In this document: positions 1-28,466 of the stretch, one piece after another | Layout of the letters: each line of letters begins with the position of its first letter | How positions within the stretch are numbered: position 1 is the stretch's first letter | Source: a virus | IMG/VR virus record: IMGVR_UViG_3300032278_000087 | Location: 1-28,466 of that record | Direction: 5' to 3' (one strand) | Length of the DNA: 28,466 bases | Notes under the pieces: model-generated | The model's input: only the letters and a program-made list of their open reading frames with translations | Told to the model about the DNA's origin: nothing | The model's database searches: none | Translations under genes and position numbers: made by a program

Positions 1-334
1 CAATCGTACAAATTCTAACTTTGGATATATCGTAATCAGTAGACGTAAAGGTTTCATAAATATACTGCTGTACCCATTCTGTAGAACCGTATAGTTCAAA
101 TCCTGGCACATCTTTATAAAGTTTTATAAAATCCTTACACTCCGTGATAGAACCAGGCTTAAGAGGGCCAACTGGTTTACCATCAATAGTTTTATATTTT
201 GATTTTTTCTCTGAAACAAATAAGGTAGGTTGGAAATTGTGGATTTCCTCTCGTATTCTCTCGCCATCCTCAACACTACGAACAAACAACTTATCTCCAA
301 GTTGTTGGATGTTGGTATAAAAATTTTCTTTCAT
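1..334 (-). CDS. 43: DNA polymerase gp43, N-terminal fragment (cut by window edge)
   Basis: Partial gene: the ATG is at 334 and the frame stays open for 111 codons to the window edge. It begins MKENFYTNIQQLGDKLFVR and then has a stretch with FQPTLFVSEKKSKYKTIDGK. This lines up with the start of T4 gp43 (MKEFYISIETVGNN, then YLPTMFRHCKEESKYKDIYGK), the family-B replicative polymerase. Only the start of the N-terminal domain is visible; no exonuclease or polymerase motif lies inside the window. The ribosome site is AGGAAA just before ATATG, and it sits 12 bases after a perfect hairpin followed by a T run, so expression probably depends on reading through or controlling that hairpin. Position next to regA and the clamp and loader genes is the usual T4-like place. 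Identity is firm despite truncation. Confidence 0.9.
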   Translation of the reverse strand, partial: MKENFYTNIQQLGDKLFVRSVEDGERIREEIHNFQPTLFVSEKKSKYKTIDGKPVGPLKPGSITECKDFIKLYKDVPGFELYGSTEWVQQYIYETFTSTDYDISKVRICTI

Positions 335-346
335 ATTTTCCTAAGT

Positions 347-369
347 AAAAAGGGGGTTTTAAAACCCCC
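347..369 (-). terminator. Hairpin plus T run between hsp20 and gene 43
   Basis: On the minus strand a perfect 18-base palindrome, GGGGGTTTTAAAACCCCC (352-369), is followed directly by TTTTT. It starts 8 bases after the hsp20 stop codon and ends 17 bases before the gene 43 ATG. The shape is that of an intrinsic terminator. It can also be read as a stem of five G:C pairs with an 8-base loop just upstream of the polymerase ribosome site, the place where T4 gp43 binds its own mRNA, so a role in controlling gp43 is possible. Confidence 0.75.
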
Positions 370-377
370 ATCTAAGA

Positions 378-827
378 TTACTCACTCAACAATTGCGGAT
401 TTTTAATCGCAATCTTTTTGGGCTTCTTTTCTTCTGGTATGACCGATTCCAACTTAACTCGCAAAATACCACCGTCAAGCTCTGCACCTAACACCTCAAC
501 CGAATCAGCAACTGTCCAAGTTCGACTAAAATTCCTGTTAGCAATACCTTGATGTAGATATGTGCCATCAGAAGTTCCGATAGATCCTGCAATTGTAATT
601 CTACTTTTCTCTGGTTCGTGAGTGATGTCTATATCATTTTCACTAAATCCAGCAACAGCTAACTCGATGATATATTGATCACCATCTTGAATCAGGTTGT
701 AAGGTGGATAGTTACCTCTACTTTTATCAACTTGATTATCGAAATCAATCAGTTGATCGAATACACGGTTAAATCCCAAAAAATAGGGATCGTATTTGCT
801 TTGAATTGTTGTAAATAAATTTGTCAT
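378..827 (-). CDS. hsp20: Small heat-shock protein (Hsp20 / alpha-crystallin family)
   Basis: A 149-residue protein with the IbpA-like small heat-shock layout: a short N-terminal arm (YDPYFLGFNRVFDQLID), an alpha-crystallin domain at about residues 40-135 (YPPYNLIQDGDQYIIELAVAGF, then a loop ending in LHQGIANRNFSRTW) and a short C-terminal tail with EEKKPKKIAI. The C-terminal I-x-I oligomerisation motif is represented by IAI. Family members are ATP-independent holdases that keep unfolding proteins soluble. Phage copies are common in marine T4-like genomes and may protect virion proteins or host proteins during infection, which is inference. ATG start at 827 with AGGAG spaced about six bases upstream. 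A repeated intergenic element and a small hairpin lie upstream, and a terminator-like hairpin lies directly downstream, so it may be a single-gene unit. Confidence 0.93.
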   Translation of the reverse strand: MTNLFTTIQSKYDPYFLGFNRVFDQLIDFDNQVDKSRGNYPPYNLIQDGDQYIIELAVAGFSENDIDITHEPEKSRITIAGSIGTSDGTYLHQGIANRNFSRTWTVADSVEVLGAELDGGILRVKLESVIPEEKKPKKIAIKNPQLLSE

Positions 828-859
828 TGTTTTTCTCCTATAAGCAAGAAATTAAATTT

Positions 860-881
860 GAGTGTCGCTAATCGACCACTC
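860..881 (-). other. Hairpin in the hsp20 leader
   Basis: On the minus strand GAGTGGTCG and CGACACTC pair around the loop ATTAG, giving eight base pairs with one bulged G. No T run follows, so it does not look like a terminator. It lies 33 bases upstream of the hsp20 ATG and 8 bases downstream of repeat element copy 1. It may be a leader RNA structure; function unknown. Confidence 0.45.
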
Positions 882-889
882 ACATATAT

Positions 890-922
890 TTAGACGTTTC
901 CTACGCCAAAAGGTTTAGGTCT
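890..922 (-). repeat. Intergenic repeat element, copy 1 (upstream of hsp20)
   Basis: Minus strand: AGACCTAAACCTTTT, then 11 bases GGCGTAGGAAA, then CGTCTAA. It matches copy 2 (9544-9578) with one difference across this span. It shares both outer blocks and the exact 11-base gap with copy 3 (13588-13622). This copy overlaps the regA stop codon and lies upstream of hsp20. It may be a promoter or activator-binding site with TAAATA as a poor -10, or an RNA element. Confidence 0.7.
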
Positions 923-1289
923 TTCGACCTATATTATATTTTACAACCAGATCCCATTCATCCTTTTCATCAAATCGTAAGATCTTGATTTGGTTCATGG
1001 GTGCTACTGGTTCTAACTCCTGAGAATCAACCAACGTGATCAATTCCCACTCCACTAATAAATTAATAATCGAATTTCGTCTCGCGTAATCATTTTCCGA
1101 TATATCAGTTGGTTTCCCATCTAAGGCAAACAATTCCTTAAAATGTACTATATAATACTTCCCCTGTTTGTGAAGTATATGACATGATTGATATAATATC
1201 TGTTCATGTCGCGACGCAACACCTATTCTGGATAGTGTCTCTCTCACTTTCAAAAAATCATCAGGCTGCCCTAGAAGAACCTCAATCAT
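915..1289 (-). CDS. regA: RegA translational repressor
   Basis: A 124-residue protein close to T4 RegA (122 residues) along its length. It starts MIEVLLGQPDDFLKVRETLSR, contains LYQSCHILHKQGKYYIVHFKE in the middle, and has YARRNSIINLL and WDLVVKYNIG near the end. RegA binds the ribosome sites of early phage mRNAs, including its own and those of the clamp-loader genes, and represses their translation. The frame could start at an ATG at 1301, but alignment with T4 favours the ATG at 1289, 13 bases after a GGAG. The gene sits directly after gene 62 with only one base between the gene 62 stop and this start, as in the T4 45-44-62-regA operon. Its stop codon lies inside the repeated intergenic element. 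Confidence 0.95.
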   Translation of the reverse strand: MIEVLLGQPDDFLKVRETLSRIGVASRHEQILYQSCHILHKQGKYYIVHFKELFALDGKPTDISENDYARRNSIINLLVEWELITLVDSQELEPVAPMNQIKILRFDEKDEWDLVVKYNIGRKT

Positions 1290-1290
1290 A

Positions 1291-1755
1291 TCATGTATCA
1301 TTCTCCTTACCGCCTTTATACGTTTTTGATCTAATATATTCTAGCTCACTCTCACCCAAAAGTAGCAATGCATCTTTCGCTTTTTGATTAGAGTAATTAA
1401 AATACTCCTTTACAATATCTAAATCATTAACAGACATAGAAGAATCAACCAACCATTTTTCAGGTCGTCTGCTTCTACGTCTAATACTATTTATAAAATA
1501 GTCATATTGTAAAGGAATCGGTAAATCTGGCAAACCATTCATATCATTAACATCAAAAATACTATCTGCGGATTGCGATAAAAATTTATTCATCTTATAA
1601 GGTTCATATTCATTATGTTCATTTTCATGCAACACCCTCATAATATTAGATTTTGTGTTCGTAATATCATCAAAAAACATGAAAAGATAATTTTTCTCCT
1701 TCTCCTTTTCCTCTATTTCTGGTTCTGGTATCGGATCTCCCCATAAATCTATCAT
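1291..1755 (-). CDS. 62: Clamp-loader small subunit gp62
   Basis: A 154-residue protein in the position of T4 gene 62, the small clamp-loader subunit that joins a gp44 tetramer to open gp45 and place it on DNA. Sequence likeness to T4 gp62 (187 residues) is weak but visible in the segment with KWLVDSSMSVNDLDIVKEYF, which parallels a T4 stretch ending in YGKWAKLVEDS. The N-terminal part is shorter than in T4 and rich in Glu/Lys. The start codon overlaps the gene 44 stop as ATGA (1752-1755), the usual sign of translational coupling between the two loader subunits. The call rests on position plus this partial likeness. Confidence 0.88.
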   Translation of the reverse strand: MIDLWGDPIPEPEIEEKEKEKNYLFMFFDDITNTKSNIMRVLHENEHNEYEPYKMNKFLSQSADSIFDVNDMNGLPDLPIPLQYDYFINSIRRRSRRPEKWLVDSSMSVNDLDIVKEYFNYSNQKAKDALLLLGESELEYIRSKTYKGGKENDT

Positions 1756-2690
1756 TTGAATTTACACCCATTCAAAATTTCTATCAGACAACAAATTAGA
1801 TTAATTTCCTGATCAGCTACAAAAGCAGATTTATAACTATATTCGCCAATAGTCAAAATAGCCGTAGGTACACTATCTGGTTCGAGAACATGAACTATAT
1901 TATCATAAATTTTTCTATAAATTGAAGCCGGATTTGTATCAAGATTTTCTACCACCCACTGACGAATTTCAGTAAATTTCTTCTTGATCAAAACATCAAT
2001 TAATTTCTCAAATTTTTCATCATCTAAAGATGATAATATTCCAACATCTATTTCACCACCTGCAGAATATCTCTGAAACTCATTCAGAACTCTTCGCCAA
2101 TCTGGAAGAAATTTCATAATCAACTCTGCAATAACCTGTTGATTATAACCAATTCCCTCTTTCTCGAAAATATCTACAACTCTCGCCATAAACTCTTCGC
2201 ATATATATTGTAGTTGATTCTTCTCTATTTTGAAATCAATTACACTACATCTTGACTGGATAGCTGGTAAAAGTTTATGAAGAAGATTACAAGTAAATAT
2301 AAATCCACAATTAATCGAATATTCTTCCATGAAAGCTCTTAATGCAGGTTGTGTAGACTGTGCATTTAAATAATCAGCTTCGTCTATAATAATTATTTTT
2401 CTGTTACCTGATAAAGAAACAGATGAAGCATATCCCTTTATCTTGCCTCTAAGTGTATCTATATTTCTTTCATCTGAACCATTAATCAAAATATAATCAC
2501 AATCTAATTCTTCACAAAGAGCTCTGGCAACGGTAGTTTTACCGATGCCAGAATTTCCATGTAATAACAAATTTGGAATTTCCTTGTTCTTAACAAACTC
2601 AGAAAAAGTTTTCTTCAATGGTCTAGGTAATATACATTCTGATATAACCTTTGGCCTATACTTTTCCACCCAAAGAAATTCTTCACGCAT
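1752..2690 (-). CDS. 44: Clamp-loader large subunit gp44 (AAA+ ATPase)
   Basis: A 312-residue AAA+ ATPase (T4 gp44 is 319). It shows the opening LWVEKYRPKVISECILP typical of replication-factor-C-like loaders, Walker A GNSGIGKT at 45-52, Walker B IIIDEAD ending at 106, and the SRC motif at 146-148 that supplies the trans-acting arginine. With gp62 it loads the gp45 clamp for DNA polymerase gp43 and for late transcription. ATG at 2690 is preceded by GGGGA. It ends in an ATGA overlap with gene 62 and starts just after a small unknown gene, within the operon led by gene 45. Confidence 0.97.
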   Translation of the reverse strand: MREEFLWVEKYRPKVISECILPRPLKKTFSEFVKNKEIPNLLLHGNSGIGKTTVARALCEELDCDYILINGSDERNIDTLRGKIKGYASSVSLSGNRKIIIIDEADYLNAQSTQPALRAFMEEYSINCGFIFTCNLLHKLLPAIQSRCSVIDFKIEKNQLQYICEEFMARVVDIFEKEGIGYNQQVIAELIMKFLPDWRRVLNEFQRYSAGGEIDVGILSSLDDEKFEKLIDVLIKKKFTEIRQWVVENLDTNPASIYRKIYDNIVHVLEPDSVPTAILTIGEYSYKSAFVADQEINLICCLIEILNGCKFK

Positions 2691-2699
2691 AAATTTCCC

Positions 2700-2909
2700 C
2701 TATATGTCAAAAGGTGATGTTCCTATCATATTTTGCAATAGATAAAAACCGTCAAGAGTAATTCTAATATAATACTTCAACTCATAATTATTAGCCGATG
2801 GGTCATAATCATCGGCTAATAACATAGACTTAACTTGATCCATACCAAGATCAATCTTTTCTAATATATCTTCAATCTCTACCTTAGTAGCTAACGGTTT
2901 TTCTTTCAT
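2700..2909 (-). CDS. Small unknown protein between genes 45 and 44
   Basis: A 69-residue acidic protein that I do not recognise. Its start codon overlaps the gene 45 stop as TAATG (2907-2911), and its stop lies nine bases before the gene 44 ATG, so it is clearly translated as part of the clamp/clamp-loader operon. The sequence looks helical in its first half (ATKVEIEDILEKIDLGMDQV), with no Cys pair, no membrane segment and no catalytic motif. T4 itself has no gene at this point. A small replisome accessory protein is possible by position alone. Confidence 0.75.
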   Translation of the reverse strand: MKEKPLATKVEIEDILEKIDLGMDQVKSMLLADDYDPSANNYELKYYIRITLDGFYLLQNMIGTSPFDI

Positions 2910-3598
2910 TAAATAGACTCTTTACTCAATGTTTCATAAATAGAATCTGGTTCTAATGCAATCCAATACTCTAAAGGAATGTCCGTATTAGCCCAATGAG
3001 TAATTCCCTTACTAGAAATAGATACATCATAAGTACCTTTCAATACTTTAAGATTTTCTATTTTAAAATATGCAGTGTACTCATCTCCATTACCATCACC
3101 AACATTAATTTTAAAATGATTAGATGTATCATCTTGTTTATCTAATACAACAGCGGAAATAGTATCCCCATCACTAGAAATAGCTAAATCGTCTGTAGCT
3201 AAAATACCAGCCATATTAAGAATATCAGTTAAATCAGATTTATCTAATTCAAACTTTATTTCAGTTTCTGGCATTATCAATTCCCTTTCTGGTTTAATTA
3301 TCGTAGATTCATCAGCATAAAAATACTTTGATGAGGATCTACCATTCACTATATTAACCCATTTCGTATCAAAATCCAATTCAGCATCCTCAAAAGATTC
3401 AGTTGTAATCAATCCCAAAAATTGAACCAAGTCATATATAACAAATTTCTGATTAAAAGATTCTTCTACACTTGATTTAGCAAGGATATTTTTCCTGGCT
3501 GCTATAGTTTGAAGTTCTGAGCCTGGATCTACCAATATCGAAGAATTAATACTACTAAAATTCCTTAATATATCAATTGTCTGTCGCGTAATTTTCAT
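2909..3598 (-). CDS. 45: Sliding clamp gp45
   Basis: A 229-residue protein (T4 gp45 is 228) at the head of the replisome operon. It begins MKITRQTIDILRNFSSIN and shows the T4-clamp pattern of two similar halves, with KFELDKSDLTDILNMAGIL opening the second. The trimeric ring tethers DNA polymerase and, in T4-like phages, also activates late promoters together with gp55 and a coactivator. A strong sigma70-type promoter lies directly upstream with a leader of about 33 bases. The next gene starts in a TAATG overlap. Confidence 0.95.
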   Translation of the reverse strand: MKITRQTIDILRNFSSINSSILVDPGSELQTIAARKNILAKSSVEESFNQKFVIYDLVQFLGLITTESFEDAELDFDTKWVNIVNGRSSSKYFYADESTIIKPERELIMPETEIKFELDKSDLTDILNMAGILATDDLAISSDGDTISAVVLDKQDDTSNHFKINVGDGNGDEYTAYFKIENLKVLKGTYDVSISSKGITHWANTDIPLEYWIALEPDSIYETLSKESI

Positions 3599-3630
3599 AT
3601 AATCTATTCCTTTTTCTCTATTCTTAGAGA

Positions 3631-3667
3631 TAACTATATTATACCATATTTAATAACCTAATGTCAA
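3631..3667 (-). promoter_or_regulatory. Sigma70-type promoter P1, upstream of gene 45
   Basis: Minus strand: -35 TTGACA (3662-3667), 18-base spacer, TGG, then -10 TATAAT (3638-3643), a consensus match in both boxes with an extended -10. It starts five bases after the stop of the glycosyltransferase gene and would give a leader of about 33 bases before the gene 45 ATG. It shares ATGGTATAATATAGT with P2 at about 9.65 kb. Likely an early promoter read by host RNA polymerase. Confidence 0.88.
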
Positions 3668-3672
3668 GGCTA

Positions 3673-5058
3673 TTAAAAAGTAACCGTAGAAGACTTAACT
3701 TCCCATAACTCCCGATTCTTGTTTTTTCTGCCTTTTCTGTCAATACCCAAATGTTTATATACCGTATCATTCAAATATTGACCTGATGTAAATTCATCAG
3801 CTAAACAGGCATCGATTGCCTTATTCAATTCCCTTGTGTGAATAACATCATCTAAATTTAATTTATCACGAAATTCCTCAACATTTTCTACACGATAAAA
3901 ATCCTGTATCTTAGTATTCTTGTCTGAATCATAATTCGGATGTAAGAACGGCGAAACACCAGATTTCAAACATTCCAAATACTTAGTAGTCGCCCACCCA
4001 TCCTTAATTGGAATACAAAGGCTATGGTTCCAATTAGACATCACCGAATGTAATTCGTCACGATCTACAGACCCCATAAACCTACTATCACTAGCTAATA
4101 TTACATCTCCCCACTTTCCATATACCTCTACATTTGGAAATGGATTTAACAACCATTCCTCTAGCATTCCGAACCTATTATCTACCTCTTTTACTAATAC
4201 TGAATCCTTTTCTTCATCATTAGAACCACCATTCAATGCAATACTTATCAGATTTTCTCTATCAGACCAAGACGAATCTACATATTTAACCTTTTCATCC
4301 ATCACCACAGTACTTTCGACATGAGCATATATAACATCTACTTCGCCTTCGGCTACCGTATCATTTTCATAAGATGTTATATTTGAAGTAGTCATACTGC
4401 CATTTATCTGTGATAAGACTATTGGTGGATTATTAAACAAATCAAAAGCACCATGCATGCATCTTGGATCATCAACCATTGCAACCCACCTCACACCCGT
4501 TTCATTCAACGTGTGAATAACAGGAGCTGCATAATTTCTACCAACAGCTAGAGGTTTAGCCCAGCCTCCCTTCTTAGTCTTAGTCTTCTGATAAAGGTTT
4601 CTCTGCATTATATTGCTCATTGCAATAATTCCATAATCTACAATTATATTATTCTCGTTCAAATATTCTAATGGAATCACATATCGTATATTTTCAGTAT
4701 CCCAATTTTTCCATTTTAATACACTATCTCCAAACAAATCTGGTTTTGTAAATCCATTATCTGGATGTGGCTTATAAATGTCCTCACTAGGTCTATTTTC
4801 TTTACTATACTTAGTAAAATTATACGCATCAAACACATTTTCATGTGGAAACAATCTTTTCTTTTCTTCAGTTTCTATCTCATCAAAACTAGAAGCTCCA
4901 ATAATGTAAAAATTATCGTCTGGATTGTTGTAAGACACATTTATCAGGAATCTGACATCATCATCGTGACCCAACGACCAACCAGAACCATCTTGAGTGC
5001 CACCCCACATTTTCTTAGGTAATTTCAAACCGATCTTAGCATACAATATATTAGCCAT
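3673..5058 (-). CDS. GT-B-like glycosyltransferase, candidate DNA hydroxymethylcytosine glycosyltransferase
   Basis: A 461-residue protein, last gene of the modification cassette. I see no close relative by eye, but the C-terminal half has the layout of GT-B glycosyltransferases and in particular of T4 beta-glucosyltransferase. A strand-turn (SIALNGGSND, 272-281) is followed by VEVYGKWGD (310-318), FMGSVDRDELHSVMSN (327-342), then GWATTKYLECLKSGVSPFLH (354-373) and a final FYRVENVEEFRDKL. T4 BGT has IEFFGN, FTGKIPMNMVSE, then ITLRVWETMASDAVMLID and FYVNNRAELIDRV in the same order. The role proposed is transfer of a sugar to 5-hydroxymethylcytosine made by the upstream enzymes. The acceptor and the donor are inferred. 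The start overlaps the cytidylyltransferase stop by eight bases. The stop is five bases before promoter P1. Confidence 0.65.
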   Translation of the reverse strand: MANILYAKIGLKLPKKMWGGTQDGSGWSLGHDDDVRFLINVSYNNPDDNFYIIGASSFDEIETEEKKRLFPHENVFDAYNFTKYSKENRPSEDIYKPHPDNGFTKPDLFGDSVLKWKNWDTENIRYVIPLEYLNENNIIVDYGIIAMSNIMQRNLYQKTKTKKGGWAKPLAVGRNYAAPVIHTLNETGVRWVAMVDDPRCMHGAFDLFNNPPIVLSQINGSMTTSNITSYENDTVAEGEVDVIYAHVESTVVMDEKVKYVDSSWSDRENLISIALNGGSNDEEKDSVLVKEVDNRFGMLEEWLLNPFPNVEVYGKWGDVILASDSRFMGSVDRDELHSVMSNWNHSLCIPIKDGWATTKYLECLKSGVSPFLHPNYDSDKNTKIQDFYRVENVEEFRDKLNLDDVIHTRELNKAIDACLADEFTSGQYLNDTVYKHLGIDRKGRKNKNRELWEVKSSTVTF

Positions 5059-5494
5059 TCTTTATCCTTCCTATCAATTCAGTACTAGAAAATCCATGTC
5101 GCCGGCGATTATAATGTATATCACAAAGATAATCACCTGTAAATTCTTTATCCTTATAATCCTCGCCCACTATTCTAATATCAGGCTGAATTATCTTAAC
5201 TATCTCTATAATTTCCTGTTCTGTTTCAAACGGAATAATTAAATCTACATAAGAAGTAGCTTGTAATTGGCACCATCTTTCAAACATAGACTGAACTGGT
5301 TTATTCTTTTTCTCTCCGCGAGAGATAGTGGGATCTGATAATAGACCCACTACCAAATAATCACAAACTGAACTAGCCTCAGCCAACATAGAAATATGTC
5401 CTGCATGAAGTAAATCAAACGTAGAACAGGTAAATCCTATTACACTATCCTGACGCCTGGCCTCTTCCATCGACCCTAAATGTTTAAAAGACAT
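5051..5494 (-). CDS. Small cytidylyltransferase-fold nucleotidyltransferase (TagD/RfaE-like)
   Basis: A 147-residue nucleotidyltransferase of the HxGH superfamily. Visible are the nucleotide site FTCSTFDLLHAGHISML (21-37, with H30-A-G-H33) and the closing motif RRHGFSSTELIGRI (131-144), equivalent to the R-x-x-x-I-S-T-T motif of glycerol-3-phosphate cytidylyltransferase. The middle GEDYKD (110-115) fits the substrate loop. Family members couple CTP (sometimes ATP) to a phosphorylated small molecule such as glycerol-3-phosphate, phosphoethanolamine, phosphocholine or a sugar phosphate. The upstream gene encodes a phosphatase/kinase fusion that could supply the phosphorylated substrate, and the downstream gene a glycosyltransferase. 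The start overlaps the previous stop as TAATG (5492-5496). Fold is firm; substrate is unknown. Confidence 0.85.
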   Translation of the reverse strand: MSFKHLGSMEEARRQDSVIGFTCSTFDLLHAGHISMLAEASSVCDYLVVGLLSDPTISRGEKKNKPVQSMFERWCQLQATSYVDLIIPFETEQEIIEIVKIIQPDIRIVGEDYKDKEFTGDYLCDIHYNRRRHGFSSTELIGRIKNG

Positions 5495-6705
5495 TATTCA
5501 CCTATCAAATCAAATATACAGTTATAAAATTTCTCACATTTATCATTATCGTGTAACGGTATCAGCGAGAAAAACAAACTAGCTGTCAAGTATTTCAAAT
5601 ACTCTAACATATCAATTCCAAATTTTGATATAAAAATTTCCTCAAACACATTTTTCAATAGAGATTGATCAACTAAACGAGGTGCTTGATTCTGTACCAA
5701 AATACGATCATATCCAACCAATGATTGATAAATTTTAGCATAATCATAAAATATATCACCTACTTTTGTTAAACGACCACCAATTTCACCTCTCATATCT
5801 ATAAGCTTAATAGTTGTATTAGATGTTAATAGAACATTACTAAAAACTGGATCACCATGTATTATTGCTCTAAGACCTAAATCAGCTGATTCATATTCCT
5901 TAACTTTATTGATTATTTTTCTACATACATCTGTACTATCCCTAAACCTAGAATAATCATACCCCATAAATCTATCTATTACTTTCTTATTGTAATTATG
6001 ATATATACTAGGGCCTCCCTGATATATATCATTATCCCTAGTACCATGTATTCTTTCGATAGCTTCCAATAAAATAAAAAAATGATTATCAGTTAAAACA
6101 TCGTCCAACAACAAATGAGTAAATGTTGTGCCTTTTATTTTCTCTATTTCTATCGTACCATTTTCAGATGATAAAAAATTAGGAAATAAATCTTCCAGTC
6201 CTTCTGGTATGGTTTCGTACCAATACTTTTCACCTTCCAACGATTTTCTAGCAGAATCTCCAATAGCAGATTTTATGACCTTACCATTCTCATATACTAT
6301 ATTATTGAATTTTCTAGGCTGAACTACATCCAACCCCAATTCAGCACTAATATCAATTTCATAAGGATTTAAAGATAAATCATCAATATAATAGTGTGCA
6401 TACGGTTTACCATAAATCAATTCATGATAAGGAATTCCAAATTCCTTTATTTTTGCTTCAGTTATTTCTCCAATATCTGCTATAACCTTTTCTACATCAC
6501 CATCATGAGTTCTCATTCTACGAGCTGTATAAATGATTATATAATGACCCATATTATACAAAAATTTAACAGCGTCTATATTATCCTGTATCGGTTCTAC
6601 TGTACTATAATCACCATCTACTTTTGGAAACGTAACCAACGTATTGTCTAAATCAAAACAAATACGCAGATTTTCCATAGCGTAAATATTCTTCAAATTA
6701 ACCAT
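5494..6705 (-). CDS. HAD phosphatase / aminoglycoside- or choline-kinase-like fusion protein
   Basis: A 403-residue two-domain protein. Residues about 10-130 are a HAD phosphatase: ICFDLDNTLV (D18 and D20), YTARR (59-63), K100 in YGKPY, and YIDDL (107-111). The pattern resembles the small capsule-biosynthesis phosphatases (EcbF/BcbF type). Residues about 135-403 are a protein-kinase-fold small-molecule kinase with the loop IHGDPVFSN (282-290) and the metal-binding IDMRG (302-306), as in choline/ethanolamine and aminoglycoside kinases. One polypeptide could both remove and add phosphate on a small metabolite, feeding the cytidylyltransferase downstream. The frame continues upstream to a TTG, but the ATG at 6705 overlaps the dioxygenase stop as TAATG and is preferred. 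Domain calls are firm; the substrate is unknown. Confidence 0.82.
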   Translation of the reverse strand: MVNLKNIYAMENLRICFDLDNTLVTFPKVDGDYSTVEPIQDNIDAVKFLYNMGHYIIIYTARRMRTHDGDVEKVIADIGEITEAKIKEFGIPYHELIYGKPYAHYYIDDLSLNPYEIDISAELGLDVVQPRKFNNIVYENGKVIKSAIGDSARKSLEGEKYWYETIPEGLEDLFPNFLSSENGTIEIEKIKGTTFTHLLLDDVLTDNHFFILLEAIERIHGTRDNDIYQGGPSIYHNYNKKVIDRFMGYDYSRFRDSTDVCRKIINKVKEYESADLGLRAIIHGDPVFSNVLLTSNTTIKLIDMRGEIGGRLTKVGDIFYDYAKIYQSLVGYDRILVQNQAPRLVDQSLLKNVFEEIFISKFGIDMLEYLKYLTASLFFSLIPLHDNDKCEKFYNCIFDLIGE

Positions 6706-7685
6706 TATACCCAAAGTCCTTCCAGACTACCAGATTTTTCATCTTCTCTAGCCTGTTTACCAATTAATTTTTCAGGTTTCCCCCTATTACCCAAAGTAGC
6801 CAATCTTGTGTCACAATAACATACACAATTCATAGAAGTTCCAGATCCTTCAACTTCAATAATTCCATGAACTTCTCCACTATCTCCAATGAATACATCA
6901 CCATCACCACGAGCTATAGCTACTCCAAATCTAGGTAACACAAAATATGTTTTTACATCACCATCATGAAAATTTGCAATAGTGGTCAACCCTTCTGGTA
7001 GATCACCTGAATCTATATGATAAGACATCGCCGGTGAGCCACCTTGATTGTATTTATTTGCCGATAATGTGGTGTAAATTCCACCCGCAATACGATATTC
7101 TTCTTCTACAGAAGTTTCAGCAAAGTTTTTTTGTGCTTCGTAATAGGTAGGTGCCAATTCTCTATACCCTATATCATTAATCTGTGGAATCTGACTTAAT
7201 ATTTCATTTTTCTCTGGATTATGTTTACTCCAACCAGATTTATCAATCTTACCTGTAAATCGACCACGTTTATAACCCATCATCACAGAATGAATAGGAT
7301 TTCCGTGAGCAATCATACTAATTTTACCCTTGGAATCTAATGTCTTATATGAATTTTTGGTTCGTAATTCATATTTAATACCTTGTTTGTCCAATTCTTC
7401 TGTATCAATAGGGCCGGCACAATTAGCCCTCATGGTAGTCGTTTCATCAATACTGAGAAGGCAATCCTTTATTTCATCATACTTACCACCACTCTGATCT
7501 TGATATACTCTCTTTTTAAGACCACCTAAAATAGGATTATCAAACAAACTTCCTACATCTTTATAGATTACGACATCTTCGTCAGATTCTATCCAGTGTT
7601 TTATATGACTAGGATCTGGCCATTCACCAAGTAATTCTTTTGATTTCTCAAACGACATCAATTCTGGAAATTTCTCTTCACGCAT
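6705..7685 (-). CDS. TET/JBP-like 2-oxoglutarate/Fe(II) DNA dioxygenase
   Basis: A 326-residue protein with the core of phage TET/JBP-like dioxygenases in its C-terminal half. A segment IYTTLSANKYNQGG (203-216) leads to the metal motif YHIDSGDLPEG (222-232, H223 and D225), then VLPRFGVAIARGDGDVFI (249-266) and GEVHGI (270-275) with the distal histidine H273. Known members oxidise 5-methylcytosine (TET) or thymine (JBP) in DNA. The gene directly upstream is a C5-cytosine methyltransferase, and their TAATG overlap (7683-7687) argues that this enzyme oxidises the methyl group that enzyme installs. The arginine normally found about ten residues after the distal histidine is not obvious (GSGTSMNCVCY); R294 could take its place. 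The N-terminal 200 residues are unassigned. Confidence 0.82.
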   Translation of the reverse strand: MREEKFPELMSFEKSKELLGEWPDPSHIKHWIESDEDVVIYKDVGSLFDNPILGGLKKRVYQDQSGGKYDEIKDCLLSIDETTTMRANCAGPIDTEELDKQGIKYELRTKNSYKTLDSKGKISMIAHGNPIHSVMMGYKRGRFTGKIDKSGWSKHNPEKNEILSQIPQINDIGYRELAPTYYEAQKNFAETSVEEEYRIAGGIYTTLSANKYNQGGSPAMSYHIDSGDLPEGLTTIANFHDGDVKTYFVLPRFGVAIARGDGDVFIGDSGEVHGIIEVEGSGTSMNCVCYCDTRLATLGNRGKPEKLIGKQAREDEKSGSLEGLWV

Positions 7686-8782
7686 TAACTCAAATACTCC
7701 CTATAAACATTTTCTGCTAAAGCTTTCATCTGTAATGGAGCTACCATTAATCCAATTCTAGCTAATCTTTCGTTTATATTACCATCCAAATGATAATCAG
7801 ATGGTAATGACATTATTCTCCTAGCTTCCAACGGAGTAAAACCACGATGTTCGCCAGGATGTAAATGTGCACAAGTACCTAACTGTAAACCTCTTTCGGT
7901 TAATGTATGTGATGGTTTATCCCAAGGCACCCTACGTGCTTGAAAACCAGAACCTTTTGGATTATAGTCTCCATAGGAAACGTATTTTTTAACATCTAAC
8001 GGCATTGTTTTAAAGTACTCCCATCTTTTCTGTTTCTTCATCGCCTCCATTATTTCTTCGTGTTCTTTTAAATTTTCATCATCTTCCATCATATCACCAA
8101 TAGCATCTCTCATAGTAGGTCTACTCTCTGTAGGAGTAGGAAAAGCCCAACTTAATGCTAATCCATGAGGTAATATATCATCCCTAACCCCGATCATGAA
8201 TACCCGTTCCCTACCTTGTGGAACTCCATAATTATTAGCATTCAAGACTTGATTTACACTTTGATAACCATGTTCCTCAAATGCATTAACAATTTTCTTA
8301 AAATGATCTGCAGCATATTCCATAGTCAACCCTTTGACATTTTCATATATAACTATTTTAGGGCGAACTACTCCAACCAATCTAGCCATATCAAATGACA
8401 AATCTTCTATGTTAGTCTGCTTCTTTCCGTATACAGTTTTGGTTTTATTCCAGCCCTTACGTTTAGAGCCAGACATCGAAAAGGGAGGGCACGGTGGTGA
8501 ACCATCAAAAATATCCAATTCTTCTGGTTGCATTCTCAACCGATCCAATACTTGTTGACCTGTTACATTACGAATATCCTTACAGAAAAATTTGGTTTTG
8601 GGATAATTCTGTAGATAGGTTCTAATACCGACTTTTTGAAATTCCAATACTCCGCGGACATCTCCACCGGCTAATTTATAGCCGGTGGAGCTTCCACCAC
8701 CACCTGCGAAGGTTGAAAATACTGTGAAAAGTTTCCTTTCAGCAGATTCTTTCACGTCTGCTAACGTATAGTTATTATACAT
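7685..8782 (-). CDS. C5-cytosine DNA methyltransferase
   Basis: A 365-residue Dcm-type methyltransferase with motifs in normal order. These are motif I FSTFAGGGGSSTGYKLAGG (22-40), motif IV DGSPPCPPFSMSG (93-105, catalytic C98), motif VI YENVKG (146-151), motif VIII QGRERVF (189-195), motif IX GFTPLEARRIMSLP (314-327) and motif X RIGLMVAPLQMKALAENVY (342-360). Residue 99, usually Gln in the PCQ motif, is Pro here. The target-recognition region (about 200-300) does not reveal the site. No restriction enzyme lies next to it, so this is not an ordinary restriction-modification pair. The neighbours suggest it primes cytosine for oxidation and further decoration. ATG at 8782 has only a weak ribosome site; the stop overlaps the next start as TAATG. 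Confidence 0.95.
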   Translation of the reverse strand: MYNNYTLADVKESAERKLFTVFSTFAGGGGSSTGYKLAGGDVRGVLEFQKVGIRTYLQNYPKTKFFCKDIRNVTGQQVLDRLRMQPEELDIFDGSPPCPPFSMSGSKRKGWNKTKTVYGKKQTNIEDLSFDMARLVGVVRPKIVIYENVKGLTMEYAADHFKKIVNAFEEHGYQSVNQVLNANNYGVPQGRERVFMIGVRDDILPHGLALSWAFPTPTESRPTMRDAIGDMMEDDENLKEHEEIMEAMKKQKRWEYFKTMPLDVKKYVSYGDYNPKGSGFQARRVPWDKPSHTLTERGLQLGTCAHLHPGEHRGFTPLEARRIMSLPSDYHLDGNINERLARIGLMVAPLQMKALAENVYREYLS

Positions 8783-8797
8783 ATGTGATCTATCAGA

Positions 8798-9448
8798 CTA
8801 AGCGACTCTAAAACCTATTACCTTACCACCAACAAACTTGATAACTTTCTTCGGAGATACAAAAACTAAAGTTTCGTTTTTGCGAGGCTTACCATTACTA
8901 CTCCATATAGTGGTTTCTTTAACACGGACAACAGAAGAACCATCATCTATTGGATGTATCCATTCACATCCCCATGGCTCCTGTGCTGGTCTGCTAACAT
9001 TAACCCTGTCGATTATATCTAACGAAACAGAATTAACCTTTTCATATTTTCCACTTGATTTATACGGGTGATACCAGATCTCCGTATCAGGGCCACCTGC
9101 TAACCTCACAAGCTCCTTTTTAGCTTCATACCGTATCATAGAAGGAAACATATCAGGAATATCTTCATCGTTACCGATTATAACATATGCCTTACCATTA
9201 TGTTTCACAGTATAAACTAATACCGGCGGTTTATTTGGTGACGTGTCCACCAAACCCTTATCATTCGATTGAGACGCTATAGAGCTGTTAAATTTTATTC
9301 CACCATTACCCTCAATTCTAATCTGTTCAGCACCATATTTTTTAAAACATACCTCTGGTATAGGTGTTGGAACACGGTTCAACGGATCTGAAATAAAATT
9401 ATCTAAACTTAATTCTGTTATCGAACATTCTTCAATTTGAAATGTCAA
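8798..9448 (-). CDS. Unknown protein, first gene of the modification cassette
   Basis: A 216-residue protein that I do not recognise. It appears soluble with no signal peptide or membrane span, and it is beta-rich in places (PVLVYTVKHNGKAYVIIGND at 94-113, TLVFVSPKKVIKFVGG near the end). There is a Trp-rich patch EPWGCEWIHP (about 157-166). It begins at a TTG (9448) eight bases after AGAGG, because no ATG is available in the first half. It ends 15 bases before the methyltransferase start and is the first full gene behind promoter P2. A role in the DNA-modification pathway (specificity, donor synthesis or protection) is likely only by association. Codon content and frame length support a real gene. 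Confidence 0.8.
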   Translation of the reverse strand: MTFQIEECSITELSLDNFISDPLNRVPTPIPEVCFKKYGAEQIRIEGNGGIKFNSSIASQSNDKGLVDTSPNKPPVLVYTVKHNGKAYVIIGNDEDIPDMFPSMIRYEAKKELVRLAGGPDTEIWYHPYKSSGKYEKVNSVSLDIIDRVNVSRPAQEPWGCEWIHPIDDGSSVVRVKETTIWSSNGKPRKNETLVFVSPKKVIKFVGGKVIGFRVA

Positions 9449-9535
9449 CGTGAATACCTCTTAAAGTATTTTTTGTAACTATTACGATCAAGTGTAAAAC
9501 CTGATCTGGTTTATAGAAAAGTTCAAATGTCCTTC

Positions 9536-9616
9536 TTATACTATATTAGACGTTTCCCACGCCAAAAGGTTTAGGTCTTTTAAAGAAAAAATTTCTCTAA
9601 TCCTTGTTCGCTTCAT
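9536..9616 (-). CDS. Possible 26-residue leader peptide
   Basis: A short frame in the leader of the cassette transcript: ATG at 9614-9616, TAA at 9536-9538, 26 codons. It starts MKRTRIREIFSL and ends WETSNIV. AAAGGA stands seven bases before the ATG, a good ribosome site, and promoter P2 would start transcription about 30 bases upstream. The second half of the frame is made of repeat element copy 2, and neither of the other two copies is open in the equivalent frame, which speaks against a conserved peptide. It could be a real small basic protein, a regulatory leader peptide, or chance. Confidence 0.4.
   Translation of the reverse strand: MKRTRIREIFSLKDLNLLAWETSNIV
9544..9578 (-). repeat. 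Intergenic repeat element, copy 2 (cassette leader)
   Basis: Minus strand: AGACCTAAACCTTTT, 11 bases GGCGTGGGAAA, then CGTCTAATA. It differs from copy 1 by one base within the shared span. Here it lies about 70 bases downstream of the P2 start and about 95 bases before the first cassette start codon, so it would be transcribed into the leader RNA from P2, or act as a second promoter with TAATAT as -10. Confidence 0.75.
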
Positions 9617-9645
9617 AACTCAATCCTTTCTCTCAATTGTTGATA

Positions 9646-9682
9646 ATACTATATTATACCATTTATACCTAGGCAAAGTCAA
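9646..9682 (-). promoter_or_regulatory. Sigma70-type promoter P2 of the modification cassette
   Basis: Minus strand: -35 TTGACT (9677-9682), 18-base spacer ending in TGG, -10 TATAAT (9653-9658). Together with P1 it shares CCTTGAC and ATGGTATAATATAGT. It lies between the HNH gene and the cassette; the predicted start near 9646 gives a leader of roughly 200 bases to the first long gene. The 255-base gap 9449-9703 holds only this promoter, repeat copy 2 and the possible leader peptide. Confidence 0.88.
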
Positions 9683-9703
9683 GGTTAATTTCACTTTTTT
9701 AAA

Positions 9704-10102
9704 TTAATATCCATGTTCTCTACCATGACATGGTATACATACTGCCATTAAATCTTCTGGAATTTCTTTTCCACCAACTCTATCATATGATAGATGATGT
9801 ACCTGTATAGCAACACCATCACATTTATAACAAACATTATCCACAGATAAAAGAAAGTTTTCTCTAACACCCTTCCAAATATGAGAGTTATCATACCTCT
9901 GTTTCCATCTCCATCTATGATGACCCAATACTTTTTGTTCAGATGATTTTAAAGAATTTCTTCTATCAATAAAAGTATGAAATATTCCTCTCCATTGCTT
10001 CGCATCCATCCGACTATACGGCCTAGACATAATTGTATCTATAAAATCTAATTTTTCTTGTAAAAATTCTCTACTCTCCTGTGCCCTCATCGTTTTATTC
10101 AT
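9704..10102 (-). CDS. HNH endonuclease, probably free-standing homing type
   Basis: A 132-residue protein with a C-terminal HNH domain. Zinc ligands are C91-x-x-C94 and C122-x-x-C125; between them lies IQVHHLSYDRVGGKEIPEDL (99-118), with the HH pair at 102-103, followed by CHGREH (125-130). The N-terminal 60 residues are basic and helical and could contact DNA. The frame also opens at a GTG (10108), but the ATG at 10102 has AGGTGG about eight bases ahead and is preferred. It lies directly after gene 46, whose stop overlaps the upstream GTG, and just before the promoter of an inserted cassette. That is the position expected for an endonuclease that drives spread of its flanking DNA. A packaging or repair nuclease cannot be excluded. 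Confidence 0.88.
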   Translation of the reverse strand: MNKTMRAQESREFLQEKLDFIDTIMSRPYSRMDAKQWRGIFHTFIDRRNSLKSSEQKVLGHHRWRWKQRYDNSHIWKGVRENFLLSVDNVCYKCDGVAIQVHHLSYDRVGGKEIPEDLMAVCIPCHGREHGY

Positions 10103-10104
10103 TA

Positions 10105-11814
10105 TCACACCACCTTGCTAAAATTCTTCACTTTTTCAAATTTTATTACATCATCAAACTTCTCGTTCAAGGTATCACCTTTATGAGATATGATAAACAC
10201 ATTACTAGATCCCATACCTTGCAGAATCTTCAAAAATTCCTCTGTTCCATTAGTATCCAGAGAGCTGTCAAAAACCTCATCCAAGATCAACAGGTTAGTA
10301 TTAGCACTATTTTTCATCTTCGCGATAGCACGCCAGGTGAATAATAAAGCTAAATCTATCCTCATTTTCTCACCTTCACTGAATGAATCATAGGTAAAGG
10401 TATCTCTAAAATTAGCTCTAATCACCTCATTAAAACTCTCATCTAAGTGAAAATCAAAATAGGAATCCATATCTGTCAGATACTTATTGATTAGCTTGTT
10501 CATAATAGGTAAATACTGCTTTACAATCAAAGTCTTGATTCCAGTATCCTTCAACATATCAGAAGCAACGTTCAAGTACTGTTTAGAATCCCTCAATTCA
10601 AACAATTCACTATCACGGGCCATCAATTGGCCCCGATACCCTTGAAGCTTCTCCTGATCCTGACCCGCTCTATTCCGAACCTTACCCAAATATTCAATAT
10701 CACGAATCAGCATATCAATATACTTTCTAACGGAATCTGATTCATTATCCAACTTTTTTACTTCCTCATCTACAGCGTCAGACAATTCCTTATACTTGTC
10801 AAATTCCTCTATCGACTCTTTGATAGCTGATAAAGTATCATCTAGCTGAATAACACCTTCCTCACATTCTAATATTTCTGCAGATTTCTCATTTATAATT
10901 TCATGTTTATGATCATCACTCACTTCTTGCTTACATACTCCACAGATACCCATATCCCTATATGACGAAACTTCATCTTTTATCTTGCGAACTCTATCGT
11001 CAATCTTGGTTTTAAGGCCCTGAAACATATTGTAATCAGTAATCATCTGAGCTCTTTCTTCCAAGAAAGTCTGTAACATATCCTGATCCTCTAACAAATC
11101 CTTTACCCTAGACTCATTAGCAACTAACTTCTTACGATTTTCCTCTAAACTTTTTTCCGTTTCTACAATCTTGTCATTTTTGATTTCTTCTACCTCACGA
11201 ATATATTTTTCCTGCAGGGAAATTTTTTCCTGCACCAGTGTAGAAGCTATATTATTTTCAGAAAGTAGCGATTGATTCTCAGCCATTCTTACCCGAAGCA
11301 GATTATTCATCAAAGAAAATACTTCAATCTCTAACAAATCTTCAATCACTTCTCTACGATGAGCAGGATTCAACTTCATAAAAGGTAAGAATGTACTAGA
11401 CCCCAATACAATAATCTGAGTAAAAGATTTATAGTTGATTTTGAGAATATTCTTCTCCAATCGCTCCTGATAATCCCTCATCTTAGCATCTTGATCTAAT
11501 AATTTACCACGTACATAAATCTCAAACAATGACGGATTCATACCCCGACGAACAGTATAAAGAGTACCCCCAACTCTAAATTCTACTTGAACCACACAAT
11601 CTCTCTTATTAACAGAATTGACTAACTGAGGCTTGTTGATTTTTCGGAAAGGTCTACCATACAAAGCAAAAGTAAGTGCATCTAACATGGTGGACTTTCC
11701 TGAACCATTTTCCCCTATAATCAATGTTGCTGGATTCTGACTTAAATCCAGATTAGTCCATTCCCTACCTGTTGATAAGAAATTTTTCCATCCTAAATTC
11801 TCAAAATATATCAT
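10105..11814 (-). CDS. 46: Recombination nuclease subunit gp46 (Rad50/SbcC-like ATPase)
   Basis: A 569-residue SMC-type ATPase (T4 gp46 is 560). It shows Walker A GENGSGKST (34-42), a long coiled coil either side of the zinc-hook CGVCKQEV (C291, C294), ABC signature FSEGEKMR (478-485), Walker B LLILDEVF (508-515) and the H-loop ISHK (542-545). With gp47 it forms the Rad50/Mre11-type complex that resects DNA ends for recombination-dependent replication and degrades host DNA. The start overlaps the gene 47 stop as ATGA (11811-11814). It is followed directly by the HNH gene. Confidence 0.97.
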   Translation of the reverse strand: MIYFENLGWKNFLSTGREWTNLDLSQNPATLIIGENGSGKSTMLDALTFALYGRPFRKINKPQLVNSVNKRDCVVQVEFRVGGTLYTVRRGMNPSLFEIYVRGKLLDQDAKMRDYQERLEKNILKINYKSFTQIIVLGSSTFLPFMKLNPAHRREVIEDLLEIEVFSLMNNLLRVRMAENQSLLSENNIASTLVQEKISLQEKYIREVEEIKNDKIVETEKSLEENRKKLVANESRVKDLLEDQDMLQTFLEERAQMITDYNMFQGLKTKIDDRVRKIKDEVSSYRDMGICGVCKQEVSDDHKHEIINEKSAEILECEEGVIQLDDTLSAIKESIEEFDKYKELSDAVDEEVKKLDNESDSVRKYIDMLIRDIEYLGKVRNRAGQDQEKLQGYRGQLMARDSELFELRDSKQYLNVASDMLKDTGIKTLIVKQYLPIMNKLINKYLTDMDSYFDFHLDESFNEVIRANFRDTFTYDSFSEGEKMRIDLALLFTWRAIAKMKNSANTNLLILDEVFDSSLDTNGTEEFLKILQGMGSSNVFIISHKGDTLNEKFDDVIKFEKVKNFSKVV

Positions 11815-12845
11815 ATAAGCTCCAATGACTCCGTATAAAGTTCTCTCAGTACAGACATCAATTTAGCCTTGTCCACATTAGTATCAATGCCGTCAACATA
11901 CTTACCTAAAATAGTCAATGTATCCTCAGCTTCATCTACTATATCTTCTGTATCAGAAAAATCAAGTGATTCGTCCACAATCGTTACTGAATATGGATTA
12001 TCCTTGTAAATACTATCAATAAACTGCTCTAGGCGATATGGATTTTCCTTCTTCTCTACAATCACCTTGACGAATTTATCTTCTAAATTTTCAAAGGAAT
12101 TATTCTTATCATCTGAATAGACTATTCTCTCAAAAATATCTACTGGATTAGCAATGAATTCAATTTCTCTGGTTTCTGTATCATAAATATGAAATCCTCG
12201 CGGAGTATCATAATCAGACCACATCAGCTGATAAGGCGATCCCAAATACTCTATATGACCGTTACCATTTTTATGGTGGAAATGTCCAGAAAATACCTGA
12301 TCAAATTTTTTAAAATCCTCAGTGTCATATCCCTGCTCACAAACCATTCCTCGATGCATAGTAAATCCATTTAATGCTAAATGACCCATTACCACCTGAG
12401 CATCAGTTTTCTCCAAATGTATGAAGGTTTCATCCTCATTTTCTGGGCATAGCCAAGGAACAAGACAAATATTCAAATCATCAAATAAAAATGTGTTTAC
12501 TACATCATGCACAAAGATAAACGGAGCCTCTCCATATAATTCATTGACAGAATTGACCTGATTAGTATTTTTATAATACATATCATGATTGCCAACTATT
12601 ATACGAGTATCTATACGTCTTTCAAAAATAGGTTCTATAAAACTTTTTCTTAGATTGCTCAAGGTTAGAAAGTTGATTGATTTCCTCTTATCTACCAAAT
12701 CACCCAAGTGAATAATGGATTCGATGTCATGTTTATCTATATAAGGCCAAAATGTATCTGCGAAGAAATTAGTTGTGTGTTTAATTAGAGCTGAATTTTC
12801 ATTCCTAGCTCCAAAATGAGTATCAGTTATAAGGGCTATTTTCAT
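11811..12845 (-). CDS. 47: Recombination nuclease subunit gp47 (Mre11/SbcD-like)
   Basis: A 344-residue metallophosphoesterase (T4 gp47 is 339). Metal-binding motifs are in order: ITDTHFGARN (6-15), LGDLVDKR (47-54), VGNHDMY (84-90), MGHLA (153-157) and SGHFHH (186-191). It is the nuclease partner of gp46. ATG at 12845 has AAGGA five bases ahead. The first 23 bases overlap the end of a small unknown gene, and its stop couples to gene 46 by ATGA, so the three genes from gp55 to gp46 form one translational chain. Confidence 0.97.
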   Translation of the reverse strand: MKIALITDTHFGARNENSALIKHTTNFFADTFWPYIDKHDIESIIHLGDLVDKRKSINFLTLSNLRKSFIEPIFERRIDTRIIVGNHDMYYKNTNQVNSVNELYGEAPFIFVHDVVNTFLFDDLNICLVPWLCPENEDETFIHLEKTDAQVVMGHLALNGFTMHRGMVCEQGYDTEDFKKFDQVFSGHFHHKNGNGHIEYLGSPYQLMWSDYDTPRGFHIYDTETREIEFIANPVDIFERIVYSDDKNNSFENLEDKFVKVIVEKKENPYRLEQFIDSIYKDNPYSVTIVDESLDFSDTEDIVDEAEDTLTILGKYVDGIDTNVDKAKLMSVLRELYTESLELI

Positions 12846-13047
12846 CTTTTTCCTTTTTCATCATAAATCTAATATAATCTTCATATTCCTGTTGAAAAGT
12901 ATTCAATACCTTATCTATTCTACTCTGAATCACAGTTAAGTATGTTGCATCCTCTATTCTCTGATCCACAGATTTAGTACCATCCAATACAGACTGTATC
13001 AGTATTTCAACTGCTTTAGGTGTAGGTATTTTATCAGTAAGCCTCAT
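12823..13047 (-). CDS. Small unknown protein between genes 55 and 47
   Basis: A 74-residue, mostly helical protein (PTPKAVEILIQSVLDG early, then SRIDKVLNTFQQEYEDYIRF). No domain is recognised. Its ATG overlaps the gene 55 stop as ATGA (13044-13047), and its end overlaps the start of gene 47 by 23 bases, which supports translation. A small gene at this place is common in marine T4-like phages as I recall. The helical charged sequence would suit a protein-protein adaptor, but there is no direct evidence. Confidence 0.78.
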   Translation of the reverse strand: MRLTDKIPTPKAVEILIQSVLDGTKSVDQRIEDATYLTVIQSRIDKVLNTFQQEYEDYIRFMMKKEKDENSPYN

Positions 13048-13553
13048 ATCATAAACTCCTCCAATTTTCCAGTCTTTTCTTTTCTGGTAGGCAATCTCTT
13101 TTTTTCAAAATCATCAAAACTTGAAAAATCATGTTGGTATACATTATAACTTTTTTCTATGTTTATATTACCATCAGAATCAACTAATTCTTCCACTCTG
13201 GTAATTTCCGTCATTTTATACTTTATATACGACTGTTTTTTCTCTTTTTCAATTCTCCGTAAGAATGCATAATATATTATTTGAGTAAAATATGAAAATG
13301 GATTTTTAGATTTTTCAGGATTGAAATTATGACAATACCTGACACAATTTTCTATCCCATCAAAAATCATATCATCCTTAAACGTGTAATTTATGAAATT
13401 AGGCCTATTACTTAATCCCTTAGCAATATCCATAAAACATTGACCTATATAGTCACTTATTCTGTATTCATCCTTTGTCTGATAATCTTCCTTCATTTTA
13501 ACCATTTCAGTATAGAATTTCTTATTATTCACATAATGTTGTTTAGTTGCCAT
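13044..13553 (-). CDS. 55: Late-promoter sigma factor gp55
   Basis: A 169-residue protein in the place of T4 gene 55 (185 residues). It keeps the region-2-like core, with FKDDMIFDGIENCVRYCHNF followed shortly by NPFSYFTQIIYYAFLRRIEK (residues about 58-102), the part of a sigma factor that contacts core polymerase and melts the -10 element. gp55 lets host RNA polymerase recognise the TATAAATA late promoters seen before genes 18, 22 and 3 in this window. The C-terminus (TGKLEEFMI) is hydrophobic-acidic, like the clamp-binding tails through which gp55 touches gp45. Repeat element copy 3 lies in the 70-base gap upstream. The stop overlaps the next start as ATGA. Confidence 0.93.
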   Translation of the reverse strand: MATKQHYVNNKKFYTEMVKMKEDYQTKDEYRISDYIGQCFMDIAKGLSNRPNFINYTFKDDMIFDGIENCVRYCHNFNPEKSKNPFSYFTQIIYYAFLRRIEKEKKQSYIKYKMTEITRVEELVDSDGNINIEKSYNVYQHDFSSFDDFEKKRLPTRKEKTGKLEEFMI

Positions 13554-13587
13554 ATTATTTTTTATCCTTTTAATAAAACGTACACTG

Positions 13588-13622
13588 TATTAGACGAAGC
13601 TGCTCAGAAAAGGTTTAGGTCT
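13588..13622 (-). repeat. Intergenic repeat element, copy 3 (upstream of gene 55)
   Basis: Minus strand: AGACCTAAACCTTTT, 11 bases CTGAGCAGCTT, then CGTCTAATA. Outer blocks and the 11-base gap are identical to copy 2, while the inner 11 bases are unrelated. It begins one base after the uvsW stop codon and lies about 35 bases before the gene 55 ATG. The fixed spacing with a free interior is typical of a bipartite protein-binding site or promoter. Confidence 0.72.
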
Positions 13623-13623
13623 A

Positions 13624-15096
13624 TCAAATATTAATTTTAGATATGTCGTAATCAAAACGCTCGCTGTCATAAATTCCCATTCGCTCAATGAAGTGTTTCA
13701 ATGTATAATTCTGATAGTTTTTCACAGAGAGATCATCCGCTATGTCAAACAGACGAGCAGTAGATTTTTCATCGGTTCTTCGCAAGGCTCTACCAATAGA
13801 CTGGAGATTTCTGATCCTAGATTTAGATGGACTAGAAAATACAACATTATGCAAATTCCTAATATTAATGCCGGTAGAATAAGTTCCATAACTAGCAACC
13901 AGAATGGTTGATTCACTTTTCTCTGTATCCATCCGTATAGTTTCTCTTTCATCGGTAGATATTCCCCCATGTATAAATTTCACATTTTTGTCAGAATTGT
14001 CTTTTATCATTTCGTATAAAATCTCACCATGTTTTTCAACCAGTTGATACAATACCAGAGTATTGCCTCTTAATTCTTCTACCAGATCAACGATAAATTG
14101 ATTTCTATCCTCATTTCTGACTAAATAATCAATTTCGCCTGGATAGTCCATTTCCTTGACTATTTTACTAATCTGTTCAGCATGCTTCAAAACTATACAG
14201 TGTATAGAGAGATTAGCTAGATAATCTTCCTCCATAAGCTTCTTAGTAGTGATAACATTGTATACAGGGCCGAACAGACCTTCTAGTACTAATTTATGGG
14301 TTTGAGTACCATCTAAAGTGCCTGTAGTACCGATACGATATTCACAATTGACTAATTTAGTCATGATAGAGGTTAGTGATTTAGCCTTGAAATTATGAGC
14401 TTCATCTCCGATCACCATACCGATATTAGCGAAAAATGATTTTGGGAGTCTGTGGATGGATTGCCAAGTGGATATGATGATGGGCTTGTTCGTATCCTTT
14501 TCTTTACCAGAATAGATCAAATGACAATTATCTTCAGAAGTCCAATGAACATCAGAAGCATAATCATCAAAATCTTTGAACATTTGTTCGACCAGAGTAG
14601 TGGTAGGAACTACGATCAAAGTCTGCATATTGTTCATATCTTGATATGATCTAACCAGAGAATAGATAATCAAAGATTTCCCAGATGCAGTGGGGCTAAG
14701 TAATATTGTCCTTTTATCGGATAATGCTACCTTGACTGCGTCTATTTGGTAATCTCTAACCTCTAAAGGAATAGAAAATTTATCTATAAGTTTTTCTGTG
14801 GTGGAATAGTCTAATTGAAATGATTGGAGATCACTATCGCATTCCAAATGGTATTTTCTATCACCAGCAAACTCCATCAGATGATGTAACAGACCAGAAT
14901 ATAATTCAGACTTCCATTGATTAAAAAGTCTAATTTTACCATCCCATTGTTTACTTCTATATGCAGGCATATACCGAAAGCCAGGAACCTCAAAAGTGAA
15001 AAAATCAACTAATTCCTGAGCAATTCCAGGCTCACATTCTATAAGATTATAAACTTCGTCCTTCTTATGGACTCTAATGGTATCAGCGTTCACCAT
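13624..15096 (-). CDS. uvsW: Recombination helicase UvsW
   Basis: A superfamily-2 helicase of 490 residues (T4 UvsW is about 500). It shows Walker A SPTASGKS (134-141), DEAH box (231-234), TGT motif near 257-260, and motifs V/VI in VASYGTYSTGINIRNLHNVV (400-419) and QSIGRALRR (432-440). The N-terminal domain keeps FEVPGFRYMPAYRSKQWDGKI, as in T4 UvsW. The enzyme unwinds R-loops and migrates branches, shifting replication from origin-dependent to recombination-dependent mode. The frame extends to a TTG at 15102; the ATG two codons in (15096) is used here. It overlaps the end of uvsY by 14 bases. Repeat copy 3 follows its stop immediately. Confidence 0.95.
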   Translation of the reverse strand: MVNADTIRVHKKDEVYNLIECEPGIAQELVDFFTFEVPGFRYMPAYRSKQWDGKIRLFNQWKSELYSGLLHHLMEFAGDRKYHLECDSDLQSFQLDYSTTEKLIDKFSIPLEVRDYQIDAVKVALSDKRTILLSPTASGKSLIIYSLVRSYQDMNNMQTLIVVPTTTLVEQMFKDFDDYASDVHWTSEDNCHLIYSGKEKDTNKPIIISTWQSIHRLPKSFFANIGMVIGDEAHNFKAKSLTSIMTKLVNCEYRIGTTGTLDGTQTHKLVLEGLFGPVYNVITTKKLMEEDYLANLSIHCIVLKHAEQISKIVKEMDYPGEIDYLVRNEDRNQFIVDLVEELRGNTLVLYQLVEKHGEILYEMIKDNSDKNVKFIHGGISTDERETIRMDTEKSESTILVASYGTYSTGINIRNLHNVVFSSPSKSRIRNLQSIGRALRRTDEKSTARLFDIADDLSVKNYQNYTLKHFIERMGIYDSERFDYDISKINI

Positions 15097-15520
15097 TTTC
15101 AAACTTCAACATATCAATATAATTTTGTATATAAAACGAATGGTTAGGAATACGATCAACAGTTCTCTTATATAGATCTAAGAGTGCTTCCGCATGTACG
15201 AGTTGATGACACGCGTGTACATAATTTTCATCAATTTTGATCCAAGTTTCTAGGTCTGATTTAAGGATGGTATGATCTAATGGTTTTTCTTGATATATAT
15301 CAGGATCAGCTTTACCAGAATAATACATCATTGCATCATGGTATCTTTGAGCTTTCCTAGCTCCCATTAGAGACACTATTCCTTTTTGTTCTTGGTATTT
15401 TACTAAATATTTGTGATGTAGGTATGGAATATTAAGACTGGCTTCCTTCAAAACATCCAAATCACGGGCTAATGACATATCTTTCTGTATTTCATCATTT
15501 ATCTTATCTAGTCTATCCAT
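15083..15520 (-). CDS. uvsY: Recombination mediator UvsY
   Basis: A 145-residue protein (T4 UvsY is 137) with the same helical plan and recognisable patches: a DRLDKINDEIQKDM start, RYHDAMMYYSGKADPDIYQE (T4: ARLDYYSGRGDGDEF) and the end IQNYIDMLKFENG (T4: IKHIQDMRAFEAG). UvsY displaces gp32 from single-stranded DNA and loads the UvsX recombinase, which is not in this window. The frame opens at TTG 15523; the ATG at 15520 is taken as the start. It abuts gene 3, whose stop (15513) it overlaps by eight bases, and runs into uvsW. Confidence 0.93.
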   Translation of the reverse strand: MDRLDKINDEIQKDMSLARDLDVLKEASLNIPYLHHKYLVKYQEQKGIVSLMGARKAQRYHDAMMYYSGKADPDIYQEKPLDHTILKSDLETWIKIDENYVHACHQLVHAEALLDLYKRTVDRIPNHSFYIQNYIDMLKFENGER

Positions 15521-16043
15521 CAATTACATAATCCTTTATTTGAAATGAAACATCTGTGGTTATTGGATCAACTTCACCTGTACTGTCAAATGCTATAGCA
15601 CCAAGAGAAGTAGGGAAAATATCATGGAAAATTATTTCTTTGTTATGACCTTTACTATTAGTTAATACGTGTAATATAGCATCTGATAGATAATTCTGAT
15701 AATCTGTTGTTGTTGAAGTTGTGTATTGTGTATTTAGGTATTCTGTATGTTCTTTTTTATCGTGTACAGGTGCAAATCCTGTCATCCAATTCATGATTTC
15801 CTTGAAATTGGCTAAATCTTCATCTACTATCATTGTTACATCTAGAGTCTCAAATTCTATCTTTTCCCCTATTACGGGTATTTCTCTAAACGGAGTAGAA
15901 TGTACTCCTTCGGTAGTAGAAATGCCTGGAATATTAGCTGTTTGACACCAAAAAGTAAGTAATGGAAATTTTTCTATTATCAATCTATAGGAAATTGGTG
16001 AAAGTATATTGTAATTTTCTGGTTGATTCTGTTGTAATGCCAT
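15513..16043 (-). CDS. 3: Tail completion / sheath stabiliser protein gp3
   Basis: A 176-residue protein, the same length as T4 gp3. The best match is the central TMIVDEDLANFKEIMNWMTG, equivalent to T4 RFIVDEELKSWIGMYEWMLG. The N-terminal part also holds TANIPGI like the T4 SVPIPGI. gp3 caps the tail tube at its head-proximal end and stabilises the tail before joining to the head. Gene 3 after gene 23 and before uvsY is the marine T4-like order. GGAGG stands five bases before the ATG, and a perfect late promoter box lies about 20 bases upstream, giving this gene its own late transcript after the gene 23 terminator. Confidence 0.92.
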   Translation of the reverse strand: MALQQNQPENYNILSPISYRLIIEKFPLLTFWCQTANIPGISTTEGVHSTPFREIPVIGEKIEFETLDVTMIVDEDLANFKEIMNWMTGFAPVHDKKEHTEYLNTQYTTSTTTDYQNYLSDAILHVLTNSKGHNKEIIFHDIFPTSLGAIAFDSTGEVDPITTDVSFQIKDYVIDG

Positions 16044-16061
16044 AATATCCTCCCATACCTA

Positions 16062-16069
16062 TATTTATA
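16062..16069 (-). promoter_or_regulatory. T4-type late promoter before gene 3
   Basis: Perfect TATAAATA on the minus strand, 18 bases upstream of the gene 3 ATG and just downstream of the gene 23 terminator. This is the -10 element recognised by polymerase carrying gp55, which is encoded in the window. No -35 is expected. Confidence 0.85.
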
Positions 16070-16073
16070 CAAT

Positions 16074-16101
16074 AAAAAAGGGCCCCCAAAGAGAGGCCCT
16101 T
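16074..16101 (-). terminator. Intrinsic terminator after gene 23
   Basis: Minus strand: AAGGGCC and GGCCCTT form a seven-pair stem around a ten-base loop, with TTTT directly following (complement of the A run 16074-16079). It lies about 50 bases after the major capsid stop codon. It should limit read-through of the most abundant late mRNA into gene 3. Confidence 0.85.
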
Positions 16102-16107
16102 CATATT

Positions 16108-16129
16108 CACCCGCGCGCGGGTGTTTTTT
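16108..16129. terminator. Second GC hairpin, 16-base perfect palindrome
   Basis: CACCCGCGCGCGGGTG (16108-16123) is a perfect palindrome followed on the plus strand by TTTTTT. In that direction it has the form of a terminator facing into gene 23 from the left. On the minus strand it is met first by gene 23 transcripts, six bases ahead of the terminator at 16074-16101, and may protect the 3' end of the capsid mRNA. It is by far the most GC-rich spot in the region. Confidence 0.65.
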
Positions 16130-16150
16130 GCCCTAAGGTAGAACAATTAT

Positions 16151-17569
16151 TTACATTAGGTTATCGACTTTAACTTTACGATAGTAAACGTTGTCATCGC
16201 GAGTAATTGATGTAAACGGATTAGCTACGATACCATAACGAGTTTTAAACCCGATTTTCGGTTGGAATGTATCTTCACCAGTAGCCCTAACCATTTGGAG
16301 AGGAACATACGGACAATAGAACAGACCAGCGTCATATGGAGAAGAACCTTTATAACCCATTGTGTAATATTCAGAAGCCTGAACACCATCTGGATTAATA
16401 AAATATGGATCTACATAGACTTGATATTTACCATTCAACACACCAGCAAAAGAACTGGTTGCGACATCAGAGTCAATTGTATTTTGGATAGCTGGATTAT
16501 AATCCAAGACACCAGCCATTGAAAGAGCACTAGCAATGTCAGGACTTGTAATAATCATATTTCCACGACCACGACGAGTATCAATAGCAATTGTGTTAGC
16601 ATCACGTTCAATTTGGAACAATAGTCCTTTGAACTTTTCAACTGACCAACGACCATTAGAATCTTTATCTAGGTCAAAAGTACCAGCTGAAGCTGTATTA
16701 ACTTGTGCACCACGTTTGGCAACAACATTAACTAGACGGATAATTTCTCGGTTGATTTCAGCCAAGATTTCCGTTGAGAGAATATTTGCCAATTCTGTTT
16801 CAGCATCAAGACCATGAACTGCTTTCAAGTCTTGTGCGAGTTCCGTTGTGTATTCAGCTTTGAGAGCACGTGACTTTGCAGTCACAGATGTTTTATCAAT
16901 ACTGAATGACATTTCACGGAATTGATTACCAGCCGCACCACCAAGTTGTTCCCCGTCAACCGTACTCATTCCATCACCACCTACATCATATGTAGATCGT
17001 GTTTCATATGTAGCGTCATCTTCACCATCAGCTTGACCTTGAGTACCACTTGCAATTGCAAAAGGATCTTGTTCAGCATTATCGGCGCCAGTAGCACCAC
17101 CATCTGTACCATCACTCGAATGAGTCGTACGTGCTTCATTCCAGAGAGCTTCATCAGCAGTACTAGATGCAGTACCTTGATTAGTGTAAGTTGATTTCAT
17201 TGCAAAGATAAGACCTGTTGGCCCTGTCATTGGTTGAACACCACAAATATCATAAGCGATAAGTTGCGGAACGGCTCTACGAACCAAACTAATCATAATT
17301 GGATCATAACCTGCGACTGGACTATTAGCTCCACCACTAAAACCGGCATTAGATGTATCTGCATATCCTGCACCACCTGTACCAGTAGTAGGAGCTCCTA
17401 CTTCGGTTAAAAATCCAGCTTGAGCTGATCGTTCTTCTCTAATAGCTTTCTCTTGGTTTTCCAATAGAACGGCTGTTAGTGTTCTCTTATAGTGGTCTTT
17501 AATTTTGGGTAGTGACTCATGGTCGAGTACCGGCCCCCACTTTTCGATTAAATTTTCTGCTAAGTACAT
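16151..17569 (-). CDS. 23: Major capsid protein precursor gp23
   Basis: A 472-residue homologue of T4 gp23. Matching landmarks include LIEKWGPVLDHESLPKI, LLENQEKAI, AGFLTEVG, then VRRAVPQLIAYDICGVQPM, KSRALKAEYTTELAQDLKAV, ILSTEILAEINREI and FKTRYGIVANPF. T4 gp23 is cut by gp21 after the Glu of FLTE; the same FLTE ends here at residue 56, so the mature protein should start at Val57. The insertion region at about residues 125-215 is rich in Thr, Gly, Asp and Gln and differs from T4. ATG at 17569 has AAAGGAG ahead. It forms the hexamers of the icosahedral head. A terminator and a second hairpin follow. Confidence 0.98.
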   Translation of the reverse strand: MYLAENLIEKWGPVLDHESLPKIKDHYKRTLTAVLLENQEKAIREERSAQAGFLTEVGAPTTGTGGAGYADTSNAGFSGGANSPVAGYDPIMISLVRRAVPQLIAYDICGVQPMTGPTGLIFAMKSTYTNQGTASSTADEALWNEARTTHSSDGTDGGATGADNAEQDPFAIASGTQGQADGEDDATYETRSTYDVGGDGMSTVDGEQLGGAAGNQFREMSFSIDKTSVTAKSRALKAEYTTELAQDLKAVHGLDAETELANILSTEILAEINREIIRLVNVVAKRGAQVNTASAGTFDLDKDSNGRWSVEKFKGLLFQIERDANTIAIDTRRGRGNMIITSPDIASALSMAGVLDYNPAIQNTIDSDVATSSFAGVLNGKYQVYVDPYFINPDGVQASEYYTMGYKGSSPYDAGLFYCPYVPLQMVRATGEDTFQPKIGFKTRYGIVANPFTSITRDDNVYYRKVKVDNLM

Positions 17570-17597
17570 TTTCTTTTCTCCTTTATTTAAAAATAAC

Positions 17598-18944
17598 TTA
17601 CTTGATAGACCTAGTCAACATCTGAGTATAACGATCCATTGATCCACCCTTACCAACGTACTCTGGTGCATCTACTGGTTTGGATTTCGGTTCTGATGTA
17701 TTCGGGAAATAATTTTCTTTAATCATCTGAACCTTATCTGAAAACTCTTGTGATGTTGTGAAGTCAACGACTCCGGCCAATTCTTTTAGTTTTTCGGTTT
17801 GAATTTCTGATAAATCTTGGGCACTTTCTTCAATAATGCCTTCCTTCTCAGACTGACTTAATTTTTCTTCTAACTGAATATTCTTGTCGATTTCTGCATT
17901 CAATTTATCTTCAAGTTCTTCCACACGTTCTGATAGATCGTCAAAAATATCAATTTTGGTTTCTGGAACGTCAATATAATGCTGTTCAAATAGTGTTTTC
18001 ATTCCACCAATGAAATCTTCAGTCAATTCTGTCCTAAGACCCTTCTCTACTGCCAATTTATTATCTTCTAGCCATTGCTCAACAACATAATTCAAATATG
18101 TATCGACTTTAGTAGCCAATTCATCCTGAACCTGTTCTGACGCTTGTTCTAGTTGAGTATCAAATTGTTCTTTCAAATTTTCAATAGTTGCATCAACTTT
18201 AGAATTAACAGCACCTTCAAAAATAATAGAAGCTTTTTCTTTGAAATCGTCAGAAAGGCCTTCACCTTCCAACAATGCTTCAACATGAACATCAACTTCT
18301 TCTTTATTCAAGGTTGGATCAAAATGTGACAATTTGACAGTAGCTTTCTTTTTCCCTTTACGTTTCTTAGCGGCCATCTTAGCCAATTTCTGAATACGTT
18401 TTTTGTTTTTCTTGTAATACGCTTTTGCAGCTTTACGAGATTTTTTACCCTCAGCTCCTTTACGTTTCTTTTTCTTGACAACCTTTTCTACGATTTTTGT
18501 AACCTCATCAACGATTTCATCATCTTGTTCTGTCCATTCATCGTCATCTTCGTCTGTTGGTTCTTTATAATCGTCATCCATTACGTCATCAATAGCTGCC
18601 ATAATACCTTTTTCATCTTCTTCCAAACCAGCTAAGGCAGTGGCTAAATCTTCAAAATCACCTTCTGGTTCTACGTCGGCTTCGTCTTTTTCATCTTCAC
18701 CGCCAACTGTATCATCATCAGGTTCTTCTGTAATTTCTTCATCTTCCTCTGGAGTTAATTTAGTTTTAGCGTCAACTAAATCACTACGTTTCATTGTACT
18801 GAGTAATTCATCGACTTCAGCTTTGACCTCATCTTTGGTCTTATATGCTTCATCAATGGATTCCTCTGTATCATCAGCAGAAGCTTCTTCCGTTACTTCA
18901 TCCGAATCAATGATTGCTTGAATTTCTTTTTCGAGAGCTTCCAT
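17598..18944 (-). CDS. 22: Prohead scaffold (core) protein gp22, long form
   Basis: A 448-residue protein whose C-terminal half matches T4 gp22 (269 residues), for example EQWLEDNKLAVEKGLRTEL (289-307) and GGMKTLFEQHYIDVPE (313-328). T4 has EWLAENKLAVDKGIKAEL and GGLKELFVEHNVVVPEE in the same places. It adds an unusual N-terminal half: residues 1-155 are extremely acidic, and 157-200 form a dense Lys/Arg block (KKKKRKGAEGKKSR onward) ending in KLSHFDP. Scaffold proteins fill the prohead and are degraded by gp21 before DNA entry; possible gp21 sites of the form (I/L)xE include LLE226 and IFE243. A late promoter lies upstream. The basic block recurs in the gp67-like protein encoded two genes earlier. 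Confidence 0.92.
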   Translation of the reverse strand: MEALEKEIQAIIDSDEVTEEASADDTEESIDEAYKTKDEVKAEVDELLSTMKRSDLVDAKTKLTPEEDEEITEEPDDDTVGGEDEKDEADVEPEGDFEDLATALAGLEEDEKGIMAAIDDVMDDDYKEPTDEDDDEWTEQDDEIVDEVTKIVEKVVKKKKRKGAEGKKSRKAAKAYYKKNKKRIQKLAKMAAKKRKGKKKATVKLSHFDPTLNKEEVDVHVEALLEGEGLSDDFKEKASIIFEGAVNSKVDATIENLKEQFDTQLEQASEQVQDELATKVDTYLNYVVEQWLEDNKLAVEKGLRTELTEDFIGGMKTLFEQHYIDVPETKIDIFDDLSERVEELEDKLNAEIDKNIQLEEKLSQSEKEGIIEESAQDLSEIQTEKLKELAGVVDFTTSQEFSDKVQMIKENYFPNTSEPKSKPVDAPEYVGKGGSMDRYTQMLTRSIK

Positions 18945-18968
18945 TTTTCGTTCTCCTTATTTACTATG

Positions 18969-18976
18969 TATTTATA
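18969..18976 (-). promoter_or_regulatory. T4-type late promoter before gene 22
   Basis: Perfect TATAAATA on the minus strand in the 37-base gap between genes 21 and 22, 24 bases before the gene 22 ATG. It would give extra late transcription of scaffold and capsid genes. Confidence 0.82.
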
Positions 18977-18981
18977 AAAAT

Positions 18982-19635
18982 TTAGATTTCTGACAAAAAT
19001 TCTTTGAACGATTCCAAAATAATCTTTTCTCTGTCTTTACTAAATCTGCTTGTATTCTCAACTTTTTTCTTGAATCTTTCTAACGTTTCTTCCTTAAAAA
19101 CACCATCCTGATATATCCATTCTTTCCCTTCCATTATTCCTTCAACAAACGCATTAGGAGCAGAAGGATCTGCAACAATATCAGCTGCCGTAGCAAGATA
19201 AAAATCATCCTGTACTACATTAGCACCCTTTTCCTTTTTAAGTGTTCCCATACCGCGAGAAGATACACCTAGTGTAGCACCTTCTTCAAGAAGTGATTCA
19301 ACTATTTTTCCGTATGGAGTAGATGTCATAACTTTAGCTTTACCAACAAAATCCTTACCATCTTCTTTTAAATTAGTTATCATATGAGAAACCCGTTCTA
19401 AATTGATAACTGGGCCATCAGGATGACCTAATTCACCAAAAGCACGTTTTGTTTTGATATACTGTTCGTTATAACGTTTTACTTCACGTTGTAAAATTTC
19501 CTTTGGATACATTCTACCATTTTTATTCTTAACATCTGCTTGAAGAAATACACCCTCAACAAAAAGTGATTTTTTACCACCTATTTCTTCTGTAACAAAG
19601 GATAAGTCATTCACTTGTTCTGTAATAAGTTTCAT
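18982..19635 (-). CDS. 21: Prohead maturation protease gp21
   Basis: A 217-residue serine protease (T4 gp21 is 212) of MEROPS family S80 type. It has KNKNGRMYPKEILQREVKRY (37-56), the catalytic-histidine segment FGELGHPDGP (66-75, H71) and the nucleophile segment TLGVSSRGMG (121-130, Ser125/126), followed by ADIVADPSAPNAFVEG (151-166). It cuts scaffold, core and capsid precursors after (I/L)xE once the prohead is closed. ATG at 19635 has AAGGAG spaced about eight bases. It lies between a small unknown gene and gene 22, as expected for the head-assembly operon. Confidence 0.96.
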   Translation of the reverse strand: MKLITEQVNDLSFVTEEIGGKKSLFVEGVFLQADVKNKNGRMYPKEILQREVKRYNEQYIKTKRAFGELGHPDGPVINLERVSHMITNLKEDGKDFVGKAKVMTSTPYGKIVESLLEEGATLGVSSRGMGTLKKEKGANVVQDDFYLATAADIVADPSAPNAFVEGIMEGKEWIYQDGVFKEETLERFKKKVENTSRFSKDREKIILESFKEFLSEI

Positions 19636-19647
19636 TATATCTTCTCC

Positions 19648-20004
19648 TTAAATTGCAGCGTTAGAATAATCATTTCTATGCTCATATCCAGCACGTTTTT
19701 TGATTTCTATAAACAACGTTCCAGCACCAGTAACTACAATATCACTGTCACATTCAACAGGAGTCCACCCATTAAACTGACACCAAGCACCATTTCCTGT
19801 TAATGGAATAGTAACAGCTCCATCTGTTATTGATACCGTACCACTCCAATGCAATTTTGTAATAGATACAGATTGAGTATCACCTGCAGCATCAGTTAAA
19901 TCTGCGTTTTCACCAGTACCAATATCAATAGTATCACCATTAACTATTAAAAAACATGCAGTTCCACCTGACTGAAGTTGTTCAAATATCTTCGTCATCG
20001 CCAT
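19648..20004 (-). CDS. Unknown beta-rich protein in the head operon
   Basis: A 118-residue protein, rich in Thr, Gly, Ser and Ile/Val with alternating hydrophobic stretches (SVSITKLHWSGTVSITDGAV, DSDIVVTGAGTLFIEIKK), so probably a beta-sandwich. I see no catalytic motif and do not recognise it. It takes the place of T4 gene 68 (prohead core) but does not resemble that helical protein. The first ATG (20004) overlaps the end of the gp67-like gene by 23 bases; a second ATG (19998) is two codons in. Position among head genes and fold suggest a virion surface or decoration protein, which is inference. Confidence 0.75.
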   Translation of the reverse strand: MAMTKIFEQLQSGGTACFLIVNGDTIDIGTGENADLTDAAGDTQSVSITKLHWSGTVSITDGAVTIPLTGNGAWCQFNGWTPVECDSDIVVTGAGTLFIEIKKRAGYEHRNDYSNAAI

Positions 20005-20440
20005 AGTCTAGCTCCTCTGATGGATCAAAATTTCCAACCATCTTTACAGTATTTTTACCTTTGTTTTTCTTGGCAACTTTCTTTGCTTTAGCTGCTCTTT
20101 TCTTCTTTTTAGATGCTGGCATTTTCTTGTAATCTTTTTGAGCTTTCTTACGAGCGTCACTACCTTCTTTCCCTTTTCGCCTTCGCTTCGTCTCAACCTT
20201 CTCTAAAAAGTCAGCTTCTTCCTCTACTGCATCACCAGATTCAGCTTCAACACTATCACCCGAATCTATCTCCAATTCTGGACTAAACACAGATTTAGCA
20301 AGTTCTTGTTTCCTAGTATCTAAACTAGTTTTGAGTTTAGTAGATAACACATCAGAAAAGGCCTTCTCTACTTCGATTGGCTCTTTATTCTTGATTGATG
20401 TTATAATATCCTCAATTGTGTAATTTTTTTCGTTTTCCAT
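19982..20440 (-). CDS. 67: Prohead core protein, gp67-like with Lys-rich extension
   Basis: A 152-residue protein. Residues 9-52 resemble the start of T4 gp67 (80 residues): IEDIITSIKNKEPIEVEKAF, then a stretch ending RKQELAKSVF, against T4 IEAIKSNDLVAARKLF and KIAIARNFL. Gene order 20-67-21 agrees. In T4 the remainder is an acidic tail. Here a short acidic stretch (56-79) is followed by a very basic block at 85-130 (KRRRKGKEGSDARKKAQKDY onward) ending in VKMVGNFDP. That block is a clear relative of the one in gp22 of this phage. gp67 is an internal prohead core protein processed by gp21. The call is moderate because the N-terminal match is short. Confidence 0.72.
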   Translation of the reverse strand: MENEKNYTIEDIITSIKNKEPIEVEKAFSDVLSTKLKTSLDTRKQELAKSVFSPELEIDSGDSVEAESGDAVEEEADFLEKVETKRRRKGKEGSDARKKAQKDYKKMPASKKKKRAAKAKKVAKKNKGKNTVKMVGNFDPSEELDYGDDEDI

Positions 20441-20449
20441 AATTTCCCC

Positions 20450-21373
20450 TTAAAATTCTCCACCATCTGCTGGATTTTCAAAAACCAATGTCTTTTCAAC
20501 TGGATCATACATAATACTAACACTAGAAGTAGTAGTAATTTTTTCTATTTGTTCTGAAATATCATCTAAATTAACAAAATCTACTTCCCCGCCACCAGAA
20601 TGTGTTGAAATTACATCTTTCATAACCATGTTAGACAATTTAGTAGTAATATCATTTCTAAATTCTCCTAAAATTTTAGATAAAGAATCAGGAGTTATGA
20701 CCTCACCAATAGCTTCCTTAATAAATTCAACTTCGTCGTCTGTCATATCAGACAAATTTCCCACATCACCCTTTTCGCCCTTTTCTCCAATACTACCTTG
20801 ATCACCTTGTGGGCCTCTCATTCTAAATAATTGTTCAGAAGTAAAATCATCAAAAACAAAATCTTTACCTGTTTCTCCCTTCTCTCCAATATTACCCTGT
20901 GGCCCAATAGTTCCCTGTTCTCCCTGTTCTCCAATAATTCCTTGCTCACCCTTAGGGCCTCTTAATGACATCAATTCAGTAGATGTAAAATCTTCAAACT
21001 GAAATGGATCACCCTTTTCTCCGTCGAATCCTCTTATAGTCTCTAACTGTTCAAGAGTAAAATCTTCAAATAAAAGTGGCCCTGGTTCACCTTGTGGCCC
21101 TTGTAATCCCATTGCCCCTTGAATACCCTTTCCGCCCTGCAAACCCTGCTCTCCTTCATTTCCAGTTTTTCCTTGAATACCCTGATCACCTTGAATACCC
21201 TGATCACCTTGAAACTCTATAAATCTATTTTCATATAAATTTCGAGATTTAGTAACTACCGTTTCTAAGGCGTTCAAAAGTCGTTCTTCTAATTTTTCTA
21301 TCTGTGTATTAGTATAAGAGATTAGAGTTTTGGCAATTTTAACATGAGAAATTGCTACATCTGTTTGATTCAT
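20450..21373 (-). CDS. Collagen-like protein encoded between portal and prohead core genes
   Basis: A 307-residue protein. Residues 1-55 are helical and may form a trimeric coiled coil (SYTNTQIEKLEERLLNALET). Three runs of Gly-X-Y triplets follow (about 56-98, 138-169, 187-205; many GDQGIQ, GEKGET, GPQGD triplets). They are separated by linkers of one pattern, F-E/D-D-F-T-x-x-E/Q-L-x-x-x-R-G, at about 102, 126 and 174. The last 100 residues look globular, with an acidic helix (SDMTDDEVEFIKEAIGEV) and a C-terminal strand region. The ATG overlaps the portal stop as ATGA (21370-21373), so it is made with head proteins at late times. A trimeric head or neck fibre is plausible; T4 has nothing here. 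Glycosylation or hydroxylation cannot be judged. Confidence 0.88.
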   Translation of the reverse strand: MNQTDVAISHVKIAKTLISYTNTQIEKLEERLLNALETVVTKSRNLYENRFIEFQGDQGIQGDQGIQGKTGNEGEQGLQGGKGIQGAMGLQGPQGEPGPLLFEDFTLEQLETIRGFDGEKGDPFQFEDFTSTELMSLRGPKGEQGIIGEQGEQGTIGPQGNIGEKGETGKDFVFDDFTSEQLFRMRGPQGDQGSIGEKGEKGDVGNLSDMTDDEVEFIKEAIGEVITPDSLSKILGEFRNDITTKLSNMVMKDVISTHSGGGEVDFVNLDDISEQIEKITTTSSVSIMYDPVEKTLVFENPADGGEF

Positions 21374-23196
21374 ATGACTATCTCTATATCCTCTTTCTGA
21401 CCATTATCATTATCACCTTCGTATAAATCAAAATCAAAATTATCTAATTGTTCAGATCCATTATGACCAGTATTTTTTATATCATCCGCTAATTCTCTCA
21501 AAACTGAATCTACTTCTTGTTGATCCATTTCATTCATTTTCTTTGTTTTCTTTGTTTTGGGTGGTTTCTTACTTTTATCTGGTGACATACTAGCATCATA
21601 TCCAGCTTCTAATGTTGGATCATATTGCCATGCCATATCTCCTCCACCATCAGGCTCCATTCCTGGCTCTGCACCCATTCCACCTTTACCAAGATCAGCT
21701 AATTCTCTTTCTTTATCAAGCTCTTTCTTCATCTCTCCATCAAGTCGTTTAATTTCTTCATCTGTCTGTTGTAATACTTCACGTCTAATATAATCAATCG
21801 AATAAAATTTTCCTGTAAACTCACTTACTTCTGAAGCCAACCTCAATCTTTCTCCTAAAATTTCTTGTGCTTTAACTTCCCTATAGTAAGAATCTTCAGC
21901 CCACTTATAAAACATTTTATCTTTAATGGGTTGCCATTCTTCTTCGGCTATAATACCTTTCAAAATCAATTGTGTTCTGAGTATAGTATCAAACAGATCT
22001 AAAAATTTGTTCCTAAGTCTTAATATAAACTTAGAAAATTTAAGTTCATCCCGTGTAACTTCAGAATCTCGACCTAAACTAAAACTATTATCTTCCATTA
22101 GCCTACTTGACGGAACATTCAACGATTTATATAATTTAGTTTGAAAATATGAAATATCTTCTAATTCACCCAAATTCTGACCGCCTGGAAGTGTGTCAAT
22201 TTCTGTTCCCCGACCACCTTCTCTACGTGGCAACCAATAATCTTCCATCATATTTAGATGTTTCCTATCATCCTTAATTTCACCCGTAACTGCATCATAG
22301 ACTAACTTATTTTTATGTTGAATCATCATATCTCTAAGGTATTGTTCTGCCTTAGCTTTGGGTAAGTTACCAACATCAATATAAAATATTCTACGTTCTG
22401 GTGCACGTGCAATACGATATATAACAAGTGCATCTTCCATCATTCTAAGTTGATTCATAGGTTTAATAGCTTTGTGTAAGTAACTGACTATTGCACCATT
22501 TGCATGATCATACAAACCAGACGTAGCCATTGCAATTGAATCAGGAGTAACCTTTACTCCACTAACAGCCTGAGTATGATCATGAATACCAGCATCATCA
22601 TAGACATAAAACTCTACAGTTTTCTTGACCATATCTACGCCGGTTTCATTCTGTTCTCTTACAATTTCTCTAATTTTTCTAATTTTTCTAGGATCTATAT
22701 ATCTTAATTCTTGAATACCTTTTTTTATATTTTTTTCATCTACTATCATATGAAAATATGTTTTACCATCCACATACCATTTTCGGAAAATATCGTGAGC
22801 GTCTACTTGAAAATTCATCATGTTTAGAACATCTTGAAATTCCAAGTAGATTTTCTCTTTTATTTTATCAGATAAATGTTTTGCTTCAGATAATTCTAAT
22901 TCTACTGCTACTTTGTAACCATCCATAACGATAGCTTCATTCACAATATCTTCAATCGCAGCTTCACACTCTGGTTGTATGGCAAGTTCACGATACTTGG
23001 TTATTAACTCAACTTCATTTCGGATCGTTCCCTCAAAGTCAAGATAAGTACCATAAGCACCACCTACTTCTAAATTTACCGCACCATCATCTGGTGGCGG
23101 TGGGGCAAAACTTTCTAAGTCTTTTTTGCCTTTACCGACCTTATACCCCAATAATTTTTCTGGTAGCCATTGTGACCAAGCTTCTAATAAATTCAT
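21370..23196 (-). CDS. 20: Portal vertex protein gp20
   Basis: A 608-residue homologue of T4 gp20 (524 residues). Landmarks include YRELAIQPECEAAIEDIVNEA (68-88), YIDPRKIRKIREIV, APERRIFYIDVGNLPKAKAEQYL, the stretch DRKHLNMMEDYWLPRREGGRG followed by EIDTLPGGQNLGELEDI, and LYKSLNVPSSRL. The dodecameric ring initiates head assembly, passes DNA, and binds the terminase and neck. The tail beyond residue 500 is Gly/Asp/Lys-rich and longer than in T4 (KKPPKTKKTKKM, then an acidic end). ATG at 23196. It is followed through an ATGA overlap by the collagen-like gene. Confidence 0.97.
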   Translation of the reverse strand: MNLLEAWSQWLPEKLLGYKVGKGKKDLESFAPPPPDDGAVNLEVGGAYGTYLDFEGTIRNEVELITKYRELAIQPECEAAIEDIVNEAIVMDGYKVAVELELSEAKHLSDKIKEKIYLEFQDVLNMMNFQVDAHDIFRKWYVDGKTYFHMIVDEKNIKKGIQELRYIDPRKIRKIREIVREQNETGVDMVKKTVEFYVYDDAGIHDHTQAVSGVKVTPDSIAMATSGLYDHANGAIVSYLHKAIKPMNQLRMMEDALVIYRIARAPERRIFYIDVGNLPKAKAEQYLRDMMIQHKNKLVYDAVTGEIKDDRKHLNMMEDYWLPRREGGRGTEIDTLPGGQNLGELEDISYFQTKLYKSLNVPSSRLMEDNSFSLGRDSEVTRDELKFSKFILRLRNKFLDLFDTILRTQLILKGIIAEEEWQPIKDKMFYKWAEDSYYREVKAQEILGERLRLASEVSEFTGKFYSIDYIRREVLQQTDEEIKRLDGEMKKELDKERELADLGKGGMGAEPGMEPDGGGDMAWQYDPTLEAGYDASMSPDKSKKPPKTKKTKKMNEMDQQEVDSVLRELADDIKNTGHNGSEQLDNFDFDLYEGDNDNGQKEDIEIVI

Positions 23197-23208
23197 ATAA
23201 TTTTTTAC

Positions 23209-23823
23209 CTATACGGTTGGTGCACCCACAAAAGTTTCATGAGCACCTGCAGCTGTTAAATTACTAGACGTTGTAGTCTCCAATGCAACAGACTCCCACC
23301 AATCAAATGCCCATGTAACTGGAAATTCTTGGATAGAACCATTTTCAGACCAATCCAATGTAATTTCTCCAATCGTGTGTGGCCATGCATTAACCATAAC
23401 ATATTTACGAATCACTTCTCCGCTCATACCATATTGTTCAATTTGAGCTTCCACATAATAAGCGTTATTATTGGTTTGATTAGTAGAATGACCATTAATA
23501 GCATCAGACCACGCTTCCATCCAATCACGAACCTTAAAATCTTCATCATTAGTAATTGTTGTTTCCCAATCATCAAAAGTACGACCGCCAGGAACTCTAA
23601 AAGTCCTTCCGTAGAAAGGTACTTCTACTGGTTCAATAGTACTAGGTGGAATAGTAGTCGCTTTAGCACTTAATCCAAACTTATAGCTTGAACTACCAGT
23701 ACCAGTTCCAAGATGACCACCCAATGCCAATCCTGATGGAACTGGAATTATAACCTTAAATAAGTTAGCTCTTGCACCACCATATTCTAAAGCTTGTCTG
23801 AAATCTCCTATACTAAATGCCAT
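23209..23823 (-). CDS. 19: Tail tube protein gp19
   Basis: A 204-residue protein (T4 gp19 is 163) of the contractile-tail tube family. It starts FSIGDFRQALEYGGARANLFKV and has LSAKATTIPPSTIEPVEVPFYGR, FDDWETTITNDEDFKVRDWMEAW and EFPVTWAFDWWES near the end. It stacks as hexameric rings inside the sheath. The extra length relative to T4 is partly a Gly/Ser loop after residue 32 and a Thr/Ala-rich C-terminus. It follows gene 18 after 13 bases and precedes gene 20. Confidence 0.96.
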   Translation of the reverse strand: MAFSIGDFRQALEYGGARANLFKVIIPVPSGLALGGHLGTGTGSSSYKFGLSAKATTIPPSTIEPVEVPFYGRTFRVPGGRTFDDWETTITNDEDFKVRDWMEAWSDAINGHSTNQTNNNAYYVEAQIEQYGMSGEVIRKYVMVNAWPHTIGEITLDWSENGSIQEFPVTWAFDWWESVALETTTSSNLTAAGAHETFVGAPTV

Positions 23824-23836
23824 TTTATTTTACTCC

Positions 23837-25420
23837 TTATACTGCCCCTACGATTTCTGAAAAACTAACACCAGTTTTAACTGCAACGAAATTCAACTGA
23901 ATGAAATTAATAGAACGAGATGGTTTAACAAAAATATCTCCAACAAATTCATTTCTATCAATAACTTCTGGTGTATTATTTGAATCATCACATACTAGTA
24001 AATAGTCATAAATTCCTCTACGTGCTTTAACATCTCTTAGAAATGGATCTACCATAGAACGGAATTGACCCCTAGTAAATTCATCATTAAATTCAAATAA
24101 CGAATACTTTGATGCACTTGAAATCGCTTTCTCTATTACAATAAACAATCTACGAACATTCAATCTATCAAAGGCACTAGGTTTTGTTTGTAATGTTTTG
24201 TCTCCAAACAGAACATAACCTTCGCCTGGGAAAGATGATACTGGATTAACGTTATTTTTGTATAGAGTATCTCTGGATGTTTGATTTGGATCAAACAACA
24301 ATCCAGCACAATTTCTAATCTGACCTCTATTAAATCCAGCTGGACTGTACCACGGCTCACGATTATTATCTGTAGATACACATAATCCCGCGATATCACC
24401 ATTCAAAGGTACTTTAACCCAAGTGTCGTTGTATTTATCATACATTTTTTTCCATCCAGAATCCATGAATCCATAGGAATTTAACGGAGATAAAGTATTT
24501 TTATAAGTAACAACATCACTAGATTTAGTTGACTGATCACTATTAGTATTAACATCACCCTTTTCTGGAGAAACAAATGCTACACAATCTTTTCTGGCAG
24601 TAGCCAATTCGATAGCACCAGCTGCACCATCAACACCACTAATAACCAACGATAGATCTACTTGTTCTGTATCTTCAAATAATTCATAGTCTTTAGTTAC
24701 AGCATCTCCATTTGCACCACTACTAAGAGCAACTGTTTGATACCCATCACCAGCAAAGTCTTCCACTGTTATATTAGCACTACCAGTATACACATACTCA
24801 GATTTCTCATTTAATATGTTTTTATAATAATTACTATTACCACTATCATCTTTACTAGAACTAGCTGTGTCTAACCAATAAAATGTTTCAACAACATTCT
24901 CTGGTTTAACCTCACCAATTACAATTATAATATGACAAGCTGTAGTATCTGCATCTTCTATTTTTGGTGCATTATATAGTTTACCCTCTGCATCTACATC
25001 ATGCCTTGAATCTAAAATAACAACCGTTATATCATTACCCCAATCACCTGCAGTTCTAGCCGCAAATGTAATATCACTATAAGTACCAACTTCAAAATCC
25101 TCTTTACTCTTTATCAATGCAGGTGTTCCACTTGCATCACATGAATTTAATGCATTTGAAGGTGCATTCCTAACTACTTGAATGTTACCACCATAAGCCA
25201 AAAAACTAGAAATTGCCAACCAATCACTGTCATTAGATCCTGTAACAGGTTTACCAAAAATTTTGACTAAATCATTTTCTGATCCAATATTAACTATCTT
25301 ATCTACGGGCCCTTTGCTGAAATATCCAGCAAATCCCGCATCTGAAACTGACGCAATTGGAATTGTAGTCGATAAATCTACTTCCGATACTGATACGCCA
25401 GGACTTACTTGAAATGCCAT
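23837..25420 (-). CDS. 18: Tail sheath protein gp18
   Basis: A 527-residue contractile sheath protein (T4 gp18 is 659, so one outer domain is smaller). It begins FQVSPGVSVSEVDLSTTIP and has GYFSKGPVDKIVNIGSENDL, WYSPAGFNRGQIRNC, LNVRRLFIVIEKAI and the C-terminal RSINFIQLNFVAVKTGVSF. The conserved C-terminal core forms the sheath mesh, and the middle (about 130-290) is the variable exposed part. ATG at 25420 has AAGGAG ahead. A perfect late promoter lies in the 82-base gap upstream, starting a late unit for tail and portal genes. Confidence 0.97.
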   Translation of the reverse strand: MAFQVSPGVSVSEVDLSTTIPIASVSDAGFAGYFSKGPVDKIVNIGSENDLVKIFGKPVTGSNDSDWLAISSFLAYGGNIQVVRNAPSNALNSCDASGTPALIKSKEDFEVGTYSDITFAARTAGDWGNDITVVILDSRHDVDAEGKLYNAPKIEDADTTACHIIIVIGEVKPENVVETFYWLDTASSSKDDSGNSNYYKNILNEKSEYVYTGSANITVEDFAGDGYQTVALSSGANGDAVTKDYELFEDTEQVDLSLVISGVDGAAGAIELATARKDCVAFVSPEKGDVNTNSDQSTKSSDVVTYKNTLSPLNSYGFMDSGWKKMYDKYNDTWVKVPLNGDIAGLCVSTDNNREPWYSPAGFNRGQIRNCAGLLFDPNQTSRDTLYKNNVNPVSSFPGEGYVLFGDKTLQTKPSAFDRLNVRRLFIVIEKAISSASKYSLFEFNDEFTRGQFRSMVDPFLRDVKARRGIYDYLLVCDDSNNTPEVIDRNEFVGDIFVKPSRSINFIQLNFVAVKTGVSFSEIVGAV

Positions 25421-25486
25421 TTTCTTTTTCTCCTTATCTGTTAAGATTTAAAATTAAACTACCCTAAGTGTTTATATCTCTATGTT

Positions 25487-25494
25487 TATTTATA
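25487..25494 (-). promoter_or_regulatory. T4-type late promoter before gene 18
   Basis: Perfect TATAAATA on the minus strand in the gap between genes 17 and 18, nine bases after the gene 17 stop and 67 bases before the gene 18 ATG. No terminator hairpin is visible in the gap. Confidence 0.85.
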
Positions 25495-25502
25495 AAAAAT
25501 GA

Positions 25503-27110
25503 TTATTCCACCACTTGCCATCGTTGACCCGTTGAATCAGTAAACGATTCATTTTCCAATCCAGTGGTAATAAATCCAAAGGGCGTTAAATCTTCTTCAA
25601 TTTCTCTGATTTTATTATAATACATCTGTTCACGTAGCTCCTGATCCATCAATTCCTTGAAATATCGTTGCTGTGCACACCACGCAAATAATACTAATGT
25701 CATCACCAAATCATCATGACAACCTTCCGACGCTGCATAACTCTTTCCTCTCACACAAAATGAAGTTAATTCAGCTATTGTATCAAAATCGAGAATCAAT
25801 AATTGATCTTCTTCAATCAAATCTTTGAGAGTAGAACAACCTATACGTTTTACCTGTGCTGTAGTTCTTAGACCTATACTAGTATTCTTAGCGAAACCAG
25901 CAGATACTATTTGTCCTTTTCTTCCCTTGACTGTTGAACTAATCATATTTTCATATTCAAAATCATGATATAATGAATCAGCTACCTGTCCACCAATATC
26001 ATTACATTCTACTAATACCATTGCTTCTCTGTAATATTGAGCAACTTTATATATCACATCTGGGTACAAAATAGGGGAAATTTCATTACTTCTATATTTC
26101 GCGACTAACTTATAGGGTGCCTGAGTAACATCAACCACCGTAAATGCTGAATAATCCTTACCAGCCCCTCTTGCCACATCAGCTGCTATGAAATAATCAT
26201 GATTAGGTTTTGGATGTTCCCAAATTGAATATCCATCCTTATGTTGTATTGGATTCCTAAACGCTAACGATCTCAATTTAGATGGTGAAATCAATGTGTC
26301 AGATGACCCAATAAACTCAGTTTCAAATTCTACTCTAAACTGATCCTCACTAGTATTTCTTATTGTCTGATCTCTCCATTCCTCATCTCTGCCCGGAACT
26401 TGTGACCAATGAACATCAACCGTTTTATAGTCGTTTCTACCTTCTTCTGCATCAGTCCATAATCGGTAAAATTGATTCATTCCGTTAGGAGTAGAAACAA
26501 TAAAAACCTTTGTCGTATTCCCTGATGAAATAGTAGGATAAACAGATCTGAAAAACTCATCTGCTATATTAGCAGGAACAAACGCAAATTCATCCAAAAA
26601 TATAATATTATAGGTACTACCCCGAACTGCAGAAGATGAAGTAGCAGAAGCAATAATTTTAGACCCATTTTCTAATTCAATATCTCCCTTATTCCAAACC
26701 ACAACACCTTGTTGTAACCACATGGGTAAATGTTCATACGCTAGTTGAAGTCTTGACATCAACTCTCTCGCAGTAGAACCTTTATTGGCCAAAATAGCCA
26801 TCCGTGTGTCCTGATTGAATAGTGCGTAGTGTAAAAGAAATGCAATAATGGTGGTGGATTTTCCTGTCTGACGAGGCATCTTACATATCACAAATCTGTT
26901 ATCATGGAATTTTTCTATCATTTCCTCTTGAAAATCCCACAATCCAAAATCTACTAATCCTTTATCTACATGAACAATTTTAATATAATTCTTAATAAAA
27001 TATACAGGATCATCAGCACACTTTAAGTATTCATCAACCTGTTCAGCCGTAAAATCTACTGTAACACCTTTCCGTTTAAGGTTAGGATTTCCTAAATATA
27101 CTTCACTCAT
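25503..27110 (-). CDS. 17: Terminase large subunit gp17
   Basis: A 535-residue packaging motor (T4 gp17 is 610). The ATPase half has Walker A MPRQTGKST (78-86), Walker B IIFLDEFAF (169-177) and the coupling motif FIVSTPNG (203-210). The nuclease half has the catalytic AADVARG (309-315, D311), VLVECNDIGG and CHDDLVMTLVL near the end. It cuts concatemeric DNA and pumps it into the prohead through the portal. The start overlaps the gene 16 stop by eight bases, with AGGAAA ahead of the ATG. Confidence 0.98.
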   Translation of the reverse strand: MSEVYLGNPNLKRKGVTVDFTAEQVDEYLKCADDPVYFIKNYIKIVHVDKGLVDFGLWDFQEEMIEKFHDNRFVICKMPRQTGKSTTIIAFLLHYALFNQDTRMAILANKGSTARELMSRLQLAYEHLPMWLQQGVVVWNKGDIELENGSKIIASATSSSAVRGSTYNIIFLDEFAFVPANIADEFFRSVYPTISSGNTTKVFIVSTPNGMNQFYRLWTDAEEGRNDYKTVDVHWSQVPGRDEEWRDQTIRNTSEDQFRVEFETEFIGSSDTLISPSKLRSLAFRNPIQHKDGYSIWEHPKPNHDYFIAADVARGAGKDYSAFTVVDVTQAPYKLVAKYRSNEISPILYPDVIYKVAQYYREAMVLVECNDIGGQVADSLYHDFEYENMISSTVKGRKGQIVSAGFAKNTSIGLRTTAQVKRIGCSTLKDLIEEDQLLILDFDTIAELTSFCVRGKSYAASEGCHDDLVMTLVLFAWCAQQRYFKELMDQELREQMYYNKIREIEEDLTPFGFITTGLENESFTDSTGQRWQVVE

Positions 27111-27513
27111 TTTCCTGTCGTCTTTGCTTCAACATCTGTTGTAATTCTTTGGTAGACCCCACAAACATTGTATTATTTGTAACATTCGTAGGCTTGGATG
27201 TACCTTTTAACTTATCTACTGTCAATTGAAGTTCCATCAAATCCTTATTCAATTCACCTACATTTTTCAATAGTTGTGCAGTAACCTCATATGCTCTTGG
27301 ATGTTGACCTTCTTGAGCAATCTGTAATGAAGATTCTATAGCACTGGTTCCTTTCTCGATCAAATCATAATAGTTAGATCTAGTATACTGATAATCCTTA
27401 CTTACATCTTCTGCTCTTTCTACAACTTCGGGCGGAGTTTCATTTACTTCTACAATCTCTGCAGTAACTTCTTCTGTAATATCAAAAATTTCATCTAAGT
27501 TTTCGTTTTTCAT
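27103..27513 (-). CDS. 16: Terminase small subunit gp16
   Basis: A 136-residue, largely helical protein directly upstream of gene 17 (T4 gp16 is 164). The central part, DYQYTRSNYYDLIEKGTSAI then LQIAQEGQHPRAYEVTAQLL, and the following helix GELNKDLMELQLTVDKLKG fit the oligomer-forming core of T4-like small terminases. It recognises DNA and stimulates the gp17 ATPase. The acidic N-terminus (DEIFDITEEVTAEIVEVNE) is unremarkable. The start overlaps the gene 15 stop as ATGA (27510-27513). Confidence 0.92.
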   Translation of the reverse strand: MKNENLDEIFDITEEVTAEIVEVNETPPEVVERAEDVSKDYQYTRSNYYDLIEKGTSAIESSLQIAQEGQHPRAYEVTAQLLKNVGELNKDLMELQLTVDKLKGTSKPTNVTNNTMFVGSTKELQQMLKQRRQENE

Positions 27514-28268
27514 GAATCTATCCTATATGTCATGGTAGTACCAGCTTCTGTAGTTTCTGATGTAACAGCAGGATTTTCATCTATATTAGGTACACCATCC
27601 AGATAAGGAATCTCACTTTCTAAATCCTGTTCTGAATATGAATGTGTAATAGCTTTGGTAATTTTCTTTTCGTCTGTCTGTAATCCATAAAAATAAGTAT
27701 GTAAAGTAAAATTAAATGTCCATTCTATCCTACGTCTAGCATCCATATCACCTTCCCAACCATCCTCTGCGGCAAAATCTACCAACACAATAGGCATGTC
27801 ATATGGTAAAACATCATTAACACTAACCGTTAAATCAGGTGTAAAATATGGAACAATCTGCTCTATTATCTTATACCCATCCTCTGCCTTTCCGACAAAC
27901 AAATACAGAGAAAAATCTAAGGTATACGGAACTCTCATAAACTGTCTCTTATGCATATCCGCATCATCAGAAACAGTAACTATTTTCTGTAGACTATTTA
28001 ATTTTCTGGTAGAATCATATGAAATACCTGTATTTTCGAATGCCAATCTAGGAGCTGTGACTTGAACCTCCGCAGAAGTATAAGACTGTGCTTGAGTAGC
28101 TAGATACCTTTGTCTGAACTTATCCTTCTGTGCATAGTGAATAGGAACTTTAATAGTAGTAATATTAGAACTAGAATCCTCTCGTTCTATACTGATATTA
28201 TTAAACAAAGTACCAAAAACAGTTACTGCTTTCTTAATAGTACCATGATAAAACGGTGTACCAACCAT
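27510..28268 (-). CDS. 15: Tail sheath stabiliser / tail terminator gp15
   Basis: A 252-residue protein (T4 gp15 is 272). It begins GTPFYHGTIKKAVTVFGTLF, followed by NNISIERED and IKVPIHYAQKDKFRQRY; T4 has FYNSSFRRYATLMGDLFSNI and IRVPITYASKEHF. gp15 forms the hexameric ring on top of the tail that attaches to the neck of the filled head. Its ATG overlaps the gene 14 stop as TAATG, and it couples to gene 16 by ATGA, so genes 14 to 17 form one translational chain. Confidence 0.95.
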   Translation of the reverse strand: MVGTPFYHGTIKKAVTVFGTLFNNISIEREDSSSNITTIKVPIHYAQKDKFRQRYLATQAQSYTSAEVQVTAPRLAFENTGISYDSTRKLNSLQKIVTVSDDADMHKRQFMRVPYTLDFSLYLFVGKAEDGYKIIEQIVPYFTPDLTVSVNDVLPYDMPIVLVDFAAEDGWEGDMDARRRIEWTFNFTLHTYFYGLQTDEKKITKAITHSYSEQDLESEIPYLDGVPNIDENPAVTSETTEAGTTMTYRIDS

Positions 28269-28466
28269 TAAAATTCTCCAAATGGATTATCTTCTGTGAA
28301 ATCCAGTAAACTAGTGCCTTCTGTTTGAAATGTTTCAGCTTGATCAAATGGATTGACTGTATTATCTTCGTCTATGTTTTCAATCTGTTGTAATGCCGCT
28401 GTTTGTTTAGCTAACATACTACTAACATCAACCAAATCTCCTTCACTATCATATAACTCTAAATTG
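28268..28466 (-). CDS. 14: Neck protein gp14, C-terminal fragment (cut by window edge)
   Basis: An open frame enters from the right edge and gives 65 residues before TAA (28268-28270). The end is acidic with two NPF motifs (NTVNPFDQAETFQTEG and ending FTEDNPFGEF). The call as gp14, a head-completion neck protein, rests on its place directly before gene 15 (TAATG overlap), which is the T4 order, and not on clear sequence likeness. The start and most of the protein lie outside the window. Confidence 0.65.
   Translation of the reverse strand, partial: NLELYDSEGDLVDVSSMLAKQTAALQQIENIDEDNTVNPFDQAETFQTEGTSLLDFTEDNPFGEF

Follow-up and report, generated by a model that had tools for sequence, protein, structure and literature searches.

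Phage-encoded TET hypermodification systems, which Burke et al. are said to have described in PNAS in 2021, reportedly combine a C5-cytosine methyltransferase with a TET/JBP dioxygenase and tailoring glycosyltransferases. Phage TET hypermodification is already known, and the gene cluster described here is a variant of it. Contacts with the gp45 sliding clamp are documented in phage T4. The C-termini of T4 gp43, gp55 and gp33 bind gp45 and are interchangeable, according to one report (PMC2988020). T4 alpha-glucosyltransferase (alpha-GT) also binds and co-purifies with gp45, although the authors of that work explain why alpha-GT dominates chiefly by expression signals and not by the gp45 contact (PMC13216743).

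A putative hypermodification cluster between genes 46 and 45

We analysed a 28,466-base record from a T4-like phage (the window, meaning this whole stretch). A cassette on the minus strand, running from 9448 to 3673, lies between genes 46 and 45. We interpret it, with a probability of roughly three in four, as a post-replicative cytosine hypermodification operon with a phage-made donor and clamp-tethered oxidation. The cassette and its surroundings comprise:

10105..11814, minus strand, gp46, flank of the insertion slot (phrog_77, 1e-160)
9653..9682, minus strand, sigma-70-like promoter TTGACT-18-TATAAT with TG before the -10, ahead of the cassette (11/12 consensus positions)
8798..9448, minus strand, 216-aa protein of unknown function (U216), first gene of the unit
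7685..8782, minus strand, C5-cytosine DNA methyltransferase, 365 aa (PF00145, E 1e-48)
6705..7685, minus strand, TET/JBP-like Fe(II) dioxygenase, 326 aa (PF12851, E 1e-7, and fold model)
5494..6714, minus strand, HAD-kinase fusion, 406 aa (phrog_1238 in the HAD half, phrog_4098 in the kinase half)
6325..6714, minus strand, HAD phosphatase half of the fusion, boundary approximate
5494..6324, minus strand, APH-like small-molecule/sugar kinase half of the fusion (phrog_4098, 3e-21)
5051..5494, minus strand, TagD/PCYT2-like cytidylyltransferase (PF01467, E 1e-12)
3673..5058, minus strand, GT-B glycosyltransferase of 461 aa, predicted to act on hmC in DNA (fold model)
3638..3667, minus strand, sigma-70-like promoter TTGACA-18-TATAAT, directly 3' of the glycosyltransferase stop and ahead of gp45 (12/12 consensus positions)
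2909..3598, minus strand, gp45 sliding clamp, predicted tether (PF09116, 1e-10; phrog_223, 7e-67)

We confirmed the reading frames that an earlier sequence-only reading had placed here: they are collinear, and adjacent frames overlap or nearly do. That reading had also described the cassette as inserted between genes that are otherwise neighbors in T4. The insertion slot is as described, but in T4 the two genes are close without being directly adjacent, since 45.2 and rpbA lie between them. Two strong promoter-like sites, which the sequence-only reading did not mention, bracket the unit. Promoter-like sites occur in the region at chance level (55 found, 52.3 expected), and the site ahead of the cassette is a suggestive candidate only.

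The likely pathway, as read from the protein sequences and models, is C→5mC→5hmC→sugar-5hmC. The methyltransferase would convert C to 5mC, from which the TET-like dioxygenase would make 5hmC. A sugar would then be added to the hydroxymethyl group by the 461-aa GT-B enzyme, with its T4 beta-glucosyltransferase-like build. A phage-specific activated donor, which we infer is probably a CDP-pentose or a related CDP-sugar, would come from the HAD, kinase and cytidylyltransferase activities. The same order of methylation, oxidation and decoration had been proposed from the letters alone, together with the statement that gp42 is not seen. We found no match to the thymidylate synthase/gp42 family in the window, a result that covers this fragment of the genome.

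Methyltransferase and TET-like dioxygenase

The C5-cytosine methyltransferase has the main motifs claimed for it (FAGGG, SPPC, ENV and QGRER), which we take to be motifs I, IV (PPC), VI (ENV) and VIII (QxRxR). It matches the solved C5-methyltransferase 8yf3 over its full length (E 7e-78). The literature around this closest solved relative gave no useful lead to the target site. The 216-aa protein encoded upstream had no Pfam or PHROG match, and no match at E 0.01 among 50,697 phage records.

The dioxygenase falls just under the Pfam gathering cut-off for PF12851 (31.7 bits, cut-off 34.9), which is passed by same-family relatives in Melnitz, DLP_6, Cr30 and contig G002. PF12851 missed the TET of a 67-kb contig (G001) that is ~76% identical to that of the window, and absences of this domain are therefore weak evidence. 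The TET alignment, used as a profile against PDB sequences, gave no match. The predicted model of the 326-residue protein (pLDDT 85.4, pTM 0.81), compared with TET/JBP structures, has the double-stranded beta-helix fold expected of such an enzyme. It superimposes on TET2-DNA with Z 20.5 (rmsd 3.5 over 257 residues), on NgTET1 with Z 18.4 and on CMD1 with Z 16.5. The iron ligands of the HxD...H motif (H223, D225 and H273) are invariant in 24 aligned sequences, as is D228, five residues past the first His. An Asp or Asn at this position contacts the N4 of 5mC, according to a structural report (PMC7854593).

Residue 284 is Arg in 21 of the 24 aligned phage TETs and Ser in the other three, all of which belong to the window's clade. 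This position appears to correspond to NgTET1 R289, the Arg that anchors the 2-oxoglutarate (2OG) C5-carboxylate, and the change may affect 2OG binding. The dioxygenase of this clade could then be inactive or use a different co-substrate, with a product other than simple 5hmC, a reading we consider distinctly improbable. The good structural match to CMD1, a vitamin C-using TET homolog, speaks for it, as CMD1 is reported to lack a functional basic residue that would hold the C5-carboxylate of 2OG (PMC7854593). However, this clade retains the iron ligands and the 5mC-contacting Asp, conservation of the protein within it is high (77–81% identity), and Arg259, new in this clade, might take over the anchoring role. 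Moreover, sister contigs of the clade keep a T4-type DNA alpha-glucosyltransferase (AGT) in the slot after TET (PF11440, 8e-28; 29% identical to T4 AGT), an enzyme class whose known substrate is 5hmC.

Gene neighborhoods further support methylation and oxidation followed by decoration. Of 85 contigs, 77 show a reading frame upstream of TET, and in 62 of these the methyltransferase is the gene directly before it. The AGT slot described above points the same way as the predicted TET-type fold, its Fe ligands and its 5mC-contacting Asp. TET-associated glycosyltransferases (TAGTs; PF20691) adjoin TETs here too.

Glycosyltransferase and predicted donor synthesis

The 461-aa glycosyltransferase had no Pfam or PHROG match, and a profile search against sequences of solved structures returned weak matches only. 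Its model has a GT-B fold, with T4 beta-glucosyltransferase (BGT) as the best match (1j39, Z 21.1 over 308 residues, 14% identity) and GT4 as the next family (Z 17.2). A sequence link to T4 BGT was not found (hhalign probability 2%). On the strength of the model, we predict a DNA hmC glycosyltransferase that works like BGT but is not classed in the BGT family. RB69p003 was considered as a relative and has no detectable similarity to it.

Elsewhere, this glycosyltransferase family is paired with a gp42-type dCMP hydroxymethylase instead of TET, a further argument for methylation, oxidation and then decoration of cytosine. Among the best 80 of 115 glycosyltransferase-family loci found, 35 have a gp42-type gene upstream and 2 have TET nearby, and no locus has both. 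We compared the gp42-type protein of two loci and found it 54–56% identical to T4 gp42 and 27% identical to RB69p048; for these two we rejected an RB69-type 5-hydroxy-dCMP synthase as the TS-like gene. Conversely, the TET-bearing Melnitz and DLP_6 records, titled complete genomes, have no TS/gp42-family match. A 218-kb contig with a gp42-type gene had no Tet_JBP match, subject to the weakness of PF12851 absences.

The HAD half of the fusion has a DLDNT motif, matches phrog_1238 (4e-22) and is 31% identical to RB69p051. The kinase half carries HGDPVFSN and DMRG motifs and matches RB69p052 (E 1e-12), and its Pfam APH match is under the cut-off (E 0.14). Translation of the fusion may start at an internal ATG instead of TTG. 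The cytidylyltransferase (48.7 bits, cut-off 21) has an HAGH motif (HxGH) and is predicted from its sequence to make the activated donor. Among the same best 80 of 115 loci, TagD-like and RmlA-like nucleotidyltransferases are mutually exclusive (43/80 and 32/80, both in 0), and one or the other is present in all 62 glycosyltransferase-family loci with at least three upstream reading frames.

The HAD-kinase, cytidylyltransferase and glycosyltransferase genes could instead serve a surface polysaccharide and adjoin the methyltransferase-TET pair by chance. The best solved relatives of the cytidylyltransferase are ethanolamine-phosphate and glycerol-3-phosphate cytidylyltransferases, and one solved HAD relative bears the name capsule biosynthesis protein. 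We nevertheless regard this as very unlikely. The glycosyltransferase fold is closest to T4 DNA BGT, its relatives bear a polymerase-type tail (see below), and in other T4-like phages the module accompanies a gp42-type hydroxymethylase and dCMP deaminase. It also occurs with a TS/pyrimidine hydroxymethylase in Enterococcus phage Planchet, where no gp45 match was found.

A polymerase-type C-terminal tail on TET and other modifying enzymes

The window's TET ends in a short tail that the sequence-only reading did not mention. Two features are relevant here:

6708..6728, minus strand, TET C-terminal tail SLEGLWV, predicted gp45 sliding-clamp-binding motif (gp43-trained matrix)
13044..13553, minus strand, gp55-like late sigma factor (phrog_234, 4e-55), tail GKLEEFMI

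We scored C-termini with a matrix built solely from gp43 tails. The TET tail ranks 14th of 878 reading frames (8.7 bits), and the gp55-like tail, an in-window comparison, ranks 18th (6.4 bits). In the TET model, the tail follows a low-confidence stretch. The window's glycosyltransferase lacks a gp43-type tail; it ends in KSSTVTF and ranks 195th of 878.

We scored pooled, de-duplicated family sets and called a tail at 3 bits or more. Tails were found in 75 of 77 TETs, 11 of 19 TAGTs, 39 of 39 members of a C5-methyltransferase-like (MT-like) family and 46 of 47 glycosyltransferase relatives (42/42, plus 4/5 in the window's subgroup), as well as in the training family gp43 (44/44). Every other labelled family scored 0, including gp45 (0/45), the cytidylyltransferases (0/26) and the distinct relatives of the partner methyltransferase (0/59). 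Tails also match the gp43 type of their own genome, as in Cr30 (gp43 DLSSLF, TAGT DLSKLF) and DLP_6 (gp43 TLDSFF, TET TLGDFF). Our first tail patterns were loose and written after seeing the tails, and the gp43-only matrix replaced them. One loose pattern matched 79 of 80 glycosyltransferase-family reading frames, with the window's contig as the exception, but it also matched 13/38 HAD-kinases, 2/10 AGTs, 1/41 TS-like, 1/36 gp44 and 1/16 Mel177 proteins.

These tails predict that TET oxidation is tethered to the clamp, as is glycosylation in relatives. TET would be held on gp45 by its polymerase-like C-terminal peptide, so that modification would reach new DNA just after the fork has passed. 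The glycosyltransferase would be tethered as well in relatives, and this phage's enzyme would have lost its tail. Alternatively, the tail could be some other shared C-terminal signal, or bind another replisome protein, which we think unlikely. It is missing in some gp45-bearing relatives: the Muldoon and Klebsiella TAGTs and the XG4 glycosyltransferase have none despite gp45 in those phages. Six of the 19 TAGT-like reading frames, from a marine set, show nothing resembling a tail, and Cr30 TET keeps only a remnant (GATLF). The tail-less glycosyltransferase of the window and the minor part credited to the gp45 contact in T4 alpha-GT dominance also weigh against tethering. On the other hand, gp43 and the gp55 encoded in the window end in such a tail, and the T4 gp43, gp55 and gp33 C-termini are reported as interchangeable gp45 binders (PMC2988020). 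All four homologs examined from phages without a gp45 match (HTVC112P TET, LuckyBarnes TAGT, SfMu Mom and Planchet glycosyltransferase) also lack the tail.

The feature that appears to be new is that phage TETs end in the gp45-binding type of tail found on gp43. Among the open-licence papers searched, none described TET or another modifying enzyme with a clamp tail; one related contact, that of T4 alpha-GT with gp45, is in print. Tail-bearing enzymes include TET, many TAGTs, the BGT-fold glycosyltransferase family and the C5-methyltransferase-like family, with single cases in an N6/N4-methyltransferase and a Mom protein. An unnamed ~300-aa family encoded beside TET (six distinct members) also bears the tail. 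We consider it fairly probable that DNA hypermodification is clamp-tethered and replication-coupled across a broad group of T4-like phages, in which unrelated modifying enzymes each acquired a gp45-binding tail and the first-step 5mC methyltransferase did not.

If so, these phages ride the sliding clamp to modify all the DNA that a fast fork leaves behind it, and how post-replicative base modification matches the pace of T4-type replication becomes testable. In animals, DNMT1 and PCNA offer the comparison for such clamp-riding modification. The tail would also be a sequence tag for unknown DNA-modifying enzymes, such as the ~300-aa family, and the BGT-fold glycosyltransferases are new enzymes to try in 5hmC labelling.

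Comparison with known systems

The cassette shares a C5-methyltransferase, a TET/JBP dioxygenase and tailoring glycosyltransferases with phage TET systems. It differs in that its glycosyltransferase comes from a BGT-fold family that Pfam does not list, a HAD-kinase-cytidylyltransferase donor pathway is encoded by the phage itself, and a polymerase-type C-terminal tail is found on the TETs. The predicted acceptor and glycosyltransferase folds resemble those of T4 hmC glucosylation (gp42, alpha-GT and beta-GT). However, hmC would form here on DNA via TET, whereas T4 makes it on dCMP via gp42, and T4 alpha-GT and beta-GT have no such C-terminal tail.

The RB69/Mosigvirus arabinosylation cluster (PMC6024577, PMC13390438) includes homologs of our HAD and kinase (RB69p051 and RB69p052). 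Mosigvirus has a 5-hydroxy-dCMP synthase and a different glycosyltransferase (RB69p003), and the window encodes a TagD-like cytidylyltransferase where that cluster has an NTP-transferase domain. Finally, the T4 clamp clients gp43, gp55 and gp33 (PMC2988020, PMC7892883) have a hydrophobic and acidic C-terminal tail in common with the proteins described here, which are DNA-modifying enzymes rather than a polymerase or transcription factors.

Locus layout and promoters

The gene content of the 28,466-base virus record is T4-like. The minus strand encodes, in order, gp55, a 74-aa protein, gp47, gp46, an HNH protein, the cassette, gp45, a 69-aa protein, gp44, gp62, and RegA (gp44, gp47, gp62, and RegA are named from position and the annotation of relatives). 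Cassette genes overlap or nearly abut and run from a 216-aa protein (U216) through a C5-methyltransferase (MTase), a TET-like dioxygenase (TET), a HAD-kinase, and a cytidylyltransferase to a 461-aa glycosyltransferase (GT). These open reading frames (ORFs) are present as the sequence-only reading had called them. U216 (8798-9448) has no match among 50,697 phage records. Two strong sigma-70-like sites flank the cassette on both sides. The region has about as many promoter-like sites overall as expected by chance, so these two stand out for their quality alone:

9682-9653, minus strand: sigma-70-like site ahead of U216, 11 of 12 consensus positions
3667-3638, minus strand: perfect sigma-70-like site with extended -10, upstream of gp45 and five bases past the stop codon of the GT, 12 of 12 consensus positions

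Methyltransferase and TET-like dioxygenase

The MTase matches PF00145 at 1e-48 and has the main motifs. The dioxygenase scores 31.7 bits against Tet_JBP, just below Pfam's 34.9. Its structural model (24 sequences, pLDDT 85.4, pTM 0.81) best matches TET2-DNA (Z 20.5), NgTET1 (18.4), CMD1 (16.5), and CcTet (16.0), followed by ALKBH3 and FTO (Z about 14). The iron ligands H223, D225, and H273 are invariant across 24 aligned TETs, as is D228, an aspartate of the type that contacts 5mC N4 according to passages of PMC7854593. At residue 284, the window and its sister contigs (L006-L009) have Ser, versus Arg in 21 of the 24 aligned phage TETs. This Arg is likely the 2OG anchor. Arg259 is new in the same clade and might, at a guess, take over 2OG binding; the clade could have relocated its 2OG Arg or changed co-substrate.

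Glycosyltransferase and predicted source of 5hmC

The GT has no match in Pfam or PHROGs, and profile searching of PDB sequences did not place it either. A structural model of the GT (19 sequences, pLDDT 78.7, pTM 0.81) is closest to T4 beta-glucosyltransferase (BGT) by both Foldseek (E 6e-7) and VIA-align (Z 21.1, rmsd 3.9, 308 residues), with the next family at Z 17.2 and T4 alpha-glucosyltransferase (AGT) at 15.3; since this best structural match comes with no sequence family, we describe the protein as BGT-like and do not class it as a BGT. The model says that the enzyme would work like a BGT.

Sister contigs L006-L008 instead carry a T4 AGT-related protein between TET and gp45 (the L007 copy matches PF11440 at 8e-28 and is 29% identical to T4 AGT). 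Enzymes of the T4 AGT class act on 5hmC. The fourth sister contig, L009, is the window's nearest relative judged by TET and encodes an unnamed 303-aa protein in this slot.

We inspected six ORFs upstream of the GT in the best 80 of 115 contigs with this family. A gp42-type gene is present at 35 of these 80 loci and a TET at two (L011 and the window's own contig), with none containing both. Two gp42-type genes (L018 and L013) share 54-56% identity with T4 dCMP hydroxymethylase, and both carry Asp at the position that is Asn in thymidylate synthases (TS). A TET-based search adds three loci encoding TET with HAD, cytidylyltransferase, and GT (L042, L047, L073) and two encoding TET and GT (L057, L090). 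No TS-family match was found in Melnitz or DLP_6, both titled complete genomes (a flavin-dependent TS is annotated in Melnitz), a 218-kb contig with a gp42-type gene has no Tet_JBP match, and Cr30 has a TET and one TS match. As the GT module occurs with TET or with a gp42-type gene, it seems usable with either source of 5hmC.

A diverged C5-MTase-like protein (MT-like) follows the GT in the gp42-type group (78 of the best 80 of 115 loci; for example L018:9259-10476, L013:9257-10477, and relatives). It is kept in gp42-type phages though cytosine C5 there should already be hydroxymethylated.

Predicted sugar donor

At 43 of the same 80 loci (the best of 115), a TagD-like cytidylyltransferase lies upstream of the GT, and at 32 an RmlA-like nucleotidyltransferase-kinase fusion does; no locus has both. 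Every one of the 62 loci that show three or more upstream ORFs has one of the two. A HAD gene is present at 70 of the 80. The window's HAD is related to RB69p051 (E 3e-13) and its kinase to RB69p052 (E 1e-12), genes placed within or beside an arabinosylation cluster in portions of PMC6024577 and PMC13390438. Our best guess is that the donor would be a pentose or similar sugar in activated form, linked in this phage to CDP.

Enterococcus phage Planchet, which has no gp45 match, carries a homologous module (HAD, NTP-transferase-kinase, and GT; 48352-57407) beside a TS/pyrimidine hydroxymethylase. This arrangement suggests that the module may be a mobile sugar-on-pyrimidine cassette.

A polymerase-type C-terminal tail

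A short motif closes the aligned TETs (SLEGLWV in the window; NLEGFFG, SLEDFI, and NLESFFG elsewhere), preceded in the model by a stretch of falling confidence. The gp43 DNA polymerase of these phages ends with the same motif (TTLEDFFG in Melnitz). The C-termini by which T4 gp43, gp55, and gp33 bind the gp45 clamp are hydrophobic and acidic, closely alike, and able to replace one another, as sections of PMC2988020 and PMC7892883 describe.

With a six-position matrix trained on 12 distinct gp43 cores only, we scored the C-termini of 878 ORFs from six records. Fourteen score at least 8 bits: five gp43 (the training family, by construction) and nine others, of which seven are DNA-modifying enzymes (three TETs including the window's, an MT-like protein, a GT, an N6/N4-MTase, and a Melnitz Mom protein) and two are of unknown function. 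The five TETs of the six records rank 5, 9, 14, 19, and 27, and the window's gp55 ranks 18. The Melnitz protein (69571-70380), annotated only as DUF465, matches Mom family PF25680 at 7e-49 and ends in TATLEGFF; the same phage encodes an MTase-TET.

We also pooled complete ORFs of at least 100 aa, counting identical ones once, from the best 80 of 210 TET contigs, the best 80 of 115 GT contigs, and a few others; near-identical contigs remain, so the following figures count sequences, not independent events. The tail scores at least 3 bits in gp43 (44/44), GT relatives (42/42), MT-like proteins (39/39), TET (75/77, missing in Cr30 and podovirus HTVC112P), the lone N6/N4-MTase, and four of five members of the window's GT subgroup, the sole miss being the window's GT. 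No protein reaches this score among MTase (0/59), gp45 (0/45), gp44 (0/48), gp62 (0/31), RegA (0/30), cytidylyltransferase (0/26), NTP-kinase (0/23), AGT (0/8), or the other remaining labelled families.

Unlabelled ORFs score at least 3 bits in 38 of 425 cases. Eleven are among the 19 ORFs resembling TET-associated glycosyltransferases (TAGTs); two more TAGT-like ORFs have a weaker STITDFMV, and six lack the tail. Three loci (L054, 2903-4554; L062; L068) each pair one tailed and one tailless TAGT gene. Of the other 27, three resemble gp55 in sequence, six belong to a single unnamed family, and the remainder are mixed or likely due to chance. Pfam scans of 18 tail-bearing neighbours placed 11 in TAGT (PF20691) above cut-off and one (Cr30) below, with no match above cut-off in six (L050, L039, L009, L083, L087, L046). 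The unnamed family (294-315 aa) lies beside TET:

L039:4943-5830
L083:5057-5944
L087:5115-6062
L046:5241-6125
L009:555-1466 (identical to L038)
L043_3

It has no Pfam match in five members scanned and no PHROG in three, and is a candidate DNA-modifying enzyme of unknown kind.

Two other neighbourhoods contain tailed proteins. L007:4779-6591, adjoining MTase-TET, encodes a restriction endonuclease of MamI type (PF09567) together with an N6/N4-MTase whose C-terminus, RLEDFFE, is a clamp-type tail. The two would form a pair resembling a restriction-modification system carried by the phage. In Caulobacter phage Cr30 (L004:10445-12582), an amino acid:DNA transferase (ADDT, PF18724) directly adjoins a tail-bearing TAGT-like protein, with an inositol-1-phosphate synthase near ADDT and TET a few kilobases away.

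Evidence for and against a clamp tether

Several observations are consistent with binding of these tails to gp45, which may also bear on the timing of modification. First, the tail is absent from four of four homologues examined in phages without a gp45 match (HTVC112P TET, LuckyBarnes TAGT, SfMu Mom, Planchet GT). Second, tails follow the gp43 type of their own genome: DLSSLF in Cr30 gp43 and DLSKLF in its TAGT-like protein (also phrog_842), and, in DLP_6, TLDSFF in gp43, TLGDFF in TET, and DLSSFF in TAGT. Against a tether, the Cr30 TET ends only GATLF, and the tail is absent from Muldoon and Klebsiella TAGTs and the XG4 GT, though these phages have gp45, and from the L048 TAGT. The T4 AGT C-terminus has no such tail; the enzyme co-purifies with gp45, and its share of glucosylation is attributed mainly to expression signals, not gp45 contact, in parts of PMC13216743.

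The window's GT ends KSSTVTF and, alone among 80 family ORFs, is tailless. Five bases separate its stop codon from the start of the perfect promoter (3638-3675), so the tail was perhaps lost when the promoter arose, and may have been sacrificed for this gp45 promoter.

The cassette is a new member of the phage TET-hypermodification systems, with new variants of the last step and donor supply. The analysis establishes its gene content, the predicted folds, the co-occurrence of genes, and the tail statistics, whereas the chemistry, the identity of the sugar, binding to the clamp, and the timing of modification are inferred. Among the open-licence papers listed in our literature search, none describes a clamp tail across a whole set of DNA-modifying enzymes. 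Contact between T4 AGT and gp45 has already been described.
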